A stretch of DNA of 64,000 bases, taken from NCBI GenBank assembly GCA_030625775.1, contig DAOUQC010000008.1, positions 1 to 64,000 on the forward strand. The letters run 5' to 3'. Within the stretch, counting starts at the first letter, position 1, and each line of letters starts with the position of its first letter. This document shows positions 1 through 64,000 of the stretch, piece by piece. The translations under genes were made by a program, and so were the position numbers. The notes under the pieces were generated by a model. The model searched no databases and was not told the DNA's origin. It saw only the letters and a program-made list of their open reading frames with translations. Source of the DNA: Verrucomicrobiota bacterium. GTDB lineage: Bacteria > Verrucomicrobiota > Verrucomicrobiia > Verrucomicrobiales > DEV007.

Positions 1-903
1 AACTACAGTGACCTCGCTGAGTTCCTCGCCGATCCGGAACTCGAAATCGTCACTATCGCCACCCCGAGCGGAGCCCACCTCGAGCCCGCCATCGCTGCCG
101 CCAAAGCCGGCAAACACATCATCTGCGAAAAACCCCTCGAAGTCACTCCCGAGCGCATCGACCAGATGATCGCCGCCTGTGACGAAGCCGGCGTGACCTT
201 GGCCGGCATCTTTAATCGTCGCTTCCACCCCGCCATGGACGTTTTCAAAAAAGCGGTCGATGACGAACGTTTTGGCAAGCTCACCTTGTGTGATGCTTAC
301 ACCAAATGGTATCGCGACCAGGCCTATTACGATTCCGGTGCCTGGCGCGGAACCTGGGAACTCGACGGCGGCGGCGCATTGATGAACCAGTCCATCCACC
401 TCATCGACCAACTCATCTATCTTGCCGGCGACGTCAAATCAGTCTGTGCTTCGGTTGCCTGCCTCACCCACACCGGCATCGAAGTCGAAGACACTGCTGT
501 GGCCATCCTCGAATTCAAAAACGGCGCCCGTGGAGTCATCCAGGGTTCGACCTCCTGCTGGTCATCGACCGGCCACCCCGCCGAAGTCGATATCTGTGGA
601 GAAAAAGGTTCCGTCTTCCTCGCCGACGAACAATTCCGCTGTTGGGATTTTGCCGAGGAGAAACCCGAGGACGAAGAAATCAAAAAGACCATGATGCAAG
701 GAGCTGAAACCGCCGGCCTCGGTGCCAACGATCCAAACGCCATCAACTTCACCGGTCACCAACTCAATTTCGAAGACGTCGTCAGCGCGATCAGCAATGG
801 TCAACCACCCCGCATCGACGGCCACGAAGCCCGCAAAGCCGTCGCCCTCATCTGCGCGATCTACGAATCTGCAAGGAATGACGGCAAAAAGGTGATGCTG
901 TAA
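1..903 (+). CDS. Gfo/Idh/MocA family oxidoreductase, 5'-truncated
   Basis: The reading frame is already open at base 1, so the N-terminal Rossmann strand and the start codon lie outside the window; about 300 residues remain. The visible part keeps the family hallmark CEKP (ICEKPLEV, about residue 43 of the fragment), which follows the pattern T-P-S-x-x-H, and the C-terminal sheet domain with GGGALMNQSIHLID. These enzymes are NAD(P)-dependent dehydrogenases or isomerases of sugars and cyclitols. No signal peptide can be judged. The substrate cannot be told from the sequence. No operon partner follows: the next gene is convergent and ends at 1059. Confidence 0.88.
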   Translation, partial: NYSDLAEFLADPELEIVTIATPSGAHLEPAIAAAKAGKHIICEKPLEVTPERIDQMIAACDEAGVTLAGIFNRRFHPAMDVFKKAVDDERFGKLTLCDAYTKWYRDQAYYDSGAWRGTWELDGGGALMNQSIHLIDQLIYLAGDVKSVCASVACLTHTGIEVEDTAVAILEFKNGARGVIQGSTSCWSSTGHPAEVDICGEKGSVFLADEQFRCWDFAEEKPEDEEIKKTMMQGAETAGLGANDPNAINFTGHQLNFEDVVSAISNGQPPRIDGHEARKAVALICAIYESARNDGKKVML

Positions 904-1058
904 TTTAGCTCAAAAAAGCAAAACTATCAGCCCTATGATTCATGATGCACGAATCGCCTCCTGCTGTTTGACTAACGGAGTGAATGAACTGTGGACGATT
1001 GACCGGGATTTCAGCAGATTCCCAGAGCTGCGAACGAAAAACCCCTTATTATAAGCCC

Positions 1059-2900
1059 TCACCTGCCCGCACGTCTTTTCCCATCCGCATCGTACACATC
1101 ACGCATGCGAATCGATTGACCATCCTCGGTCGCAATCCAATGGCTGTGACCACGCCGGAACTCCACCTGTGCGACACCCTTGTCATTCACCGGCCACGCT
1201 ACTGCCTGCAGAATACGCCCGGAGCGCCCTGTCCACGAATAGCTCTGCCACACAAAAAACGTAAAAAATGTGATCAATATTATAACAGCCAAAGATGAAG
1301 CTCCGGCACCTTTACGATGGAACAAGGGTGCCAGCAAAGCGTGAAAACCAATCGCAATTGCAGCGATAATCAGTGGTAGAGAATAGCTGAGATACCAATA
1401 ATAAAAATACAGTGAAGTAAAATGCTGGTGAAGCAAAGCAATCGCTGGCGATAGCAAAGCAAAGCCCAATACCATCGAAGCAGGTGACAGCCCCTGTTTG
1501 CGTGAGCACTGCCGCAGCCAAATCAGCCCACCAAAAATCAAAACTGGAATCACCAGCCATTGCAACGTCACAAGAACAGGCTCCGTTGGAGCAAAACGCT
1601 GCAACAGAACTTCCTGCAAAGTCGTCGCATCCGTGCGCAGATCGTAGATATCCTGCCCTGACGGGAAATTAGTGCCCGTGCTGTAGTGCGACCAAGCGTA
1701 GAATACCCAGAACGCTTCCAGGGGAATCATCTCAAAAACCTGTCGGAAGTGATAGCTCACCTGGGGCAAATGCGGGGAAATCAAAAACACATACAGCAAA
1801 CCGGTCACCGTATTCACCACCAGCATGCGTGAGATCGGCCCCAACAAACCCGCATCGCAAGAGCGAAACCACCTCCACAGAAGAAATCCCAGTAAACCCA
1901 CATTGAGAGCCAAAGCAAAATATACCGAGCCCGCATAGGACCAGATACAGAAAAAGATGCAAAAGGCAAAAGCAAACCAATGCCGCCAGCGATTGTCCCG
2001 CAAAGCCAGCCAGGCAAAAGCCACCGCCAGTGGCACAAACAACAACACCAAAGCATAACCACGGGCCTGCAGACTGTAATCGATATGCATCGGATGAATC
2101 GCCGCCAAAGCCGCCGCGATAAAGGCCCCTGTCCGCAAGCCCCACAACTGAAGTAGAAACCACAGACTGACAATCGAAGCCAAACCCGCCAACAATACCG
2201 GCATTCGCAGCGCCACCACACTGAAGCGCTGCCGGTCAGCACCTGTGACTGCCCGCCAGGTTCTCAAGCTGACCTGAGCCAACACACTGAGCATCACCGG
2301 ATTATTACCCAATTTATTCTCCCACAGCGCATCACTCCAGTCCGCTCCCTTCCACACCTCTTCCCCATCGGGATGAACTTCAAGAAAACCATGGAAATTC
2401 CGCCTCAGATTATCCTGCTCGTCAAAATACAAAGAACGATCCAAGTGAGGAACTCGCAAAAAAGCTGCTAAAACCAGAATCACAACAAGAGCCATATACG
2501 CAAACCGTCCTGGTTTAAAACCCGCTTCGGACAAATCAACATTTGATCTCGACAAACTCCCTGACCGTGGTCGGCGACATGTCAAGGGTAGCCACCAGCG
2601 CACCGTCAAGGCACAACCGCCCAATACCAGCCCGACAAACACAGCCCCCTGCCATAGCCCAATCTGGCGATAGATATCAACCCCCAGACTCTGACCACCC
2701 AAGGTTTCAAAATCAAAAAACACCGCGCGCGGCACCTCGTCTTTGGCCACTTCCAATCGTTTGGCCACCTTCTTGAGAGCATCTCCCTTCCACGGAGCCG
2801 GAGCCTGCCAGGCAAAATACAAAAAAGCTGCTGCCACTAAAGCCAATACCGCTGAAACACGGTTGACGATCGGGTCCGATGATAAAGGGAAACGAAGCAT
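1059..2900 (-). CDS. GT39/ArnT-like membrane glycosyltransferase
   Basis: A 613-residue polytopic membrane protein. The first transmembrane segment is at about residues 13-30, followed by about ten more, and a large loop after the second carries FDEQDN (about residue 159). An acidic DE pair in the first extracytoplasmic loop is the catalytic signature of the dolichyl-phosphate mannosyltransferase/ArnT superfamily (GT-C fold). Such enzymes move a sugar from a polyprenyl-phosphate carrier to a protein or glycolipid on the periplasmic side. The C-terminal 70 residues are soluble and probably periplasmic. The ATG at 2900 starts the frame. Acceptor and donor are unknown. It has no obvious operon partner; the next gene is divergent at 3033. 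Confidence 0.72.
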   Translation of the reverse strand: MLRFPLSSDPIVNRVSAVLALVAAAFLYFAWQAPAPWKGDALKKVAKRLEVAKDEVPRAVFFDFETLGGQSLGVDIYRQIGLWQGAVFVGLVLGGCALTVRWWLPLTCRRPRSGSLSRSNVDLSEAGFKPGRFAYMALVVILVLAAFLRVPHLDRSLYFDEQDNLRRNFHGFLEVHPDGEEVWKGADWSDALWENKLGNNPVMLSVLAQVSLRTWRAVTGADRQRFSVVALRMPVLLAGLASIVSLWFLLQLWGLRTGAFIAAALAAIHPMHIDYSLQARGYALVLLFVPLAVAFAWLALRDNRWRHWFAFAFCIFFCIWSYAGSVYFALALNVGLLGFLLWRWFRSCDAGLLGPISRMLVVNTVTGLLYVFLISPHLPQVSYHFRQVFEMIPLEAFWVFYAWSHYSTGTNFPSGQDIYDLRTDATTLQEVLLQRFAPTEPVLVTLQWLVIPVLIFGGLIWLRQCSRKQGLSPASMVLGFALLSPAIALLHQHFTSLYFYYWYLSYSLPLIIAAIAIGFHALLAPLFHRKGAGASSLAVIILITFFTFFVWQSYSWTGRSGRILQAVAWPVNDKGVAQVEFRRGHSHWIATEDGQSIRMRDVYDADGKRRAGR

Positions 2901-3032
2901 GATAGATTAACTGCGCCCACTTTATAATTACCACGCTGAATTGCACCGCAATTTTACCTGTTATGGCATTTTTCTTAGAAAGTTATTTTGAGAGAATGTA
3001 AACTCTGTTTTATTCAAGACTAGCCCAATACC

Positions 3033-4196
3033 ATGAAAAAACTCTTTATTATCCCCTTTCTGTCTCTCAATCTCACGAGCATCTTGCATTCCTCCGAACC
3101 TGCCGAATTCAAATGGCGTGAAGTCGAAATCGATCAAATCGAAATCGGCTATGGACTGCAATTGACTGACGTCGACGGAGACGGCAAAACCGATATCGTG
3201 CTGGCCGACAAAAAAACCATCCAGTGGTATCAAAACCCCTCTTGGAAAAAATACATCATCGCCAAAGATCTCACCAAACGAGACAATGTCTGCGTCACCG
3301 CCCGCGACATCGACGGAGATGGCAAATGCGAAATCGCTGTCGGCGGACAGTGGAACTTCCGTGAAACAAAAAAAGATGGTGCGGTGTTTTATCTCATCCC
3401 ACCCGAAGACCGCCGCCAGCTGTGGACGCCAGTGAAACTCTATAACGAACCCAACACCCATCGCATGCATTGGATCAAGGGCGCCGACGGGCAATTCACT
3501 CTGGCAGTCAAGCCCTTGCGCGGACGTGGCAGCGTGGAAGGAGTCGGACCGGGTTTGAAAATGCTCGAATACTTCAAACCGGACAATGTCAAAGGTGAGT
3601 GGAAAACCAAAGTCATCGGCGATTTCACTCACCTCTCCCACAATTTCCACCCCGTAAACTGGGATGACGACCCCGAGGAGGAACTGATCACCGCCAGCAA
3701 AGAAGGCGTCTGGCATTTTGATCGCCACAACGGCCAATGGATTTCGCGTCAACTGAGTAAGGACTTCGCTGGGGAGATCCGTGACGGTCGTCTGCCCAAT
3801 GGCAAGCGTTTCATCGTCACCGTCGAACCGATGCACGGTGTCAGCTCGTCGGTCTATGTCGAACCCGACGGCGGTGAGGGATTGTGGAAAAAACTTTCAG
3901 TCCTCGACGATGCTCTGATCGATGGTCACGCCATCGCCGTCGCCGACTACCTCGGCACCGGCTCCGACCAAATCGTCATCGGCTGGCGTGCCTTCCACCC
4001 CAAGGGAGCACCCGGGATCAAGCTCTTCACTCCGCTCGATCAAGATGGAAAAAAATGGCGTGAAACCAAAATCTCAGGAAAACAATTGGCCGTCGAAGAC
4101 ATCAAAGCCGCTGACCTCAATGGCGATGGCCGCGCTGACATCGTCGCTGCCGCCCGCCAAACCAAAAACCTCAAGATTTTCTTCAGCCAACCTTGA
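3033..4196 (+). CDS. secreted FG-GAP/VCBS repeat beta-propeller protein
   Basis: A 387-residue protein with a signal peptide (MKKLFIIPFLSLNL..., predicted cleavage near LHSSEP). The mature part holds FG-GAP/VCBS-type calcium-binding blades: DVDGDGKTDIVLAD (about 48-61), DIDGDGKCEIAVGG (about 95-108), and DLNGDGRADIVAAA near the C-terminus. The D-x-D-G-D-G loops are those that bind calcium in integrin-like propellers. The fold points to a periplasmic or outer-membrane-associated binding protein; no catalytic motif is visible. The ATG has no clear Shine-Dalgarno. It converges on the gene ending at 4270, and a 20-bp palindrome lies between the two. Confidence 0.75.
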   Translation: MKKLFIIPFLSLNLTSILHSSEPAEFKWREVEIDQIEIGYGLQLTDVDGDGKTDIVLADKKTIQWYQNPSWKKYIIAKDLTKRDNVCVTARDIDGDGKCEIAVGGQWNFRETKKDGAVFYLIPPEDRRQLWTPVKLYNEPNTHRMHWIKGADGQFTLAVKPLRGRGSVEGVGPGLKMLEYFKPDNVKGEWKTKVIGDFTHLSHNFHPVNWDDDPEEELITASKEGVWHFDRHNGQWISRQLSKDFAGEIRDGRLPNGKRFIVTVEPMHGVSSSVYVEPDGGEGLWKKLSVLDDALIDGHAIAVADYLGTGSDQIVIGWRAFHPKGAPGIKLFTPLDQDGKKWRETKISGKQLAVEDIKAADLNGDGRADIVAAARQTKNLKIFFSQP

Positions 4197-4233
4197 TTCG
4201 CATCCGGTCTGAATCACACATCAAGATACGTGG

Positions 4234-4253
4234 GACAAAACTCCGATTTTGTC
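4234..4253. repeat. 7-6-7 intergenic palindrome, copy A
   Basis: A perfect inverted repeat: arm GACAAAA, loop CTCCGA, arm TTTTGTC. It lies between two convergent genes (stops at 4196 and 4270). It has no T-tract after either arm. Its left flank and core (GTGG-GACA-AAACTCCGATT) closely match the copy at 39064-39087. It is a member of the dispersed family described in the findings. Confidence 0.8.
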
Positions 4254-4269
4254 ATCTTCGGCTTTTCTC

Positions 4270-6045
4270 TCACCGCTCCACATCCTTCACCGCAATTTTC
4301 AAATGCCGCGCTCGCGGAGATTTGCCCCAACCTCCACTGGCATCGATGAAGCCAATCCACAATTCGCCAGGCTGCTTTTCCAGAATAAAGGAATAAGTCG
4401 CGTATCCACGTGCAACAATTGTGGATTCCCCCCATGTCCGCCCCTCGTCACTGGAAAAAGCCAAATGCAATTCACTGCGGCGATCAGGATTCCAAGTGAG
4501 CGCCAAGCGGCCATCTGCCATCCGGATAACATGGCCCGGCGAGTGACTGCTTTTAATCTTACCCGGCTTCGCCTCCGACCAGGTGAGCCCGCCATCGCTT
4601 GAGAATGATTCCCAGAAAAACTTACGGGCCGTGCGAATCAGCATCCACAAACGTTTGTCTTTCAACTCGATCACACAGGGCTCTACTGCACCCGCATGAT
4701 CCCCTGCTCCTCCGATATCAATTTCATTACTTAGCTTCCAGGTCTTGCCGCCATCACTCGATACTGTTGTGCGTGAGACCAGTCTTCCCGGTTTGGCCAC
4801 ATAATGCGAAAAAGGCACCACTAGATTCCCCTTACTTGTCTCGGCCGCACCATTGGTACTGCCCGTGTAACCCTTGAAAATCATCTGCGGCTTGGTCCAG
4901 GTTTTTCCCTCGTCCTGGCTTCTCACTGTCCACAGGTCACTGCGGGTATTTTCGGTAGGGCTCTCTGTTTTCCGATCCCAGGCATGCTGTTGATAACCAA
5001 GAAAAAATACATGCAAGCTGCCATCCCGGGCGTGAAATGCGGTAGGGTGTGCCGAACGCCCCTCTGGCAAGCGAGTGATTTCTTGCTCAGGCAGCCAGGT
5101 CTTGCCTCCATCCCGAGTGATACGAGCGGCAATAAAACACTCACCCGGCTTACCCGCATAACTCGTCGGCGTTGAATAAACCGACATCACCGATTCATCA
5201 GCAAGCTTAAGCAGTGCTGGCCCAAGCACAGCGAGGTGATCCGTATCGTGGGTAATATTGGTCGAACGTGGATGCATCGTCACTCGATCACCACTGCCGT
5301 GCCAAACGGTGAACGGCTTGCGGGCAAAATGTTCATCTCCGGATGACAGTTGTTTGATCAATAAATCTGCGATAATCCGATGCCCGGGGTTTCCCGGGTG
5401 CATGCCATCAGGAGTGAGTGAACCAGCTTTGTGTTTAGGATCCGCATCATGGGCCTCAAAAGCTGCAAAAACATCCACCAACTCCACGCTTTCCTTTTTG
5501 GCAATTTCCCTCACCGTAGCAACGTAATCACGCAGGATCACATTAAAGCCGTCAACATCATCTGGCTGGTAAGGAGGCTTGCCATATAGTTCACGCGTCT
5601 TGTCGGCCCAATGAATCGGATTCGAGGTCATCAATACCACTCTTACTCCCTGCTTTTTCAAGAGCTGGATCATCTCGGTAATATTCTTCCGGTAATCAGC
5701 CAAAGATACCCGTGCTTTGTCAGCAGGTACTTTCCTCCACACATCCACCGCTGCGTCATTGATTCCGAACATGACCACCACCACATCCGGTTTTGCATCG
5801 AGCACGTCTTTTTTTAAACGAGCTGCGCCGTTCTTCGTCGTGTGGCCACCAATGCCTGCATTGATGATTTTAACATCCTTGCCGTCGAAGGAGAGTTCAT
5901 CAGCGAGCAAAGCCGAATACACGGTCGCGCTCCCGCGTTCGGCCGTAACGGAATCCCCGAAGGTAACGATGGTGACAGGCTCGACAGCAAATAACAGGGT
6001 GTTTTGGACACAGAAAAAAACGAGATAAAACAAAAAACGTATCAT
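4270..6045 (-). CDS. secreted SGNH-hydrolase / BNR-repeat sialidase-like fusion
   Basis: About 591 residues from the ATG at 6045, which puts a good signal peptide (MIRFLFYLVFFCVQNTLLFA) at the N-terminus; a GTG 13 codons upstream is less likely. Residues about 20-235 form an SGNH esterase: block I GDSVTAERG, block III VMFGINDA, and block V with DGMHPGNPGH (catalytic Asp and His). The C-terminal half is a BNR/sialidase-like propeller with Asp boxes (SxDxGxTW), for example SQDEGKTW, SSDGGKTW, SSDGGLTW and SSDEGRTW. I see no clear FRIP motif, so sialidase specificity is not proven. A fused deacetylase and exo-glycosidase acting on an acetylated glycan is the natural inference. Confidence 0.78.
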   Translation of the reverse strand: MIRFLFYLVFFCVQNTLLFAVEPVTIVTFGDSVTAERGSATVYSALLADELSFDGKDVKIINAGIGGHTTKNGAARLKKDVLDAKPDVVVVMFGINDAAVDVWRKVPADKARVSLADYRKNITEMIQLLKKQGVRVVLMTSNPIHWADKTRELYGKPPYQPDDVDGFNVILRDYVATVREIAKKESVELVDVFAAFEAHDADPKHKAGSLTPDGMHPGNPGHRIIADLLIKQLSSGDEHFARKPFTVWHGSGDRVTMHPRSTNITHDTDHLAVLGPALLKLADESVMSVYSTPTSYAGKPGECFIAARITRDGGKTWLPEQEITRLPEGRSAHPTAFHARDGSLHVFFLGYQQHAWDRKTESPTENTRSDLWTVRSQDEGKTWTKPQMIFKGYTGSTNGAAETSKGNLVVPFSHYVAKPGRLVSRTTVSSDGGKTWKLSNEIDIGGAGDHAGAVEPCVIELKDKRLWMLIRTARKFFWESFSSDGGLTWSEAKPGKIKSSHSPGHVIRMADGRLALTWNPDRRSELHLAFSSDEGRTWGESTIVARGYATYSFILEKQPGELWIGFIDASGGWGKSPRARHLKIAVKDVER

Positions 6046-6485
6046 GAGGGGCTTGGGCTTGGGCTTGAGAATTTGGTTGCCCACAAGTTGGGAACACCTT
6101 CAAAAAAATATCGCTGTTTGAAATTTCCGCAAGCAATCTCATCTGGTAACTTTTTGATACCAGACAAAATTGATCAGCTGCAAAGACAGAACTACTTCCC
6201 CTGCTCAGGGGCGATGGGCCAACACATACCCAGCCTAGTGCTTCGACCCCCTTAAAATGATGGGGATCGTAGGACAAATTTCCATATTTGTCAGGAGTGG
6301 TTTACGCTGGCCTTAAATGACAGAATCGGAGCCGGAGTGTAACGCAGACAGCCGGAGGCAATTCTGTCCTACGATGAATCCACCATCTTAAGCCTGACAA
6401 GACACTAAGCCAAAGGCCTGGTCACCCCAAAAAACAAATCAGCGCCGTAGGTGCGAGACAAATCCCCGCCTACCGAGATGCCTCG
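6046..6485. other. 440-bp intergenic stretch with nested inverted repeats
   Basis: No supported gene. The right part carries a composite repeat: a perfect 7-6-7 palindrome at 6273-6292 (GACAAAT / TTCCAT / ATTTGTC), GACAGAAT at 6319 paired with ATTCTGTC at 6361-6368, and an outer 11-bp pair ATCGTAGGACA (from 6266) with TGTCCTACGAT (from 6365). A weaker relative, with GTAGG and CCTAC flanks, lies at 6446-6472. It separates two genes on the minus strand. Confidence 0.7.
6266..6375. repeat. composite 110-bp inverted-repeat element, copy B/C
   Basis: Outer arms of 11 bp (ATCGTAGGACA and its reverse complement) enclose a complete 20-bp 7-6-7 palindrome at 6273-6292 and a second arm pair, GACAGAAT/ATTCTGTC. 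The internal segment CAGAATCGGAG is the reverse complement of the core CTCCGATTCTG seen at 39075-39085. It looks like two family members folded into one larger hairpin. No T-tract follows. Confidence 0.7.
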
Positions 6486-9158
6486 CTATTTCTTCCCCTT
6501 CTTTTTATCCGCCAGAGACTCGATATAGAGAATGATCGACTCAATCTGGTAATCCTTCAGCACTCCCAAATACGGTGGCATGCCCTCCCCCTTCTCTCCG
6601 AAGCCCTTCACCACATGGCGACCCGGATCGAGAATAGACTCCTTGAGATAAGCTCCATCCACTTTTTTCAATACCGAGCCATCAGTAAACTCGCGCCGTA
6701 TTCCCCACAGTCCTTTCCAAGTCGGCCCCACCGCCTGTCCTTCAGCCACTGCTTTCACCGCCGATCCGTCGACCGTGTGACAAGCCATGCAGCCGAACAT
6801 TTGATAAACTTTTTTCCCTTCTTCGACTGAAGGATCTGGTTCTTTCATTGTCATGCCCGCTCCTTTTTTCAAAGTCATGTCAGGTTTCAAATCTCCAAAA
6901 CCTTCTTTTTTTAAATCCATTTTTTTCAAACCATGAACCGTCAGGTAGGTGCTGTTAATGACAGGTAAATCCGTCTTCACCGCCATGCGATAAGTCACCC
7001 CCATCGACTGCACAACTTTCATATCCGGGATCGCCAAAAACACCGCTTTGCGATCCTCGGACAAATAAGCATTGGCCACTGGCAAACCTTCCTGACCGGG
7101 TTCGTCATCCAATTTGTAATTGCCTGACCCGTAATTTTTTGTCCGATGGTAATTCCAACGATCCACGGTGTAAGAGAACAGGCTGGTTGCGATGTCTTTC
7201 TCCAACTCGACTCCGAAACGCAACAACACGCCTTTGTCACACGATCTCACATCCAGCGGCACATAACTCGGTGCGCCCGTATAACGCACACGGTGCACAC
7301 CGCTGATATCGCCTGCAACCGTTCCCCATATTTTAAATCCACAGACGAACATTTGCCCGTCTATAGGATCTATCGACCCTTTCATCGTTGCTGAATTGAA
7401 TCCACTCAATACCGAACTCACCGCTCCCTGACGAGGTCCACCGGGTTGATCATCGATATAAACCTTGAACAATTCCGGGCGACTGTAACCAATATGAACC
7501 AGCGAATCATTCAGTGGGCCCATTTTTGCGTTGTGCGGCGTCACCTGGCTCGCCCCGGATTGATTGACAAAATGCGGGATCCACACCGCAGGCTCGGTGA
7601 TCTTTTTCGGATGTACCGGATTTTTCAAAGCCACCGGCAAATAACCATAATGATTCGCTTTTTCGATCACCTGAATCGGTGTGGCGGGAACCCAGTTGCC
7701 CTGCTGATCACTGGCAGTCACTCTTCCCGTCAGCATGTCACAACCAATGTAAGGCTGGCGTAATCCCCGGCCAATCACTTTGAATGAACGACCGTCCTTG
7801 GAGACCTCGACCACCGAACCGTTATATTTCACATTGGTTGCAACCGCCTGGCCGCCTTTGGCCAGAATAAAACCGCCGCCCGTTTTTTTTGCCATGTCCA
7901 TGGCAAACTCCCGGGTCTCTGCTGACTGCGCCACGACATTGGAAAAGTTCTCATAAAAATCCACCTGACCGTCTCCATCCTCGTCATGCAGCCGAACGAT
8001 GCCGTTTCGATCAGCCACATAAATCACATCATCCACAATCTGCAGCCCCTTCGGCTCGTGCAAACCGGAAGCATGGCGTTTCCACTTCACCTCCTTCATA
8101 TCCCCCGTCACCCCGGTCGCCAACCACACGTCCCCATCAAATCCAACCACTGCCAGACGGCCGTCGGAAAAAAAATCCAAAGCCCCGATACGCACATTCC
8201 GCTTCCAGGGATTCGGCACCGGTATGGGAATCCTGTCAATCACATAAGCGTCCTTGGAATCACTCATCACACCTTTGACCACGACCGCTTTCTGCCATGA
8301 CGGGTCGCTCCATTTTTCAGCTTTGGGTAAGGATGACTTGATGGGAGTCCCCGAGCCAAATGCCTGCACATGAGTCGTCGTCACTTCTTTATCAGCTGGC
8401 TCAATTCGAAAAGAAATCGCCTTTCCTGCTTTAACACCCAGAACCCGGTTGAGCACTTCTGTATGCGGAGCCACCACCCATTCAGAAATCATGCCTTTTC
8501 CATCAGCGGTCGCCGCCACCCGTTCTTTCACTTTCACTCCGCCGATTTCATACTCCAGAATCACTCCTCCCTTGATCAAACGCACTCCGCCCCATCTTCC
8601 CATTTCCACCGGCAGAGGCCCCATTCCCAATTCCCGCTCAACTCCACTGCGATTTTTGTCGCCCTTATACAAAACCGGAGCCATGGCCCGGGGATCCTTC
8701 AAATTCAACTTCCCTGCTCCAATCGTCCAACCCGAATAAATGCCATTCGCCAGCAGTGGATCACCTATCGGTTGCGGCAGAGTCTTTATCCCCGGCGGAG
8801 CTTTTTTGCTCGGCACCCGGTAGGAGCCCGCTGACATGCTGTTCATCGTCAGCCATTCACCGTTTTTGTTTTCTTTCCACACCAGAGCGAATCGCAAAAG
8901 ATCAGTATCAAAACAAGCATGCACTCCCTGACCAAGATCGAGGATAAGCCCACGCGGCGTCAGATTATTCGCCGGCCATTCCTTGCCCAGATCACGGGCA
9001 TCAAACGTCGTTGAAAAGTAAGGGAAACCCGGCTCCACAAACTCGGCAAAGTCCGATGGCAAAGCCGTGTGTTTTTTATCAGGACCTGCCCAACTGTTCT
9101 GGCCCATCAAACAAAATCCCGTCAAGGAGACCGCGGTGATTAGATTGCAAAGTTTCAT
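6486..9158 (-). CDS. DUF6797 / beta-propeller / cytochrome c protein
   Basis: An 890-residue exported protein with signal peptide MKLCNLITAVSLTGFCLMGQ. Residues about 35-150 match the DUF6797 pattern found in Verrucomicrobia and Planctomycetes (LPSDFAEFVEPGFPYF, LTPRGLILDLG, ACFDTDLLR, LANGIYSGW). The middle is a PQQ/NHL-like propeller (ADRNGIVRLHDEDGDGQVD). Near residue 795 the cytochrome c haem motif C-M-A-C-H appears, followed by a c-type domain with a likely axial Met in GEGMPPYLG. The role is probably periplasmic electron transfer coupled to oxidation of an unknown substrate. It stands alone; the next gene upstream on the same strand is 76 bp away. Confidence 0.8.
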   Translation of the reverse strand: MKLCNLITAVSLTGFCLMGQNSWAGPDKKHTALPSDFAEFVEPGFPYFSTTFDARDLGKEWPANNLTPRGLILDLGQGVHACFDTDLLRFALVWKENKNGEWLTMNSMSAGSYRVPSKKAPPGIKTLPQPIGDPLLANGIYSGWTIGAGKLNLKDPRAMAPVLYKGDKNRSGVERELGMGPLPVEMGRWGGVRLIKGGVILEYEIGGVKVKERVAATADGKGMISEWVVAPHTEVLNRVLGVKAGKAISFRIEPADKEVTTTHVQAFGSGTPIKSSLPKAEKWSDPSWQKAVVVKGVMSDSKDAYVIDRIPIPVPNPWKRNVRIGALDFFSDGRLAVVGFDGDVWLATGVTGDMKEVKWKRHASGLHEPKGLQIVDDVIYVADRNGIVRLHDEDGDGQVDFYENFSNVVAQSAETREFAMDMAKKTGGGFILAKGGQAVATNVKYNGSVVEVSKDGRSFKVIGRGLRQPYIGCDMLTGRVTASDQQGNWVPATPIQVIEKANHYGYLPVALKNPVHPKKITEPAVWIPHFVNQSGASQVTPHNAKMGPLNDSLVHIGYSRPELFKVYIDDQPGGPRQGAVSSVLSGFNSATMKGSIDPIDGQMFVCGFKIWGTVAGDISGVHRVRYTGAPSYVPLDVRSCDKGVLLRFGVELEKDIATSLFSYTVDRWNYHRTKNYGSGNYKLDDEPGQEGLPVANAYLSEDRKAVFLAIPDMKVVQSMGVTYRMAVKTDLPVINSTYLTVHGLKKMDLKKEGFGDLKPDMTLKKGAGMTMKEPDPSVEEGKKVYQMFGCMACHTVDGSAVKAVAEGQAVGPTWKGLWGIRREFTDGSVLKKVDGAYLKESILDPGRHVVKGFGEKGEGMPPYLGVLKDYQIESIILYIESLADKKKGKK

Positions 9159-9234
9159 CCCCTCTACCTATGCCGCTGCCAGCCCTTTCAGCAAGCGCAA
9201 ACCTCCCCCGGATCTCGCAAGCGCAAGATTTCCC

Positions 9235-10728
9235 TCACTTGCCAAACAAACCTTTGAGCAAGCTCTTGCCCACATCCTTGAGGCTTTCGATGGTCTGTTT
9301 GCCTTGATCAATCAACTCGGTCAAATTGCCAAATGGCGTGATTATATCGACCTTGGGTTTTCCCAGATCTCCCTTGGATACAAAATCAAAAGCGATGCGT
9401 CCATCTCTCATCGCCGGTTGAAGAACCAGATCCTTCAGGCTGTCCGAATAAAAACTCTTGGCCTTTTTCTTGAGATAGGCATCGACCTTTTTAGTCAGCT
9501 TTGCCGTCAGTTCATCCGAGGCCATCACCGATCCTTTCAGGTAATGCTGGTTGGCTCCGGAATCCAACCAACTGCCGCTGGCAAAAATAAAATCAGTATC
9601 GCGCAAAGGCAAAGCAAGATGCTTTTTTAGCTGAAATTTTCCCGCATGACCTGCGATCCGTGTATTGGCATCCCTGGTAAGTTCCCCACCCAACTGGAGA
9701 TCCGAAAGATCAACTCCGGCCGTATCCACACCTGATAAAAGCTCCTTCAACTTTTCAACCATAGGAAAAGTGTTGATTGCAGAGCCCTTCTTAATCGTCA
9801 AATTGCTCACCCAACTGGGATCGACCCGACCGCTGCCAGGATCAAAAGGCCGCACTTCACCGTCCCCGGCCAAAGAAACACTGATTTGTTTCACCTTGGT
9901 ATTCCCTTCCTCCACCGCCAAGTTCCCACTGAAGGAAAATGCGGCGTGGTTGTGCTTCAATAAATCACTTGGATCGACCTCGATCTGGCTCAATTTTAAC
10001 TGCAGCTTTGACAATGTAACCAGGGAACTCCCGCTCTCCAGGATCGCATTAATCTGCCCATTCTGCATTTCGACACTGTCTGCAAAAGTTGACAAGCCCA
10101 TGTCTTTTGCTGAGAACTCACCTTCATCTGTTCGAACCTGAACCACCACCCCGCCGGGGCTCGATGCACTTTTTTCAGTAAGAGGTTCTGAAGTTTTATT
10201 TTTTTCAACCGGTTTTGCCGCATCTTGTTTTGCCACCTCCTGATCAGCTTCACCCCCTTTGTCCGGATCCGGCGATTGAAACAAGTCTTCAACCGATGCT
10301 TTGCCGCTCTTGCGAACCTTGGTATTGACCGTCACATCCTTGATCAACAACTGCTTGATAGTGATACGCCTTTTCAATAAATCACCCAACTCCACCGCGA
10401 CATGGGCCAGATCAACACTCACTTCAGACTTGTCCATCGGCGGACGTTCCGAGAGAGCTGTTCCCTTATTGACAAATTCATCGCGTGCCCCCAATCGCAC
10501 CCCGGTCACTTCCAGGCCCGCTTCCCCCAGAATCCTTACTTTCAAGCCCTCCACTTCCGCACGGCAATTCCACTGCTGCTCAATTTTCTGAACCAGGAAA
10601 TCCGGAGTCAAAAAACCAACCGCCAAGTGTCGGCCTACCAATAGTCCCACAATCAGCAGAACCATGCCCCCGGCAAAAATGATGGCTACTTTTTTCACAA
10701 CAAGCGCAAAGCTAAAATTTCTCTTCAA
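9235..10728 (-). CDS. AsmA-like inner-membrane-anchored protein
   Basis: 497 residues with one N-terminal membrane anchor (about 12-34, VAIIFAGGMVLLIVGLLVG) and a long periplasmic beta-rich region. The order of segments, an early FLVQKIEQQWNCRAEVEGLKV block, a VTLSKLQLKLSQIEV core and a C-terminal DLVLQPAMRDGRIAFDFVSKGDLGKPKVD block, fits the AsmA/DUF748 family implicated in lipid transport to or assembly of the outer membrane. The start is unusual: the frame opens with TTG at 10728, overlapping the TGA of the upstream gene (TTGA, 10725-10728). A GTG ten codons downstream is the alternative. The 4-bp overlap suggests translational coupling. Confidence 0.65.
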   Translation of the reverse strand: MKRNFSFALVVKKVAIIFAGGMVLLIVGLLVGRHLAVGFLTPDFLVQKIEQQWNCRAEVEGLKVRILGEAGLEVTGVRLGARDEFVNKGTALSERPPMDKSEVSVDLAHVAVELGDLLKRRITIKQLLIKDVTVNTKVRKSGKASVEDLFQSPDPDKGGEADQEVAKQDAAKPVEKNKTSEPLTEKSASSPGGVVVQVRTDEGEFSAKDMGLSTFADSVEMQNGQINAILESGSSLVTLSKLQLKLSQIEVDPSDLLKHNHAAFSFSGNLAVEEGNTKVKQISVSLAGDGEVRPFDPGSGRVDPSWVSNLTIKKGSAINTFPMVEKLKELLSGVDTAGVDLSDLQLGGELTRDANTRIAGHAGKFQLKKHLALPLRDTDFIFASGSWLDSGANQHYLKGSVMASDELTAKLTKKVDAYLKKKAKSFYSDSLKDLVLQPAMRDGRIAFDFVSKGDLGKPKVDIITPFGNLTELIDQGKQTIESLKDVGKSLLKGLFGK

Positions 10729-11576
10729 TCATTAGAACTGAAATCCAGCTCCCTCACCCACACATTCCGATAGCGCATCGGGTTGCCGTGATCCTGAAGC
10801 TTGAAACTCATTTTGGCAGGATGTTTTTTGTAAGTGGCCACCGATTTATGTCCGGTTTTTCCCAGATAAACCTGCCGATGCTGGGTCAGCACCCCGTTGT
10901 GGATAACAGTCACGTAAGCTTTTTTTGTTACTTTGCCGGCATCGTCAAACTTAGGCGCTTCAAAAATAATATCGTAAGTTTGCCATTCTCCGGGTTTGCG
11001 CGATGCATTCACCAGTGGTGGTTTCCAGCCATACAGAGCCGAAGCCTGACCATCTGCATAAGTCTTGTTGTCGTAAGAATCCAATACCTGAACCTCATAC
11101 TGCCCCATTAACAGGATTCCGCTATTCCCCCGGCCTTGTGAATTGCCCACCACCTCCTCGGGCGTGCGCCATTCTATATGAAGCTGCATGTCACCGAATT
11201 CCTTTTTAGTGAAAAGATAACCACCTTTGCCGGATTTTTTCGGAGGAACCTCCATATACCCCTCTTTCACAATCCATGCGCCAGCCGATCCATCTTCTTT
11301 TTTCCACTGCGACAGGTCACTGCCGTCAAACAACACAATGGCATCGGAAGGCGCTTCGCCCGCCTTCTTGCCGGATGTCACCACTTTGGGCCGTGGACGT
11401 GTGTCATCATGCACCCGCCACTTATCACCAGGTAAAAAAGGAGTGTCGGTGTAACCGGTTGGATGGGCTTTGGGCGCTTTTTTCTTTTCCTTGTCAGCTG
11501 CATTCGAGGTCAAAACAAAAACTCCTGCAGTTAATAGGAGGGCCAGAGGTAAAATGGTGCTAATCCTGATTTTCAT
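10725..11576 (-). CDS. secreted DUF1080 (3-keto-disaccharide hydrolase fold) protein
   Basis: 283 residues from the ATG at 11576, chosen because it places a signal peptide (MKIRISTILPLALLLTAG...) at the N-terminus. The DUF1080 signature runs from about residue 75 to the end: ALFDGSDLSQW-like IVLFDGSDLSQWKK, GKGGYLFTKKEFGDMQLHIEW, GNSGILLMGQYEVQVLDSY, and the terminal KLQDHGNPMRYRNVWVREL. This fold is shared with LamG-type jelly rolls and includes characterised 3-keto-glycoside hydrolases. It is probably periplasmic. It is the upstream partner of the AsmA-like gene, which starts inside its stop codon. Confidence 0.85.
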   Translation of the reverse strand: MKIRISTILPLALLLTAGVFVLTSNAADKEKKKAPKAHPTGYTDTPFLPGDKWRVHDDTRPRPKVVTSGKKAGEAPSDAIVLFDGSDLSQWKKEDGSAGAWIVKEGYMEVPPKKSGKGGYLFTKKEFGDMQLHIEWRTPEEVVGNSQGRGNSGILLMGQYEVQVLDSYDNKTYADGQASALYGWKPPLVNASRKPGEWQTYDIIFEAPKFDDAGKVTKKAYVTVIHNGVLTQHRQVYLGKTGHKSVATYKKHPAKMSFKLQDHGNPMRYRNVWVRELDFSSND

Positions 11577-12250
11577 TGATAGATGGGGTTGGAAAAATAT
11601 GATCCAGAACCAATCCATACACGCTCAAGGCTCAAAGATCAAACTCCGCTTAATCTGAAAAAGCACGGGCAATTTTTCTGTCAGTGGCAATGTCTTCATA
11701 GATGCAAATCCATGAGTCGCCTGCTCTCATCGGCTCAAACAGCCGATGCCTGTTGCCAAGTCTGATTAAAAATAAAAAACAAACCCAAAAATGACAACAG
11801 GACGTTACTGGAAAATCACAATAATAGCTAATAACGATTGGAGCATTGATCCTACCTATCGTTACGTGAGAGTGCTACCGATCCGCTACAGGCGGTGAGC
11901 TTTCATGTTCAGGTTGAGGGTTAAAGCTTTCATTTAGATTTTGACTGCAGAGCAGTAGCGGATTGACCAGCCACGTTTTGTTCGCTCGTTTCGCTCTCTG
12001 TGCACACAAGATTCAAAAATATTATCTCAGCAAGTGCACGGCTACGCTCCATGACCACGTTGCATTCGTCTTCTGTGGACGGCTCATGGATCGATACCCC
12101 CCATCCTCCAGGCAAGGCGGAGCCGGACGTAGTAAGACAGATGTTGCGTAGCAACACCCGCAGGGATGCAAAGCAGTCAACTTACTCCTCCATTAATCAC
12201 ATCGTCACCGTTTTTTGCAATCGATCCCGACTCCGATCTGATCCTCCTCC
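11577..12250. other. 674-bp gene-free stretch with hairpins
   Basis: No convincing gene or RNA is seen. It holds a perfect 8-bp stem with 5-nt loop (CATCGGCT-CAAAC-AGCCGATG, 11728-11748), a 9-bp inverted repeat ATCCGCTAC (11881-11889) with GTAGCGGAT (11955-11963), a 6-bp stem TGTTGC-GTA-GCAACA (12142-12156), and the direct repeat AGCTTTCAT. It separates two genes on the minus strand and so contains the upstream region of the DUF1080-AsmA pair. Confidence 0.6.
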
Positions 12251-14359
12251 TCACTTCCGCTTCAACACCACGCGAAAACCGGAATCATAACGGTCGGTTT
12301 TTGACGGCTGCACCGCCAGTCGATAGCCTGTCGCCAGATCATAACCGGACGAACGGCTCCATGAACCGCCACGCAAGATCTTGCGCTCGGTCCCTACCCA
12401 CAAAGAATTGCTCGGTGACTTGGCTTCTCTCGAACGTTTCAAAATTGTCTGGGAATACCAGTCATCACACCATTCCCAAACATTGCCGCGCACATCAAAA
12501 AGCCCGTATTCATTCGCCTGACTGGTACCCACATCAGCGGTGCCTTCCAGCTGTCCCAAACGACTGGTCACCGCATCTTCCAACTGCGCTCCCCCAACAA
12601 AAACACTCCACTCCCGGTCGGTCGGCAGATCATAAACAAAACCCTTTGGCAAAGTCCCCCGGCTGCGCTCATCAATACTTAGCTTTTCGCAAAAGCGCTT
12701 GGCATCATACCAGCTCACACTTTCCACCGGGCGATTCTCCCCCTTGAACGAACTCGGGTTTTTGCTAACTACAGCCTGATAAACTTTCTGTGTCACCTCG
12801 TGCGCAGCCACCCACTCTTTCAATGGTTCCACCCACTGCATTTTTTGACCATAGGAATTAATGAAGTCATGATTCAATACCGGAGTGGGGTCATATTTTA
12901 GACTCACATTGAAATCCAAAGACTGCCCCGGCTCAACTTCACCGGATACCGAAGCGCTGCGGTACTGCCCTTTTCTCAATTCATATTCATAATGCCCCGG
13001 TCTCACTACCCTCTGAGCAAAAGGCGTGCGCCCCATCGGCACCCCATTCAAAATTACGCTTACCCCCGAGGGTTCGCTGCCGATTTTGACACTGCCATAT
13101 TCAAAATCAAAATTAACCTGATCAGCTGCCGAGGCATTGGTCTCCGTATTCACCACCACATCGAAAAGCCCCTCCCTGCGAGCGACAAACTGATACTCCC
13201 CTTCCGGCAGTTCCCACTGCAAAGGTGTTTTTTCTCCACCGCGGCCAATACGTTTGTCATTTAAAAACACCTCGGCCCCCGGAGGATCACTGACAAAATT
13301 CACTAAACTGCGTTTCCAGGCAAACTCGAGGGTGCGTTGCTGGCCTTCCTCGATCTCCACCACCCGGCGAATCTCCGGCCAATCCTGATAACGGATCACC
13401 AGTTCATGTTGGCCCACCGCCAAACCAGGCACACTCAGAGGTGTTGTTCCAGCTAGTCGTCCTCGCTGACCTTCCCCCGCCCCTCCTTCTTTCAACCAAA
13501 CCTCGGCCCCGCTCGGGTCACTGGTCACCTGCAATCCCCCCTGGGCAAACACGTGAGAAACACTGGCCTGCCGGTTATTGGCAATGCGAACTTTTTCAGA
13601 AAATTTCGGCCAGCCTTCCATCTTTAGAGTCACGCTGTAATCGCCCGGAGGAAGTTTTTCCAAAGTCACCGGTGTTTTACCCGCCTGCACCACCAATGCT
13701 TTTTGTTGAGTATTCCCTTTTCCACCCGCTAGCACCAATTCAAACGGCACGCCCTTCGGTTCACTCGACACGGATAAACTGCCCGCCAGCGGACTCAATT
13801 CCAACGGTCCAAGCTCAGCGGTCGCATTTTCCCTGACTGCCACCTTTTGCTCGATTTTTTCGTAACCTTCCTTGCTCACCTCGACCACATAAGAACCAAT
13901 TGGAACCCCCTCAAAAACAGCCGGGCTTTTTTTTGCTCCCTGCTTGCCCAATTTCACACTCGCTCCCTCCGGTTGGGTTCTCACCACCACCCGCCCTTGA
14001 GCCGCCTCAATATGACGATCAATCAGCGGTAAAGTTGTTTTGGCCTCCAACTGCTCCGGCTGTATCGCCAACACCGCTAGATACAAATTGCGCGCTTTAA
14101 CCCAATTACCAGCGGCCATTTCCACCCGGGCTTCTGCCAAACGTATCACCACTTCCGGACTCGATTCCCTCTCCACCCCGGCTACGGCATCCTGCGAAAC
14201 TGCCACTGCCTCACTCGCCTGGCGTCGCTCTCCTACCAGCACACCAATCAAGACCCCCAGCAACAGTGCTGCCACAACCCATCCCCACAAACCGGAAGTC
14301 CCTCTTCCGGAGTCAGTCGACCGCTTCGGTGGCGGCAGGATGATTTTGCTTTCTTCCAT
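12251..14359 (-). CDS. membrane-anchored PEGA-repeat protein with FGE/SUMF1-like domain
   Basis: 702 residues. A cytoplasmic N-terminus of about 25 residues is followed by one transmembrane helix (VVAALLLGVLIGVLVG) and a TPR-like segment (about 70-115). Then come five PEGA repeats, each with the pattern S-x-P-x-G-x-x-V (TQPEGASVKLG, SSEPKGVPFEL, TSDPSGAEVWL, SDPPGAEVFLN, SEPSGVSVILN). From about residue 490 a formylglycine-generating-enzyme-like domain runs to the end (RPVESVSWYDAKRFCEKLS, NVWEWCDDWY, RGGSWSRSSGYDLATGYRL). The paired cysteines of true FGE near RGGS are absent, so a structural or binding role is likelier than sulfatase maturation. It is divergent from the sulfatase that follows. 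Confidence 0.8.
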   Translation of the reverse strand: MEESKIILPPPKRSTDSGRGTSGLWGWVVAALLLGVLIGVLVGERRQASEAVAVSQDAVAGVERESSPEVVIRLAEARVEMAAGNWVKARNLYLAVLAIQPEQLEAKTTLPLIDRHIEAAQGRVVVRTQPEGASVKLGKQGAKKSPAVFEGVPIGSYVVEVSKEGYEKIEQKVAVRENATAELGPLELSPLAGSLSVSSEPKGVPFELVLAGGKGNTQQKALVVQAGKTPVTLEKLPPGDYSVTLKMEGWPKFSEKVRIANNRQASVSHVFAQGGLQVTSDPSGAEVWLKEGGAGEGQRGRLAGTTPLSVPGLAVGQHELVIRYQDWPEIRRVVEIEEGQQRTLEFAWKRSLVNFVSDPPGAEVFLNDKRIGRGGEKTPLQWELPEGEYQFVARREGLFDVVVNTETNASAADQVNFDFEYGSVKIGSEPSGVSVILNGVPMGRTPFAQRVVRPGHYEYELRKGQYRSASVSGEVEPGQSLDFNVSLKYDPTPVLNHDFINSYGQKMQWVEPLKEWVAAHEVTQKVYQAVVSKNPSSFKGENRPVESVSWYDAKRFCEKLSIDERSRGTLPKGFVYDLPTDREWSVFVGGAQLEDAVTSRLGQLEGTADVGTSQANEYGLFDVRGNVWEWCDDWYSQTILKRSREAKSPSNSLWVGTERKILRGGSWSRSSGYDLATGYRLAVQPSKTDRYDSGFRVVLKRK

Positions 14360-14449
14360 TTTTCCAGCGATTCAGCTCGCCTGCACATTTACGTCGTAAA
14401 TAGTTCTTTCCCCGTGCCAATAAATATTCCACAGTTTTCCACCTCTATC

Positions 14450-15934
14450 ATGCAAACCCTATTCCCTGTGAAACCCCTATCAATACACTTCCTACTCTTT
14501 GTTTTCGCCATTTGGCCAGGTGTGACACTTATTTCATCTGCAAATGCCCGTCCTGCTGATGATCGCCCCAACATCATCTACATCATCGCCGATGACCTCG
14601 GTTACAATGAACTCGGTTGTTATGGGCAAAAAACCATCAAAACCCCAAATATCGACCGTATTGCCAGCGATGGCATCAAATTCACCCAGCACTACTCCGG
14701 TCAGGCTGTCTGCGCGCCGGCGCGGTGCTCACTGATGACGGGATACCACATGGGTCATGCTTTTGTGCGTAACAATGGCAATCCCAAAGATCGCATGCCC
14801 GCCTACAAGAAGGACGGCATCTTCCCGGGACAAATTGCTATTCCCGACAGCACAGTCACCATTCCCGAACTGCTGAAAAAGAAAAACTACGCTACCGCCG
14901 CTTACGGCAAGTGGGGACTGGGATACGAAGAATCGACCGGTGATCCGCTCAAGCAAGGCTTCGATGATTTTGGTGGTTTCCTCTGCCAGATCCACGCTCA
15001 CAATCACTACCCGAAGTATCTCTGGAAAAGCGGTAAAAAAATCCCCATGCCCGGCAACGACCGCACCCTGAAAGGTGAAAGTTACTCTCAGGATTATTTT
15101 GTCGACTGGGGCCTGGAGTTCATTCGCAAAAACAAAGAGAAACCCTTTTTCCTCTATCTTCCCTTCGCTGTTCCCCATCTCTCCATCCAAGTGCCCGACA
15201 GCGATGTGGAAAAATACCGCAAGATCATCCAAGAAGAAAAACACCAACACCGTGGATACCTTCCTCACCCTTATCCAAGAGCCGCTTACGCCGCCATGGT
15301 CACCCACATGGACAAAGGCGTCGGACAGATCATGAATCTGGTGAAAGAGCTCGGGCTGGACAACAATACCATCATCCTCTTCTCCAGTGACAACGGCCCT
15401 GCCTACAACCGGCTCGGCGGATCGGACTCAGTTTACTTTGACAGCGCCAACGGCTTTCGTGGTATGAAAGGATCTCTTTACGAAGGAGGTATCCGCATTC
15501 CGCTCATCGCAAGATGGCCGGGAAAAATCAAAGCGGGCAGTGTCACTGACCTTCAATCTGCTTTCTGGGACATCCTGCCGACTTTTTGCGATCTGGCTGA
15601 AGTCAAAACACCGGAAGGTATCGACGGCATTTCACTGGCTCCGACTTTGCTCGGCCAGACCGACAAGCAAAAACACCACGACCACCTCTACTGGGAATTC
15701 GCCGCCTACGGAGGCCAACAGGCAGTTCGCATGGGCAAATGGAAAGCCATTCGCCAGGACATGCTCAAAGGCAAAAATCCCATCATTAAAACCGAGCTTT
15801 ATGATCTGGAAAGCGATCCCGCCGAGTCAGTCGATCTGGCCGACAAATATCCAGTCATACTGAAAAAACTCGAAGAAGTGATGAAAGACGCACGGGTGCC
15901 TTCAAAAACCTACCCCTTCCGAACCCTCGACTGA
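14450..15934 (+). CDS. exported Cys-type sulfatase (arylsulfatase family S1)
   Basis: 494 residues from the ATG at 14450, which gives a clean signal peptide (MQTLFPVKPLSIHFLLFVFA...); a GTG at 14414 would add 12 residues. The alkaline-phosphatase-fold sulfatase starts at DRPNIIYIIADDLGYNELG (metal-binding DD). CAPARCSLMTG supplies the C-x-P-x-R motif whose Cys (about residue 88) is oxidised to formylglycine. Later motifs are the conserved GKWGLGY, ILFSSDNGP (metal Asp/Asn) and EGGIRIP. It hydrolyses sulfate esters, probably of a sulfated polysaccharide, in the periplasm or outside. A 7-bp repeat array and a BNR gene follow on the same strand. Confidence 0.92.
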   Translation: MQTLFPVKPLSIHFLLFVFAIWPGVTLISSANARPADDRPNIIYIIADDLGYNELGCYGQKTIKTPNIDRIASDGIKFTQHYSGQAVCAPARCSLMTGYHMGHAFVRNNGNPKDRMPAYKKDGIFPGQIAIPDSTVTIPELLKKKNYATAAYGKWGLGYEESTGDPLKQGFDDFGGFLCQIHAHNHYPKYLWKSGKKIPMPGNDRTLKGESYSQDYFVDWGLEFIRKNKEKPFFLYLPFAVPHLSIQVPDSDVEKYRKIIQEEKHQHRGYLPHPYPRAAYAAMVTHMDKGVGQIMNLVKELGLDNNTIILFSSDNGPAYNRLGGSDSVYFDSANGFRGMKGSLYEGGIRIPLIARWPGKIKAGSVTDLQSAFWDILPTFCDLAEVKTPEGIDGISLAPTLLGQTDKQKHHDHLYWEFAAYGGQQAVRMGKWKAIRQDMLKGKNPIIKTELYDLESDPAESVDLADKYPVILKKLEEVMKDARVPSKTYPFRTLD

Positions 15935-15940
15935 CCTCAT

Positions 15941-16031
15941 CACTTTTCACTTTTCACTTTTCACTTTTCACTTTTCACTCATCACTCATCACTCATCACT
16001 CATCACTCATCACTCATCACTCATCACTCAT
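15941..16031. repeat. heptamer tandem array abutting a start codon
   Basis: Thirteen perfect 7-bp units without interruption: five CACTTTT (15941-15975) followed by eight CACTCAT (15976-16031). The last unit supplies the A and T of the ATG at 16030-16032, so the array occupies the whole ribosome-binding region of the next gene. No Shine-Dalgarno sequence is present. Confidence 0.95.
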
Positions 16032-17253
16032 GAAACGCCTCCACCTTATTTGCACCGCCGCCCTCCTTTCCCTCTCCCCGCTCCTTCAAGCGACGGAAAT
16101 CCCCTTCATTGATCTTGCCGACGACCACTATCGCCAGATTCTCGTTGATCATGAAGCCGGCCAGTATCTCGGCCATCCCACCATCTGCCTACTCGATGAC
16201 GGCAAGACCATTCTCACCGTTTATCCCAAAGGCCACGGCAAAGGCGGCATTGTTTACAAGCGCTCAGCGGACGGTGGCCTCACCTGGTCTGATCGCCTAC
16301 CAACCCCCAAATCCTGGCTGACCTCGAGGGAAGTTCCCACCCTCCACCGGGTCACTGATGCCTCCGGCAAAAAACGCATCATCATGTTTTCCGGACTCTA
16401 TCCGATTCGCATGTCAGTCACCGAAGACGACGGCGCCAGCTGGTCAGAGCTGGAACCTATCGGTGACTTCGGCGGCATCGTCGCAATGGGATGTTACTTC
16501 CCTGTCAAAACCACACCCGGCAACTACATCTGCCTGTTCCATGACGACGGACGTTTCATCCGTAAGGACAGCAAAAAAGAAGATCCAACCGTCATGACCC
16601 TCTTCAAAACCCTGTCCACCGACGGCGGGCTCACCTGGGGACAACCTGAGAAAATTTTTGGTGCTGCCGACATCCATTTATGCGAACCCGGAGTCATTCG
16701 ATCACCAGACGGCAAAACCCTGGCTGTGCTGCTACGTGAAAATCGCCGCAAGAAAAACTCACACATCATCTTCAGTCACGACGAAGGCCTTACCTGGACC
16801 ACACCGAAGGAACTGCCCATCACTCTCACCGGTGATCGCCATACTGGAGCTTACGGTCCCGACGGTCGCCTGTTCATCTCATTCCGTGGAGTCACCCCTA
16901 CTCAGAAATTCGCCTTCAAAGACAGCAGTAAGGATACGGGGAAAATGCCTACCAACGGAGACTGGGCCGGTTGGGTCGGCAGCTGGGATGATCTAGTCAA
17001 TGGCACACCCGGCCAATACGTTGTCCGCCTGATGGATAACCAAAAGGGCTACGACACCACCTACCCCGGTGTGGAAGTCCTGCCCGACGGCACCTTCGTC
17101 CTCGTCACCTACGGTCACTGGACCAAAAATGAAGACCCCTACATCATGAGCGTTCGTTTCAAACTCGAAGAACTCGATCAAAAAGCAAAACTAGCTGAAA
17201 AAATCCAACTGAGTCCCGACTTCAAACAACTGGCTCAAACACCAAAAAAATAA
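16030..17253 (+). CDS. exported BNR-repeat (sialidase-like) glycosidase
   Basis: 407 residues with signal peptide MKRLHLICTAALLSLSPLLQA. The mature protein is a six-bladed sialidase-type propeller: SADGGLTWSD, TEDDGASWSE, STDGGLTWGQ and SHDEGLTWTT are Asp boxes, and GHPTICLLDDGKTILTVYPKGHGKG near the N-terminus is typical of the exo-alpha-sialidase-like family. Substrate is uncertain, since many members with this layout act on other sugars. Its start codon lies inside the heptamer array at 15941-16031, an unusual 5' context. It sits 95 bp downstream of the sulfatase on the same strand, which suggests joint action on a sulfated glycan. Confidence 0.8.
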   Translation: MKRLHLICTAALLSLSPLLQATEIPFIDLADDHYRQILVDHEAGQYLGHPTICLLDDGKTILTVYPKGHGKGGIVYKRSADGGLTWSDRLPTPKSWLTSREVPTLHRVTDASGKKRIIMFSGLYPIRMSVTEDDGASWSELEPIGDFGGIVAMGCYFPVKTTPGNYICLFHDDGRFIRKDSKKEDPTVMTLFKTLSTDGGLTWGQPEKIFGAADIHLCEPGVIRSPDGKTLAVLLRENRRKKNSHIIFSHDEGLTWTTPKELPITLTGDRHTGAYGPDGRLFISFRGVTPTQKFAFKDSSKDTGKMPTNGDWAGWVGSWDDLVNGTPGQYVVRLMDNQKGYDTTYPGVEVLPDGTFVLVTYGHWTKNEDPYIMSVRFKLEELDQKAKLAEKIQLSPDFKQLAQTPKK

Positions 17254-17302
17254 CTCCTCTTCTCTTCTTCATGAATTTCATGTATTGCCTTCGGACAGTA
17301 AG

Positions 17303-17325
17303 CTCCGGCTGTCTCGGCTCATGGT
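17303..17325. repeat. 23-bp intergenic direct repeat, copy 1
   Basis: CTCCGGCTGTCTCGGC followed by TCATGGT. An identical 23-bp copy occurs at 20644-20666. Its central part also occurs in reverse orientation as GAGCCGAGACAGC at 27396-27408. This copy lies between convergent genes. Confidence 0.75.
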
Positions 17326-17340
17326 GAAAAAACGACTACC

Positions 17341-18120
17341 CTAACCACCATCAAAACCCCTCACCTGATCGATCACAAAATCCACCATCACCGGATCACC
17401 GCCCACTGGTTGCGCGCAGTAAACTTTGCGTAATCGAATTTCATAGGGCTGCTCAACAGCCCCCTTTTTCACTCCCAGTATTTTCGGTAAGTCCCGACTG
17501 AAGTGCAGTCCCTCGGCAATGAAATAGGGCAGCAATACCACATTCTGGAAATTGCTCAGCGCGCACCAATCTGACAAGTGCGGAGCTTCATCAAGATAGA
17601 CCCCCAGAACCTCACCAAAACCATCTCCGCGGGCACAAATTTTCTCCACCTGTTGCTTCACCGCACCTGCGGAATCCTTGTTCCGCCCCGTGCCGTGTCC
17701 GACTATCAACAAACTCATCTCCGAACGCTCCACGCCAGGGGCGATTTCAGCGGCTCGCTTTAACAACAAATCCGTCATCCCCGGATGACTTCCCACCGGA
17801 TCGCAGTAGTGAATGCAAAAGCCATCCCGTTCCGTCACCCTCCCCATCAGTCCCAATTCACGGGGAATCACCTCCTTGGTGAAGTAGCCTTCGCTGATAA
17901 AATGTGGCACCACATAAATGTTGGAACAGCCTACATCCTGAAAGGCATTACGATAATGGGGCTCTTCTTTCCAAAAAACAGCATGAACCTCGGCAAACAG
18001 CGCCTTCTCCCTGAGCTCCTCGGCCAGAGCCCGGGTAGCTTGACTGGATTGACTGTTTTCAGTCGACCCATGACCAGGAATGAGCACAGCAATCTCTCTC
18101 AGTGATATTTCCTTATCCAT
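17341..18120 (-). CDS. cbiX: CbiX/SirB-like chelatase, two-domain
   Basis: 259 residues from the ATG at 18120 (a TTG three codons upstream is less likely). Two tandem CbiX units are visible. The first has IPGHGSTENSQSSQATRALAEEL with the metal-site His and VVPHFISEGYFTKEVIPREL. The second has VGHGTGRNKDSAG and LLPYFIAEGLHFSRDLPKIL. This is the arrangement of long CbiX/SirB-type class II chelatases, which insert cobalt, nickel or ferrous iron into sirohydrochlorin in the cytoplasm. No cobalamin or sirohaem gene is nearby, so the metal and pathway are open. Confidence 0.75.
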   Translation of the reverse strand: MDKEISLREIAVLIPGHGSTENSQSSQATRALAEELREKALFAEVHAVFWKEEPHYRNAFQDVGCSNIYVVPHFISEGYFTKEVIPRELGLMGRVTERDGFCIHYCDPVGSHPGMTDLLLKRAAEIAPGVERSEMSLLIVGHGTGRNKDSAGAVKQQVEKICARGDGFGEVLGVYLDEAPHLSDWCALSNFQNVVLLPYFIAEGLHFSRDLPKILGVKKGAVEQPYEIRLRKVYCAQPVGGDPVMVDFVIDQVRGFDGG

Positions 18121-18222
18121 TAATGACAAAAATTAGCCCCTTATCCCGCCCAGTTCAAACGGCGACAATACTATTGAATAAAACTCTTCTTGCTTCCGTC
18201 TGAAAAACAAAATACTTTAGCT

Positions 18223-18933
18223 ATGCTAATGACTTCCCCACACTTCAAAACCAGTATTTGCGTGTTGTTGCTACTTTTAAGTAGTGCCTTGCTAGTAAAT
18301 GCCCAAACGAGTGCTTTCGATTCTCTGGAAGCTTTTGGAAAGAATCGCGGCCAGGGCAACCTGAAACAAATCGTAGCCATCACCGGTGCCCACGGCCAGG
18401 ACCAGCCTCAGCAATGGATTGTTCTGGGAAAAGATGACATCACAAAAAACCTGATGCACGAATACGTATTGCAAAAGGGTAAAGTGGTAGCCGAACGGCA
18501 CTTCACCAGTGAGCCCGACCCCGATAAACCCGATGAAAATCTCCCCTCCGCTCCCCTTCCCCTGGCTCGACTCAGCACCGATTCCTCCAAGGCCTTTCAA
18601 ACGGCCAACCGGGCAGCCAACAATAGCAGTATTGGATTCGATTCGATCAATTATTTGCTTCGGATCCACAATACCAGTCCCTCCCCCATCTGGACCTTGA
18701 CTCTGGTTGACCAGCAAAAAAACACCGTAGGTATTATATTTGTCTCGGCATCTACAGGGAAACTCATCAGCAAAAAATGGTTTCGCCCCGGCACAGTCGA
18801 ATACAAGGAAGTGAATGAACGCAATGCAAGCGATGAAATCAAAAACATCTGGAACAAAGGTGTCAACTCGGTTTCCAAAGGCTTTCAAAAACTCGACAAA
18901 AAAATTGGGGATAAACTGAATCGCAACAAGTAG
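18223..18933 (+). CDS. hypothetical secreted protein
   Basis: 236 residues from the ATG at 18223 (a second ATG is two codons later). It has a signal peptide (FKTSICVLLLLLSSALLVNAQ). No catalytic motif is recognised. A central region around NYLLRIHNTSPSPIWTLTLVDQQKNTVGIIFVSASTGKLISKKWF resembles PepSY-type beta-alpha folds, which is only a suggestion. The C-terminal 45 residues are rich in Lys and Asn and probably helical (NIWNKGVNSVSKGFQKLDKK). It is divergent from the chelatase gene, with about 100 bp between the two starts. Confidence 0.6.
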   Translation: MLMTSPHFKTSICVLLLLLSSALLVNAQTSAFDSLEAFGKNRGQGNLKQIVAITGAHGQDQPQQWIVLGKDDITKNLMHEYVLQKGKVVAERHFTSEPDPDKPDENLPSAPLPLARLSTDSSKAFQTANRAANNSSIGFDSINYLLRIHNTSPSPIWTLTLVDQQKNTVGIIFVSASTGKLISKKWFRPGTVEYKEVNERNASDEIKNIWNKGVNSVSKGFQKLDKKIGDKLNRNK

Positions 18934-19050
18934 GCCAAGTGGAAAAAGGCAGCCTCGCCCTCCACTTCAATCAAAACTGATCGCTATTGGCTTGTCATAA
19001 CAGAGCGAAGTGGCAAGTTATTGCGCAACTTGTCACTTACCTCCCACACC

Positions 19051-20514
19051 ATGACCTTCCGATCGCTCAAACAACTCTGCGCCCTCATACTCACCCTCTT
19101 CCTGGTTTCCTCCGTTTCCAGTCTGGCACAATCAAAAGCAAAAAAAATCTTCCGTGCCGGAGCCGCCACTTCGAATATCACTCCACTGATGGGAGTTCCT
19201 CTCGATGGCACCATCATGCAGATCGGCCCAGCCAGGGATGTGCACGACGAATTGCACGCTCGCTGCCTGGTGCTCGATGACGGCAGCACCCGTCTGGCAT
19301 TTGCTGTCATCGATAATACCATGGTCTCCCAGGAGGTTTACGATCACGCCAAAAAACTCATTCACGAACACACCGGCATTCCAGTGCAGAATATTTGCAT
19401 TTCAGCCACCCACACTCACTCCACGCCCCGGGCCGTGGTTGGGCTCAAACCGAACAGTGCTGAACACAAAGACTATCTAAACTTTCTCGCCATCCGCATC
19501 AGTGATGGAGTTCGACGAGCCGTTAATCGTTTGGCCCCCGCAAAAATTGGCTGGGGCAGTTTTCAGGAACCTCGCTACGTCCACAACCGGCGCCGGTTTT
19601 TAAAAGAACAATTCCTCGCCGCCAATAAAAACCCTTTTGGTATTGGAGGAGAAATTGTCAGCATGAATGCTAACGCCAGCAAAGCCGAAAAAGAAGCCGG
19701 CCCGACCGACCCCGCAGTTTCAGTCATCTCCGTGCAACATGCTGACGGGCGACCACTGGCAGTCTTTGCGAACTACAGCCTCCACTACATCGGCGGCATA
19801 CCCGGCGGCACTGTCAGCGCCGATTATTACGGCGTCTTTGCCGACCGGGTTCAGCAACTGTTGCAGGCTGATCGCCAGTCCCCGCCTTTTGTCAGCATCA
19901 TGTCGAATGGCACCAGCGGGGACATCAATGCCAATGCCCTTGGCCAGCCACGAAAAAAATACGCTCGTTACGAAAGAATGACCCTGGTCGGCAATGATCT
20001 CGCCGAAGGAACCGTTGAGCTCATCAAGGAACTTGAACACCGTTCCGACATCACTTTGGCCGCCGCCGCAACCGAACTCGAACTGAAGGTCCGCAAGCCG
20101 AGCGGAAAACGCATCGCCTGGGCCAACAAAACCCAAGTGGCTGCCGATCACAAAGGCCGCCTCTCCCGTCCTCAGATTTACGCTCGTGAAAGTCTGATTC
20201 TCAAGGACTACCCCGACACCGTAAAAATCCCCCTGCAAGCTTTCCGTATCGGCGACCTCGCCATCACTCAAAGCCCCTGCGAAACCTTTGCCGAAACCGG
20301 TCTTGCTATCAAAAAAGAAAGCCCTTTTGCCGGCCAGACCTTCACCGTTGAACTCGCCAACGGCTATTCCGGCTACCTGCCCTCCCCGCAACAATTCGTC
20401 TGGGGTGGTTACGAAACCTGGCCCGCCCGCTCATCCTTTCTGGAAGAACAAGCCGAACCCAAAATCCGAGCCACCCTGCTCGACTTACTGAAACAACTCC
20501 ACTCCAAAAAATAG
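19051..20514 (+). CDS. exported neutral/alkaline ceramidase-like protein
   Basis: 487 residues from the ATG at 19051, which gives a signal peptide (LKQLCALILTLFLVSSVSSLAQ). The N-terminal domain matches the neutral/alkaline non-lysosomal ceramidase family: AGAATSNITPLMGVPLDG, then DELHARCLVLDDGSTRLAFAVID, and the zinc motif SATHTHSTP (about residue 120). Further conserved His and Gly residues are seen in NYSLHYIGG and SNGTSGDINA. In this lineage such proteins are abundant and likely hydrolyse amides or esters other than ceramide. The position among sulfatases suggests a role in degrading complex extracellular material. Confidence 0.82.
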   Translation: MTFRSLKQLCALILTLFLVSSVSSLAQSKAKKIFRAGAATSNITPLMGVPLDGTIMQIGPARDVHDELHARCLVLDDGSTRLAFAVIDNTMVSQEVYDHAKKLIHEHTGIPVQNICISATHTHSTPRAVVGLKPNSAEHKDYLNFLAIRISDGVRRAVNRLAPAKIGWGSFQEPRYVHNRRRFLKEQFLAANKNPFGIGGEIVSMNANASKAEKEAGPTDPAVSVISVQHADGRPLAVFANYSLHYIGGIPGGTVSADYYGVFADRVQQLLQADRQSPPFVSIMSNGTSGDINANALGQPRKKYARYERMTLVGNDLAEGTVELIKELEHRSDITLAAAATELELKVRKPSGKRIAWANKTQVAADHKGRLSRPQIYARESLILKDYPDTVKIPLQAFRIGDLAITQSPCETFAETGLAIKKESPFAGQTFTVELANGYSGYLPSPQQFVWGGYETWPARSSFLEEQAEPKIRATLLDLLKQLHSKK

Positions 20515-20643
20515 CCTTTATTTCAACAGCCGAGCGAAGCGAGACAGACTGCCAAAGGTAGCCCGAAGGGGAGGCCGAAGGTTTATCAATCAAATATCGC
20601 CATTCTTCAGGCCCTTCGTGCTATTGCTCTTTGGGCAGTTGGA

Positions 20644-20666
20644 CTCCGGCTGTCTCGGCTCATGGT
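20644..20666. repeat. 23-bp intergenic direct repeat, copy 2
   Basis: Identical to the sequence at 17303-17325 (CTCCGGCTGTCTCGGC plus TCATGGT). It lies about 40 bp upstream of the GTG start at 20706, so it may fall within the leader or promoter of that sulfatase gene. Confidence 0.75.
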
Positions 20667-20705
20667 AACCCTCTTCTTCTGAATCCCGAATTCCGCCTTT
20701 TTCCC

Positions 20706-22022
20706 GTGAACATTCTCTACCTCCACTGCCACGACCTTGGACGCTGGATCTCTCCTTACGGGCATCACATCGACACCCCTAATCTCGCCCAATTCGCCGC
20801 TGACTCCCTGCTGTTTTCCAAGGCCCACTGTGCCGCGCCAACCTGTTCACCCAGCCGGGCGGCCCTGCTCACCGGCGTAACCCCTCATGAATCCGGCATG
20901 CTCGGCCTCATGCACCGCGGCTTTCCACTAACTGCACATTCCAAACACCTGGCAGCATTTTTAAGCAAAAACCATCACTACGAAACGGCACTCTCCGGCG
21001 TCCAACACCTCTTCGCCAAAGACGATCCGAACTTCCCCTACGAACACCATTTCCGCGCACCGAAAGATCAAGGCTGGACCCATTATGATCATGAAACAGC
21101 AAAAAAGGCTGCTGACTTCATACAGCAAGACCTGCCCAAAAAAGCACGCCCTTTTTTTCTCGACTGCGGATTCTGGCTGCCTCACCGCCCCTTTCCAAAA
21201 GCCGATGCCAAGCTGAATCCTGACTCTCTGGAAGCCCCCTTGTACTTTCCCCGGGGAGCAGATAGCCAAAACGATCTGGCAGCCTTCCACACAGCAGTCG
21301 AGCAAATGGATCACTGTTGTGGCATCGTTCTCGATGCTCTCAAAAATTCCCCTCACGCCGATGATACGCTGGTCATTTTTACAACCGATCATGGCCCCGC
21401 CTTCCCACACCACAAATGCAATCTCACCGATGCTGGCACCGGAGTAGCCCTGATGATTCAATACCCGGGAAACCCAAAAGCCGGTCAGACATCTGATGCC
21501 CTCGTTTCCCAGTTGGATCTATTTCCCACCATCTGTGATTTGGCTGGACTTAAACCTCCAGATTGGCTTCAGGGACAAAGCCTACGCCCGCTATTTGAAT
21601 CTGAGCAAGCCATCGAAATCCGCAACGAAACCTTTTCGGAAGTCACCTGGCATGCCAGTTACGAAGCCATGCGTTCCATCCGCACCCGGACTCACCTCTT
21701 GATCCAAATCTTCGACGAGAATCTCTCCCCTGTTCCCGCCAACATCGACGACTCACCAGCCAAACAAACACTGCTTGCAAACGGCTGGTTGGATCGCCCA
21801 CGCCAGTCCCTGCGCCTCTACGATCTGACTAGCGATCCGGACGAGCAATACAATCTCGCCGATGATCCTGCCCACACAGAGCTTTGCGATCAACTGACCA
21901 CACGACTACACTGCTGGATGGAAAAAACCAGGGACCCCTTGCTTAACGGACCCGTTTCACTACCCGAAGGAGCCGTCGCCAATCCCCGCTCCGACCTCAG
22001 TGCAGAAATCGAACCCAGATAA
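20706..22022 (+). CDS. Cys-type sulfatase without signal peptide
   Basis: 438 residues from the GTG at 20706; this start begins directly with the first sulfatase strand (MNILYLHCHDLGRWISPYG), as in family members that lack leader peptides. The formylglycine motif is CSPSRAALLTG, with Cys at about residue 47. Other motifs are FFLDCGFWLPHRPF, VIFTTDHGPAFPHHKC (metal Asp and His) and the C-terminal LRLYDLTSDPDEQYNLADDP typical of N-sulfoglucosamine-type sulfatases. Longer forms from upstream TTG codons would not give a good signal peptide. It may desulfate an imported oligosaccharide in the cytosol. Confidence 0.88.
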   Translation: MNILYLHCHDLGRWISPYGHHIDTPNLAQFAADSLLFSKAHCAAPTCSPSRAALLTGVTPHESGMLGLMHRGFPLTAHSKHLAAFLSKNHHYETALSGVQHLFAKDDPNFPYEHHFRAPKDQGWTHYDHETAKKAADFIQQDLPKKARPFFLDCGFWLPHRPFPKADAKLNPDSLEAPLYFPRGADSQNDLAAFHTAVEQMDHCCGIVLDALKNSPHADDTLVIFTTDHGPAFPHHKCNLTDAGTGVALMIQYPGNPKAGQTSDALVSQLDLFPTICDLAGLKPPDWLQGQSLRPLFESEQAIEIRNETFSEVTWHASYEAMRSIRTRTHLLIQIFDENLSPVPANIDDSPAKQTLLANGWLDRPRQSLRLYDLTSDPDEQYNLADDPAHTELCDQLTTRLHCWMEKTRDPLLNGPVSLPEGAVANPRSDLSAEIEPR

Positions 22023-22026
22023 AACT

Positions 22027-22047
22027 CCTAATTCCTAATTCCTAATT
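22027..22047. repeat. three CCTAATT heptamers inside the 3' end of lpxB
   Basis: Three perfect tandem units of CCTAATT. The bottom strand of this array encodes the last residues and stop of LpxB (ELGIRN, then TAG), so the array is partly coding. The same heptamer is tandem at 48422-48456. Confidence 0.9.
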
Positions 22048-23161
22048 CCCCCCGCACCGCTTGCGCCGCTTGGGCATAAGCCCCTCCCTCCCCCAGACTC
22101 CCAACCACTTCGGCCAGCTCGCTTTTCAGCGCATTCCGCTTTTCGACATCCTGCAGCAAAGCTTCTAATTCAGCAAAAATACAATCGGCGCCAGACTCTG
22201 ATTGAAGCAATTCCTTGACCACTTCTTTGTCGGCCAGAACATTCACGATCCCCAGATAGTCTATCCTCATCAAAAGTTTGGCTGCCAGATAAGTTGGCCA
22301 CGCGACCCGGTAGACCAAGCAATAAGGCAAGCCAAACACCGCCGCCTCCAGGGTTGCCGTGCCCGAGGTCACCACCCCCACCACTGCCTGCTGCATCAAC
22401 TCATGGGCATTGCCCAAACCTATAGTCAAATCCTTCAATCCACCTGCATCCGCTATCTCACGCATGCGTGCCGCCAGTTTGTCCGATGGAGCTGCGGTCG
22501 CAAAACTCAACTCGCTGTCTCGCTCCGACAAGCGCCGGGCCGCTTCGACCATCGCTGGAAAAAGCTTTTCAATTTCACGTTCACGACTGCCCGGCAACAA
22601 AGCCAGCAAATGTTCATCCCGTAACTCTTCACCGCTCCCTGACTTGAGTTTATCTACCAGCGGATGCCCTGAAAAAATAGTTTTCAGGCCTGAATTTTCA
22701 TAAAGTTTTTTCTCGAAAGGAAAAATACAAATCATCAAATCCAGTATCTCCGCCATGCGGGAAACCCTGCCTTTTTTCCAAGCCCACACCTGGGGGCTGA
22801 TGTAATAAATCAGCGCCCCCTCATAACCACCCTTCCTCAGCCGGTCAGCCAAACGAAGATTAAAGCCCGGATAATCAATCAATATCACTGCATCCGGTTG
22901 AATTTGTGCAATCCTCTCAAGCGTCTCTTCCATCTTGTGCCGGAAATAGCCGTATTTCTGCAACACCTCCCACAAACCGAGAACCGCAGCTTGCTCCAAC
23001 CAGTTTTCGATAGCACTCGAAAGAGCCGCCATCCCAGGGCCTCCCAGTCCTGAAATTTCAATCTTCTCCCCAGTCTTTGTGGATTTTGCAAGAACAGACA
23101 TCAAACCCGCACCATGCGTATCTCCGCTGTGCTCGCCCGCTACAATGAACAGTTTCTTCAT
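22028..23161 (-). CDS. lpxB: lipid-A-disaccharide synthase
   Basis: 377 residues from the ATG at 23161. Family motifs (GT19) are all present: FIVAGEHSGDTHGAGL at the N-terminus, YYISPQVWAWKKGRVSRM, FSGHPLVDKL, LLPGSREREIEKLFP, and VTSGTATLEAAVFGLPYCLVYR. The enzyme joins UDP-2,3-diacylglucosamine and lipid X into the lipid A disaccharide at the inner face of the inner membrane. Its ATG overlaps the TGA of the upstream Gfo/Idh gene by 4 bp (ATGA, 23158-23161), which implies translational coupling. The final residues are encoded by the CCTAATT tandem repeat. Confidence 0.95.
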   Translation of the reverse strand: MKKLFIVAGEHSGDTHGAGLMSVLAKSTKTGEKIEISGLGGPGMAALSSAIENWLEQAAVLGLWEVLQKYGYFRHKMEETLERIAQIQPDAVILIDYPGFNLRLADRLRKGGYEGALIYYISPQVWAWKKGRVSRMAEILDLMICIFPFEKKLYENSGLKTIFSGHPLVDKLKSGSGEELRDEHLLALLPGSREREIEKLFPAMVEAARRLSERDSELSFATAAPSDKLAARMREIADAGGLKDLTIGLGNAHELMQQAVVGVVTSGTATLEAAVFGLPYCLVYRVAWPTYLAAKLLMRIDYLGIVNVLADKEVVKELLQSESGADCIFAELEALLQDVEKRNALKSELAEVVGSLGEGGAYAQAAQAVRGELGIRN

Positions 23162-24117
23162 CCGGCCGAAACCTCCAGACCATCCATCCCCCCCTTGGCA
23201 CCTATCTCGATCAAATGCGTGATCTCCATGGCGATGTCCAACGCCGCCGTCCCATGCTGACCGGACACCTTTGGCTGCTCCCCCTTCTTCACACAATCAA
23301 CAAAGGCCGACAATTCCAACTTCAAGGGTTCATCTTTTTCGACTTTGACTTCATCCCTCACAATCTCCATTCCATCCTTGCGATAAATCCAGCCGGACTG
23401 CTCCTGATAATCCAGGGACAAATAAGCATCGCTCTGAAACACCCGAATCTTACGTAAGCTCTCAGGGCTGATGCGGCTGGCGGTGACGTTTGCCACACAA
23501 CCATTCTCAAAACGAATCCGTGCGTTGGCGATATCCTCCCGGTGAGTCAAAACCGATACTCCCACTGCATCTACATGCGCCACCGGTGAATCAACCAAAT
23601 GAAGAATGATTTCCAGATCGTGGATCATCAAATCCAGTACCACCCCGATATCCAGACTTCTTTTTGGGAAAGGTGAAAGACGATGAGATTCGATGAACAC
23701 CGGTTGGCTCATGCAGGCTTCCAGCTGTTCCATCACGGGGTTAAAGCGCTCGATGTGCCCGACCTGCAAAACCCGCCCCTTGCTTTGAGCCAGATCCACC
23801 AGCACCCCGGCTTTATCCAGTGAATCGGAGATGGGCTTTTCAACCAATACATCCTTGTCCGCTTCCAGCAATTTCCCCGCTACATCCAAATGGGTCACTG
23901 TGGGCGTCGACACGGATGCCGCATCCACTTTTTCAATCAGCTCTTCAAGCGATGCCACCGCCGTGGTGCCAAATTCCTTCGCCAGCTCAGCAGCCAAATC
24001 CGCATCCTGGTCATAAATCGCAACCAGGTCAGCTGATTCCAGCTCCGAATATACCCGGGCGTGATTGCGCCCAATCGCCCCGACTCCTACAACTCCTACT
24101 TTTACTTTTTCACTCAT
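23158..24117 (-). CDS. Gfo/Idh/MocA dehydrogenase in the lipid A operon (GnnA-like candidate)
   Basis: 319 residues, soluble, with no leader. The N-terminal Rossmann fold starts at VKVGVVGVGAIGRNHARVY and the signature VEKPISDSL follows at about residue 93. SHRLSPFPKRSLDIGVVLDLMIHDLEIIL supplies the conserved catalytic-domain D-x-x-x-H. It lies between lpxI (69-bp gap) and lpxB (4-bp overlap). Gfo/Idh dehydrogenases of the GnnA type oxidise the 3-hydroxyl of UDP-GlcNAc so that an aminotransferase (GnnB) can make 3-amino lipid A. No GnnB is in this window, so the assignment rests on position and family only. Confidence 0.88.
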   Translation of the reverse strand: MSEKVKVGVVGVGAIGRNHARVYSELESADLVAIYDQDADLAAELAKEFGTTAVASLEELIEKVDAASVSTPTVTHLDVAGKLLEADKDVLVEKPISDSLDKAGVLVDLAQSKGRVLQVGHIERFNPVMEQLEACMSQPVFIESHRLSPFPKRSLDIGVVLDLMIHDLEIILHLVDSPVAHVDAVGVSVLTHREDIANARIRFENGCVANVTASRISPESLRKIRVFQSDAYLSLDYQEQSGWIYRKDGMEIVRDEVKVEKDEPLKLELSAFVDCVKKGEQPKVSGQHGTAALDIAMEITHLIEIGAKGGMDGLEVSAG

Positions 24118-24186
24118 TTTTTTTTACAGTAGTCAGTATTCAGGAAACAGAAATCAGAATTTTCCAAGTCTCCGCAAAAGTCCCTG

Positions 24187-24999
24187 CTATTGGACCGCCA
24201 CCAGTGTGACTCCTTTTTTCTCACACAGGGCAAATACCTCGTCCTTTCCCAATAACAAAGTCCGGCCTGCCTCCACCACAATTGTGCTGATCCCTGCCTC
24301 AATCGCCGTCTCGATCGTTATCGATCCAACCACCGGCACATCAAAACGCAGATCCTGATCCGGTTTGGATACTTTCACCATCGTCGCTTTGCCGCGACCC
24401 AGCTTGCCTCCTCGAAGAATCGCCTCATTGGTTCCTTCAAAAGCTTCCACTGCCAGCACGGTACCATTTTTCACCACCACCGTCTGCCCCACGTCCAATC
24501 GACTCATTTCCTTGGCGATGCGAAAACCAAATTGTGCATCCTGCAAAGCATTTTTCCCCAGCTCCGGCCCACAGACCTGCCCGGGCTCAGGCAACAAATC
24601 ATCCAGAAAAGTCGTCGCCGGCAACAGCTCAATGCCCTCTGCACCCAATTCATCCGCAATCCCTCCAAAAATACTCTCCGCATTTTTTTCCTTGAGCCTC
24701 GCCAATAACTTCACCGTCCGCAGATCCGGACGCAAATCGAACAAATTTTTCGGGGCGATCTGCCCCACCATTACCGCCTGCTTCACCCCCTCCTTCTGGA
24801 AAAACCGAATCATTTTACCCAACTGCCCCACCCGCATCCACTCCATCACATCCACATCCTCCGCCAGCGAAGCTTCGGTCTCCCCTTTAAAAGCCGTCAC
24901 AATCAAGCTACCCACCCCGGCCGCCCGGGCTGCGCGCGCAAAAGTTGCAGGATAAACCCCACTACCCGCAATCATTCCGATTTTATCCAGTTCCCCCAT
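24187..24999 (-). CDS. lpxI: UDP-2,3-diacylglucosamine pyrophosphatase, LpxI type
   Basis: 270 residues from the ATG at 24999, preceded by GGAG at a suitable distance. The protein matches the DUF1009/LpxI family: KIGMIAGSGVYPATFARAA, AVMVGQIAPKNLF, ARLKEKNAESIFGGIADEL, FGFRIAKEMSRLDVGQTVVVKNGTVLAVEAFEGT, and PVVGSITIETAIEAGISTIVVEAG with a LLGK tail. It hydrolyses UDP-2,3-diacylglucosamine to lipid X, the substrate of LpxB two genes downstream, and replaces LpxH. It is the first gene of the lpxI - Gfo/Idh - lpxB operon. Confidence 0.95.
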   Translation of the reverse strand: MGELDKIGMIAGSGVYPATFARAARAAGVGSLIVTAFKGETEASLAEDVDVMEWMRVGQLGKMIRFFQKEGVKQAVMVGQIAPKNLFDLRPDLRTVKLLARLKEKNAESIFGGIADELGAEGIELLPATTFLDDLLPEPGQVCGPELGKNALQDAQFGFRIAKEMSRLDVGQTVVVKNGTVLAVEAFEGTNEAILRGGKLGRGKATMVKVSKPDQDLRFDVPVVGSITIETAIEAGISTIVVEAGRTLLLGKDEVFALCEKKGVTLVAVQ

Positions 25000-25133
25000 A
25001 GTGATAATTGTCTCCGGTTGCCTGCTCGTGCAAGCCACGGAATTCGGCCTTCAGTTTCCAACATCAAACCCGAAGTGCAAAGGGAAAAAACAAGAAGAGA
25101 CACTCACAAAATTTGCGGGAAATCCCCATCTGA

Positions 25134-25162
25134 TTGAAAAAAATGCCATTTCTCAGTAAAAA
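25134..25162 (+). promoter_or_regulatory. candidate sigma-70-type promoter of dnaX
   Basis: TTGAAA (25134-25139) and TAAAAA (25157-25162) are separated by exactly 17 bases, 33 bp upstream of the dnaX ATG. The -35 box matches consensus at five of six positions and the -10 box at four of six. An AAGGTG lies just before the start codon. Confidence 0.4.
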
Positions 25163-25195
25163 CGATTTCCTTTCCGGCTCACCCTTATAAGGTGA

Positions 25196-27025
25196 ATGAC
25201 AGTGAGTTCATATCAGGTTTTTGCACGGAAATATCGCCCTCGGACATTTGACGATGTTCTGGGACAGGATCATGTCGTCCAGACATTGCGCAATGCGATC
25301 GAAAAGGACCGTCTCGCCCATGCTTACCTCTTTGTGGGTCCACGTGGCACGGGCAAAACATCGACAGCCCGCATCCTCGCCAAAGCACTCAACTGCACCG
25401 ACGGTCCCAAAGTGGATTTCGATCCGGACGAGCCGGTTTGTCAGGAAATAGCGGAAGGTATCTCTCTGGATGTTCTGGAAATCGATGGAGCCAGTAACAA
25501 CGGCGTCGAGCAAGTCCGCGAACTTCGCGAGACGGTAAAGTTCGCCCCTGCCAGCGGGCAATTCAAGATCTACTACATCGATGAGGTTCACATGCTCACC
25601 ACGCAGGCTTTTAACGCTCTGCTAAAAACCCTGGAAGAACCTCCCGATCACGTAAAATTTATCTTTGCCACCACCGAACCGCAGAAAATCCTGCCCACGA
25701 TCCTCAGCCGCTGCCAGCGTTTTGACCTGCGGCGCATCCCCACCTCGGTGATCGCCCAGCATTTGCTTCACATCGCCTCGGAGGAGAACCTCAATCTCAA
25801 TGAAGGTGCTGCTTATACCATCGCCAAAGGAGCTGACGGTGGAATGCGTGACGCCCAGTCAATGCTCGATCAACTGGTTGCCTTTTGTGGGGAATCAATC
25901 GAAGAAAAAGATGTTCTGGATATTTTTGGTTTCAATTCTCAGGAATCCATCGCCGCTCTGGCCGGAGCCATTTTGCAACGAAATACCACCGCCGCTCTCG
26001 AAAGTGTACATACCCACAGCGAAGCCGGTAAGGATCTGGGCAAACTGCTGGCCGATCTGATCACCCACATGCGCAATTTGCTCATCTCCCAGGTGGATTC
26101 TTCCAACCGCAGTGAAGAAACTTCACCCGAACTCGAAAGTATCCTCGCCGGGCAAAAAACTCTGGCCAGCCCCGAGCGCTTGATTGCCCTGATCGATCTG
26201 TTTGCCGAAACAGACGCCCGGATGAAATGGGCCACCAATAAAAAACTACATCTCGAGATTGGTGTCATCAAGGCAATCGAATCCCTTGGTGAATCTTCAA
26301 TCAGTGATGTCATTTCCCTGCTGAACGATGCAGCACAAGCTCTGCCCGACTCTCCAGAGCCTGCGAGTCGAGCAGCTCAAAACCCGAATCCAAGCTCCCC
26401 GCCAGTCTCAGCCCCCCAGCCAACACCGGCTCCTCAGCAAAGCCAGGCAACGGTTGCTGCAGCGACAAGTGAAACGTCAGTTGCTATGAACCCAGCATCG
26501 ACACCGGTCGCCCAAGCAACTGCCCCCAGCCCTCCACCGACAGAGACCGGCACCCCCCTCAGTGGAGCCGCCCTCTGGCAAGCAGCCTTCCAGGAAATTT
26601 GTAAGATCCGCCCCTTGTATGAAACCTGGCTCGAAGCCGGCGTTTTCCTTGAACAAAAGGGCCGTGAAATCGTTCTCGGCTTTCACCCGTCTGATTCCAT
26701 CTCGCTTGATTCGATCAATCGACACCGCAGCGGTATTGAAGAGATTCTCAGCAAGGTCGCTGGCAGCTCCCTGAAGATTGATCTTGTCACCCAGGAGAAT
26801 ATCACTCCCCAGGCACCGGTGACCTTTGAGGATGAAGCCCCGCCGTCCATGCCCCAGCTCATTCCCACCAATAACACCCCTCCCCCGGAAACTGAACCCT
26901 CTCCATTCGAAGTTGCTTCGAGCCAACCAGCCCCCCCTCCACTGGAAGATAATTTTTACGAAGACCCGCTGATCAAAGAGGCCGTTGCCGAATTTGAAGC
27001 CCAAATATTACCCCCACAAAACTAA
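25196..27025 (+). CDS. dnaX: DNA polymerase III subunits gamma/tau
   Basis: 609 residues. Clamp-loader AAA+ ATPase: Walker A GPRGTGKTSTARILAKALNC (about 45-64), Walker B YYIDEVHMLT, sensor-1 FIFATTEPQKI and the SRC motif LSRCQRF. The zinc-binding module is reduced: where relatives have four cysteines, only C64 and the Cys in EPVCQEIAEG are seen, with acidic residues (DFDPDE) in between. A Pro/Ala/Gln-rich linker (about 380-450) precedes a C-terminal tau-like domain. It acts in the cytoplasm, loading the sliding clamp. ybaB follows at 36 bp, the usual dnaX-ybaB pairing. Confidence 0.95.
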   Translation: MTVSSYQVFARKYRPRTFDDVLGQDHVVQTLRNAIEKDRLAHAYLFVGPRGTGKTSTARILAKALNCTDGPKVDFDPDEPVCQEIAEGISLDVLEIDGASNNGVEQVRELRETVKFAPASGQFKIYYIDEVHMLTTQAFNALLKTLEEPPDHVKFIFATTEPQKILPTILSRCQRFDLRRIPTSVIAQHLLHIASEENLNLNEGAAYTIAKGADGGMRDAQSMLDQLVAFCGESIEEKDVLDIFGFNSQESIAALAGAILQRNTTAALESVHTHSEAGKDLGKLLADLITHMRNLLISQVDSSNRSEETSPELESILAGQKTLASPERLIALIDLFAETDARMKWATNKKLHLEIGVIKAIESLGESSISDVISLLNDAAQALPDSPEPASRAAQNPNPSSPPVSAPQPTPAPQQSQATVAAATSETSVAMNPASTPVAQATAPSPPPTETGTPLSGAALWQAAFQEICKIRPLYETWLEAGVFLEQKGREIVLGFHPSDSISLDSINRHRSGIEEILSKVAGSSLKIDLVTQENITPQAPVTFEDEAPPSMPQLIPTNNTPPPETEPSPFEVASSQPAPPPLEDNFYEDPLIKEAVAEFEAQILPPQN

Positions 27026-27061
27026 GCACCTCCAAAAAAATTTAAATCTCAAATCATTCCC

Positions 27062-27376
27062 ATGAATATCGCAAAAATGATGAAACAAGCCCAGCAAATG
27101 CAGTCCAAAATGCAGGACATGCAAGCTGACCTGGCTCAACAAACTGTTGAAGAAACCGTTGGCGGAGGAAAAGTCACGGTGAAAGCCAACGGAGCGGGAG
27201 AAGTGCTTCACATCCAGATTGACCCCTCCATCGTCGCCCCTGAAGACGTTGAATTTCTCGAAGACCTGGTACTTAGCGGAGTGCGCAAAGCCATCGACAG
27301 CGGAAAAGCCCTGGCGGCCGAAGAAATGAAAAATGCCACCGCAGGAATGGGACTTCCTCCGGGAATGGGATTTTAA
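27062..27376 (+). CDS. ybaB: YbaB/EbfC family nucleoid-associated protein
   Basis: 104 residues. The N-terminal helix MNIAKMMKQAQQMQSKMQDMQADLAQ and the following GKVTVKANGAGEVLHIQIDPSIV strand region are characteristic of YbaB/EbfC. The C-terminal tail is Gly/Met-rich (AGMGLPPGMGF). The protein forms dimers that bind DNA in the cytoplasm. It lies 36 bp after dnaX. The usual recR partner is not found next to it; an unrelated membrane protein gene comes next. Confidence 0.93.
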   Translation: MNIAKMMKQAQQMQSKMQDMQADLAQQTVEETVGGGKVTVKANGAGEVLHIQIDPSIVAPEDVEFLEDLVLSGVRKAIDSGKALAAEEMKNATAGMGLPPGMGF

Positions 27377-27468
27377 GAGGTCATATTCAGGAATCAGAGC
27401 CGAGACAGCGGGATCTGACTCACCCCTCCTGACCATTAACTGCTGGCTTCTGCCCCCCTTCCTTCCCT

Positions 27469-28587
27469 ATGCTCAGAATCGTCCCCAGCTTCATGGCCGT
27501 AGCCGCACCCGTAGCTCTTCTGGGGCTGCATTTTGTGGTCATGATGTGTTACATCAGCCGCTGGGATCAATTTGTCACCATCACCCTCATCCCTATTTGG
27601 ATCTGGGCAATCATAGGCATCATCCTGTCTCTTTTTTCCTTGCTCATCCTGAAAGGAAAACTGGCCATCCTCAGCTTACTTACCTGGCTGGGAACCGGCT
27701 TAATCTGTGCAGATGAGACCCCGGCACTAGTGAGGGAAATCAAAGACTCCTACCTGCGCAGCCGCTCTCCCGTGAAACAGGAAAGAGGCGCCAAACCTAT
27801 CGACCCCAACCATTTACGTGTGATTACGTTAAATTGCACGGATCGCAATATTGAAGCTGCTCAAGAACTCAAATCGCTTAAACCCGACATCATTTTCCTT
27901 CAAGAGTGCCCACCCAATCCCGAACTGCGCCAGCTCACCCGGCATTTTTTCGGAGAGGAAGGTTCTTACGTCAGTTCCTGGCATAACGCCATCATTGCTC
28001 GAGGGAAATTGAGCCAGGTCGATACCGAGCCGCTCAGTTCCAGTGTTTACGCCACATTGGAAACCCTGGATGGAAAAAAAATCGATCTCATCAATCTGCA
28101 CCTGCAGGGTTCGATCCCTCGCCTGGATATCTGGAATCCCGAATGCTGGAAAACACATATCACCGCCCGTCAGCAAAACCGTTCCCAACTCAGAGCCATC
28201 ATCAACATGCTTCCCAAGCGAGCCGTAAATTGGCCAAGAATTATAGGAGGAGATTTCGGCACACCTCCGGGAGACGCCATTTTCCGAGTGCTCGCCCCTA
28301 ACTTCAATGACAGCTTCAAATCAGCCGGTCGCGGATGGGGCAATACCTACTCCAAGAGTTTTCCTGTCCTCAGGATCGACCAATTGTGGGCCTCTGAAGA
28401 ACTTATCGCCGTTTCAGGCCTGGTTCTTCCCTCCAATCACTCAAGTCACCGCATCGTTGTATGTGATTACCGCATCGCCAAACCAAAAGGCGTCTTCACT
28501 CTGATTCCATCCAGCCCCCCCCAACTGCTCACTATGACAAAAACGGAACCCTCCCCATTGCCAACTACACTTTCCCATGCCCATTGA
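27469..28587 (+). CDS. membrane-anchored endonuclease/exonuclease/phosphatase family protein
   Basis: 372 residues. Three hydrophobic segments fill residues about 5-85, followed by a catalytic EEP domain: LRVITLNCTD (metal Asn), DIIFLQEC (metal Glu), INLHLQG, IIGGDFGTPPGD (GDFN-like), RIDQLW and SNHSSHRIVVCDY (the catalytic SDH becomes SNH). Members cleave phosphodiesters or phosphomonoesters of nucleic acids or lipids. The SDH-to-SNH change may lower or alter activity. The gene overlaps the next one by 11 bp, suggesting a small operon with the MYG1-like protein. Confidence 0.75.
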   Translation: MLRIVPSFMAVAAPVALLGLHFVVMMCYISRWDQFVTITLIPIWIWAIIGIILSLFSLLILKGKLAILSLLTWLGTGLICADETPALVREIKDSYLRSRSPVKQERGAKPIDPNHLRVITLNCTDRNIEAAQELKSLKPDIIFLQECPPNPELRQLTRHFFGEEGSYVSSWHNAIIARGKLSQVDTEPLSSSVYATLETLDGKKIDLINLHLQGSIPRLDIWNPECWKTHITARQQNRSQLRAIINMLPKRAVNWPRIIGGDFGTPPGDAIFRVLAPNFNDSFKSAGRGWGNTYSKSFPVLRIDQLWASEELIAVSGLVLPSNHSSHRIVVCDYRIAKPKGVFTLIPSSPPQLLTMTKTEPSPLPTTLSHAH

Positions 28588-29455
28588 TAAAATACTCACT
28601 CACCCCGGCAGCTCCCATAAGGACGAGTTCCTGGCCTGCTGTGTTTTGATCTACCAATACCAAGTTCCCGTGCTGCGACGAGAACCTGATGAAAAGGACA
28701 TTCAGAATCCGCGTATTTGTGTTGTCGACGTGGGAGGAGAACACAATCCCGAACGGAAAAATTTTGATCACCACCAATTCCCTCGTGACCACCCGCCGCT
28801 CTGTGCCCTGTCGCTGGTCTTGCAAGACTTGAACCTCTACGAAAATGCACGGGCTTTTTGTGATTGGCTGGAGCCCGCCGAGTGGCTCGACACCCGCGGC
28901 CCGGTCGAAGCCTCCAAGTGGATGAATATTGAGCGCAAGGTTCTGAACCAGCTGATCTCTCCGATTGATATCACCCTGCTGCGCCGCTTTGCCCAGGCCA
29001 GCGAACTCACGGAAAAAGACGTGATGTGGCAAGTGATGTCCATGGTCGGCGAGGATTTGATCGAATACCTGAAAACACTAAACGAACGTCTGACCTACCT
29101 CGGAGAACACTGTGAGTGGTGGACGGTGGAGACTGAAGATCAATCCTTCGAAGTCGTGTTTCTTCCACGCACTGACCCGCTACCCAAAGAACCTTCCATG
29201 GCCCTACCTAGGTTCATCAGCCAGCAAGGCAAAGATCAAAATGTAATCGCCATGGTCTATCCCGACAGCCGCGGGGACGGCTACGGCCTTTCGCGTCACA
29301 ACGACAATAAAAAAATGGACTTCACTGCCCTGAAATCCGAACCCGACGTACACTTTGCCCACGCCCGTGGTTTTGTCGCCAAAACCTCAGCCACCGATCC
29401 CACCCGACTGAAAGAGATGCTCGCTGCCGCTTACCGTTCCAGGAGATCTGAATAA
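28577..29455 (+). CDS. MYG1-like (UPF0160) DHH-type hydrolase
   Basis: 292 residues, soluble. The pattern follows MYG1: THPGSSHKDEFLACCVLI near the N-terminus (metal-site His and Asp), ICVVDVGGEHNPERKNFDHHQF with the DHH motif at about residue 55, and DTRGPVEASKW. A C-terminal region with VYPDSRGDGYGLSRHND fits the substrate-binding half of the family. Eukaryotic MYG1 is an RNA exonuclease; the bacterial role is unknown. The ATG at 28577 lies within the upstream gene. A likely intrinsic terminator follows at 29473. Confidence 0.8.
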   Translation: MPIDKILTHPGSSHKDEFLACCVLIYQYQVPVLRREPDEKDIQNPRICVVDVGGEHNPERKNFDHHQFPRDHPPLCALSLVLQDLNLYENARAFCDWLEPAEWLDTRGPVEASKWMNIERKVLNQLISPIDITLLRRFAQASELTEKDVMWQVMSMVGEDLIEYLKTLNERLTYLGEHCEWWTVETEDQSFEVVFLPRTDPLPKEPSMALPRFISQQGKDQNVIAMVYPDSRGDGYGLSRHNDNKKMDFTALKSEPDVHFAHARGFVAKTSATDPTRLKEMLAAAYRSRRSE

Positions 29456-29472
29456 ATCCATAGCCACCATAG

Positions 29473-29495
29473 AACGGATGGCCTATCCGTTTTTA
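29473..29495 (+). terminator. intrinsic terminator after the MYG1-like gene
   Basis: A perfect 7-bp stem AACGGAT / ATCCGTT (29473-29479 and 29485-29491) with a 5-nt loop GGCCT, continuing into TTTATC. It lies 17 bp beyond the stop at 29455. Confidence 0.6.
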
Positions 29496-29560
29496 TCGTC
29501 CCCGCTGCACACATTGGCATTGCATGCTACTCCGGCCAACAAGCCTACAACCCACCCGTT

Positions 29561-30940
29561 TCAACGCGCCAACAATTTCTTCACCGCCCCCATCAATACC
29601 CCCTCCACCTCCGGTGCCACATCCGAAGCCCGCTGACTGGTTTCATACCCACCCTGCCCGTAGGCGACCTCCGTCCCAATATAACCTGGCCCATAATCTC
29701 CATAGGCTGCCATCAACACTGAATTCCCCGGACGCAAGTTCTGGGCATTGAGCTGATACTCGACAAACAATTCTCCCGGCATGTGGAGCACATCAATCTC
29801 ACCCAAACGCAAACGACCAATTGGCACCTGGTAGCCGGCCTTGCATCGTTGCAACCAGGACAAGGATCCCACCACTCCCAACCGGTCTTTTTCTTTAGCC
29901 TTCGAATCGTTAAGAATCGCCAACATCTTTTTCTCATCGAGATGCCTGGCTGGAGGCAAAGCCACCGGTACCGTCGCCCACTCCACATCCGCCGACGTCA
30001 GGGGATATTTTTTGGTCGCCTCCCAGGCCAATTCCATACCTTTCGCCAAACGGGCTGCCAAAATCGGACGACGCTCCGGTGAACCATCATTGTATTTGCC
30101 TGCTCCTATATTGCCCCCCGCTCCATCAAAATGAATATGCGCAACGCCCGGCAATGCTTCTTCCCTCAAACGGCGGGCGATGCCGGGAAAATCACAACTC
30201 ACATCCCCTTTGCCATAGTGACTCTGCGGATGAGTTGCGTAGTAGGAAATAGAAACCACGGGGTTTTCCTTGTTCCAAAAACTCAATACCTGGACAAAAG
30301 GATCGATCGTTCCTTCCGGTGCAGCGATCGCTTTTGGATCTCTGCACGCTGTATAGCGGACGATCACCACCTTCTTCCCGTCCGGCCCGAGAATCCGTCG
30401 GTTGGAGGCCACCTTTTTCACTTTGGCTTTTCCTATTCCCACATGAGTCACCTCCTGCGCCTTCCCTTTGGCCTTAACAATCGCTTTAGACACCCGGGCA
30501 ATCACATCCATGGTGAATTTTGTATCCATGCGCTTGCCGTCCAAACCGTGAGGCACCAGCAGATCCTCAGCAGAAAAATCGCAACGGCAGCCATCATGCT
30601 GGTGCAATACATGCACCGCCACCCGCTCAGGTGTTGTGCCTGCTGCCTCAGCCAGCTTTTCTTTCCACACATCCTGCCCGCCATTGCCAATCCCGATCCA
30701 ATCCACCGCGCAGAGAACCACCGGCTTCTGGTCTCCCGCTAGAATAACAATGCCACGGGCACTGAGCGGATCAACGATCGAACGCGCCGGGGCATAAGCA
30801 ACCGGACTGCCAATCGGCGGGGTGGCATCCACATTGAATGTCCCTATTTTCACAGAGTCTGCAGCCAAAGCAGACACGCCCACAAACACCATGGCCATCA
30901 GCCATCCAATTACAAAAAAACGGGGGGATCTTTTCTCCAT
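29561..30940 (-). CDS. exported neutral/alkaline ceramidase-like protein
   Basis: 459 residues with a signal peptide (FFVIGWLMAMVFVGVSALAAD). The N-terminal part follows the ceramidase family: IGTFNVDATPPIGSPVAYAP, DPLSARGIVILAGDQKPVVLCAVDWIG, and HVLHQHDGCRCDFSAEDLL where the zinc HxH is His-Gln-His. Other conserved positions are SYYATHPQSHYGKGDVSCDFPGIA and HIHFDGAGGNIGAGKYND. It is clearly a distant paralogue of the protein at 19051-20514. Extracytoplasmic amide or ester hydrolysis is likely. The Tat-exported oxidoreductase upstream is separated by a terminator. Confidence 0.8.
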   Translation of the reverse strand: MEKRSPRFFVIGWLMAMVFVGVSALAADSVKIGTFNVDATPPIGSPVAYAPARSIVDPLSARGIVILAGDQKPVVLCAVDWIGIGNGGQDVWKEKLAEAAGTTPERVAVHVLHQHDGCRCDFSAEDLLVPHGLDGKRMDTKFTMDVIARVSKAIVKAKGKAQEVTHVGIGKAKVKKVASNRRILGPDGKKVVIVRYTACRDPKAIAAPEGTIDPFVQVLSFWNKENPVVSISYYATHPQSHYGKGDVSCDFPGIARRLREEALPGVAHIHFDGAGGNIGAGKYNDGSPERRPILAARLAKGMELAWEATKKYPLTSADVEWATVPVALPPARHLDEKKMLAILNDSKAKEKDRLGVVGSLSWLQRCKAGYQVPIGRLRLGEIDVLHMPGELFVEYQLNAQNLRPGNSVLMAAYGDYGPGYIGTEVAYGQGGYETSQRASDVAPEVEGVLMGAVKKLLAR

Positions 30941-31000
30941 GTGCCAAACATCATATGTTTTTCAACAAGCGCAAGAACGAAGGAATGGCTTGAGCCCAAC

Positions 31001-31036
31001 AAAAAACCGGAACCCCTCATCGGAACCCCGGTTTTT
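31001..31036 (-). terminator. candidate intrinsic terminator of the Tat Gfo/Idh gene
   Basis: Read on the minus strand, AAAAACCGG pairs with CCGGTTTTTT across an 18-nt loop, 25 bp past the stop of the gene ending at 31061. The T-run follows the stem directly, as expected for an intrinsic terminator. Confidence 0.55.
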
Positions 31037-31060
31037 AAATCTAACTTCTGAATCCTTCCC

Positions 31061-32482
31061 CTAGACGTCCAGCTTCCACCCATCGCGATAGGCCCGCTTG
31101 ATCAAAGCATCAGCTTCGGGTGCATTGGTCACTTTCAGATTCGGCCCGTCCCAGTGGATTTTTTTACCCAGTTTCACTGCTAAGTTGCCCAATAACACCG
31201 TCTCCGTAAATGGACCGGAATAATCAAAATTTCCCAGAGCCTGTCCGTCATTTTTGATCGCATCGTAAAACTCCTTGTGTGGATCACTGTCCCGAGCTCT
31301 TTGCAAGGTAGGTTTCGGGAAATCAAATCCATCCAGTTTCGAGCTGGGTTTCACAAACCAGTTATCCTTTGCCCGGCTATAGAACAGTTTTCCTTCGCTT
31401 CCCACCATCACGGTTCCATAACCTCCACGCTCACTCGGGTTCTGGCCTTCCAGAATTTCCAGCGGAGGAGTATTGCGCACCGATGGTTTTTTGCTCGCAT
31501 CATCCTTATTCACCAAGGCCCATTTTTCCGTATTAAAAACAGCGTCCTTGTAACCGTCATACCAGACATATTTCACTGGAGGCTTTTGCCCTCGAGCGGG
31601 AAACTCATAGGTAATCGTAGACCAAATTGGCGGAGAAGCTTCGGTCGGACCGGAAGTCACCGCCTCAACACTTGTGGGTGAACCCAGGCCCAATGACCAG
31701 TAGGACATGTCCATGATGTGACAAGCCATATCACCAAGCGCTCCCGTGCCATAGTCCCAATACCCGCGCCAGTTGAAGGGTAGTATCTTAGAACTGTAAT
31801 CATGAAACGGTGCAGGACCTACCCACAGGTCCCAGTTAATGTGATCCGGCACAGGCTCTTTTTCAGGAAACTTAGGCACTGCCTGAGGCCAGATGGGACG
31901 ATTGGTCCAAGTATGCACTTCCTTCACATCACCAATGATTCCTGCCTGCACCAGTTCCACCATCCGACGCATGGTATCATGCGCATGCGCCTGATTGCCC
32001 ATCTGCGTTTTCACCCCGGTTTCCTTGGCCACCTGGGTCATCATCCGCGCTTCCCATACATCGTGGGACAAGGGTTTCTGACAATACACATGAATTCCCT
32101 TCTTCATCGCTGCAATCGAGGCCATCGCATGAACGTGATCTGGTGTGGAAACCGTCACCGCATTGATGTCCGGTTCTTTCTCCAACATTTCCCTCCAGTC
32201 AGCATAAAATTTTGCATCCGGATATTTCCGACGCGTACCGGATATCGCTCCGCTTCTTCCTGACAAGCGACCTTTGGAGGCATCGACCACATCACAAAGT
32301 GCGATGATATTGAACCCCGCCCCGTCAGAGCCAGCTATATCACTGGCACCTTTTCCTCCGGTTCCGATGCCGGCAAGGTTAATCCGCTCATTGGCACCGA
32401 ACACGCGGCTCGGAACGACTTGGAATCCAAAAGCTGCCGCTGCAGCGCCTTTGGCAAATTTACGTCTGGTGATTTTATCCAT
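31061..32482 (-). CDS. Tat-exported Gfo/Idh/MocA oxidoreductase
   Basis: 473 residues. A twin-arginine leader (ITRRKFAKGAAAAAFGF) starts the protein. The Rossmann part is NLAGIGTGGKGASDI, followed by TVSTPDHVHAMASIAAMKKG and the signature CQKPLSHDVWEARMM at about residue 135. A family-specific C-terminal region includes PFNWRGYWDYGTGALGDMACHIMDM. This is the common planctomycete/verrucomicrobial secreted branch of the family, likely acting on sugars in the periplasm with a bound nucleotide. Its own terminator lies downstream, so it seems to be a single-gene unit. Confidence 0.9.
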   Translation of the reverse strand: MDKITRRKFAKGAAAAAFGFQVVPSRVFGANERINLAGIGTGGKGASDIAGSDGAGFNIIALCDVVDASKGRLSGRSGAISGTRRKYPDAKFYADWREMLEKEPDINAVTVSTPDHVHAMASIAAMKKGIHVYCQKPLSHDVWEARMMTQVAKETGVKTQMGNQAHAHDTMRRMVELVQAGIIGDVKEVHTWTNRPIWPQAVPKFPEKEPVPDHINWDLWVGPAPFHDYSSKILPFNWRGYWDYGTGALGDMACHIMDMSYWSLGLGSPTSVEAVTSGPTEASPPIWSTITYEFPARGQKPPVKYVWYDGYKDAVFNTEKWALVNKDDASKKPSVRNTPPLEILEGQNPSERGGYGTVMVGSEGKLFYSRAKDNWFVKPSSKLDGFDFPKPTLQRARDSDPHKEFYDAIKNDGQALGNFDYSGPFTETVLLGNLAVKLGKKIHWDGPNLKVTNAPEADALIKRAYRDGWKLDV

Positions 32483-32591
32483 GGAATCTTTATAGGGTTA
32501 ATGGGAAATTACCCCAGAATTAAATGCAAATCCATCAGCTAATCAAACAAATTTGCTGAGCTGGCGCAATTGCGTGAAGCCCTGCTCAAAA

Positions 32592-33935
32592 TCAGTCCGC
32601 TGCATCCACCACCTGCAGGGCAGGATCCCCTATCAGCACCCACAGCAGAGCATTGCGCTTCTGCTGTGCCCGACGATTGTTCTGGTCTTTTTCTGCCAGG
32701 CAAAATTGACCTCTTTGCAAAGCCACCCGCAATATCGTCGCATTGAGCAAACGCTGCACACTTTCTCCCGCACTCAGCCCTTGCATCATCGATTCAAAAA
32801 CCGGAAACACACTTGGAAAACCATCACTCAATCGCATGTGGGCAAGCACCCCGATAGCCCCCTGGGACACAACTCGCTCAACAAATCTTTCACGGTGATT
32901 CTGAATCGGGGCTCCATCCGGTCCCCGCTGCAGAATAGAAAAATCGGACTGTGCAGGCATGGCGGAAAAACACGCTCCGCATAACACCATTTTTCCAGAA
33001 AAATCAATCTCCTCAAAGGCATGGAGGGACAAAGCACAGATCCTTCCCGGGGCCCCATGCCCATAAACCATTAACAAGGAGGCCTGCCCCAGCGCCTCTT
33101 TCGATAGACTCGGAACACCCGAAAGCAGGCGCCCATCGCCTAAAGCGCCAATCACCCGGTCATCCTTATCACCCACTGCCGAACGCAATTCCCTGGTAAT
33201 CCCCGGCGCCTTGATACGCACACTGAGACTAGGCATGGCAATACCCATCCCATCAAAATAGTCATCCATGATACAAGCCTTTTGCTGCGAACGGATCTCC
33301 TGTGCCGATACCTGGCAAAGGGTGAAGGGCTTGATTTCGTTCCGCTTGGCCGCCTTGAAAGAAATCGTCTGATCAATCAAGCGTTCGAAACTCTTCCCAT
33401 CCGCCGCCACCAACCATCCAGGAAAAGCATCCAGTTGCGGATCGACATCGATGGCTGAGATCACATCCAGAAAGGCTAGCACCACATTCTCATGAAAGCT
33501 GCTTTTGCGCGGGGCAATAGCGACAAAACGTGGGTGCAACGACTTCAGATCACTCAGCAACTTTTTCCGCTCAGCTGGCTTTTCAGCCAATTCACCCAGA
33601 TCTTTTAATCTCAGCAGCTCACCCTCACGAAATTCGACCAGACGCTTCAAGGCATCCAGAAATACGCCGTCAACATGATCCGTCACCACCACATAAGCGT
33701 CTCCATCGACCGGATGCACTTCTGTTTTGAATGCATAGAGCGATTGGCTGGCCAACTTTGCTCCGGGCCACCCTCGTCCCTTGGCATCAACTCTGGCAAT
33801 TTTATCTATCGACGGCACTTCATAAGAACGCTTCGGCCCCTTGTCCGCTGCCCAGGCCGTAACTAAAAATCCGGCAACCAGGCCCATCAGGCTCAGCACT
33901 CTTATTTGAGCGAGTGATCTAACGCGCAGATTCAT
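32592..33935 (-). CDS. exported caspase-fold (C25/CHAT-like) peptidase candidate
   Basis: 447 residues with an N-terminal signal peptide or anchor (VLSLMGLVAGFLVTAWAA). The C-terminal half has the layout of clan CD peptidases: a His in LLMVYGHGAPGRI (H293), a Cys in MVLCGACFSA (C322, aligned with the SAC motif of CHAT domains), a helix ERFVERVVSQGAIGVLAHMRLSDG, and the closing IGDPALQV motif near the C-terminus, seen in gingipain-like C25 and CHAT proteins. The N-terminal 200 residues are unrecognised. Its ATG lies inside the upstream ankyrin gene (17-bp overlap), so the two are probably cotranscribed. No substrate is known. Confidence 0.6.
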   Translation of the reverse strand: MNLRVRSLAQIRVLSLMGLVAGFLVTAWAADKGPKRSYEVPSIDKIARVDAKGRGWPGAKLASQSLYAFKTEVHPVDGDAYVVVTDHVDGVFLDALKRLVEFREGELLRLKDLGELAEKPAERKKLLSDLKSLHPRFVAIAPRKSSFHENVVLAFLDVISAIDVDPQLDAFPGWLVAADGKSFERLIDQTISFKAAKRNEIKPFTLCQVSAQEIRSQQKACIMDDYFDGMGIAMPSLSVRIKAPGITRELRSAVGDKDDRVIGALGDGRLLSGVPSLSKEALGQASLLMVYGHGAPGRICALSLHAFEEIDFSGKMVLCGACFSAMPAQSDFSILQRGPDGAPIQNHRERFVERVVSQGAIGVLAHMRLSDGFPSVFPVFESMMQGLSAGESVQRLLNATILRVALQRGQFCLAEKDQNNRRAQQKRNALLWVLIGDPALQVVDAAD

Positions 33936-35358
33936 TTTCCTCCTTCATTTCCTCAGAATACATCTCCTCCTGATAATCTGCACAATAATCTTGCAAAAGG
34001 GATACCGCCCGTTCATCTCCCCGACGCTGGGCCTCTTCGATCAAGGATCGGCCATCCACCTGCCGGGGATTAGGATCCGCCCCATGCACTAACAAGGTTT
34101 CTGCAGAGTCATAACGCTGCTGTCTCAATGCCAGGGACAAGGGTGATCCAACACCGGCCACCAAAGCTTCATTGGCATCCGCCCCACTCTCCAGCAGTTT
34201 TTCCAAAATCACCTGGCTGCCACCCGCCAAAGCATCCCAAACTTCCCCCTCTGCATCCGCTCCGAAAGACAGCAGCATATCCACCGATCCCTCATCTTTT
34301 TTTAATACCGCCCGCTTGAGCAAACGCCCCCCCTTCTCTACCCGGGCTTCTACATTACCTCCTTTATTAAGCAATTTTTTTAATAATTCAGTTTTTCCAG
34401 CATCGAATACCTTGACCATCCATGCATCCGTAATTCCTCCATCCGTCTTGAATGCAAAAAACTCCACCATGCTGGCATCCCCTTCTGCAATCAGGCGATC
34501 GGTTATTGAGTGTCCTTTGGCATCCAGCACATCGCTTGCCGCCCCTGCTTCCAATAGCAAATTTATCACTACCCGGTCTTTTTTCTCCACCACCATCATC
34601 AAAGGACTTTCCCCGCTTTTGCTTTTCACATCCACCACCGCTCCATGATCAATCAGCGTCTTTAACAAACTCTTCTGGCCACTCTGGACCGCTTCCACCA
34701 ACAGAGCCTCACCGCTATTGCCCCTTTGATTTGCATCCGCCCCCGCCTCCAATAATCTGGACACCCATTCAGATTTTTTTCCATTCAAGGCTGTGGCCAA
34801 TGCGGTGTTTCCCGCCTCATCCTGCCCATCGACAGCCACGCCATGATTGATCAGGAAATCAAACAACTCGACATCATCATTTTTTACTGCAGCCAGCATC
34901 AGAGGCAGGCCATCCTGCTTGAAGTTTTTCATCACCGCACCCGACTCCAACAGCTTTTCTGCCATTGAAAACTCTCGACCTTTCAAAGCCCAGCCCAATG
35001 CCGTCTGCCCACTATCCCCCGAATGGAAACCCATGGTCCAGATCACACTTTGTTTGCCGAGCAGAAAATCCACCACCCTGGCGTCGCCCCCCTTTACTGC
35101 TGCTAACAAAGGCGTCTCAGCCGAGCCCCCCGCCGCACCCAAATCAACTCCCACGCTCTCCAGAGCCACCAGCAAGTCCAAATCACTATTTACCGCAGCC
35201 CGAACCGCGGCATCTGCATTCAAGGTGACCCCTTGCTCTTTCAATTCACGCCTCGTCCTACCCTTTACCTCTTGCCTCAGAAAATAATCCGCCATCGCCA
35301 AACCACTGAACGCAGTCAAGACCACCACCAATAATACAATATTCCTTACATAGGGCAT
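33919..35358 (-). CDS. exported ankyrin-repeat protein
   Basis: 479 residues. A single hydrophobic segment (NIVLLVVVLTAFSGLAMA) acts as signal or anchor, then ankyrin-type repeats run from about residue 45 to 465 (for example GNTALATALNGKKSEWVSRLLEAGADAN, SKSGESPLMMVVEKKDRVVINLLLEAGA). The last 20 residues are acidic (EEMYSEEMKEENES). Ankyrin repeats bind proteins, here presumably in the periplasm. The gene overlaps the caspase-fold peptidase gene by 17 bp, which makes it a candidate partner, substrate presenter or inhibitor of that protein. Confidence 0.8.
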   Translation of the reverse strand: MPYVRNIVLLVVVLTAFSGLAMADYFLRQEVKGRTRRELKEQGVTLNADAAVRAAVNSDLDLLVALESVGVDLGAAGGSAETPLLAAVKGGDARVVDFLLGKQSVIWTMGFHSGDSGQTALGWALKGREFSMAEKLLESGAVMKNFKQDGLPLMLAAVKNDDVELFDFLINHGVAVDGQDEAGNTALATALNGKKSEWVSRLLEAGADANQRGNSGEALLVEAVQSGQKSLLKTLIDHGAVVDVKSKSGESPLMMVVEKKDRVVINLLLEAGAASDVLDAKGHSITDRLIAEGDASMVEFFAFKTDGGITDAWMVKVFDAGKTELLKKLLNKGGNVEARVEKGGRLLKRAVLKKDEGSVDMLLSFGADAEGEVWDALAGGSQVILEKLLESGADANEALVAGVGSPLSLALRQQRYDSAETLLVHGADPNPRQVDGRSLIEEAQRRGDERAVSLLQDYCADYQEEMYSEEMKEENESAR

Positions 35359-35441
35359 CTAGCAGGTAACACTTATCACTTCTCCTCAGCACAGCCTAAA
35401 CCGCTATAGCCCGAATAGCTAATCCCTGCCTTCCAGCAAGC

Positions 35442-36488
35442 TCAACTTCCTTTCAACTTCTCCCCCAAACCTCCAAACATCATCCGTGCCTCAAAAGCCA
35501 TGCCCAGAGCAGCTGCCGCATCCCCCCCCATTGCCCATTGAAAATCCGTTGTCACCTGCTCCGGATCAATCGGGCTTTTCAGATAAATCGGCCAGGCACG
35601 ACTTTTAAAACCTTCCATGATCCATACCAGATACTGATCCCGAAAAGAAGATTCTGCCAGCCCCCCGCCAATCACAATCAACCCCGGATCAAACAATCTC
35701 GCTAAATCTGCCAAGGCATGACCAAAAATAAACCCCTGTTGTTTGAATATCTCGATCGACAGCTCATCACCCTCCTGGGCCAGATCGCGCAAACGGAAGG
35801 CTTTTTCGCCAATCGGCGCATCATCTTTATTCAACACATGCCCCGCCCATTTTTCCTTCTCCAACTCCAGCCCCAAACGTCGGCGCAAAGCCATCAGCGA
35901 AACCCAGGCTTCCACACAGCCTTCCTGCCCACAAGTGCATTTCGGCAGCGAACCGTCATCTTCACGAAAAGGAACCGAATTATGCCCCACCTCCAAAGAC
36001 AATCCATTCGCTCCTTCGTAAATTCTTCCTCCCGGCAATACCAAACCTCCCGCCAAACCCGTTCCCGGTGCGGCTAATAACAAACTGCCCTCGTAATCCG
36101 GCCTCACCGCATACTCACCCGCTGCCGCCGCATTGCCATCATTGGTCATATACAAGGGCACACCAATCACCGCTTCAAACTCCTGGGCAATGTTCACCCC
36201 AACCCAGTCCTGGGCCAAATTCGCCTTACTCCAAATCACACCTTCACAACAGGGCGCCGGCACATCCAGGCCAACCCCGGCCAGTTGTTCGCGGCCCACC
36301 CCGTTTGCTTCACACAAACCGTCCACTGCTGCAATCAATTGCTCAAAGGTGCGCCGAAAGCCTTCATCCACATGGCTGCGAACCTCAAGCATTTCGCCCA
36401 CCGCGTCACCGCTGTTGTCGACCAACATCGATTTAACCGTCGTTCCCCCGATATCCAATCCTGCAAAGTATTTATCTGTTTCAGCCAT
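35442..36488 (-). CDS. ROK-family sugar kinase (glucokinase-like)
   Basis: 348 residues from the ATG at 36488, preceded by GGAG 12 nt upstream. The ATP-binding DIGGTTVKSMLVD opens the domain, the ROK zinc motif CTCGQEGCVEAWVS is at about residue 180, and FDPGLIVIGGG is in the C-terminal lobe. LEVGHNSVPF supplies the catalytic/zinc histidine. There is no N-terminal helix-turn-helix, so this is a kinase and not a repressor. It phosphorylates a hexose such as glucose or N-acetyl sugar in the cytoplasm. No transporter gene is adjacent. Confidence 0.85.
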   Translation of the reverse strand: MAETDKYFAGLDIGGTTVKSMLVDNSGDAVGEMLEVRSHVDEGFRRTFEQLIAAVDGLCEANGVGREQLAGVGLDVPAPCCEGVIWSKANLAQDWVGVNIAQEFEAVIGVPLYMTNDGNAAAAGEYAVRPDYEGSLLLAAPGTGLAGGLVLPGGRIYEGANGLSLEVGHNSVPFREDDGSLPKCTCGQEGCVEAWVSLMALRRRLGLELEKEKWAGHVLNKDDAPIGEKAFRLRDLAQEGDELSIEIFKQQGFIFGHALADLARLFDPGLIVIGGGLAESSFRDQYLVWIMEGFKSRAWPIYLKSPIDPEQVTTDFQWAMGGDAAAALGMAFEARMMFGGLGEKLKGS

Positions 36489-36667
36489 GTGATTTTTTTT
36501 CTCCTTCAATTTCCAGCAATTCAGCATTTGCGTTTACGGTCGAAAACGCCTCAGGTCAACGTGAAAACGTCGACTCCCCAGTTGCCGACCGTCCTACTTT
36601 CTTCTACAATCCCCCTGCATCCTTATTTTCCATCACTTTCCAGCTTCATAACACCAGCCCTATAACG

Positions 36668-37279
36668 ATGAAATTCCACCTGCTCATTCCATCACTGATG
36701 ATGCTTCTCGCTATTTTCTCCTCCAGCTGCGATCAGAAGAAAAAAGCCCCCCCGGTCATAGACCAAAGCACCACTGCCAGTCAGGCAACCCACACCGCAA
36801 AAAGCGGGCAAGCTCAAAAAGCCGGACAAAACCCACCACTCAACCAAATCATCGATGCGATGAAAAAGAAACAAGCCGGCGGACTCGGCAGCGGCTCGGT
36901 CAAAGTCAATAAGGCCTGGACCTACAACGGTTACAGCGTTCTCGATGCGGTGCCCGGAGCCCGGCTCGTTGCCGTGGATGCCACCGTCACAGGTCACACC
37001 CCCGCTTTTGATTTCGACGACATCGAGATCATCGATGGTGCCAGCCGGATGAGCTATGGCAGCGATCCCCATATCACCGTTTTAACCTCCCAAGGCAAAA
37101 TCCTGACTGATAACAAACAAGCCCCCAAACCCGGCGACCCTATCCGTGTGCTGCTCATTTATGGCTTCCCAAAAAAAACCCAGAACTTCACTCTTTATTA
37201 CTGGGGAAAAAACCTGCTGCTTAAAAACCAAACTATCGAAGCCAACGGTTGGGAGCTTCCCTTTCCCAAAAACAAATAA
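36668..37279 (+). CDS. predicted lipoprotein of unknown function
   Basis: 203 residues. The N-terminus MKFHLLIPSLMMLLAIFSSSC has a lipobox-like end with Cys at about residue 21. A low-complexity Ser/Thr/Gln linker (about 30-65) precedes a compact domain of about 115 residues (VNKAWTYNGYSVLDAVPGARLVAVDATVTG..., FDFDDIEIIDG), with a beta-rich look similar to immunoglobulin-like DUF4352-type lipoprotein domains; this is a resemblance only. It is divergent from the ROK gene, with a 179-bp shared upstream region. Confidence 0.65.
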   Translation: MKFHLLIPSLMMLLAIFSSSCDQKKKAPPVIDQSTTASQATHTAKSGQAQKAGQNPPLNQIIDAMKKKQAGGLGSGSVKVNKAWTYNGYSVLDAVPGARLVAVDATVTGHTPAFDFDDIEIIDGASRMSYGSDPHITVLTSQGKILTDNKQAPKPGDPIRVLLIYGFPKKTQNFTLYYWGKNLLLKNQTIEANGWELPFPKNK

Positions 37280-37373
37280 CAACATTCATTACCCATGGCA
37301 TTCAGCAGCTAACATTTATCATTTCACTTTCCTCAGCTCTTTTCCTTCAAGCCTGTATGGGCACTCAATTACC

Positions 37374-38945
37374 ATGAAAAACACCCTCATCTTCGTCGGC
37401 CTCCTCACCCTGATCAGCTCGACCAATCTCCCTGCTGCCGACTGGCCGCAATGGCGCGGCCCCACCCGCAACGGCATCGCCAATGGCTCGGCCAAACTAC
37501 CCGAAAATTTCAGTAAAGAAAATCCCCCTGCCAAAATCTGGCAAAGCTCTGAAGTCCCCAGTGATCACTACGGCGGTCACGGCAGTGTGGTGGTCTCCAA
37601 AGGCAAAGCCCTGCTCTCCGTCGTCTGGCACCGCGATGTGCCCACTGACACCCGCACCATCGATGGCAATGTCATGGGAGCCCTTGGTTACCGCGGCACC
37701 AAATTTTCCGATGAACTGATCGCCAAAATGGAAGATGCCCGTCTCAACCTGAACCCCCGTCTGCGCGGCGGCAAACTCGACGAATGGGCCGAAAATTGGG
37801 TGAACGAACATCTCGATGAAAAACAACGAATCCCCCTTGGCTCCTGGGTCATCAGTCGTTTCAAAAAAGGCAAGACGGCTTTTTCCATGGCTGACTTCAA
37901 AAAACTGGAAGCAATCAGAAATAAAACTTTCGACAATCAGGCCGCACTCGAAACCTGGGTCAATTCCCAGGGTTTTGATGAAACCACTGCCCAGCGCATC
38001 CTCGATGCTGTACCCGATACCAAAAAAACCGCCCAGGATGTCATTTTGTGTCTCGATGAAAAAACCGGCGAGACCTTGTGGAAATTCGAAGCCGATGGAA
38101 AACCCACCGGTCGAGGATCATCCAGCACTCCGGCGGCTGCCGGAAATCGGGTTTATGCGGCTCTCAGCACCGCCCTTTATTGTGTCAACCTGGACGATGG
38201 AAAGCAAATCTGGAAAGCCCCTCTTACCGGCCGGGGAGGCCCAGCCTCGTCCCCACTCGTCCTCGACGGCAGGGTTTACCTCCAGCAAAACTTCCTCACA
38301 GCATTCGATACCGAAAGCGGGAAGGTTTTATGGACTAATAAAGAAGTTAGCGGATCAAACCCTTCACCTGCCTCCTGGCAATCGGGCGAGCAAACCGTCA
38401 TCATCTGCAATACCAGCAAGAACGTCATTGGCGTAGATGCCGCAAGCGGCAAGACCCTGTGGAAACAGCCCGGAGGAGGTGACGCCTCCCCCACCATTGC
38501 GGAAGACTATTTGCTGGTGCCCAGCCGTCTGGACGGACGCAGCCTTGCTGCGTTCAAATTATCACCCGGCTCTGCCACAGAGTTGTGGGTAAAGGATTTC
38601 AGAACCCTTCGCTACCACTCCAGCCCGATCATCCACAAGGGGCACGCCTATTACCTCGGTAGCAAACGCCATCTTTGCATCGAAATCGAATCCGGAAAAA
38701 TTGCCTGGGAAAGAGATGCCAGCAACACCATTTCTTCTCCCCTCCTCTCCGACGGCAAATTGATCGTCTATGACAAAAACGGGGGCATGCTCACCATGAT
38801 CAAAGCCGATCCGGAGGACTACACCTCCCTCGGCAGTGCTAAAATCGGCGCGTTGCGCTGCGCCTCCCCCGCCCTCGTCGGCACCCGCCTCTACTTCCGG
38901 ACCAAAGACAGCATCGCCTGTTATGATTTGGGTGGTGAAAAATGA
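37374..38945 (+). CDS. exported PQQ-type beta-propeller protein
   Basis: 523 residues from the ATG at 37374, which gives a signal peptide (MKNTLIFVGLLTLISSTNLPAA). The mature protein opens with DWPQWRGPTRNGIANG, the hallmark start of PQQ-binding-like proteins in Planctomycetes and Verrucomicrobia. An insertion (about 95-200) with helical content precedes blades such as CLDEKTGETLWKFEADG, NLDDGKQIWKAPLTG, AFDTESGKVLWTNKEV, GVDAASGKTLWKQPGGG and CIEIESGKIAWERD. Each carries the tryptophan-docking G-x-x-x-W pattern. It may be a binding or scaffold protein in the periplasm; no enzymatic residues are visible. Confidence 0.82.
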   Translation: MKNTLIFVGLLTLISSTNLPAADWPQWRGPTRNGIANGSAKLPENFSKENPPAKIWQSSEVPSDHYGGHGSVVVSKGKALLSVVWHRDVPTDTRTIDGNVMGALGYRGTKFSDELIAKMEDARLNLNPRLRGGKLDEWAENWVNEHLDEKQRIPLGSWVISRFKKGKTAFSMADFKKLEAIRNKTFDNQAALETWVNSQGFDETTAQRILDAVPDTKKTAQDVILCLDEKTGETLWKFEADGKPTGRGSSSTPAAAGNRVYAALSTALYCVNLDDGKQIWKAPLTGRGGPASSPLVLDGRVYLQQNFLTAFDTESGKVLWTNKEVSGSNPSPASWQSGEQTVIICNTSKNVIGVDAASGKTLWKQPGGGDASPTIAEDYLLVPSRLDGRSLAAFKLSPGSATELWVKDFRTLRYHSSPIIHKGHAYYLGSKRHLCIEIESGKIAWERDASNTISSPLLSDGKLIVYDKNGGMLTMIKADPEDYTSLGSAKIGALRCASPALVGTRLYFRTKDSIACYDLGGEK

Positions 38946-39006
38946 CCCAGGGGTAATAAAACCACCCACTCCGGAGCTTGAGTTTTGAACACGTGAGCTC
39001 ATCGAG

Positions 39007-39087
39007 GAACAAAACGTGGAACAAAACGTGGAACAAAACGTGGAACAAAACGTGGAACAAAACGTGGAACAGAACTCCGATTCTGTT
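39007..39087. repeat. 12-bp tandem array leading into 7-6-7 palindrome, copy E
   Basis: Five perfect copies of GAACAAAACGTG (39007-39066) run directly into GAACAG and the perfect palindrome AACAGAA-CTCCGA-TTCTGTT (39068-39087). The 12-mer equals the left flank and arm of the palindrome family (GTGG-RACARAAC), so the array seems to be serial duplication of one arm. A partial inverted copy, GAATCGGAGTGT, follows at 39126-39137. Confidence 0.9.
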
Positions 39088-39218
39088 AGGAAATAGTGTA
39101 CGCTTCACAAGGCAAATATAAAAGCGAATCGGAGTGTGGCTAGCTGGAAACAAATCGACCCACCTTTCCCAACATCCAAACTTGCCAACCGACCGTTTAG
39201 CTCTCACTATCCAAAATC

Positions 39219-40808
39219 ATGTCCCTAAACGGCAATGATCTCATCGAAGCTGGATGGCAGCCTTCCTCCCTATTCCCAGAAATGCTGGCAGCGGCGCGAA
39301 CCCTCGAAGATCGCGGTATCAAGGATCCCACTTACATCCTCAAACTGCTGGCTCGCGACTTTCCCAAACCCCCTCCCAAATTAAGCCGTCGGGACGAAGC
39401 TTTGCCTCTCGCCGAAGCCATCAGTGCCACTAGTGAGGCAGACGAAAAAAACATCGTCAATGTTCGGCGCTTGATGAATCAACTGCTGCGTATCCCCATC
39501 GTCGAATCCGGAGCCATCATGCCCGATGCCTGTCCCGCCGGCATGGCCGAGGCAACCATTCCTGTTGGGGGTGCGATCTCCGTGCGCAACGCCATTCTAC
39601 CTGCCGCCCACAGTGCGGATATTTGCTGCTCCATGCATGCGACCTTTTTCCACTGCAAAAAAGACACCGGTGAAATGCTCGACCACCTCATCGACTCCAC
39701 CCGCTTTGGTTTCGGCGGACGCAAGGCCGGAGACATCGTGCACCACCCCGTGCTCGACGAGCCGGTATGGGACAACATCTTCCTCAAAGGTCTGGAAGGG
39801 CATGCCGCCATGCACATGGCGGACCAGGGGGACGGCAATCACTTTGCCTATATCGGAAAAGTCTCATGGAGCGACGAAGCTCTCGAAGCCCTGCGTCAAA
39901 ACGGTCACGCAGAAATCGCCCAGGCCTTCACCGCAGACAAATCATCCATCAACAAATTTTACGCTCTGGTCACTCATCACGGATCACGTGGTCTCGGTGC
40001 CCATGTTTACAAACGCGGACACAAAGCGGCGATCAAGGAAACCTCCCGCATTGCCGAAGGCATCCCCAAGGCCGCCGCCTGGCTAGACACTCGAACGGAT
40101 ATCGGCAGCGAATATTGGGACGCCTTGCAATACGTCTCGCGCTGGACCAAGGCTAACCATGAATCTATCCACGAACGCTTCCTCAACCGCGTCGAAGCCA
40201 AAACCCTGACGGCTTTTGGCAATGAGCACAACTTCGTTTGGAAACGCGGCGAGAATACCTTCCTGCACGGCAAAGGTGCAACCCCGGCCTGGAAAGACGA
40301 AAAAACCGGCCACCCCCTGCTCGGGCTTATTCCACTCAATATGTCCGAGCCAATCCTCATCACTCTGGGATGCGATAACAGCGACTACCTGTCCTTTGCT
40401 CCCCACGGAGCCGGGCGCAATCAAAGTCGTACGGCCACACTCAAGGATTTCCGCAAAAACAATGGCGATCTTGATCCGAAAAAGGTAGATCGAGTCATTG
40501 CCAAAGCCACCGAGGGACTCGACATCCGCTGGTTTTACGGCAAAGCCGACCTCACCGAAAGCCCGGTCGGCTACAAATCCGCTGCTCAGGTTCGTGAGCA
40601 AATCGAATATTTTGGCCTAGCGGACATCATCGCCCAAATCGAACCCCTCGGCTGCATCATGGCCGGCGACTCAGGCCCCCGGCCGTGGGAGCGCAAACGC
40701 GAAGATTACCTCAGCCCCAAGCAAAAACGCCAGATCCAGCATCGCTCCACCCGGCGCAAAAACCGGCAGACCCTGTCCCATTGGGATGGGGATGGGGAAG
40801 AGGACTGA
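39219..40808 (+). CDS. rtcB: RtcB-family RNA ligase, long variant
   Basis: 529 residues, longer than E. coli RtcB (about 408). The manganese and GTP site residues are conserved: ADICCSMHATF (C137 for the canonical DIGCG), QGDGNHF (H208), VTHHGSRGLG (H254), NEHNFVW (H337) and SFAPHGAGR, where H396 matches the histidine that accepts GMP. HGKGATPA takes the place of HRKGAT. The C-terminal 60 residues are basic (SPKQKRQIQHRSTRRKNRQT). The family joins 2',3'-cyclic phosphate or 3'-phosphate RNA ends to 5'-OH ends. No archease or RtcA/RtcR gene is nearby. Confidence 0.88.
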   Translation: MSLNGNDLIEAGWQPSSLFPEMLAAARTLEDRGIKDPTYILKLLARDFPKPPPKLSRRDEALPLAEAISATSEADEKNIVNVRRLMNQLLRIPIVESGAIMPDACPAGMAEATIPVGGAISVRNAILPAAHSADICCSMHATFFHCKKDTGEMLDHLIDSTRFGFGGRKAGDIVHHPVLDEPVWDNIFLKGLEGHAAMHMADQGDGNHFAYIGKVSWSDEALEALRQNGHAEIAQAFTADKSSINKFYALVTHHGSRGLGAHVYKRGHKAAIKETSRIAEGIPKAAAWLDTRTDIGSEYWDALQYVSRWTKANHESIHERFLNRVEAKTLTAFGNEHNFVWKRGENTFLHGKGATPAWKDEKTGHPLLGLIPLNMSEPILITLGCDNSDYLSFAPHGAGRNQSRTATLKDFRKNNGDLDPKKVDRVIAKATEGLDIRWFYGKADLTESPVGYKSAAQVREQIEYFGLADIIAQIEPLGCIMAGDSGPRPWERKREDYLSPKQKRQIQHRSTRRKNRQTLSHWDGDGEED

Positions 40809-40876
40809 CTAGCACACCGTCAATCCAATTCCCAACATCCAATTCCCCTATTCACGCCTTCTATGAAATCCGTGCT

Positions 40877-43462
40877 TCAATCCAACTTCACCTCAACACG
40901 GCCCTTCTCATCCACCTTCACTCCGCTCAACTTCTTCGTCTTCCCTGCTGACGGCTCTCCGACAATCACCGTAAACGGCCCCTCTGAAAACACCTTGGGA
41001 CGAAAACTCGAACCCTTGATTCGCAAAGTGTAAACTACTTCTTGATTTGCCCCTTCATCGATCACCTGCACCACTGCATTTTTCATCCCACTGATCTTCA
41101 AAGTCGGCAAATACCCCGTCGCTTTACGCCCGTAGTTTTCCTCCATGCTGATCGTCTTCGGCCAGCCCGGAAATTGATCCCCCGCTTTGGGATTTGCTGC
41201 GTCGGTCAGCAATTTGTAACACTCCATCGTTATTTCCCGGGTTTTTTTATTCAGACGCACAATGCCGTAACCCGATGCCTTGTCATGACCAATCATCTCA
41301 GGCGAATCCTTGCGATTTTCATCCTCGGGATTTCCCACCGCATGTACCGTGATTCGATTGCCAAAGCCCTCTTTGAACTCCCCGGTGTAATCCGCTGCTC
41401 CCTCTACATGATTCGGCCAGGGTTTTTCAGGGTGCCAGGAACGTGGGTACCCGGCTGAGATCGACGGCACACAAAATGACCAGCCCGAATCCCCATGGGC
41501 ATCAATGCCATGATGAACAATCGAAGCCAAATGCTGGTCCCCTGCGTAGTTGAAAGCAAAACCCCGACGAATCGTTGCTAAGGCCTTGTTGCGCCCCGTT
41601 TGCGGCCAACCATTCGAATCCAGGTCAGCGATAAGATACTCTCTGTTTGCCCCATGATAATTTGCCACATTGGCAAAAATTGTCTGGGAAAGCAGCACCT
41701 TGAAATCGGCCTTTGACCAATCTGCCGCCCAGTGATCCAAAAACTTCAGCTGCCGGTCACCGAGTAACTTTGCCACCGGCACATCGATCGTTTTTGGATC
41801 CCATGTTTTTTCATCCACATCCTGTGGCCGAACATGATCGGAACGCCCTTTTTTATTAGGCAAAGCGGTCGCCGGTCCGGTTTTGAATTTACGATCCTCG
41901 ATCACTGCAAAACTGACATGCCCATAATTCATCTCGCCGTAATAAACCTCAATTCCCTGTTCGATCGGGGTAGGATCAAAGGGGTCCGGATGATGACTGG
42001 TCTGAGTGCGCTGGATCACATTCACCCACTTGGCGTCCATACCGTAACCACCATCATCAAAACCCGGTCGTCGAGTTGATTTGCGCCCACCCGCTCCCCA
42101 TATATTCCCCTGATACACATCGTGATCGTCAGGCAGATAAACTGACGGACGATCCTTCATCAGATCTGCCCAGGCCCAGCCCACCAACCACCATTTGCGC
42201 AGATAGTCCAGCGAGGCAACCTCCACCGAAACCTGGTCTGTGCGTTGAATTCCATAACCTGCCACCGATTCATAAATCTGATCTCCACTGAAAAACAGCA
42301 AGTCTGGATTCTGCACCGCCACATTGTTTGCTATCCTGGTATCCGGAAAAATATAATCGGTATTGCCCGTAAAACCCGCCACCACAATCGTTTCCTTGTC
42401 CACCGGATCTTTCCGGATCGTGCCATCAAAATGAGTCTCCGAACCATCGGCATTACGGTAAGTCAAGCGATAGGGGGTGTCTTTGCCATCATCCCATTTT
42501 TCCTGTCGAAACCGTGCGGTGCGCGCCAGGGGGTCGATCTTCGCTTCACCCAAGGATTTCCACTCTCCCTGCCCCCCGGGTTTCACACTCAAGCGCACCA
42601 CCTGCGATTCTTTTTTGCCCACCGGCGGCATCTGTGCAGTCAATTTCATCACCCCACGTGACAGCGTGTACTGCGCATGCAAAATCGGACCGAAAGCATG
42701 ATCTTCATTGGCTTCAATTTTTGAGCCCTCGACTTTCCAATTCGCAAACCAAAAACGCACATCCCCTCCACGAGCGGTGGGATTAAAACGCGGTGCCTTC
42801 CTGCCCTTCTTTTTTGCAGGTTTTGGCTTACTCCAGTCAGAGACCAGGGCAAAGTGCCCCTCCACCCTTTCTGCTTTCACAATCGCTTCGGCCTGCACTG
42901 ATTTCCCGCTTGCATCCGTGGCTATCAAAATCACCGCATAAGGTTCTTTGCGTGTCGGACTGACTGAAAGTTTCAAAGTCACTGTTCCACTCATGTCGAC
43001 TTTTTGTGGTGCCGTCACTGAATCCACAAACACCGACCCATCGGTGCGCACTCCGACTTCCAAACCTTTGCCAAACAAAGCTGCATTGCGGTAGTCCGGC
43101 AGCGTGCCCTTGATTCCAATACGGAAGCCTCCCCATCCACTTTTGGCAACAGGTCCTTTTTTGCCCTCGGCATCAAGACGCCCCAGCGTCACCGACATTT
43201 CATAGGACTTCTTTTTCTCAGTCCCGGCATGGTGAGTCAGCAAAAAAACGTTGCGATTGCCTCCCGAAACCGAGCATTCCAGCCGATCATTTTTCACCCT
43301 CCAATCCTGCAACGGATTCGCCCAATATTCCGCCCCCACCCACACGCGGTCGAGTTTTTCAAATTTCGAAGAGAAGTCAGCAGCTTCGGCAAAGCTCGCC
43401 GAGACAACAAAGGCACACAGTAAGATGGAAAAAAATCGAGTTGTAGTCATTTTTGTAAACAT
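40877..43462 (-). CDS. exported PhoD-like metallophosphatase with N-terminal jelly-roll extension
   Basis: 861 residues with a signal peptide after MTTTRFFSILLCAFVVSASFA. Residues about 28-240 form a beta-rich LamG/DUF1080-like domain (WVGAEYWANPLQDWRVKNDRLECSV). The PhoD catalytic domain follows from about residue 360: VVAGFTGNTDYIF, LLFFSGDQIYE, YLPDDHDVYQGN, and later FNYAGDQHLASIVHHG. These are metal-binding Asp, Asn and His positions of calcium/iron-dependent PhoD phosphatases. The N-terminal extension makes it much longer than usual PhoD. It is probably a periplasmic phosphomonoesterase or diesterase. Confidence 0.82.
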   Translation of the reverse strand: MFTKMTTTRFFSILLCAFVVSASFAEAADFSSKFEKLDRVWVGAEYWANPLQDWRVKNDRLECSVSGGNRNVFLLTHHAGTEKKKSYEMSVTLGRLDAEGKKGPVAKSGWGGFRIGIKGTLPDYRNAALFGKGLEVGVRTDGSVFVDSVTAPQKVDMSGTVTLKLSVSPTRKEPYAVILIATDASGKSVQAEAIVKAERVEGHFALVSDWSKPKPAKKKGRKAPRFNPTARGGDVRFWFANWKVEGSKIEANEDHAFGPILHAQYTLSRGVMKLTAQMPPVGKKESQVVRLSVKPGGQGEWKSLGEAKIDPLARTARFRQEKWDDGKDTPYRLTYRNADGSETHFDGTIRKDPVDKETIVVAGFTGNTDYIFPDTRIANNVAVQNPDLLFFSGDQIYESVAGYGIQRTDQVSVEVASLDYLRKWWLVGWAWADLMKDRPSVYLPDDHDVYQGNIWGAGGRKSTRRPGFDDGGYGMDAKWVNVIQRTQTSHHPDPFDPTPIEQGIEVYYGEMNYGHVSFAVIEDRKFKTGPATALPNKKGRSDHVRPQDVDEKTWDPKTIDVPVAKLLGDRQLKFLDHWAADWSKADFKVLLSQTIFANVANYHGANREYLIADLDSNGWPQTGRNKALATIRRGFAFNYAGDQHLASIVHHGIDAHGDSGWSFCVPSISAGYPRSWHPEKPWPNHVEGAADYTGEFKEGFGNRITVHAVGNPEDENRKDSPEMIGHDKASGYGIVRLNKKTREITMECYKLLTDAANPKAGDQFPGWPKTISMEENYGRKATGYLPTLKISGMKNAVVQVIDEGANQEVVYTLRIKGSSFRPKVFSEGPFTVIVGEPSAGKTKKLSGVKVDEKGRVEVKLD

Positions 43463-43580
43463 TCGTTCATCCCACGGTTCATTCGTGGTTTCGGAAGTTT
43501 AACGAGCCTGCCTGATTTTGCACTCGGAAAATCAAACGCAATTACGTTACAAGTTTGATCTGACTGACCAGCTCTTGTGT

Positions 43581-43600
43581 GACAGATTCCCATATCTGTC
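43581..43600. repeat. 7-6-7 intergenic palindrome, copy F
   Basis: GACAGAT, loop TCCCAT, ATCTGTC; perfect arms. It lies between the PhoD and dsbD genes, with GTGT before and TCGCAC after it. Confidence 0.8.
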
Positions 43601-43624
43601 TCGCACCCACTCAATACCTCTAAA

Positions 43625-43644
43625 AACAGATACGCAAATCTGTT
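43625..43644. repeat. 7-6-7 intergenic palindrome, copy G
   Basis: AACAGAT, loop ACGCAA, ATCTGTT; perfect arms, ending at the base before the dsbD stop codon at 43645. It lies 24 bp from copy F. Confidence 0.8.
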
Positions 43645-45813
43645 CTACAGCTTATCCAAATGTTCGAGAATGACTCCCGTCGTCAGGTTCTGCGGCAGGA
43701 TAATCGGCTCCTTATCCGGGTCCGCTGGAAATAGCGGATAAAACGGCACACTGGCCCGGCCGTATTTTTCCAGAAACGCTGTTATACTCGGATCCGAATT
43801 GGTCCAGTCAGCAATCACAAAGGCCACGTTCTTTTCCTTCAAAGCCTCCTGCACCTTCTCCGAGTGCATCGCCGGCTTGTTCGCCTGACACACCAGACAC
43901 CACTTGGCGGTAAAATCGACAAATACCGCCCGCCCCTCTTTGCGATGCGCAGCGATTACCTCTGCTATGGGACCACTCGAGGTGATGGTTTCCGCCCTTT
44001 CCCCCCCTGCAGATATAGACAAATACGTAGCCCCAATCACTAATCCGGCAACAATCACCCAGATCACCAGACGTTTTCCAGCCACCGTTCCGGGGGCCAG
44101 ATATTTGCCATACAACCAAACCGCAGCAGCCAACACGGTCAGTGCCCCCAGGAACAAAGCCAAACCATCAATTCCAATTTGTGCTCCCAGCACCCACAAC
44201 AGCCACACCACCACAATCAGCATCGGAAAACCCATCAAATTGCGAAAGGTCTCCATCCAAGCTCCCGGTCGGGGAACGTAGTCGAGCAATTTGGGTACGG
44301 CTGATAACAAGATGTACGGAGATGCCATGCCCAGACCAATGACCGTGAATACCAGCAAGGACATCAGTGGCGGCTGGGAAACCGCATATCCAAGCGCTGG
44401 CCCGAGGAAAGGCCCGGTGCAAGGTGTCGCCAACAGAACTGCCAGCGCCCCACTCCAAAAACTGCCACTATAACCCTTGCCGGTAGAAAGCTTGCCGCCA
44501 ACTCCTGTCATGCCCGCTCCGAATTCAAACACCCCAAACAAGCTGAGCGACAAGATAAACATCACCACAATCATGCTCATCACAAAAACCGGCGATTGAA
44601 GCTGAAAACCCCACCCCAATTGCTGCCCTCCCGCACGGAGAAGCAATAAAGCCGCCACCAGGGCCCAGAAAAATACCAGAATCCCAAGAGTGAATACCAA
44701 ACCGTGCGCCAAAACCCGCTGACGGCTCTCTCCCGCCTGTCCAACAAAGCTCATAATTTTCAACGAAATAACCGGAAAAACGCAGGGCATCACATTGAGT
44801 ATCAATCCTCCAAAAAAGGCAGCTAATAACAAGGATCCAAATCCTAATGGCTCTGAAGACTCCAATGGCTCTGAAGCAGCTGAAGTTTTGTCTCCCCTTG
44901 TAAGCGATTCCCCTGCTGCGGATGGTGCCGAATCAATGACTGCCTTAAATTCAGGCTCCACCCCCTGTTCTGCTATAATCAGAACCGATTGCCGCTCACC
45001 AAATCCCTTTTCCGAATGCAACACCGCCCGAAAAGTCCCGGGCAAAGATTCCACCTCAGGATCGTGAGCCGCCACCGTAACCGTCAGCTTTCCATCACTC
45101 AGATCAAAAACAGGTTTCTCCCCCAGTTTGATAATTCTTTTTGTCTCTGGATACAAAACCAGGTCATCCGGCAAAGACGTAAAAACATCCCCTATGGCAA
45201 TAGTAATCACAATATTGCCACCTTTCGACTGATATCCGGATTGCCAGCCTTCAGGAGCCTTGGGCACCTCCTGTCGTGCGGCAGCTATCGTTTCGGCATT
45301 ACTGGTTTCAGCCCCCTTGTCTGCACCGACTTTCAGATTCAGCGACAAATCCGCCTTGCCCGGCACACATTGTTTCGGATCACAAACCAGCCACTTTACC
45401 TTTGCCTTGAGAGCCACCTCTTGTCCGGCCTTCAACCCTTTTGGCGCCTTCATCGTGACCAGGTGAGTTACTTCTTTCTCATAGCCAAATCCCACCATGC
45501 CAAAAGCCATGAATTCATGAGGAAAGGGAAATTCCAAGGCCCCGGCTTCGAAGCCTTCAGGCAGCTCCCACTTGATCGTTGTCGGCATGCCTGCCGCTCC
45601 AGGATTGATCCAATAGGTATGCCAGCTCGGATCAATCTTGAATTTCACCCCCACCACAAAATCCTGCCCCGCTTGAATCGCCTCGTATTCAGTGATCAAC
45701 TCCGCCTCGACAAAACCAGCTCTCACCGGTGCCGCACTGGCCCGCTGAGCCAACATTGGAAACATCAATACGGCGAGAACAAATAAACGGATTTGGGGAG
45801 CAAACATCGACAT
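43645..45813 (-). CDS. dsbD: thiol:disulfide interchange protein, DsbD/ScsB type
   Basis: 722 residues. A signal peptide is followed by an N-terminal periplasmic DsbD-like domain (about 30-285) with the cysteine pair CDPKQC (C144, C149). Eight hydrophobic segments span about 325-600, with the redox cysteines in NVMPCVFPV (C344) and LATPCTGPF (C465). A C-terminal thioredoxin domain carries WCLVC (C639, C642). It carries electrons from cytosolic thioredoxin across the inner membrane to periplasmic thiol proteins, such as those maturing cytochrome c. The window also codes a cytochrome c with a C-M-A-C-H motif. Palindrome copies lie directly beyond its stop. Confidence 0.93.
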   Translation of the reverse strand: MSMFAPQIRLFVLAVLMFPMLAQRASAAPVRAGFVEAELITEYEAIQAGQDFVVGVKFKIDPSWHTYWINPGAAGMPTTIKWELPEGFEAGALEFPFPHEFMAFGMVGFGYEKEVTHLVTMKAPKGLKAGQEVALKAKVKWLVCDPKQCVPGKADLSLNLKVGADKGAETSNAETIAAARQEVPKAPEGWQSGYQSKGGNIVITIAIGDVFTSLPDDLVLYPETKRIIKLGEKPVFDLSDGKLTVTVAAHDPEVESLPGTFRAVLHSEKGFGERQSVLIIAEQGVEPEFKAVIDSAPSAAGESLTRGDKTSAASEPLESSEPLGFGSLLLAAFFGGLILNVMPCVFPVISLKIMSFVGQAGESRQRVLAHGLVFTLGILVFFWALVAALLLLRAGGQQLGWGFQLQSPVFVMSMIVVMFILSLSLFGVFEFGAGMTGVGGKLSTGKGYSGSFWSGALAVLLATPCTGPFLGPALGYAVSQPPLMSLLVFTVIGLGMASPYILLSAVPKLLDYVPRPGAWMETFRNLMGFPMLIVVVWLLWVLGAQIGIDGLALFLGALTVLAAAVWLYGKYLAPGTVAGKRLVIWVIVAGLVIGATYLSISAGGERAETITSSGPIAEVIAAHRKEGRAVFVDFTAKWCLVCQANKPAMHSEKVQEALKEKNVAFVIADWTNSDPSITAFLEKYGRASVPFYPLFPADPDKEPIILPQNLTTGVILEHLDKL

Positions 45814-45941
45814 AAGAGCAACTATAGACCTATTCAGGTAATCTGACGTTGGAAAAAGCGTCGTCTTACAACTCGATTAGTCTAAAATATCCCAGCCGTG
45901 CGTTATGCCACTACGATCACCCCTGCTTACTCCGCCTGGGT

Positions 45942-46934
45942 TCACTCCCCCAGCAGTTTGCCCGCAGCCAAGTAATTCTGTACGTAATCTGCCACCGCAT
46001 CCTTGAGCGACAGCACCTCCTCGGTATAACCAGCCGCCCTCAGCTTGCCAATATCCGCCTGGGTGAAGTATTGATACTTCTCCTTCAAGGTTTCCGGCAT
46101 ATCGATGAACTCAATCTTCGCTTCCTGCCCCAGAGCCGCATAAATCGCTTCCACCAAATCCACCCAGGTGTGCGCTACGCCGGAGCCAATGTTAAACAAA
46201 CCGTTGACCTCATTCTGATCAGCAAGAAATAGCGTCATCTTCACCGCATCTTTCACATAGTGGAAATCCCGCATCTGCTTGCCATCCTCATAATCCGGCC
46301 GGTAACTCTTGAACAACTTCACCCCACCCGTTTCCTGGATTTGTCCAAAGGCCTTGTCCACCACCGAGCGCATGTCTTCCTTGTGCCCCTCGTTGGGACC
46401 ATAAACATTAAAATATTTCAGCCCCACAATCTGGTCCAAAATCCCCGCCCGTTGGGCATAGAGATCAAAGAGATGCTTGGAATAACCATACATATTCAGC
46501 GGGCGCAAACGATCCAAATCCTCATCCACATCATCCATCCCCTGCTCCCCGTCGCCATAAGTCGCTGCCGACGAAGCGTAAACAAAACGCGCGCCATTCT
46601 GCAAAGACCAATGCGCCAGACGTTTGGTGTATTCGAAATTATTACGCATCAAATAAGCTGCATCCGTCTCCGTAGTCGCCGAGCAAGCCCCCAGATGAAA
46701 CACTTTAGTCACTCCTCCCAAATCCTCATTCAGATCCACCGCATCCAACAAATCATCCGCATCGATGTAATCCGCATACCTCAGCGGCACCAGATTTTTC
46801 CACTTCTCATCACAAGCCAGTGAATCGCAAAGCAAAATATTATCCACTCCCTGCTCATTCAAAGCCCATACCAAGGCGCTGCCAATAAAACCAGCCCCCC
46901 CCGTCACCAAAATTCTCTCTTTTCCCTCAGCCAT
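45942..46934 (-). CDS. hldD: ADP-L-glycero-D-manno-heptose 6-epimerase
   Basis: 330 residues. It is an extended short-chain dehydrogenase: ILVTGGAGFIGSALVWAL (NADP-binding), the HldD-specific HLGACSATTETD, YASSAATYGDG, YGYSKHLFD (YxxxK), KYFNVYGPNEGHKEDMRSVV, and MRDFHYVKDAV. It converts ADP-D-glycero- to ADP-L-glycero-heptose, the heptose donor for the LPS inner core, in the cytoplasm. Together with lpxI and lpxB this indicates a lipid A/heptose outer membrane. It is followed 43 bp upstream on the same strand by uxaC; linkage is not obvious. Confidence 0.92.
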   Translation of the reverse strand: MAEGKERILVTGGAGFIGSALVWALNEQGVDNILLCDSLACDEKWKNLVPLRYADYIDADDLLDAVDLNEDLGGVTKVFHLGACSATTETDAAYLMRNNFEYTKRLAHWSLQNGARFVYASSAATYGDGEQGMDDVDEDLDRLRPLNMYGYSKHLFDLYAQRAGILDQIVGLKYFNVYGPNEGHKEDMRSVVDKAFGQIQETGGVKLFKSYRPDYEDGKQMRDFHYVKDAVKMTLFLADQNEVNGLFNIGSGVAHTWVDLVEAIYAALGQEAKIEFIDMPETLKEKYQYFTQADIGKLRAAGYTEEVLSLKDAVADYVQNYLAAGKLLGE

Positions 46935-46977
46935 CTTTCAATTCATTGTCCATTATCAATTGTCCACTGTCCATTGA

Positions 46978-48402
46978 CTAAACCTCCAGACCAAAAAACT
47001 TCTCCGCATTGCCATAACAAATCCGCTTCACCATGTCGCCGATCAGTTCTGCATCACGAGGCAGATCCCCACTCTCCATGTCCGCCCCCAGCCGATTGCA
47101 CAGAATACGCCGGAAATACTCATGCCGCGTAAAAGAAAGAAAACTCCTCGAATCCGTCAGCATACCCACAAAATGGGAAAACAGGCTGGTATTGGCAAAT
47201 ACCTTCATCTGCTCTTCCATCCCGTCCTTGCAGTCCATGAACCACCAGCTCGTTCCCAACTGCAAACGGCATGGAGCTTCACCCTCACAAGCCACTCCAC
47301 CCTGGAAGTTTCCCAACATGGTCGCCAGAGAATAATTATTCACCGGATTGAGCGGGTAAATGATCATCTTCGGCAAAGCCCCACGTTGCTGCAAGGCGTC
47401 CAGATAGTGTCGCAGGGCCTGGGCATGATTCACATCCGCCATCGAATCACAGCCCACATCACGGCCCAGCTTTTGAAACATCGTCGTACTGTTGTTGCGT
47501 TCGCATCCGATATGCAACTGCTTCGTCCAGCCCGCCGCCGCATCCAACTCTCCAAAAAACAACATCAGGTAATTACCAAATTTTTCCGTCTCGATCTCAC
47601 CTGCTGATTGGCCACTGCGCGTAGCCGCAAAAATTTTGTCTGCATCAGATTCCGAACATTCCGCATCAAAAATACGATACAAACCGTGATCCGAAATCCG
47701 CCCACCCATCTGATGAAAAAAATTATGGCGGCTACGGATAGCAGCTTTGAAACCCCTCAAGCTCGAGCAATCCACTCCACTCACCTCTGACAAGCTATCC
47801 GCCCAGTCATTAAATATACCGGCATCATCGACCCTCAGAGCTACGTCCGGACGAAAGGTCGGATAAACCTTCACTTCACAACTCACATCATCGCGAATCG
47901 CCGCATGGTGCTCCAGCGAATCCACCGGATCATCTGTCGTGCACAAAGCACGCACCTTCATCTTTTTCAGCAAACCGCGTGTCGAGAACTCCGGTTCCGC
48001 CAACTTCGCATTGCCCACTTCCCAAACCTTGTCCGCCGTAGCTGGGGAAAATAAATCATCGATTCCAAAATAACGGCTCAACTCCAAATGAGTCCAGTGA
48101 TACAAGGGATTGCCCATTGCATGCGGCACCGTCGCCGCCCAGGCATCAAACTTCTCCCGGGCTGAAGCATCGCCCGTACAAAAACGCTCAGGCGTCCCAT
48201 TGGCCCGCATCGCCCGCCACTTGTAATGATCCCCCGCCAACCAGATCTCCTGCAAATCTGCGAAACGTCGGTCACTGGCAATTTCATCCGGCGGCAGATG
48301 GTTGTGAAAATCCAAAATCGGCTCGTCTTCAGCAAAATCGTGATACAACTCACGAGCCGCACCACTCTGCAAAATAAAATCGTCGTGAATCAATGTGTTC
48401 AT
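46978..48402 (-). CDS. uxaC: glucuronate isomerase
   Basis: 474 residues from the ATG at 48402; a TTG five codons upstream is less likely. The UxaC pattern is clear: FILQSGAARELYHDFAEDEP, ILDFHNHLPPDEI (metal histidines), IWLAGDHYKWRAMRANG, and LCTTDDPVDSLEHH. The enzyme interconverts D-glucuronate or D-galacturonate with the ketose form in the cytoplasm, the first step of hexuronate catabolism. No uxaB, uxuA or kdgK is in view. Uronate use fits the sulfated-polysaccharide enzymes at 14-22 kb. Confidence 0.94.
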   Translation of the reverse strand: MNTLIHDDFILQSGAARELYHDFAEDEPILDFHNHLPPDEIASDRRFADLQEIWLAGDHYKWRAMRANGTPERFCTGDASAREKFDAWAATVPHAMGNPLYHWTHLELSRYFGIDDLFSPATADKVWEVGNAKLAEPEFSTRGLLKKMKVRALCTTDDPVDSLEHHAAIRDDVSCEVKVYPTFRPDVALRVDDAGIFNDWADSLSEVSGVDCSSLRGFKAAIRSRHNFFHQMGGRISDHGLYRIFDAECSESDADKIFAATRSGQSAGEIETEKFGNYLMLFFGELDAAAGWTKQLHIGCERNNSTTMFQKLGRDVGCDSMADVNHAQALRHYLDALQQRGALPKMIIYPLNPVNNYSLATMLGNFQGGVACEGEAPCRLQLGTSWWFMDCKDGMEEQMKVFANTSLFSHFVGMLTDSRSFLSFTRHEYFRRILCNRLGADMESGDLPRDAELIGDMVKRICYGNAEKFFGLEV

Positions 48403-48421
48403 CTTTTCCGAATTCAAAACT

Positions 48422-48456
48422 CCTAATTCTTAATTCCTAATTCCTAATTCCTAATT
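48422..48456. repeat. five-unit CCTAATT-type heptamer array
   Basis: Units CCTAATT, CTTAATT, CCTAATT, CCTAATT, CCTAATT in tandem between the uxaC start and the exchanger gene stop at 48458. The same heptamer is tandem at 22027-22047. Confidence 0.9.
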
Positions 48457-48457
48457 C

Positions 48458-49441
48458 TTACAATCCCTGCACCCGGTCGAACCACAAATACACCGTATAG
48501 CCCAGATAAATCAACAACAGCAGTGCTCCCTCTGGTCGAGCCAAACGCCTCCGGGTCCACATCAGCGGTACCACCAGCACCACCATGCCCATCATCACCG
48601 CGAGGTCAACCGGTTCGATGGCGGTGATCACCATTCGTTTCACCATAGCCGTTGCCCCTAGAACCAGCAGCAGATTAAAAATACATGAACCGATGGCATT
48701 GCCCGAAATGATATCCCCCTGACGGCGAATGACCGCAACAATGGAAGTCGCCAGTTCAGGCAGGGAGGTGCCAAAAGCTATTACCGTGAGCGATATAAAA
48801 GCCGAAGGAACATTCATCCGCTCGGCAATGCCCACCGCTCCCTCCACCAACCATTCCGCACCAAAATACAAACCCACCAGTCCCACTAGAATCAAACCCA
48901 CCATCCCTATCCAACCCTCGTTTTTTTTCCCCGAGGCCTCCCCATACTCATCTTCAAATTCCTCCAGTACTTCCGGGTTACTCTCCTTCTTCGAAGCACG
49001 AAAACTATACACTGTATAAACAATCACCCCCAATACCAGCACGCCCCCCTCCCACACCTCCACAGCCCCGTCCCACAACATGGCAATCACCCCCGCCGAT
49101 ACCACCAACAGGATAGGCATGTCGCGTATCAGTAGCTGCGCTTTGATATCAAGCGGTCGGATCAAAGCACTGATACCCAGGATCAATCCTATATTACAGA
49201 TATTCGATCCCACCAGATTACCAAGAGCTGCATTGGCATCACCTGCGAGATTAAAATTCAAACATACAAACAGCTCCGGACTGCTGGTGCCAAAAGCCAC
49301 AATCGTCAGTCCCACCACCAAGGGTGACACCCCAAGCCGCACTGCCAGCCTGGCACTGCCGCGCACCAACCACTCCGCACCAACCACCAGCGCCACCAGC
49401 CCCGCCACCAGCAGAAATATATCCCACCAGAGACCGCTCAT
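48458..49441 (-). CDS. Na+/Ca2+ exchanger family protein (YrbG-like)
   Basis: 327 residues with about ten transmembrane helices and two inverted alpha-repeats. The first reads PLVVGLTIVAFGTSSPEL ... NLVGSNICNIGLILG; the second ISLTVIAFGTSLPEL ... GNAIGSCIFNLLLVLG. The G-T-S-x-P-E-L and G-S-N/C-I-x-N motifs form the cation site. A short acidic cytoplasmic loop (EEFEDEYGE) lies between the halves. It exchanges calcium for sodium or protons across the inner membrane. Its ATG overlaps the stop of the upstream peptidase gene by 4 bp (ATGA, 49438-49441). Confidence 0.9.
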   Translation of the reverse strand: MSGLWWDIFLLVAGLVALVVGAEWLVRGSARLAVRLGVSPLVVGLTIVAFGTSSPELFVCLNFNLAGDANAALGNLVGSNICNIGLILGISALIRPLDIKAQLLIRDMPILLVVSAGVIAMLWDGAVEVWEGGVLVLGVIVYTVYSFRASKKESNPEVLEEFEDEYGEASGKKNEGWIGMVGLILVGLVGLYFGAEWLVEGAVGIAERMNVPSAFISLTVIAFGTSLPELATSIVAVIRRQGDIISGNAIGSCIFNLLLVLGATAMVKRMVITAIEPVDLAVMMGMVVLVVPLMWTRRRLARPEGALLLLIYLGYTVYLWFDRVQGL

Positions 49442-50160
49442 TTACCCTCCTTTTTTTCATCTGTCGAATCATCGCTGCCAAGATGGGGGGCAATCAACGA
49501 GCCCAACCACGACAAAGCCGTAAAAAAACCTTCAATATAAGCCGATGGCGCCACCCGCATCATTTTCTCCACCCCCACCCTCTCATCGTAGTTCGCAAAC
49601 GGCTTAATCTTACGCAGCACTTTTTTGGACCGCTCACTGGCATCCAATTCGATCGGCATGGTACCCAGATTATAGCCAGACAACAGAGTCCACGACAGAA
49701 CCAGGAAAAACACTCCCGATTTGCCCATCGCCGGCATCACCATCATCACCCCGCCCGCAATGACCAGAGGTAACGTCAAAAACATCGAAGCTTTCACCGC
49801 CGATATCCGCCACCGCAGTGGATGATAACCCTCGCGTTGCTGAATCGCATGCCCGGCTTCATGTGCGGCAATGCCCAGCGCCGAAAAAGTCGAGCCCGCA
49901 AAATGCTGTGGAGCGAGGGACAGCCGTTTGCGATCAGGATCATAAAAGTCGGCAAACAGTCCCCCTAACAGGCCACTGCTCCGTACCACTTCAACATCGT
50001 GAATTCCCGATGCTTCCAGAATTTGTCGCGCCAGTCCCTCACCCGTCAGACCGGTGGGAGACAAATTTTTCATCTCCTCATCATAAATCGTCCGGTACTT
50101 GCCGCGACCATAAAGAGTCACCGCCAGAGTCAGAGCAAACAACAAAAGAAAAATCAACAT
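49438..50160 (-). CDS. YugP-type membrane zinc metallopeptidase
   Basis: 240 residues. One N-terminal helix (MLIFLLLFALTLAVTLYG), a soluble part with LTGEGLARQILEASGI, and the zinc motif AAHEAGHAIQQREGYHPLRWR, then two or three further membrane helices. The layout matches the YugP/Zn_peptidase_2 family of neutral zinc peptidases. It is probably involved in membrane protein quality control, which is not proven. It is translationally coupled to the exchanger gene downstream by a 4-bp overlap. Confidence 0.87.
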   Translation of the reverse strand: MLIFLLLFALTLAVTLYGRGKYRTIYDEEMKNLSPTGLTGEGLARQILEASGIHDVEVVRSSGLLGGLFADFYDPDRKRLSLAPQHFAGSTFSALGIAAHEAGHAIQQREGYHPLRWRISAVKASMFLTLPLVIAGGVMMVMPAMGKSGVFFLVLSWTLLSGYNLGTMPIELDASERSKKVLRKIKPFANYDERVGVEKMMRVAPSAYIEGFFTALSWLGSLIAPHLGSDDSTDEKKEGK

Positions 50161-50197
50161 AACTGCCTGTCAATCTGCCAAAGCTTAAGCCAAAAAC

Positions 50198-50264
50198 GTA
50201 GGACAAAATGCCATTCCTCCCACACCTACAGCGTCCAAATCAAGGGATTGGCAATCTGTTCTAC
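50198..50264. repeat. imperfect inverted repeat, copy H
   Basis: GTAGGACAAAATGCCATTCC (50198-50217) pairs imperfectly with GGATTGGCAATCTGTTCTAC (50245-50264). The arms carry the same GTAGRACARA and TYTGTYCTAC ends as the composite at 6266-6375. It lies between the PHP gene and the peptidase gene. Confidence 0.6.
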
Positions 50265-50328
50265 CTCCTGCGCACAGGATTGGTGTCCATATTCGAAGCT
50301 TCTCCATCAGTTTTGTCTTTCCTGCTTA

Positions 50329-51492
50329 TTATTTCACTTCGGCTTTCACAGTGATCTCCGGGTGTTTTCCGGGAGCAAGCACTGCATTCCAGACCTTGAA
50401 CTTTAAATCGAACGTTGTCAGGGATTTCAAAGTCATCACTCTGATCTCGGTCGAACTGTGGGGAGCAAAGTGCAACAAATCTGCATTCCCATGCAAAGCA
50501 AAATCACTTTTATTCTCCATCACATAATTTGCATCACTGTTATTCTCGATCTCCACAACAGCAATGAAACTGTCCTTGAGATAGCTCACCTTCTTCACCG
50601 CCAGCGAAGCCTGGATCAAGGGTTTTAAAAATTCTTCCCGCCCGATCAGGGTATTTTTAAACCAAACGACCGTCCTCCGGTTCATCAAAGCATCCTTCAA
50701 TGCCGCCTCCGTTTTTTCCTTGGCAAACACCAGGGTCACAGGACGATGCCCGCCCTCAGCCACCTTATACTGCCAGTCGATCAGTCCATGAATATCCGAC
50801 GTTCCCATCATAGTAAGATTATGATCCAATGCAATCTGGATCGCATCGTCAGAATAGGTCGAATCATTCACCACCTCAATGCCGTGAATCAAACCGTCAG
50901 CAATGAGCTTCTTGTGCATGTCCGTCAACTTCACTGTTCCCGCCTTGGATTGTCGAACCCAGTTGGGATGATTCCAGAAAATGTAAGCACCTTGCTTTCC
51001 CGCCTCTTTGTAAGCGTCCACCGGATCATCTGTCACCAGCTTGGTGGCGTCTTTCAGAAAAATCGCATTAGCGTGTCCGGGAGGCATGTCCCGTGTAATC
51101 TCCGATCCATTGACCACGATCACCGCATTCTTTTTACCGATAGGCTTCGCAATTTGATAAGCCCGGTTGCGATCGGGATGAGGGATGTCTTTTTTGTGCG
51201 GCTGGTACTCAAGATGCTCGGTCAGGGAAATTGCATCCAAGCCATCACGGGCCGCTTCTGCAACCCGGATCGGTGGCCATACATTGCCATCCGACAAAGC
51301 CGTATGCTGATGAAAATCTGTTTTCAAGGTTCGATAGCCCGGAATATCGGGAAACTCGATCTTGCGTCCATCTTCGTGCGAGTGCGGGGGGTGCGCCCAG
51401 CCATTCATCACAAAAAGAGCTCCTGCAGCGAGCAGCAGGAACCCGCCTTTCAAACATTGACCTGTCTTCATATTTTTTATCATAAAAACCAT
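50329..51492 (-). CDS. exported PHP-domain phosphodiesterase (Sb-PDE-like)
   Basis: Up to 387 residues; a later ATG at 51471 would give a more compact signal peptide (CLKGGFLLLAAGALFVMNGWA). The PHP domain is clear: LKTDFHQHTALSDG (metal His-x-His), DAISLTEHLEY, IVVNGSEITRD, FWNHPNW, and MMGTSDIHGLIDW. The C-terminal 100 residues are beta-rich. The family includes the secreted Sb-PDE phosphodiesterases acting on organophosphate diesters. Mature protein is periplasmic. The Nramp-like gene upstream ends 11 bp before its start, which suggests cotranscription. Confidence 0.78.
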   Translation of the reverse strand: MVFMIKNMKTGQCLKGGFLLLAAGALFVMNGWAHPPHSHEDGRKIEFPDIPGYRTLKTDFHQHTALSDGNVWPPIRVAEAARDGLDAISLTEHLEYQPHKKDIPHPDRNRAYQIAKPIGKKNAVIVVNGSEITRDMPPGHANAIFLKDATKLVTDDPVDAYKEAGKQGAYIFWNHPNWVRQSKAGTVKLTDMHKKLIADGLIHGIEVVNDSTYSDDAIQIALDHNLTMMGTSDIHGLIDWQYKVAEGGHRPVTLVFAKEKTEAALKDALMNRRTVVWFKNTLIGREEFLKPLIQASLAVKKVSYLKDSFIAVVEIENNSDANYVMENKSDFALHGNADLLHFAPHSSTEIRVMTLKSLTTFDLKFKVWNAVLAPGKHPEITVKAEVK

Positions 51493-51502
51493 CTAGCAAG
51501 GG

Positions 51503-52858
51503 CTACAAAAAAGGTTTAGCCACCATATAGACCCCTACCGCTATAATCGCTGCTGCACTCAAGAACAAGGCGATGTCGTAAAAACGTGAGGGTTTCAAAT
51601 CTTCTCCCAAACGGCGAAAACGAAAATACAAAGCCGCATACACCACAATCAACAGAATGACCGAGGTAGCCGCCCCCCCGATCAATACCATCACCCCCGG
51701 TGCCTTGAACCACAAAAAAAGCACCAGCCAGAAAAACGGAAAGATCCAGGAGAAAATTGCGATCAAGCGCGAGCGGGTTTTGGTATCGGTAAAGGATGTC
51801 TCGGTGATCTGGGTGTAAGCATCCGAAAACAAGCGGGTCCACCCGGCCAGAGCTGATAACAAAGTTGAAAACAGCACCACAAAAGCCCCTGTCAAAAAGA
51901 CGTTTTTTGCCCCCAATCCAAGGGTATCGGTGTACATTCTCGAAAGCGTCTCCACTATTTTTGTGCTCTCGGGAACCAAACCCTGCCCGTGCAGGATCGC
52001 CGCCCCCAACAGGTAAAAAGCCACTGTCACAATCGTATAAGCCACCATCGCCAGCAGTGCATCCACATACATAATTTTGATCCACCCTTTCGCCCGTCTC
52101 ACCCAGGCCTGCGAACCATCACGTGGACCGGTTTTGGCAGCGTAACCCTTCTCCAGCAACCAGTAATTGTACATCATGATTTCGTCCCCACCCACTCCCG
52201 TTATCCCGAATGCCGCAAGCGCTGTGATCACCACCGCTGAAGGCAATTTGAATTCCAAGCCGCTCGACACCGCCTGCCAGGTCAAAGCAAATTCCGTTTT
52301 CTGCAGCATCACCAGTGAAATCAAAGTAAGCACGGTGAACAGACCAATCATGACAATGGACAGTTTTTCGATCAGGCCGTATTTGCCTCGAAATACCAGC
52401 AAAGCCACGACGACTGCTGCAATCACGGCCCACATCGAAATGGAAACTGCGGGAATGGCCATATTCAAAATGATCGCCACTCCTCCGACAATCCCCCCCA
52501 CTTGAAAAAATTTGAAAATCATCAGCGCCAACCACACCCAGATCGACCAGTTGGCTCGCCCGAATCTGGGGCCGGGCAACTTGTTGAACGCCGCCAGGGA
52601 TGTCTCACCGGTATTGATCGCATGTTTGCCGAACTCCAGTTGCACCGCCACCTTCACCAGGCAACTCACCAGCACCACCCACAAAGTCACAAAACCCGCT
52701 TTGGCTCCCAACTGGGTTGTCATGATCAACTCCCCCGAACCTACAATCGAAGCCGACAATATAAACCCCGGCCCAAGGAATTTCAGCATCCCAAAAAAGT
52801 TCTTCGGTGGCTCTTCAACTTTGGCCTCAGTCAATACGTAGGGGTTTTCCTCATCCAT
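51503..52858 (-). CDS. Nramp-fold transporter lacking the DPGN motif
   Basis: 451 residues with about eleven transmembrane helices in the LeuT/Nramp fold. The first helix reads GPGFILSASIVGSGELIMTT: the canonical DPGN metal site is replaced by GSGE (residues 40-43). In the sixth helix the canonical MPHN is replaced by GGDEIMMYN (about 223-231), which keeps a Met but changes His to Tyr. Such divergence argues against ordinary Mn/Fe uptake and suggests another cation or a different coupling. It lies 11 bp upstream of the PHP phosphodiesterase gene on the same strand. Confidence 0.78.
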   Translation of the reverse strand: MDEENPYVLTEAKVEEPPKNFFGMLKFLGPGFILSASIVGSGELIMTTQLGAKAGFVTLWVVLVSCLVKVAVQLEFGKHAINTGETSLAAFNKLPGPRFGRANWSIWVWLALMIFKFFQVGGIVGGVAIILNMAIPAVSISMWAVIAAVVVALLVFRGKYGLIEKLSIVMIGLFTVLTLISLVMLQKTEFALTWQAVSSGLEFKLPSAVVITALAAFGITGVGGDEIMMYNYWLLEKGYAAKTGPRDGSQAWVRRAKGWIKIMYVDALLAMVAYTIVTVAFYLLGAAILHGQGLVPESTKIVETLSRMYTDTLGLGAKNVFLTGAFVVLFSTLLSALAGWTRLFSDAYTQITETSFTDTKTRSRLIAIFSWIFPFFWLVLFLWFKAPGVMVLIGGAATSVILLIVVYAALYFRFRRLGEDLKPSRFYDIALFLSAAAIIAVGVYMVAKPFL

Positions 52859-53128
52859 AAGCTGTCAACATGGCTACGCTGAGCACTCCTGACAAGCTTC
52901 AAAGTGCTTCAGGGTGTGAATGAAAGTGATGGTTCTCTCCTGGGGGCATAGTTGACATCTTCGTGGTGCAGATTTGACTCCGTCTATCTTCGGTTCCATA
53001 TCTGCGGGGAAAGCTTAAGTTGCTAAGGCCGATATGAAATTGCCTGCGGCTGTCTACGCATGGCTTCGGCTCTGCCCCACATTAGTAGAAGTCATCCAAC
53101 TCTGAATATTGATAATTATTCTCCGCTT

Positions 53129-53641
53129 TCATTCACACCCAGCCCCTTCTACCGGCTGTTCCACTCTTGGCTCTATTTTATCCAGTAACTTCTGAAATGC
53201 GATGGGGGTTCGCGCAGACATTGTTACCCCAACCATCAGGATTATGCAGGCAATCAAGACTGAAACCCATTTGCGCAAAGCAAATTCCTTGCGCTGCTTT
53301 AAAATGTGCACTGTCGTACAAACGAGTCCCAGAAGGGCGATCATGCCCAGGTAAAATGAACAAGCAGGCAGGAAATACTCAAACCCATAGTTGAATATCT
53401 GTTCCCCGCTATCCCACGATGTAGCCAGCAAAAAGGCCCACCAAACAATCTGATTTATCACCAGATATGCCGAACTGAAAACGATCACCGTGCCCACTGC
53501 GATTCCTCGCTTGGCAATGCCCGAGTAAAAATAAAACAGGATGACCAGAAACAAAAGATTGGCCGTCTGGAATGGGGTCCACGAAACACCAAATGAAAAA
53601 GCTTCCACGTAATAATCAAAAAGTGTTTTTGGCTCGTTCAT
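53129..53641 (-). CDS. small membrane protein of unknown function
   Basis: 170 residues with about four hydrophobic segments (ANLLFLVILFYFYSGIA, GTVIVFSSAYLVINQIVWWAFLLA, FYLGMIALLGLVCTTVHIL, VSVLIACIILMVGVTMSA) and a short polar C-terminus. No family is recognised. It is 85 bp downstream of the next gene on the same strand. It may belong with the three secreted proteins upstream. Confidence 0.6.
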   Translation of the reverse strand: MNEPKTLFDYYVEAFSFGVSWTPFQTANLLFLVILFYFYSGIAKRGIAVGTVIVFSSAYLVINQIVWWAFLLATSWDSGEQIFNYGFEYFLPACSFYLGMIALLGLVCTTVHILKQRKEFALRKWVSVLIACIILMVGVTMSARTPIAFQKLLDKIEPRVEQPVEGAGCE

Positions 53642-53726
53642 TATCCAGGCAGTTTTTTTTGCCTCATAGTTTCGATGCAGAGAACATCCTTAGCGATTAC
53701 AAATCGAACCTTCGTTTATAACGAGC

Positions 53727-54827
53727 TCACTCCCCCCTGACCATGTCCGGCGTGATCACGATGGCCCAGGTTGACCAAACTCCCTGCCCTTCAGGGCGGA
53801 CAAATTGGCTGTAGGGAATGCCGTGTTTCATCCAATACCTGTTCATGTTGGGATCGGGATTCATCTTGGAAGCACGTGGATTCGAATCCTGGAGAAGGGT
53901 CTGGGCATCCAGTTTTCCCACACTGATTTTTTTTTCCTCACTCAACAATCGATACGCATTTTTAGAAAAGGGAATCGTGCGATTGCCCTCTTCTTCCTTG
54001 AAGGCAAATATCACGCCCCTGAATCCTGCCTCACTTTTCACTCGAATCACAATGATATCATTCTCACCAAGATCCTGAGGACTGCTGGTGGCATCGATAT
54101 ATTCGGGGTCATCCGAGATATCTTTATAGCGAAGTTTTTTGCCATTGATAAATATATCGATCTCCCCTTTCACCACAAAGTGAGCACACGCCCGCATCAG
54201 CTTTTGACCAGCAGGTTCCGGAGAAAGAATAATAGGCTTCATCTCCGCCGACCCTGTACCAACCACCGCAGGATTACTGGAGAGTAACGATTGACGGTAA
54301 GCATAGACAATCTTGGCATTCTCCAGCTTTCGTTCCCTGGTCAAATCTGATTCAAGTTTTTTGAGAGATTGCTGCAAGGCCGGATCGAGCTTATTCCTGA
54401 TTTTTTGCCATTCGCTCGTCCAGATTTCACGCAAACCAATCAATGCTTCAGGTGTGTCTTGTGGAAGGTCTGGAAAAGTTGCATTCTTCCTGACCGCGGA
54501 AACCGAATCTACTGGCAGCACAGCCAGGGTTTTTTTGATACTTGCAAGCTTGTCTTTTTCCTGCTGGAAAGCATCGGTGGTTTTCAAATCCCCGGCATCG
54601 GCAGCCTTATTGAGACGGACATCCAATACCCGCCCATACTTTGTCGCCAGCTCATTCACCTGTGATTGCCGGGCTTTCAAGTAGGCATCCAGCCGGGGTT
54701 TCAAGTCAATCAACACCACCAGAGGCACCTCTTTTGATGTATTTCCTGCCCCCTGGCCTTGTGAAAGCGTATTACCAAAAAAAAGGACGATCAAACAACC
54801 ATATCTTATCAGTCTCCCTTGATTCAT
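53727..54827 (-). CDS. secreted coiled-coil protein of unknown function
   Basis: 366 residues. A signal peptide (YGCLIVLFFGNTLSQGQG) is followed by two long helical hairpins (about 45-110 and 140-195), with the A-x-x-G-D-L pattern (KAADAGDLKTTDAFQQEKDKL) that recurs in secreted proteins of Verrucomicrobia and Planctomycetes. The C-terminal 150 residues are beta-rich and include ACAHFVVKGEIDIFINGKKL and IVIRVKSEAGFRGVIFAF, similar to galactose-binding-like modules that often follow such coils. Its function is unknown. Confidence 0.65.
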   Translation of the reverse strand: MNQGRLIRYGCLIVLFFGNTLSQGQGAGNTSKEVPLVVLIDLKPRLDAYLKARQSQVNELATKYGRVLDVRLNKAADAGDLKTTDAFQQEKDKLASIKKTLAVLPVDSVSAVRKNATFPDLPQDTPEALIGLREIWTSEWQKIRNKLDPALQQSLKKLESDLTRERKLENAKIVYAYRQSLLSSNPAVVGTGSAEMKPIILSPEPAGQKLMRACAHFVVKGEIDIFINGKKLRYKDISDDPEYIDATSSPQDLGENDIIVIRVKSEAGFRGVIFAFKEEEGNRTIPFSKNAYRLLSEEKKISVGKLDAQTLLQDSNPRASKMNPDPNMNRYWMKHGIPYSQFVRPEGQGVWSTWAIVITPDMVRGE

Positions 54828-54917
54828 TTTTTGGAATAGATTGGGTGGAAATTTTGTGCAAAGTGCACGCTCGTCAGTTTACACGATTTCGACAAACTTG
54901 CCAAACAACCGGAAAAG

Positions 54918-56501
54918 CTATCTCAATTCCCAAACATCTTGTTTTTCAACCGCCACGTTCATCCCCTGGGAGCGCATGTTGAGGTCTATTTTTTTAGAGG
55001 GGTGCGGATTGGTGGGAAGATGCAGGTAGCAAATTCCATCGATGAAAATCCCGATTTCGTTGTGATATCGGATCATGTCTATCTCCATGGTTTTAGGTTC
55101 AGCGGCCAGTATATCCTTGCTCTCTTCAAATCTTTCCACCAGAAATTCCGGCAATATCGGGTACTTAACAAAAGGAATAAACAAAGGGGTTTCGTGCGTT
55201 AATGTATAGCCTGGCAAACTAAGCGCAGAGACTTCCAATACACTGTTGCTGTAGACTTTTCCCAGCGAGAGATGCAAAAAACGGCGTGCAGGAGTCCAAT
55301 ACATAGTGCTGGGAAAACGTGGATTGACAGGCAGCTTTTTGCCATCGGGATACAAATAAGCCCAATCGATTCTGAACTTGGTTTGCCATTTGCGATCAAT
55401 GCCGGTCGCCTTCAGTTTGAGGGTGGTGTGGAAATGGATATTATGGGGCATCTTGTCAGAGACAAATTCAATATGAAAACTGGATCCAGGTGGAGTGCTG
55501 TATCTCAGAGCGCCGTCGACCGGGTCGGCTGGATACAACTTACTTCCCTCTCTCCTGCTGGAAGTGAATATATCAGCGATCGAATCCCCTCTCTTAGCTA
55601 CAGCTCGGTCCAGCAGCGACTCTTCAGGCCACTTTGTCTGCCCTTCTGTCCATTGCCGGAATTTTTCCAATACAGGAGCATCAAACGCACAGTTATCCCC
55701 TGCTTGCTCGGCAATCCGTTGCATGAAATCAATCCTGCCGGTGACCAGCAGAACCCGTTGCAGCGGAGGAACATATACCCACGGTATTTCCTTCCCTTCA
55801 AAATGGGAAAGGAATTTTTCCATCTCTTTTACCGGCCCTTCCCGGCTGAAGGTTTTAAATAACACCTGGAAAAAATCAGTAAGCGCATCTTGCCGGTATC
55901 CGGCCTCGATAGCATGATGAAGTGCTGTTTCGGTCAACTTGGCATTGCTCGAATAAGACGCACCGGCAATGATCAAATAACGATCCCATTTAGGATCACG
56001 TTTCCCTATCTCATTGCGGAGATAGGCAATGTCGGGACGATACACTCTGCTAATACGGGCTCCAAACAGCCCGGGCTCCAGATCCACCGGCTGCTCGTTC
56101 CCATCGGGACCGTAGAAGTGCGCGTTATACAGGCCTGGCATCGCAACTCTATAGGGGAGATAACGCGCCCAGGATTTCCGGTCTCCTCGCTGATAGAGGA
56201 TGCTCCCTTTTTGGACTCCGGCTTTGTCAATGTTCGCTCCCTCGACAATACTGGTGAACTTCAATCCTGTAGTCGGATAATTGGTTTCGGCAGCCAGACG
56301 AATGGCTTCATCTGCGAATTTGTCAGCAGCTTCAGTTCTTTTGTCATACTCCTCCCGGCTGTAAAGTTCACGGAAAGGATTGTTAGGTGATACGCTATCG
56401 TTTGCTTTTTGCGCATAGAGTTCAATGCCGCTAGCCAGTGAAATAAACACTGCAAACATAAAGACCAAACAGCTGTTTTTGTTTGAGGTTCTGGTAGTCA
56501 T
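54918..56501 (-). CDS. large secreted protein of unknown function
   Basis: 527 residues from the ATG at 56501, which gives a signal peptide (SCLVFMFAVFISLASGIELYA). Residues about 70-120 look like a degenerate PDZ module (GLKFTSIVEGANIDKAGVQKG). The middle is helical (LTETALHHAIEAGYRQDALTDFF), perhaps TPR-like. The C-terminal 150 residues are beta-rich and end in FIDGICYLHLP ... MNVAVEKQDVWEL, a jelly-roll pattern like that in LamG/DUF1080 modules. None of this identifies a function. It is upstream of the coiled-coil gene on the same strand. Confidence 0.6.
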   Translation of the reverse strand: MTTRTSNKNSCLVFMFAVFISLASGIELYAQKANDSVSPNNPFRELYSREEYDKRTEAADKFADEAIRLAAETNYPTTGLKFTSIVEGANIDKAGVQKGSILYQRGDRKSWARYLPYRVAMPGLYNAHFYGPDGNEQPVDLEPGLFGARISRVYRPDIAYLRNEIGKRDPKWDRYLIIAGASYSSNAKLTETALHHAIEAGYRQDALTDFFQVLFKTFSREGPVKEMEKFLSHFEGKEIPWVYVPPLQRVLLVTGRIDFMQRIAEQAGDNCAFDAPVLEKFRQWTEGQTKWPEESLLDRAVAKRGDSIADIFTSSRREGSKLYPADPVDGALRYSTPPGSSFHIEFVSDKMPHNIHFHTTLKLKATGIDRKWQTKFRIDWAYLYPDGKKLPVNPRFPSTMYWTPARRFLHLSLGKVYSNSVLEVSALSLPGYTLTHETPLFIPFVKYPILPEFLVERFEESKDILAAEPKTMEIDMIRYHNEIGIFIDGICYLHLPTNPHPSKKIDLNMRSQGMNVAVEKQDVWELR

Positions 56502-56745
56502 TGCAATTTTGATTCTGCCCGGACAAACCGGGAAGTCGAGTAGAAATGCCAACTTTGAGAATGAGTATTTTCTCTTACCGCAATCACCAACTAATTTTCG
56601 CCCCACACCACCGATCAGTTTTTTCCTATCCTTGCATTTGATATGACACGCTCATATTAGAAAACTTTGAACAAAAAACCACTGTCTTGTGATTACAAAA
56701 CCTACCCATATTTATAAGCACCCCTCTCCACTTGCTCCAGCAAGA

Positions 56746-57288
56746 TTACAGTTTTTTGCGCAACTCTATGATTTTCTCCTCCAAGGCGTTGATCTGACCA
56801 ATCAGAGCGCTCCCCTCCGGAGTCGTTGCAAGCAGCTCTTTCTTTTTTTCCTGCACGGCCTCATTCGCCTCAATCGCTTTAGTCTTAACTTCTGTCAGCT
56901 CTGGTATTTTTTTTGCAGAACTTTCAAGTTCCATACGAGCCGTAGTGTAGTCATCCATCGCTATTTTTTTAGCCTCTTTATCCCGTGCAAGTGAAGCCTT
57001 GACCATCCGACTCTGCGCCGCATCACTCTTTGCATAGGCTTCCTTCAAAGCAGGATGCGCCTTGCGGGTCTTGGTGAAAAGTTGACTGGCTTCAAAAGCA
57101 TTCTTTTCAAGGGCCGCATATCCTTCATTTTCATTGAGTTTCAGCTCTCTGAACAGCTTCCCTACCTGCCTGGAAAGCTTCGATTTTTCTCTCGCCACCT
57201 CCCTTACCTCATCTTTGACCCCAGAGACGGCCGCTGAAATAAAAAAACTGCCTAAAAAAACCGTAAGAATAAGTCGTGTTATCATCAT
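56746..57288 (-). CDS. secreted coiled-coil protein
   Basis: 180 residues from the first of two adjacent ATG codons (57288 or 57285). It has a signal peptide (LILTVFLGSFFISAAVSG), then an almost continuous Lys/Glu/Ala-rich helix to the C-terminus (ALEKNAFEASQLFTKTRK, AMDDYTTARMELESSAKK, GQINALEEKIIELRKKL). It is likely an elongated periplasmic coiled coil. No family is recognised. Confidence 0.6.
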   Translation of the reverse strand: MMITRLILTVFLGSFFISAAVSGVKDEVREVAREKSKLSRQVGKLFRELKLNENEGYAALEKNAFEASQLFTKTRKAHPALKEAYAKSDAAQSRMVKASLARDKEAKKIAMDDYTTARMELESSAKKIPELTEVKTKAIEANEAVQEKKKELLATTPEGSALIGQINALEEKIIELRKKL

Positions 57289-57528
57289 TGCGTATTCACT
57301 AATTGCCGCCCATACAAGTGTCAAGCCACTGCTATTCTGCCAGAAAAATGGGTGCCCATTCTGATGACAGCCAGAACAAGATAACACTACGACAAGATAC
57401 TAGCCGGATCCTTCTGCATTGGGGTTCTCTGTGTCAGTCGAATTGGGACTTTCCCACAACAAGCTGCCATCATCATCAATTACCTGTAGCTGATAAAAAT
57501 CTCATAGCTACATAATCCTGTTTAGAAT

Positions 57529-60500
57529 CTACCTCTTCCCTTCCTTAAGAATCGCGTGGGCGTGCTGGGCGAACAATCCACGCAAGTCATTTTCGTACTG
57601 GCGCAGAATTTTCTCGCCGAGGCCTTCGTGATCACCGCAGCGGTACAAAGCCCGGGCAAGAATGATTTCGCGTAACGGTTCGGAACGCTGTTCCTGACGC
57701 TCACTTTCGCCAATATTCGTGATGGCATAACCGCTCATCCCTTCTTGTGAGAGCAGCTCGGCCAAGGGTTGGGCACTTGACGGGTCCCGCTGGGCTTCCA
57801 GTGCCATTGCCACGGCACGGTGATGGGAAAACTCTTTTGTCTCATCGAGGCTTTTTACTTTCTCAATAATCTTGGGCAGACCTTCCGCGGCACCCGACAA
57901 ACCGAGCGCAATGATGTGTGAATCCAGTTGGGAAATGCTGCCGCCAAACTGACCCATACCACGAAAATTCCAACCTTCATCCCAGTCCTGGGTTCCCACC
58001 ATTTCCATTAATACAGAAGCCCCACCTGAATCTCCTAACATCCCTAGAATATTGGCATAGATGGCTTGTTGCTCCGGCTGATCTGATTTTTTGAAAGCCT
58101 CACGCAGAAGCGGCAGAGCCTTTTCCTTTTCTTCGAGCAGTATGGCAAGACCTCGATACCCCTGGATCACCGAGGTCACAGCCTGGGCAATCAAATCATC
58201 GTTCGCCGGACCCGAATCACTGGCCTTGAGCATTGATTCCGGCAGGGAACCGATCTCAACCAGGTGCTCCTGCAAGGTTTTGATATCAAGCGAACGAGTG
58301 GGAATTCCCTTTTTGGAAATCGTGGCGGCAGCCACCCCGGCGGCATAACCCTGGTTCTGGATGCAGGGCTGCATCCGCAGAATCGGCATTGAATCCCGGT
58401 GGGCACTGATTCCCAAACCTGTCACCAGGATGCCGTCAATGCCCTTGGGCAGCAAAGCCCGGTAAGGGACAGGTGCGGTCATGCTTTTTTTGTCAGGGAA
58501 ATCAATCAGGAAAATCGGATGAACGGTATAACCATGCGTATCAAAATTACTCTGATGGAGGGAAATGGTGTCATGCCAACTGCGTTGATTGATGATGTCG
58601 AGTGGGCTGATATAGGCATCCCCGACAATGCGCCGCCGCTCCCGGGTATCGATGAAGGAAGAGAGGTCATAGCTGTCGCGGTATTTTTTCCGTGCAGCGA
58701 CAATCATGCGCCATTGATCAACCGGGTCGGATTCATCGGCAAAGGAATAGTCCGTGTTGCGATAGCCCGTGCCCAGTCTCCTTGGAGAAAGTCCGGTTCC
58801 CTGCATCGCCACGTGATCCGCCGAGGTGGAAATAAAATCTGCTCCGGCAGCAATGGCGATATCCGAATTCCCAGTGGAATCCACTACCGTTCCAGCCAAC
58901 ACCACTCCCCTGCCCTGAGGAGTGGCAACAATCACTCCAGTGACTTTACCATCCTTGACCACGGCACCACAGGCCAGGGTGGAAAACCAGATCTCACCTC
59001 CGGCGGCGACGATTTCTCGACGCCATAATTCCCGTTTGGCGACCGGGTTCCAGCCGCCTTTCCGCTTCGGCCCGCCCATCTCCTTGATGCTGGTATCAAC
59101 CTCGACTGTGAAACCTTTTCGATAACCATGGTAATAAGTAGAAATCAAACCCTGGGTTCCAACTCCACCAAGATGATCCTGATATTCCAAAACAAGGGTG
59201 CGGGCACCTTTTCTAGCTGCCCCGATCCCGGCAGGAGCCCCTCCTGTTCCACCTCCCGCAACCACAACATCATAACTCCCCAGAATCGGTAGCGACCTCT
59301 CGGGTGATGCCACTACAGGTAGCCCCTGATAGGTAGGCCGCGTGCCATTGAGCGATTCGCGAAGCTCCCCAGGCGACTGTGATCCCTCTTCCATTTGGCT
59401 GAAAACCCTGACTTCTCCGGATGCTTGCCTGGACTTCGCCAGTTTGGCAGCCGCAGCTCCCACTCTTTTCCCAAGGCGCATCAGATTTAATGGCCTTAAT
59501 AATTTGGCTGCGGACTCGCGCGAGATGTCGGCGCATCCCCCCAGAACAAACAAACCTTCCTTTTTGGCGGCCTGGAAAACCGCAAGGTCAAGCTTCTCCA
59601 CATCCATATCCGAACCCTGATGCTTCGCTTTGGCCTTCATTGGATCCGGAGGCACTTGGAATAACACATCCGATTCATCGACCAGAGCGACATCGAATGT
59701 TTGTTCTCGTGCGATCACTTCAGCCCGGGCAAATGAGGCCGCACTGCTGTCGGGCATGTCAATTTTCAGCTGATAGACAAAAACGTCGTGAGTCCCCTCT
59801 TGCGAATAAAACTTCACCTCTGCCTTCTCTGCCGAAATCCCCTTTCCCTGGCGGACAACTCCCCCGGCAACAATACGCTGGAAAATCCGGGGCCCGGATG
59901 GGTAAACTTGGAATTCCACTCCGGCAGCACGCGCTGCAGTCGCCCGCTGGGTAGCATCAATGATCACTTTGGCCCGCACAGCCTGGCGCCCGGCACGGTT
60001 GCTCATCACCACTCCGGCGACCTGGCCCTTGCCATCCACCAGCGCATCCGTCACCATCGAACCATAGAGATAGGTGACGCCCGCTTCCAGCAGCGCCTCG
60101 TCCAATGCGATCTTCACCTGCATGGGTGTGGCTGGCGGTTTCACTGCATTCGGATCCACCGTCACTTCCCGGTCTTCAACCAGAACCAGTTCTCCCAGCA
60201 GCATCCGCTCGGCTTCGGGTGACTTTTTCACCTTCACTTTGACAAAACGACAGGGTTGCTTCACCGGCAGGGACCACTGCACCAGGGCGTCGCCGCCATC
60301 TGTCTTTTTAACGGTTTCAATTTTTCCAAGGTCCCGCCAGAGTTTTCCGTTTGGAGACGTCCACACTTCGACCTCATCGACGACAAACTCCCCGGCGCGT
60401 TCGAAAGAAAACAGATGCAGCTCCTTGACCCGAGCCATTTTACCAAGATCGGCGATCACGGTGGTGTCCACATCGTATTGAACCGAATCAGAAGCAGCCT

Positions 60501-60951
60501 TTTGCCACAGGGAATTGTTCAGAATCGCATTCTTGGAATCTGCATGTACTTTGTTGGCTTCTTGATCTGCTTCATAACTGTAATCCAGCCGATTGGGAAA
60601 TCCCTGCACCGGTGTAGCTCGTTCAAAAATTGCCTTCTCCAACTGACTGACCGGTGTCTCCGACTCGTCCAACCATAATCGCAGGGTTCCCGCCACATCT
60701 TCTCCCAGATAGGGACGCGGCGCAGCAAGGAATACCGAAGCGCCCCCCTTGGCCGCTTCCACAGCAGCAGTGACCGCGCCGGTCGAGCCGCCCACCACTA
60801 CAACATCGACATCGTAGGCGATGGGAATGTCCCGCGCAGATTCAATCACACTTTCGGCAGCGTTGACCGATGGGAGATAAAGTCCGGCAATAGCCAGAAT
60901 GAGGGTTTGAACACTCTTTTTGAGGAGAGAGGAAAGTGATGAGGGCTTCAT
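57529..60951 (-). CDS. secreted double FAD-dependent oxidoreductase with galactose-binding insertion
   Basis: 1140 residues from the ATG at 60951, giving a signal peptide (SVQTLILAIAGLYLPSVNA). Two FAD/NAD-binding Rossmann motifs are seen: VVVVGGSTGAVTAAVEAAKGG (about 50) and VVVAGGGTGGAPAGIGAARKG (about 562). The first domain is interrupted at about 145-260 by a discoidin-like galactose-binding module (TTVIADLGKMARVKELHLFSFERA, CRFVKVKVKKS). The second belongs to the FAD_oxidored type common in secreted proteins of this lineage. About 220 C-terminal residues look like HEAT-type helices. It is divergent from the NosR-like gene, with 86 bp between the starts. Confidence 0.82.
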   Translation of the reverse strand: MKPSSLSSLLKKSVQTLILAIAGLYLPSVNAAESVIESARDIPIAYDVDVVVVGGSTGAVTAAVEAAKGGASVFLAAPRPYLGEDVAGTLRLWLDESETPVSQLEKAIFERATPVQGFPNRLDYSYEADQEANKVHADSKNAILNNSLWQKAASDSVQYDVDTTVIADLGKMARVKELHLFSFERAGEFVVDEVEVWTSPNGKLWRDLGKIETVKKTDGGDALVQWSLPVKQPCRFVKVKVKKSPEAERMLLGELVLVEDREVTVDPNAVKPPATPMQVKIALDEALLEAGVTYLYGSMVTDALVDGKGQVAGVVMSNRAGRQAVRAKVIIDATQRATAARAAGVEFQVYPSGPRIFQRIVAGGVVRQGKGISAEKAEVKFYSQEGTHDVFVYQLKIDMPDSSAASFARAEVIAREQTFDVALVDESDVLFQVPPDPMKAKAKHQGSDMDVEKLDLAVFQAAKKEGLFVLGGCADISRESAAKLLRPLNLMRLGKRVGAAAAKLAKSRQASGEVRVFSQMEEGSQSPGELRESLNGTRPTYQGLPVVASPERSLPILGSYDVVVAGGGTGGAPAGIGAARKGARTLVLEYQDHLGGVGTQGLISTYYHGYRKGFTVEVDTSIKEMGGPKRKGGWNPVAKRELWRREIVAAGGEIWFSTLACGAVVKDGKVTGVIVATPQGRGVVLAGTVVDSTGNSDIAIAAGADFISTSADHVAMQGTGLSPRRLGTGYRNTDYSFADESDPVDQWRMIVAARKKYRDSYDLSSFIDTRERRRIVGDAYISPLDIINQRSWHDTISLHQSNFDTHGYTVHPIFLIDFPDKKSMTAPVPYRALLPKGIDGILVTGLGISAHRDSMPILRMQPCIQNQGYAAGVAAATISKKGIPTRSLDIKTLQEHLVEIGSLPESMLKASDSGPANDDLIAQAVTSVIQGYRGLAILLEEKEKALPLLREAFKKSDQPEQQAIYANILGMLGDSGGASVLMEMVGTQDWDEGWNFRGMGQFGGSISQLDSHIIALGLSGAAEGLPKIIEKVKSLDETKEFSHHRAVAMALEAQRDPSSAQPLAELLSQEGMSGYAITNIGESERQEQRSEPLREIILARALYRCGDHEGLGEKILRQYENDLRGLFAQHAHAILKEGKR

Positions 60952-61037
60952 AATTCTTAGATCAGGTGATGAAAGTTTAAATTGAGTTCCGCCCATTGCA
61001 AAGAATACTACAGGGTCAATTTGCGGTTCCCCACAAA

Positions 61038-62738
61038 ATGCCCACCGCCAAAACCAAGATCCGTCGCTATCTCGTCCATTCCTATCGGATCGGATTGTTC
61101 GTATTGTTGATTTTCATGATCCACCAGCAGCACCGCTGGTTCATGGCTCAGAAACAAGGAGCGATGAAGCAGTTGGTCAGCGTCGAAAAAGTCGCCGCCT
61201 TTTTCCCGCAAGCCAGCAGCCTGGGTGACTGGGATCCCGGCCACAGGGGGCAAAATGTTTTTGATGCTAAAGGAAACAAACTGGGACATGTCATTCAGAC
61301 TTCCCCCGAAGCTGATAATATTTATGGGTTTTCCGGCCCGAGCAATACAATGATTGCCTTTTCAAAGGAGCTAAAAATTCTTGGCATTTCTGTCATACGC
61401 AGTGACGACACCCGTGAACATCTCGCCGCCCTGCTGAAGGATGAGCTCTTCCTGACTCAATGGAATGCGTTGAACGCTATGGAAGCCGCCGCCATGCACG
61501 AGGTTTATGCCGTTTCCGGAGCCACCCTAACCAGCAGTTCCATCGCCGACGGAATAGCCCGGCGACTGGGAGGTCGTGCGAAAAAATCCCGTTTCCCCGA
61601 AGCGATCACCCTTGAGGAAATCCAGCCCTTTCTGGAAGGTGCTGCAGCCCTCGAAAGCAGCTCCGGACAACCCTATCTGAAGCGTATTCTCGATGCCACC
61701 GGCACTCTCATCGGCTACGCCTGCCGCACTTCACCGCACGCCGATCACATGATCGGGTATCAGGGCCCCACCGATGTACTGTTCATTCTCGACGCGAAAG
61801 AACGTGTCAGCGAACTAGTGATTCGCAGCAGCTACGACAACGAACCCTTTGTCAGCTATCTCATTGAGGACGAATATTTTTTTAATAACTTCAAAGGTTT
61901 TCGCCTCGATGAAATCAGCCAGATCGAGATCGGTGAAGAAGAAATCTATGCGATTTCCAGTGCTACCAAAACCAGTATAACCGTCGCTGAAGGACTCGTC
62001 GAAAGTGCCACTGAAATCATCAAGGTTCACGAAGAGCTTGCTCCCCAAGCGCTGCTCAATCTACGGATGCGTGACTACGGCACCATCGTCATGGTGCTGT
62101 TTGCTCTGGTGATCGCCCACAGTCGTTTACGTGGCAAGCGGTGGCTGAGAACCGCCTTCCAACTTACACTGGTGATCTATCTTGGTTTCATCAATGCGGA
62201 TATGGTTTCGCAGGCCCAACTGGTTGGCTGGGCAAAATCCGGCATCCCCTGGCAGGTGGCCCCTGGTTTGATTTTCCTGACCGCCGCTGCCTTTATTACT
62301 CCGGTTTTTTCCGGCAGGCAGGTTTATTGTACCCATCTCTGTCCCTTCGGCGCCTGCCAGGACCTGGTGGCCGGACGACTTCCCTATCAATTCAGTATCA
62401 AAGGCAAATGGGAAAAAATCCTGGTCTGCATTCCCGTTTTCCTACTGGCCTGGAGCCTGATCGTGACCTTGGGCCACCTGCCATTCAGCCTGATTGCCAT
62501 CGAACCTTTCGACGCTTTTGTATTTCGCATCGCCGCTTGGACCACCCTCACCCTTGCTATCACCGGTTTGATCGCTTCGCTGTTCGTCAAGCGGGCCTAT
62601 TGCCGCTATGCCTGCCCGAGCGGGGCGCTGCTTAAATACCTCCGCTTTGGCGGCACGGCGAGCGAACGCTTCGGGCTGCGGGATGTTATCGCCACCGCTT
62701 TTGTCCTGCTGGCCATGGCAATGCTTGTCTGGAGATAG
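61038..62738 (+). CDS. NosR-like membrane protein with two FMN-binding domains and Cys clusters
   Basis: 566 residues from the ATG at 61038. One N-terminal helix is followed by two periplasmic FMN-binding domains. The first has SGATLTSSS (about 160), the same core as the covalent FMN attachment site of NqrC/RnfG-type proteins; the second has SSATKTS (about 307), with Gly replaced by Ser. About five transmembrane helices follow, with the cluster motifs CTHLCPFGAC (C431, C435, C440) and CRYACPSGA (C522, C526). The C-terminal tail stops before any ferredoxin domain, unlike true NosR. It likely moves electrons between the membrane and a periplasmic flavoprotein. Confidence 0.85.
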   Translation: MPTAKTKIRRYLVHSYRIGLFVLLIFMIHQQHRWFMAQKQGAMKQLVSVEKVAAFFPQASSLGDWDPGHRGQNVFDAKGNKLGHVIQTSPEADNIYGFSGPSNTMIAFSKELKILGISVIRSDDTREHLAALLKDELFLTQWNALNAMEAAAMHEVYAVSGATLTSSSIADGIARRLGGRAKKSRFPEAITLEEIQPFLEGAAALESSSGQPYLKRILDATGTLIGYACRTSPHADHMIGYQGPTDVLFILDAKERVSELVIRSSYDNEPFVSYLIEDEYFFNNFKGFRLDEISQIEIGEEEIYAISSATKTSITVAEGLVESATEIIKVHEELAPQALLNLRMRDYGTIVMVLFALVIAHSRLRGKRWLRTAFQLTLVIYLGFINADMVSQAQLVGWAKSGIPWQVAPGLIFLTAAAFITPVFSGRQVYCTHLCPFGACQDLVAGRLPYQFSIKGKWEKILVCIPVFLLAWSLIVTLGHLPFSLIAIEPFDAFVFRIAAWTTLTLAITGLIASLFVKRAYCRYACPSGALLKYLRFGGTASERFGLRDVIATAFVLLAMAMLVWR

Positions 62739-62740
62739 GC

Positions 62741-62789
62741 AATCGTTGCTAACAACGATTATTGGGTAAGCGGCATTATTTCACCCAAT
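62741..62789. other. two hairpins downstream of the NosR-like gene
   Basis: AATCGTT-GCTAAC-AACGATT (62741-62760) is a perfect 7-6-7 palindrome, and ATTGGGT (62761-62767) pairs with ACCCAAT (62783-62789). The first starts three bases after the stop codon. Neither is followed by a T-tract, so termination is uncertain. They lie in the 311-bp stretch 62739-63049, which otherwise holds only the small ORF below and a low-complexity AT-rich part. Confidence 0.5.
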
Positions 62790-62845
62790 GATCTTAGCAG
62801 CTATGGCTTTATCCGGTCAATCGAAGAACCCAATAAGGAAGGTGA

Positions 62846-62947
62846 ATGAAAATCATTGATGCGAGTATCAGAACAGCAAAAGTTATGAAAATTTCATCGA
62901 AAGTTTTGGTATTATTGTTGGGGATTTACTTTTCCCTCTTATCATAG
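62846..62947 (+). CDS. possible 33-residue hydrophobic small protein
   Basis: ATG to TAG, 33 codons, preceded by AAGGAAGGTGA ending at the start codon, a strong Shine-Dalgarno for this window. The peptide starts MKIIDASIRTAKVMKIS and ends in a 15-residue hydrophobic stretch (KVLVLLLGIYFSLLS). It lies between the NosR-like gene and the DUF2207-like gene on the same strand. There is no homology evidence, so it may be a chance frame. Confidence 0.35.
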   Translation: MKIIDASIRTAKVMKISSKVLVLLLGIYFSLLS

Positions 62948-63049
62948 CCGTGGGAATAAAAACCCTTACACTTTTTCCCAATAATCACAGTGCTTGCCCT
63001 TCGATATCCCATAGTAAATTAACAGGAATCCATCTCCTGTTGTAAAAAC

Positions 63050-64000
63050 ATGAAAAATAAATCGTCATTTATGAGCAAGCTGATCATTGGGCTCATTGCT
63101 CTGGCTCTCTATCTTGTTCTCAAATACCATGACACTTCAGGTTTCCAATCGGCCATGAAATTTCTTTTCAATCCGGACAGCCGTCTGGCCCTGCCCCAGT
63201 ATTGGCAGGACAAACGAATGATGATGATTGCCGGGCTTCTGCTACTGCTGCTGCTTTATTACAAGCGGACATGGTGCAACTATTTCAAGCTGTCGCAGAT
63301 TTATCGAGGCTCTGAACCAAAGGTGGAAAAACCACCCCTGTCGGCTTTGCAGGCCAGTTATTTTTTCCACCAGGATAAAGTCCGTTATTTGCTCACTTGG
63401 TTGATTGACTCATGCAAGCGTGGCCTCATTTCCCTTCACTACAGCAAGGGCCCCGCCCCCTGGTCCATTGAACTTGAAGCAGACACGCATTCCAGCCAAA
63501 TTGATCGCCAGCAACTTAATGCTGTGTTCAAAAAAGACGCTATCGTTCCCCTGAAAGCCTGGATGTCCGACCCTGACGATAAGCTTCAATCACTTGCTGA
63601 TGATCTCTACGCAGAGGCCAAACAGAAAGCCGAAGGACAAAGCCAGCATCGCCAAAGCAGCTTGCCCGCCTGGCTGGCTCTGGCTGCTTTGATCGCAGAA
63701 ATCCCGTTTTACAATGCCAGCCTGGCTGGAGAGAATCCGGGAATATTGGCCATTGTCGTATTTGCCTCCCTCCTGTCGGCCGTCCCTGCATATGCCTTCA
63801 CCTATAACTTTCCGTTATTTTTTACCGAATCAAAAACCCTGGCGCTCGCCATGCTCATTGCGGCATGCTTGTTCACCTTGCTGGGGCTTTGGATGATTTT
63901 TTCTTCCTCACATTTTTCCGGCATTTATACAGCTGCGGCGCTCTATCCAGGCCTAATGATTTCCATGATCCTGCTAATCATGAAGCAACCCGTCTTACCC
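63050..64000 (+). CDS. DUF2207-like membrane protein, 3'-truncated
   Basis: The frame is open from the ATG at 63050 to the window end, 317 codons. Hydrophobic segments are at about 9-24 and 60-74 and several follow after 210. Between them, PPLSALQASYFFHQDKVRYLLTWLIDSCKRGLISLHYSKG resembles the DUF2207 pattern (PPxxLSPA, then DLAxRG), and DRQQLNAVFKKDAIVPLKAW fits its downstream segment. The region after about 210 has the expected transmembrane run. The 3' end lies outside the window. Confidence 0.6.
   Translation, partial: MKNKSSFMSKLIIGLIALALYLVLKYHDTSGFQSAMKFLFNPDSRLALPQYWQDKRMMMIAGLLLLLLLYYKRTWCNYFKLSQIYRGSEPKVEKPPLSALQASYFFHQDKVRYLLTWLIDSCKRGLISLHYSKGPAPWSIELEADTHSSQIDRQQLNAVFKKDAIVPLKAWMSDPDDKLQSLADDLYAEAKQKAEGQSQHRQSSLPAWLALAALIAEIPFYNASLAGENPGILAIVVFASLLSAVPAYAFTYNFPLFFTESKTLALAMLIAACLFTLLGLWMIFSSSHFSGIYTAAALYPGLMISMILLIMKQPVLP

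Follow-up and report, generated by a model that had tools for sequence, protein, structure and literature searches.

A G-free heptanucleotide array running into the start codon of a BNR_2 gene in a Verrucomicrobiota bacterium, probably a tolerated spacer

Tandem repeats of seven nucleotides located outside genes have been described in several bacterial groups, and the accounts compared here come from parts of three reports. In Beggiatoaceae, cyanobacteria and Bacteroidetes, TAACTGA repeats form arrays just before start codons, over the ribosome-binding region; Shine-Dalgarno motifs are rare there, while the host has them before about 25% of its genes, 7-nt indels occur between close strains, and it is argued that arrays at start codons may be binding sites of a translational regulator (MacGregor 2015, PMC4679880). 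The GGGAATC and GGGGA(C/T)T repeats of Xanthomonas and Nostoc are dispersed, intergenic and mostly located between aligned genes, with functionally mixed neighbours, a variable unit number that prefers four units, and, where the G-rich strand is sense, a position shortly downstream of a stop codon (Rehm et al. 2015, PMC4692102). In Haemophilus influenzae, a heptamer array whose unit number can vary lies in the promoter region of hmw1A, a gene for an exported protein, and its length was shown to set the transcript level, with more 7-bp repeats giving less transcript (PMC8262952).

Here we describe a heptamer array of a Verrucomicrobiota bacterium (GenBank assembly GCA_030625775.1), found in a window of 64,000 nucleotides, that is, the whole stretch of DNA that was analysed (positions 1 to 64,000 of contig DAOUQC010000008.1). 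The array and the two genes that flank it are the following:

14450 to 15934, plus strand: upstream sulfatase gene (Pfam Sulfatase, E 2.6e-58; SGSH_C, E 4.3e-18), with its stop codon TGA at 15932-15934
15936 to 15940, plus strand: incomplete heptamer CTCAT with which the array opens, from the TRF start and the sequence
15941 to 15975, plus strand: five perfect CACTTTT units, from the sequence
15976 to 16031, plus strand: eight perfect CACTCAT units, from the sequence, the final one contributing the first two bases (AT) of the start codon
16030 to 17253, plus strand: BNR_2 domain gene of 407 aa (Pfam BNR_2, E 4.9e-13)

The thirteen perfect heptamers at 15941-16031, which a first-pass annotation had described as including the AT of the ATG, are reproduced in both units and coordinates. 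TRF reports the array at 15936-16031 (period 7, 13.7 copies, 95% matches, score 122), with the earlier start explained by the partial unit that precedes the first full heptamer. The sulfatase stop and the BNR_2 ATG (16030-16032) are separated by a gap of 95 bp, of which the array occupies 15936-16029. Direct reading shows that the sense strand of the array contains no G, no ATG, GTG or TTG, and no stop codon in any frame. Because G is absent, no Shine-Dalgarno motif lies inside the array, and the earlier description of a ribosome-binding region that is made of repeat and lacks such a motif is upheld. The predicted fold of the leader is weak (-0.8 kcal/mol), with an unpaired centroid. The CACTTTT and CACTCAT units form two homogeneous blocks, the pattern expected from tandem duplication.

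The position of the array just before a start codon resembles that of the TAACTGA arrays, but its units are CACTTTT and CACTCAT; the TAACTGA unit, as read from its sequence, contains stop codons, whereas the sense strand here has neither stop nor start. With the repeats of Xanthomonas and Nostoc it shares the 7-nt unit and the location between aligned genes, but it comprises 13 units and runs into the start codon. On one of its strands the CACT-type unit carries one or two G, on the opposite strand it carries none, and therefore no G-quadruplex is expected, unlike for those repeats.

The ATG at 16030 is the sole ATG, GTG or TTG in frame after the preceding stop, in a stop-to-stop frame of 482 codons, and it is matched by the start (ATGAAA) of the homologue in the same-genus genome G002, which is 87% identical over residues 3-407. 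The possibility of an internal true start, raised in the first-pass annotation, is thereby ruled out, and the annotated ATG is upheld. A translational frameshift switch acting through an upstream in-frame start is also ruled out, since the 75 open codons upstream contain no ATG, GTG or TTG. The N-terminus of the protein is signal-peptide-like by eye. The earlier labels, BNR glycosidase and surface-glycan enzyme, are borne out as far as the BNR_2 domain goes, but "glycosidase" is looser than the evidence, and both enzyme activity and surface location are putative. The sulfatase gene probably starts at ATG 14450, and its longest ORF in the ORF list begins at GTG 14414. Divergent from it, a gene on the minus strand (12251-14359) encodes a protein that matches the PEGA domain five times and carries an FGE-sulfatase (formylglycine-enzyme-like) domain at its C-terminus. 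The sulfatase query gives 198 matches across the genome (G000), a count which suggests that sulfated substrates are used extensively.

A gene was scored as having a Shine-Dalgarno motif when any four adjacent bases of AGGAGGT ended 4-13 nt upstream of its start codon, with a shifted region as the control. Gene starts were taken from a simple caller of our own, which recovered 45 of 47 annotated genes of E. coli, 35 of them with the exact start. The motif precedes 58/563 ATG genes of the genome versus 55/563 at the shifted position. For 50 kb of E. coli K-12, the counts with this caller are 24/38 versus 1/38, and those for annotated E. coli starts are 34/47 versus 1/47. The genome thus shows no excess over the shifted control, which sets it apart from the TAACTGA host. 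The 3' end of its 16S rRNA is GGATCACCTCCTTT, in which CCUCC is kept. A published report (PMC10783764) describes CCUCC as retained but hardly used in Bacteroidota and in certain members of the Verrucomicrobia, Akkermansia for example, and it notes sparse use of the motif in Flavobacterium johnsoniae. The present genome fits the organisms that hardly use the Shine-Dalgarno motif yet keep the anti-Shine-Dalgarno sequence. Because a Shine-Dalgarno signal is lacking genome-wide, the missing motif at the BNR_2 gene is nothing special.

The frequency of such arrays was estimated by a period scan of 1,216,639 bases of the 4.88-Mb genome (62 stretches, the window included), in which a period-7 tract was defined by a score of 12 or more and six Markov-3 draws of the sample served as the control. 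The Markov-3 sequences took the place of a pattern read backwards, which is no control here, as reversal of the unit yields another heptamer of the CACT type. The sample (1.217 Mb) contains 13 period-7 tracts, against 0-5 at the other periods that are not multiples of 3; the Markov-3 draws give 1, 1, 0, 0, 0 and 0 tracts of score at least 12, with a maximum score of 14 across five of the draws. The BNR array, with a score of 77, is far beyond chance, and none of the other 12 sampled tracts is as long. By midpoint, 10 of the tracts are intergenic, 2 overlap the 3' end of a gene and 1 is inside a gene. Recurrent units in the genome include AGATAGG, TTAGGAA and AAAAGTG/CACTTTT. Two further heptamer arrays lie in the window itself:

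22026 to 22049, no strand assigned: second array of the window, TCCTAAT, from the period scan, between two convergent genes
48424 to 48457, minus strand: third array of the window, with the unit GGAATTA when read on the coding strand, in the gap that separates a stop codon from uxaC

The TCCTAAT array contains and supplies the stop codon of one of its convergent genes (22028-23161, minus strand). The top-scoring tandem repeat of the window by TRF has another period: 5.8 copies of the 12-mer GGAACAAAACGT at 39006-39075 (98% matches, score 133), in the gap before a gene at 39219.

Genes that adjoin heptamer arrays in the genome include uxaC, a nucleoside symporter gene, and genes for a PfkB kinase, a Methyltransf_4 protein, PPK2 and a DUF3604 protein. 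The array neighbours are functionally mixed, housekeeping genes included, and form no surface-gene set. The DUF3604 gene (L111) provides a second case in the genome of a CACT-type array that fills the gap from stop to start, and the same is seen at an amidase gene of another genome (G076, L072); CACT-type units also precede gene starts in other genomes. Of 141 genomes of the order, 10 contain three units of CACTYWT by pattern, and a search for five units in a species-level genome collection gave at least 118 stretches, from many phyla. With perfect or near-perfect 7-nt tandem units and many arrays mainly outside genes, the BNR array belongs with the dispersed intergenic heptanucleotide repeats of the kind described by Rehm et al. 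and MacGregor, a widespread kind. A literature search for intergenic heptanucleotide tandem repeats in Verrucomicrobia found no paper.

The array was sought at homologous loci. Of 30 loci fetched, one was the window, and 16 of the others were inspected; homologues with a weaker or incomplete match (L021-L029 and L031-L034) were left out. It is present at 0/16 of these BNR genes, which rules it out as a conserved regulatory element of them. In G002 (L112, C25, about 5800-6050), the alignment of the upstream flank breaks off at window position 14582 and resumes at 16096; this locus lacks the body of the sulfatase gene, and the N-terminal codons of the sulfatase are fused in frame directly before the BNR start. 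The closest match to the upstream sulfatase anywhere in G002 has 44% identity, and the stop-to-start array before the DUF3604 gene is also absent from G002. Before uxaC, the number of GGAATTA units is about 1.5 in G002, 2-3 in G001 and about 5 in the genome studied here, which represent three species of the genus. Different heptamers can also occupy a homologous gap: before the start of a VWA gene, G013 (L352) carries degenerate CACTTTT-like units where L056 carries an AGATAGG array. The length differences at uxaC and the absences in relatives indicate that arrays of this class are gained, lost and altered in length from one species to another. The "length-variable" part of the first-pass reading therefore stands for the class, while at the BNR locus the array is absent from the relatives inspected; length change there is plausible, based on the uxaC array.

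We next compared the two orientations of heptamer arrays relative to stop and start codons. The order-wide set comprises 97 clusters (61 in tandem gaps, 24 inside called genes, 9 convergent and 3 divergent) and was partly chosen by pattern, so that it is no random sample. Within its tandem gaps, the array lies at most 25 nt from the upstream stop in 17/20 cases with the G-bearing strand as sense versus 6/41 in the other orientation (p = 1.4e-7). The cross-phylum set, from the 118 stretches listed, comprises 99 arrays with both flanks, after 30 of 129 were dropped for a missing flank or a position inside an ORF. Among the matches listed for it, proximity to the stop is seen in 48/71 versus 3/52 (p = 7e-13), the stop codon lies inside the array in 26/71 versus 0/52, and stricter ORF limits give 36/59 versus 1/44 and 30/55 versus 1/39. 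Arrays with the G-bearing sense strand thus hug stop codons, often supplying the TGA, and Rehm et al. describe a similar position rule for G-rich heptamers in the part of their report used here (PMC4692102). Proximity to the start does not differ significantly between orientations, either in the tandem gaps of the order-wide set (G-free 16/41 versus G-bearing 6/20, p = 0.58) or among the cross-phylum matches listed (8/28 versus 10/47, p = 0.58), and a preference of the G-free orientation for starts is therefore a part of the model without statistical support. The BNR array has the opposite, G-free orientation and is among the minority that reach a start.

Taken as a whole, the BNR array is probably a lineage-specific heptanucleotide array that grew by slippage and is tolerated as a passive, G-free leader between two genes that are probably co-transcribed. 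Replication slippage would have expanded it in the short gap between the co-directional sulfatase and BNR_2 genes, which is a probable operon gap, and the array would then serve as an unstructured mRNA leader. It could be tolerated against the start codon given the little Shine-Dalgarno pairing in this organism and a sense strand that offers no start, stop or folding. The CACTCAT unit ends in CAT and a G follows the array, so that an identical ATG, in an identical context, is restored when such units are dropped or added. Only the spacing to the sulfatase stop, long as it is at 95 nt, would be altered, in steps of 7 nt, with the bases before the ATG unchanged, and little or no effect on expression would be expected. 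The lack of Shine-Dalgarno use, the many arrays, their mixed neighbours and the absence at the homologues inspected together argue for a tolerated spacer. That the longest of the 13 sampled tracts lies at a start codon leaves room for selection, and a regulatory role like that proposed for TAACTGA (PMC4679880) or shown for hmw1A (PMC8262952) is conceivable but unlikely.

A leader that is rich in C, U and A and repeated could recruit ribosomal protein S1, a cold-shock protein or a dedicated repressor and so act as a post-transcriptional control element common to several genes. Such a role was proposed for the TAACTGA heptamers just before starts in Beggiatoaceae (in part of PMC4679880), and CACT-type units do precede the DUF3604 gene and genes in other genomes. 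However, the array is missing from the homologous genes inspected, the G-free orientation is not enriched before starts, and the genes downstream of the arrays are unrelated, and we regard a binding platform as unlikely.

The first-pass annotation had instead proposed a candidate length-variable expression switch that works through the distance to an upstream promoter. Put as a contingency locus, this reading has unit number change how far away a promoter or processing site lies, and in this way set BNR output, as the heptamers of hmw1A do. The hmw1A precedent (in part of PMC8262952), where a heptamer array also lies upstream of an exported-protein gene, the length and perfection of the BNR array, and the length variation of the class between species speak in its favour. 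The hmw1A array, however, is in a promoter region, whereas the BNR array fills an intercistronic gap. Because this gap is almost wholly array, a promoter would need to sit either in the repeat or within the sulfatase gene, where the closest DNA outside the repeat lies; a search limited to the sigma-70 type found no such site in 14200-17400. With the genome-wide lack of Shine-Dalgarno use, no room for a promoter outside the repeat, a start context that is constant whatever the unit number, 0/16 homologues carrying the array, and heptamers that adjoin housekeeping genes as well, the switch is unsupported and we judge it quite improbable. It is more doubtful still that the array matters mainly as a deletion or rearrangement site of the sulfatase-BNR pair: the fusion in G002 falls exactly at the array position of the present genome, but it is a single case in a draft of 420 contigs, and no array is left at the junction, so that a link between deletion and array cannot be shown.

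Returning to the spacer reading, its orientation side can be put in a more general, tentative form, which we would rate as a conjecture with a minority chance of being right. Heptamer arrays may persist at gene ends according to the start and stop codons on their sense strand: stop-bearing arrays of the GTGA type would grow at stop codons and take them over, and arrays free of stops and starts would fill gaps up to start codons, most freely where the Shine-Dalgarno motif is not used. The CACT-type unit, for which no quadruplex is expected and which carries TGA on its G-bearing strand, fits this simple stop-codon explanation. If true, the rule would explain the polarity of other reported heptamers without G-quadruplexes. 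Heptamer arrays at start codons are easily mistaken for phase-variation switches, and stop-codon polarity offers a simple, testable alternative to structure-based accounts of where heptamer repeats are located.

Follow-up and report, generated by a model that had tools for sequence, protein, structure and literature searches.

A divergent gene pair in a Verrucomicrobiota genome raises the question of how a large exported flavoenzyme and a membrane protein with two FMN domains are connected, and in which direction electrons would pass between them. The pair lies in the window (the whole stretch of 64,000 nucleotides analysed) and comprises a gene for an exported two-domain FAD oxidoreductase of 1140 aa, here termed c1 type (57529..60951, minus strand), and a gene for a NapH/NosR/RdhC-type membrane protein, MEM (61038..62738, plus strand; 566 aa from its ATG).

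Locus layout and shared promoter region

The c1 gene runs from an ATG at 60951 to a stop at 57529, while MEM starts with the ATG at 61038 in a frame that is open upstream from a TTG at 60996. Both open reading frames and the ATG-to-ATG gap of 86 bp are as given in a preliminary description of this DNA. A dyad, TTGCAAA-N16-ATTTGCG (60996..61025), is a candidate operator in the promoter region common to both genes. Arms of the GCAAA / TTTGC type, 21-22 bp apart, recur at a near-constant position in six of the eight divergent pairs, and the 14-base form of the dyad occurs a single time in the 4.88-Mb genome. As described earlier, no nos, nqr or rnf gene is present in the flanks examined; on another contig (C152) the same genome has an authentic nos operon that includes a bona fide NosR and nosZ.

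Architecture of the exported FAD enzyme

The view of the c1 enzyme as an exported flavoprotein is borne out by a Sec-like signal peptide and by a match to PF12831 (E=2.7e-69; 234.9 bits against a Pfam gathering cutoff of 27). Seven orthologues with 61-73% identity also adjoin MEM. The signal peptide (residues 1-36; 60844..60951, minus strand, as are all features of this gene) shows by hydropathy a hydrophobic stretch at residues 14-36 followed by VNA-AE, and the leader is similar in all eight c1 orthologues. The unusual split of the first domain, noted previously, is due to a discoidin domain that interrupts domain 1, the more N-terminal of the two FAD_oxidored-type domains. The N-terminal half of domain 1 (residues 45-103; 60643..60819) has a degenerate Rossmann motif, GGSTGA, and is separated from the C-terminal half (residues 270-515; 59407..60144) by an F5/8 type C (discoidin) domain at residues about 110-262 (60166..60624). 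The PF00754 match to this insert covers residues 139-245, with E=4e-5 in the window enzyme and 2.6e-10 in the relative L093; the insert forms a beta sandwich in the predicted model (pLDDT mostly 80-92 there) and is present in 23 of 30 members of the c1 family.

The canonical FAD-binding signature (GGGTGGAPA, the beta-2 Glu589 and TGN) is kept only by domain 2 (residues 557-890; 58282..59283), a PF12831 match in which Gly566, Gly568, Thr569, Gly571 and Glu589 are found in 30/30 sequences. Domain 1 is degenerate, with neither the beta-2 acid nor a TGxxD signature. Judged from these motifs, FAD is predicted to be bound in domain 2. The C-terminal region (residues 905-1140; 57532..58239) is HEAT-like and all-helical in the model, with a PF13646 score slightly under the cutoff in the window enzyme and over it in L104. 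No fumarate-reductase cap domain was found in the enzyme by Pfam, and PF00890 aligns only over model positions 1-36 of 414, which cover 36 residues of the Rossmann motif. The structure prediction was based on an 11-sequence alignment (mean pLDDT 59), and its usable portions are limited to the inserted discoidin domain and some of the Rossmann regions. Foldseek returned generic flavoenzymes, including flavocytochrome c3, complex II flavoproteins and many oxidases, and because the matches are generic and the model poor, no substrate is assigned from structure. A sequence search of the PDB matched nothing beyond RnfG and generic FAD enzymes.

The membrane protein and its predicted flavinylation

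The two FMN domains and two Cys motifs earlier attributed to MEM are recovered as two stretches each of PF04205 (FMN_bind, 5.3e-12) and PF12801 (Fer4_5, 1.1e-16), together with two CX3CP motifs; homologues occur at 13 loci outside its own genome. From the N-terminus (all features on the plus strand), a first transmembrane helix, residues 11-29 by hydropathy (61068..61124; helix 4-42 in the model), is followed by two FMN_bind domains predicted to be periplasmic, at 61215..61607 and 61635..62027 (model strands 204-265 in the second). The best Foldseek matches of the MEM model, RnfG and NqrC, support domain 1. As reported, domain 1 has the exact SGATLTS core (residues 160-166; 61515..61535; Thr165 codon 61530-61532). 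The second site, SSATKTS (residues 307-313; 61956..61976; Thr312 codon 61971-61973), reads SGATxTS in most relatives; in the window and one relative Ser takes the place of the Gly. The attachment Thr, whose conservation the preliminary description had made decisive, is present in 41/42 sequences at site 1 (Ser in one) and in 42/42 at site 2. The membrane module (residues 342-564; 62061..62729), with about six further helices by hydropathy and in the model, holds the CX3CP motifs at 62328..62345 (C431, C435; Cys in 42/42 homologues) and 62601..62618 (C522, C526; Cys in 41/41 homologues with sequence there). No Cys follows C526, the C-terminus lying 40 residues further on.

A link to the flavin transferase ApbE, suggested for testing at the outset, is evident from an ApbE gene adjoining or fused to MEM at 19 of 42 loci, and from its presence in 19/19 strong-MEM genomes of the phylum sample vs 297/388 genomes overall. 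In the window genome ApbE is encoded elsewhere, on contig C101, and is not adjacent to the pair. The motifs, their conservation and the gene fusions suggest that ApbE attaches FMN covalently to Thr165 and Thr312.

Conservation and exchange of the enzyme partner

The expectation that the pair recurs in other Verrucomicrobia holds in so far as the genes are neighbours in relatives, but the precise arrangement is limited to a single clade. Eight loci with the divergent c1-MEM pair were found, seven Verrucomicrobial (the window included) and one in a Planctomycetes-labelled MAG, and the same arrangement is seen in all eight. In a family sample of 59 genomes, the close c1 enzyme and a top-tier MEM occur in the same six genomes, adjacent in 6/6, and in no others. 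More broadly, a PF12831 gene lies within about 2 kb of the two-FMN MEM at 29 of 42 loci, against a rough estimate of ~1% expected adjacency from ~13 such genes per genome; one of the 13 loci lacking such a neighbour is at a contig end. The usual operon consists of a different, 760-aa PF12831 enzyme followed by MEM and often by ApbE. MEM and the c2 enzyme are both present in 36 of the 59 genomes, discordant in three and both absent in 20; counted by genus the figures are 12, 0 and 6. One change on the tree separates c1 from c2 partners: the window clade replaced the 760-aa enzyme on one occasion with the large two-domain enzyme, and the relay stayed. The attachment residues and Cys pairs are conserved, as is the gene pairing, beyond what chance would give.

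Of the 388 phylum genomes, 82 carry the c1 enzyme family as such, and a strong MEM accompanies it only in the window's genome. Members from other classes of the phylum mostly occur without MEM, so the family can work without it.

Comparison with known flavin-based systems

Among the closest classes is that of the NapH-like flavinylation systems (Meheust et al. 2021 eLife; PMC8238504), in which a membrane protein with FMN_bind and PF12801 is accompanied by an extracytosolic oxidoreductase and by ApbE nearby, as here. The partners in that class are modular (NosZ, PceA, NirS, ExaA), and the reactions served by most of its members are unknown (PMC8238504). MEM likewise combines PF12801 with extracytosolic PF04205, its [S/T]GA[S/T]xT motif is conserved, and its loci include ApbE and PF12831 genes in the numbers given above, with ApbE at a distance in the window. 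It differs in having two FMN domains in one protein and PF12831 FAD enzymes as partners, of which the main text of PMC8238504 makes no mention. The layout resembles that of RdhC/PceC (PMC5928378): FMN-binding sequence follows helix 1 and precedes the membrane module, there are two CX3CP motifs, and a C-terminal 4Fe-4S ferredoxin domain is lacking. PceC, however, has one FMN domain where MEM has two, and the partner of RdhC/PceC is a reductive dehalogenase rather than an FAD enzyme; no rdhA-type family was seen beside MEM among the best 25 of 39 neighbour families. NosR also has a periplasmic FMN domain and a CX3CP membrane module, and its model aligns with MEM over 365-546. MEM scores 68.8 bits, where the curated cutoff is 1000; the genome's own NosR also falls below this value (532.5 bits), although there the whole model is covered. 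Unlike NosR, MEM lacks the two C-terminal 4Fe-4S ferredoxin clusters, and nosZ is absent from the window flanks.

UrdA and Listeria FrdA, which are fumarate-reductase-like and FMN-linked, share with the pair an exported FAD enzyme tied to the membrane by covalent FMN (predicted here), but in these a PF00890 enzyme carries the FMN domain or receives electrons from it, whereas here the enzyme belongs to PF12831 and the predicted FMNs are borne by MEM. Periplasmic sugar dehydrogenases such as LacABC and the PQQ enzymes are GMC or PQQ enzymes with cytochrome acceptors; they would be a possible functional analogue if the substrate is a sugar, and none of their domains is found in the pair.

Proposed electron relay and its direction

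The pairing, the conserved attachment Thr and the ApbE link support the extracytosolic flavin electron-transfer system of the preliminary description. On sequence grounds the pair is probably a heme-free extracytosolic electron relay dedicated to the exported FAD oxidoreductase, best read as a transmembrane flavin relay of the NapH-like class, with a PceC/RdhC-like layout, for exported PF12831 enzymes. With FMN attached by ApbE to Thr165 and Thr312, the domain 2 FAD of the enzyme would exchange electrons with the two covalent FMNs of MEM, and these would communicate through the membrane module, its CX3CP motifs placed on the cytoplasmic side by the positive-inside rule, with the quinone pool or a cytoplasmic partner. 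The membrane step is modelled on the RdhC/NosR/NapH module. As the relay is kept beside one of two exported FAD enzyme types, it looks like a heme-free socket for different outside enzymes.

We lean weakly towards inward electron flow, with a carbohydrate-like substrate being oxidised, owing to the sugar-binding-type modules in the enzymes and to the location of the large enzyme's relatives near sugar-catabolic genes. The neighbours of c1-type relatives (n=91) include Gfo/Idh (7), 3-keto-disaccharide hydrolase (5) and sulfatase (5) genes. This signal is weak, as it stems mainly from relatives without MEM and these bacteria often carry genes of this kind; the neighbour domains of MEM-linked loci are of mixed families, with no consistent pathway among them and no substrate named. 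The opposite flow is a reading to which we give appreciable but less than even probability. Here MEM would draw electrons from quinol, and the exported enzyme would act as the terminal reductase of an external acceptor, by analogy with NosR-NosZ, PceC-PceA and the urocanate/fumarate reductases. The characterised relatives of the membrane module, NosR and PceC, have reductases as partners, and electrons are passed by FMN domains to fumarate-reductase-like flavoproteins (PMC8238504, PMC5928378), which the flavocytochrome c3 and complex II matches recall, though oxidases are numerous among the same matches. Yet an alcohol oxidase, ExaA, is among the partners of the NapH-like class (PMC8238504), the c1 enzyme has no recognisable cap domain and only the short PF00890 alignment, and the F5/8C and Golvesin_C modules, with the nearby genes just listed, point to sugars.

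A purely historical adjacency of the two genes, with MEM serving other exported flavoenzymes or a disulfide/metal reductase and the c1 enzyme being independent or redox-neutral, is unlikely. It would accord with the many c1 family members and the several MEM loci that lack the respective partner, and with the ~13 PF12831 proteins of the window's genome, but it is opposed by the 6/6 adjacency, the single arrangement in 8/8 loci, the dyad in 6/8, and a partner exchange that retained the same enzyme superfamily beside MEM. Less probable still is a role of MEM as a redox sensor or regulator of the enzyme gene instead of an electron conduit. The first description of NosR made it a regulator, and the NCBIfam model is still named accordingly; MEM, however, has no DNA-binding or signalling domain, and its two conserved FMN sites, CX3CP pairs and ApbE fusions fit electron transfer.

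Implications for Verrucomicrobia and Planctomycetes

In the literature searched, a single paper names PF12831 by accession and a joint account of PF12831 and FMN_bind was not found. Adjacency, co-occurrence and operons with ApbE link the relay to one defined superfamily of partners, and a natural partner exchange is visible, which makes the role and electron route of exported PF12831 enzymes testable with two proteins and ApbE. More speculatively, and with considerable doubt, Verrucomicrobia and Planctomycetes may possess a widespread heme-free respiratory branch in which various exported PF12831 enzymes oxidise carbohydrate-type substrates beyond the cytoplasm and pass the electrons to one interchangeable double-FMN relay, the PF12831/discoidin/HEAT enzyme representing a new dehydrogenase class. 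If so, this branch would be the counterpart of the cytochrome-linked sugar dehydrogenases.

A predicted membrane flavoprotein and a divergent exported FAD enzyme

As the preliminary description had proposed, the gene at 61038-62738(+) encodes a membrane protein (566 aa, here MEM) with two FMN domains and two Cys motifs. An initial helix precedes the FMN_bind pair, after which comes a membrane module carrying two Fer4_5/CX3CP motifs. The positive-inside rule would place these two motifs on the cytoplasmic side and the FMN domains outside, and the best structural matches of the predicted structure are RnfG and NqrC (probability about 1, E 0.003-0.08). Among 42 two-FMN homologues the FMN-attachment residue is conserved: at site 1 (Thr165) 41 have Thr and one has Ser, and all 42 have Thr at site 2 (Thr312), where the window has SSATKTS but most homologues SGATxTS; the four CX3CP cysteines are invariant wherever sequence exists. 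ApbE, the flavin transferase, is found in 19/19 strong-MEM genomes compared to 297/388 overall in the phylum sample (one copy in the window's own genome), and at 19 of the 42 two-FMN loci it either adjoins MEM or is joined to it in one chain, as in the 870-aa protein of L077. Such MEM-ApbE chains, 800-880 aa long and holding substrate and modifying enzyme together, were seen at L075, L076, L077, L078 and L120.

The facing gene (minus strand, 57529-60951) encodes the 1140-aa flavoprotein previously described as exported, with a Sec-like leader from which export is predicted. By Pfam it contains a FAD_oxidored domain (PF12831, 234.9 bits); residues 139-245 match the F5/8 type C family, and HEAT repeats are weakly matched towards the C-terminus. 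Comparison with 29 relatives resolves two consecutive FAD_oxidored-type domains, the first indeed split by the F5/8C insertion, which occurs in 23 of the 30 family sequences and is missing from seven forms of 860-1203 aa. In the same comparison (n=30) domain 1 has neither the acidic residue that normally closes beta-2 nor a TGxxD signature, while domain 2 retains GGGTGGAPA, Glu589 and TGN, so one canonical FAD site, not two, would be expected. Three two-domain FAD/HEAT proteins (L105, L106, L107) have neither the discoidin insert nor an obvious signal peptide and are perhaps cytoplasmic.

The suspected pairing recurs among homologues: at seven of 13 MEM loci from the species-genome scan the large enzyme lies divergently beside MEM (61-73% identity). 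Among 59 genomes of the window's family, a close FAD enzyme (>2200 bits) and a top-tier MEM (>930 bits) are found together in six, neither without the other, and lie side by side in 6/6; since five of these pairs are on the same contigs as first-scan loci, the independent pairs number eight, window included. A GCAAA...TTTGC-type dyad, its 14-base form unique in the window's genome, recurs at a near-constant place in the promoter region between the two genes in six of the eight pairs, and one regulator may serve both.

Exchange of the enzyme partner

The commoner neighbour of MEM is c2, a different exported PF12831 enzyme (~760 aa) with a Golvesin_C module, on the same strand and nearly overlapping, often with ApbE next. 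Of the 42 two-FMN loci, 21 have c2, eight the large enzyme and 13 neither nearby; expected MEM-PF12831 adjacency is roughly estimated at ~1%, given some 13 PF12831 genes in each genome. MEM-type proteins, counting single-FMN as well as two-FMN forms, and c2 are both present in 36 of the 59 family genomes, discordant in three and both absent in 20, counts which are not independent events as the genomes are related; by genus, 12 have both, none is discordant and six have neither. The co-occurrence also holds where the genes are non-adjacent. In the MEM tree the large-enzyme loci are nested inside c2 loci and a single change between the enzymes is required, so the relay was retained while its enzyme partner was swapped.

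The window's genome retains c2 on another contig (L088, C126:28000-41000), where a single-FMN MEM (5828-7093(-)), a Gfo/Idh protein and the c2 enzyme (2448-4736(-)) stand in a row as a second relay, with genes that by eye are glycolate-oxidase-like on the opposite strand. At L072 and L073 a very large protein (~1800 aa; a subtilase by Pfam in L072) comes after MEM in place of an FAD enzyme, and at L113 (G415:C556) a stop splits the MEM frame (447 + 104 aa) beside an intact c2 enzyme, possibly by decay or assembly error. Planctomycetes-labelled or unplaced MAG sequences (L011, L012, L013, L015) nest within the Verrucomicrobial MEM tree, which suggests inter-phylum transfer or mis-binning.

Relation to known systems and direction of electron flow

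The system belongs to the NapH-like flavinylation class. MEM shares the RdhC layout but adds a second FMN domain, and like PceC/RdhC it lacks the C-terminal ferredoxin part of NosR; identity with NosR was rejected by score, domain content and context. A separate nos operon elsewhere in the window's genome (L089, G000:C152:30000-45000) holds TAT-type nosZ, nosR, nosD and ABC genes, and nitrous oxide reduction by the organism is probable. The PF12831 accession is named in a single paper of the literature searched, and neither PF12831 nor Verrucomicrobia is mentioned in the main text of PMC8238504.

The large-enzyme family occurs in 82/388 phylum genomes, in other classes nearly always without MEM. 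Other electron partners must serve it in those classes; ApbE adjoins two relatives (L137, L103). Sugar-catabolic genes (Gfo/Idh/MocA, 3-keto-disaccharide hydrolase, sulfatase, GH88) frequently neighbour the MEM-free relatives, but genes of these kinds are abundant in these bacteria. Neighbour gene families at MEM-linked loci give no consistent substrate hint. A gene that by eye is uronate-isomerase-like (46978-48417(-)) lies ~9 kb from the pair and is not evidently linked.

In the likeliest mechanism, ApbE would load FMN onto both Thr sites of MEM, the FAD of the exported enzyme would exchange electrons with this FMN, and the membrane module, by analogy with NosR/NapH/RdhC, would connect it to the quinone pool or a cytoplasmic partner. 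Characterised relatives of this module mostly supply reductases, but an alcohol oxidase is among the enzymes that this class serves (PMC8238504). The enzymes carry modules of sugar-binding type, and this, with the gene context of the large-enzyme family, tips the balance slightly towards substrate oxidation by the exported enzyme.
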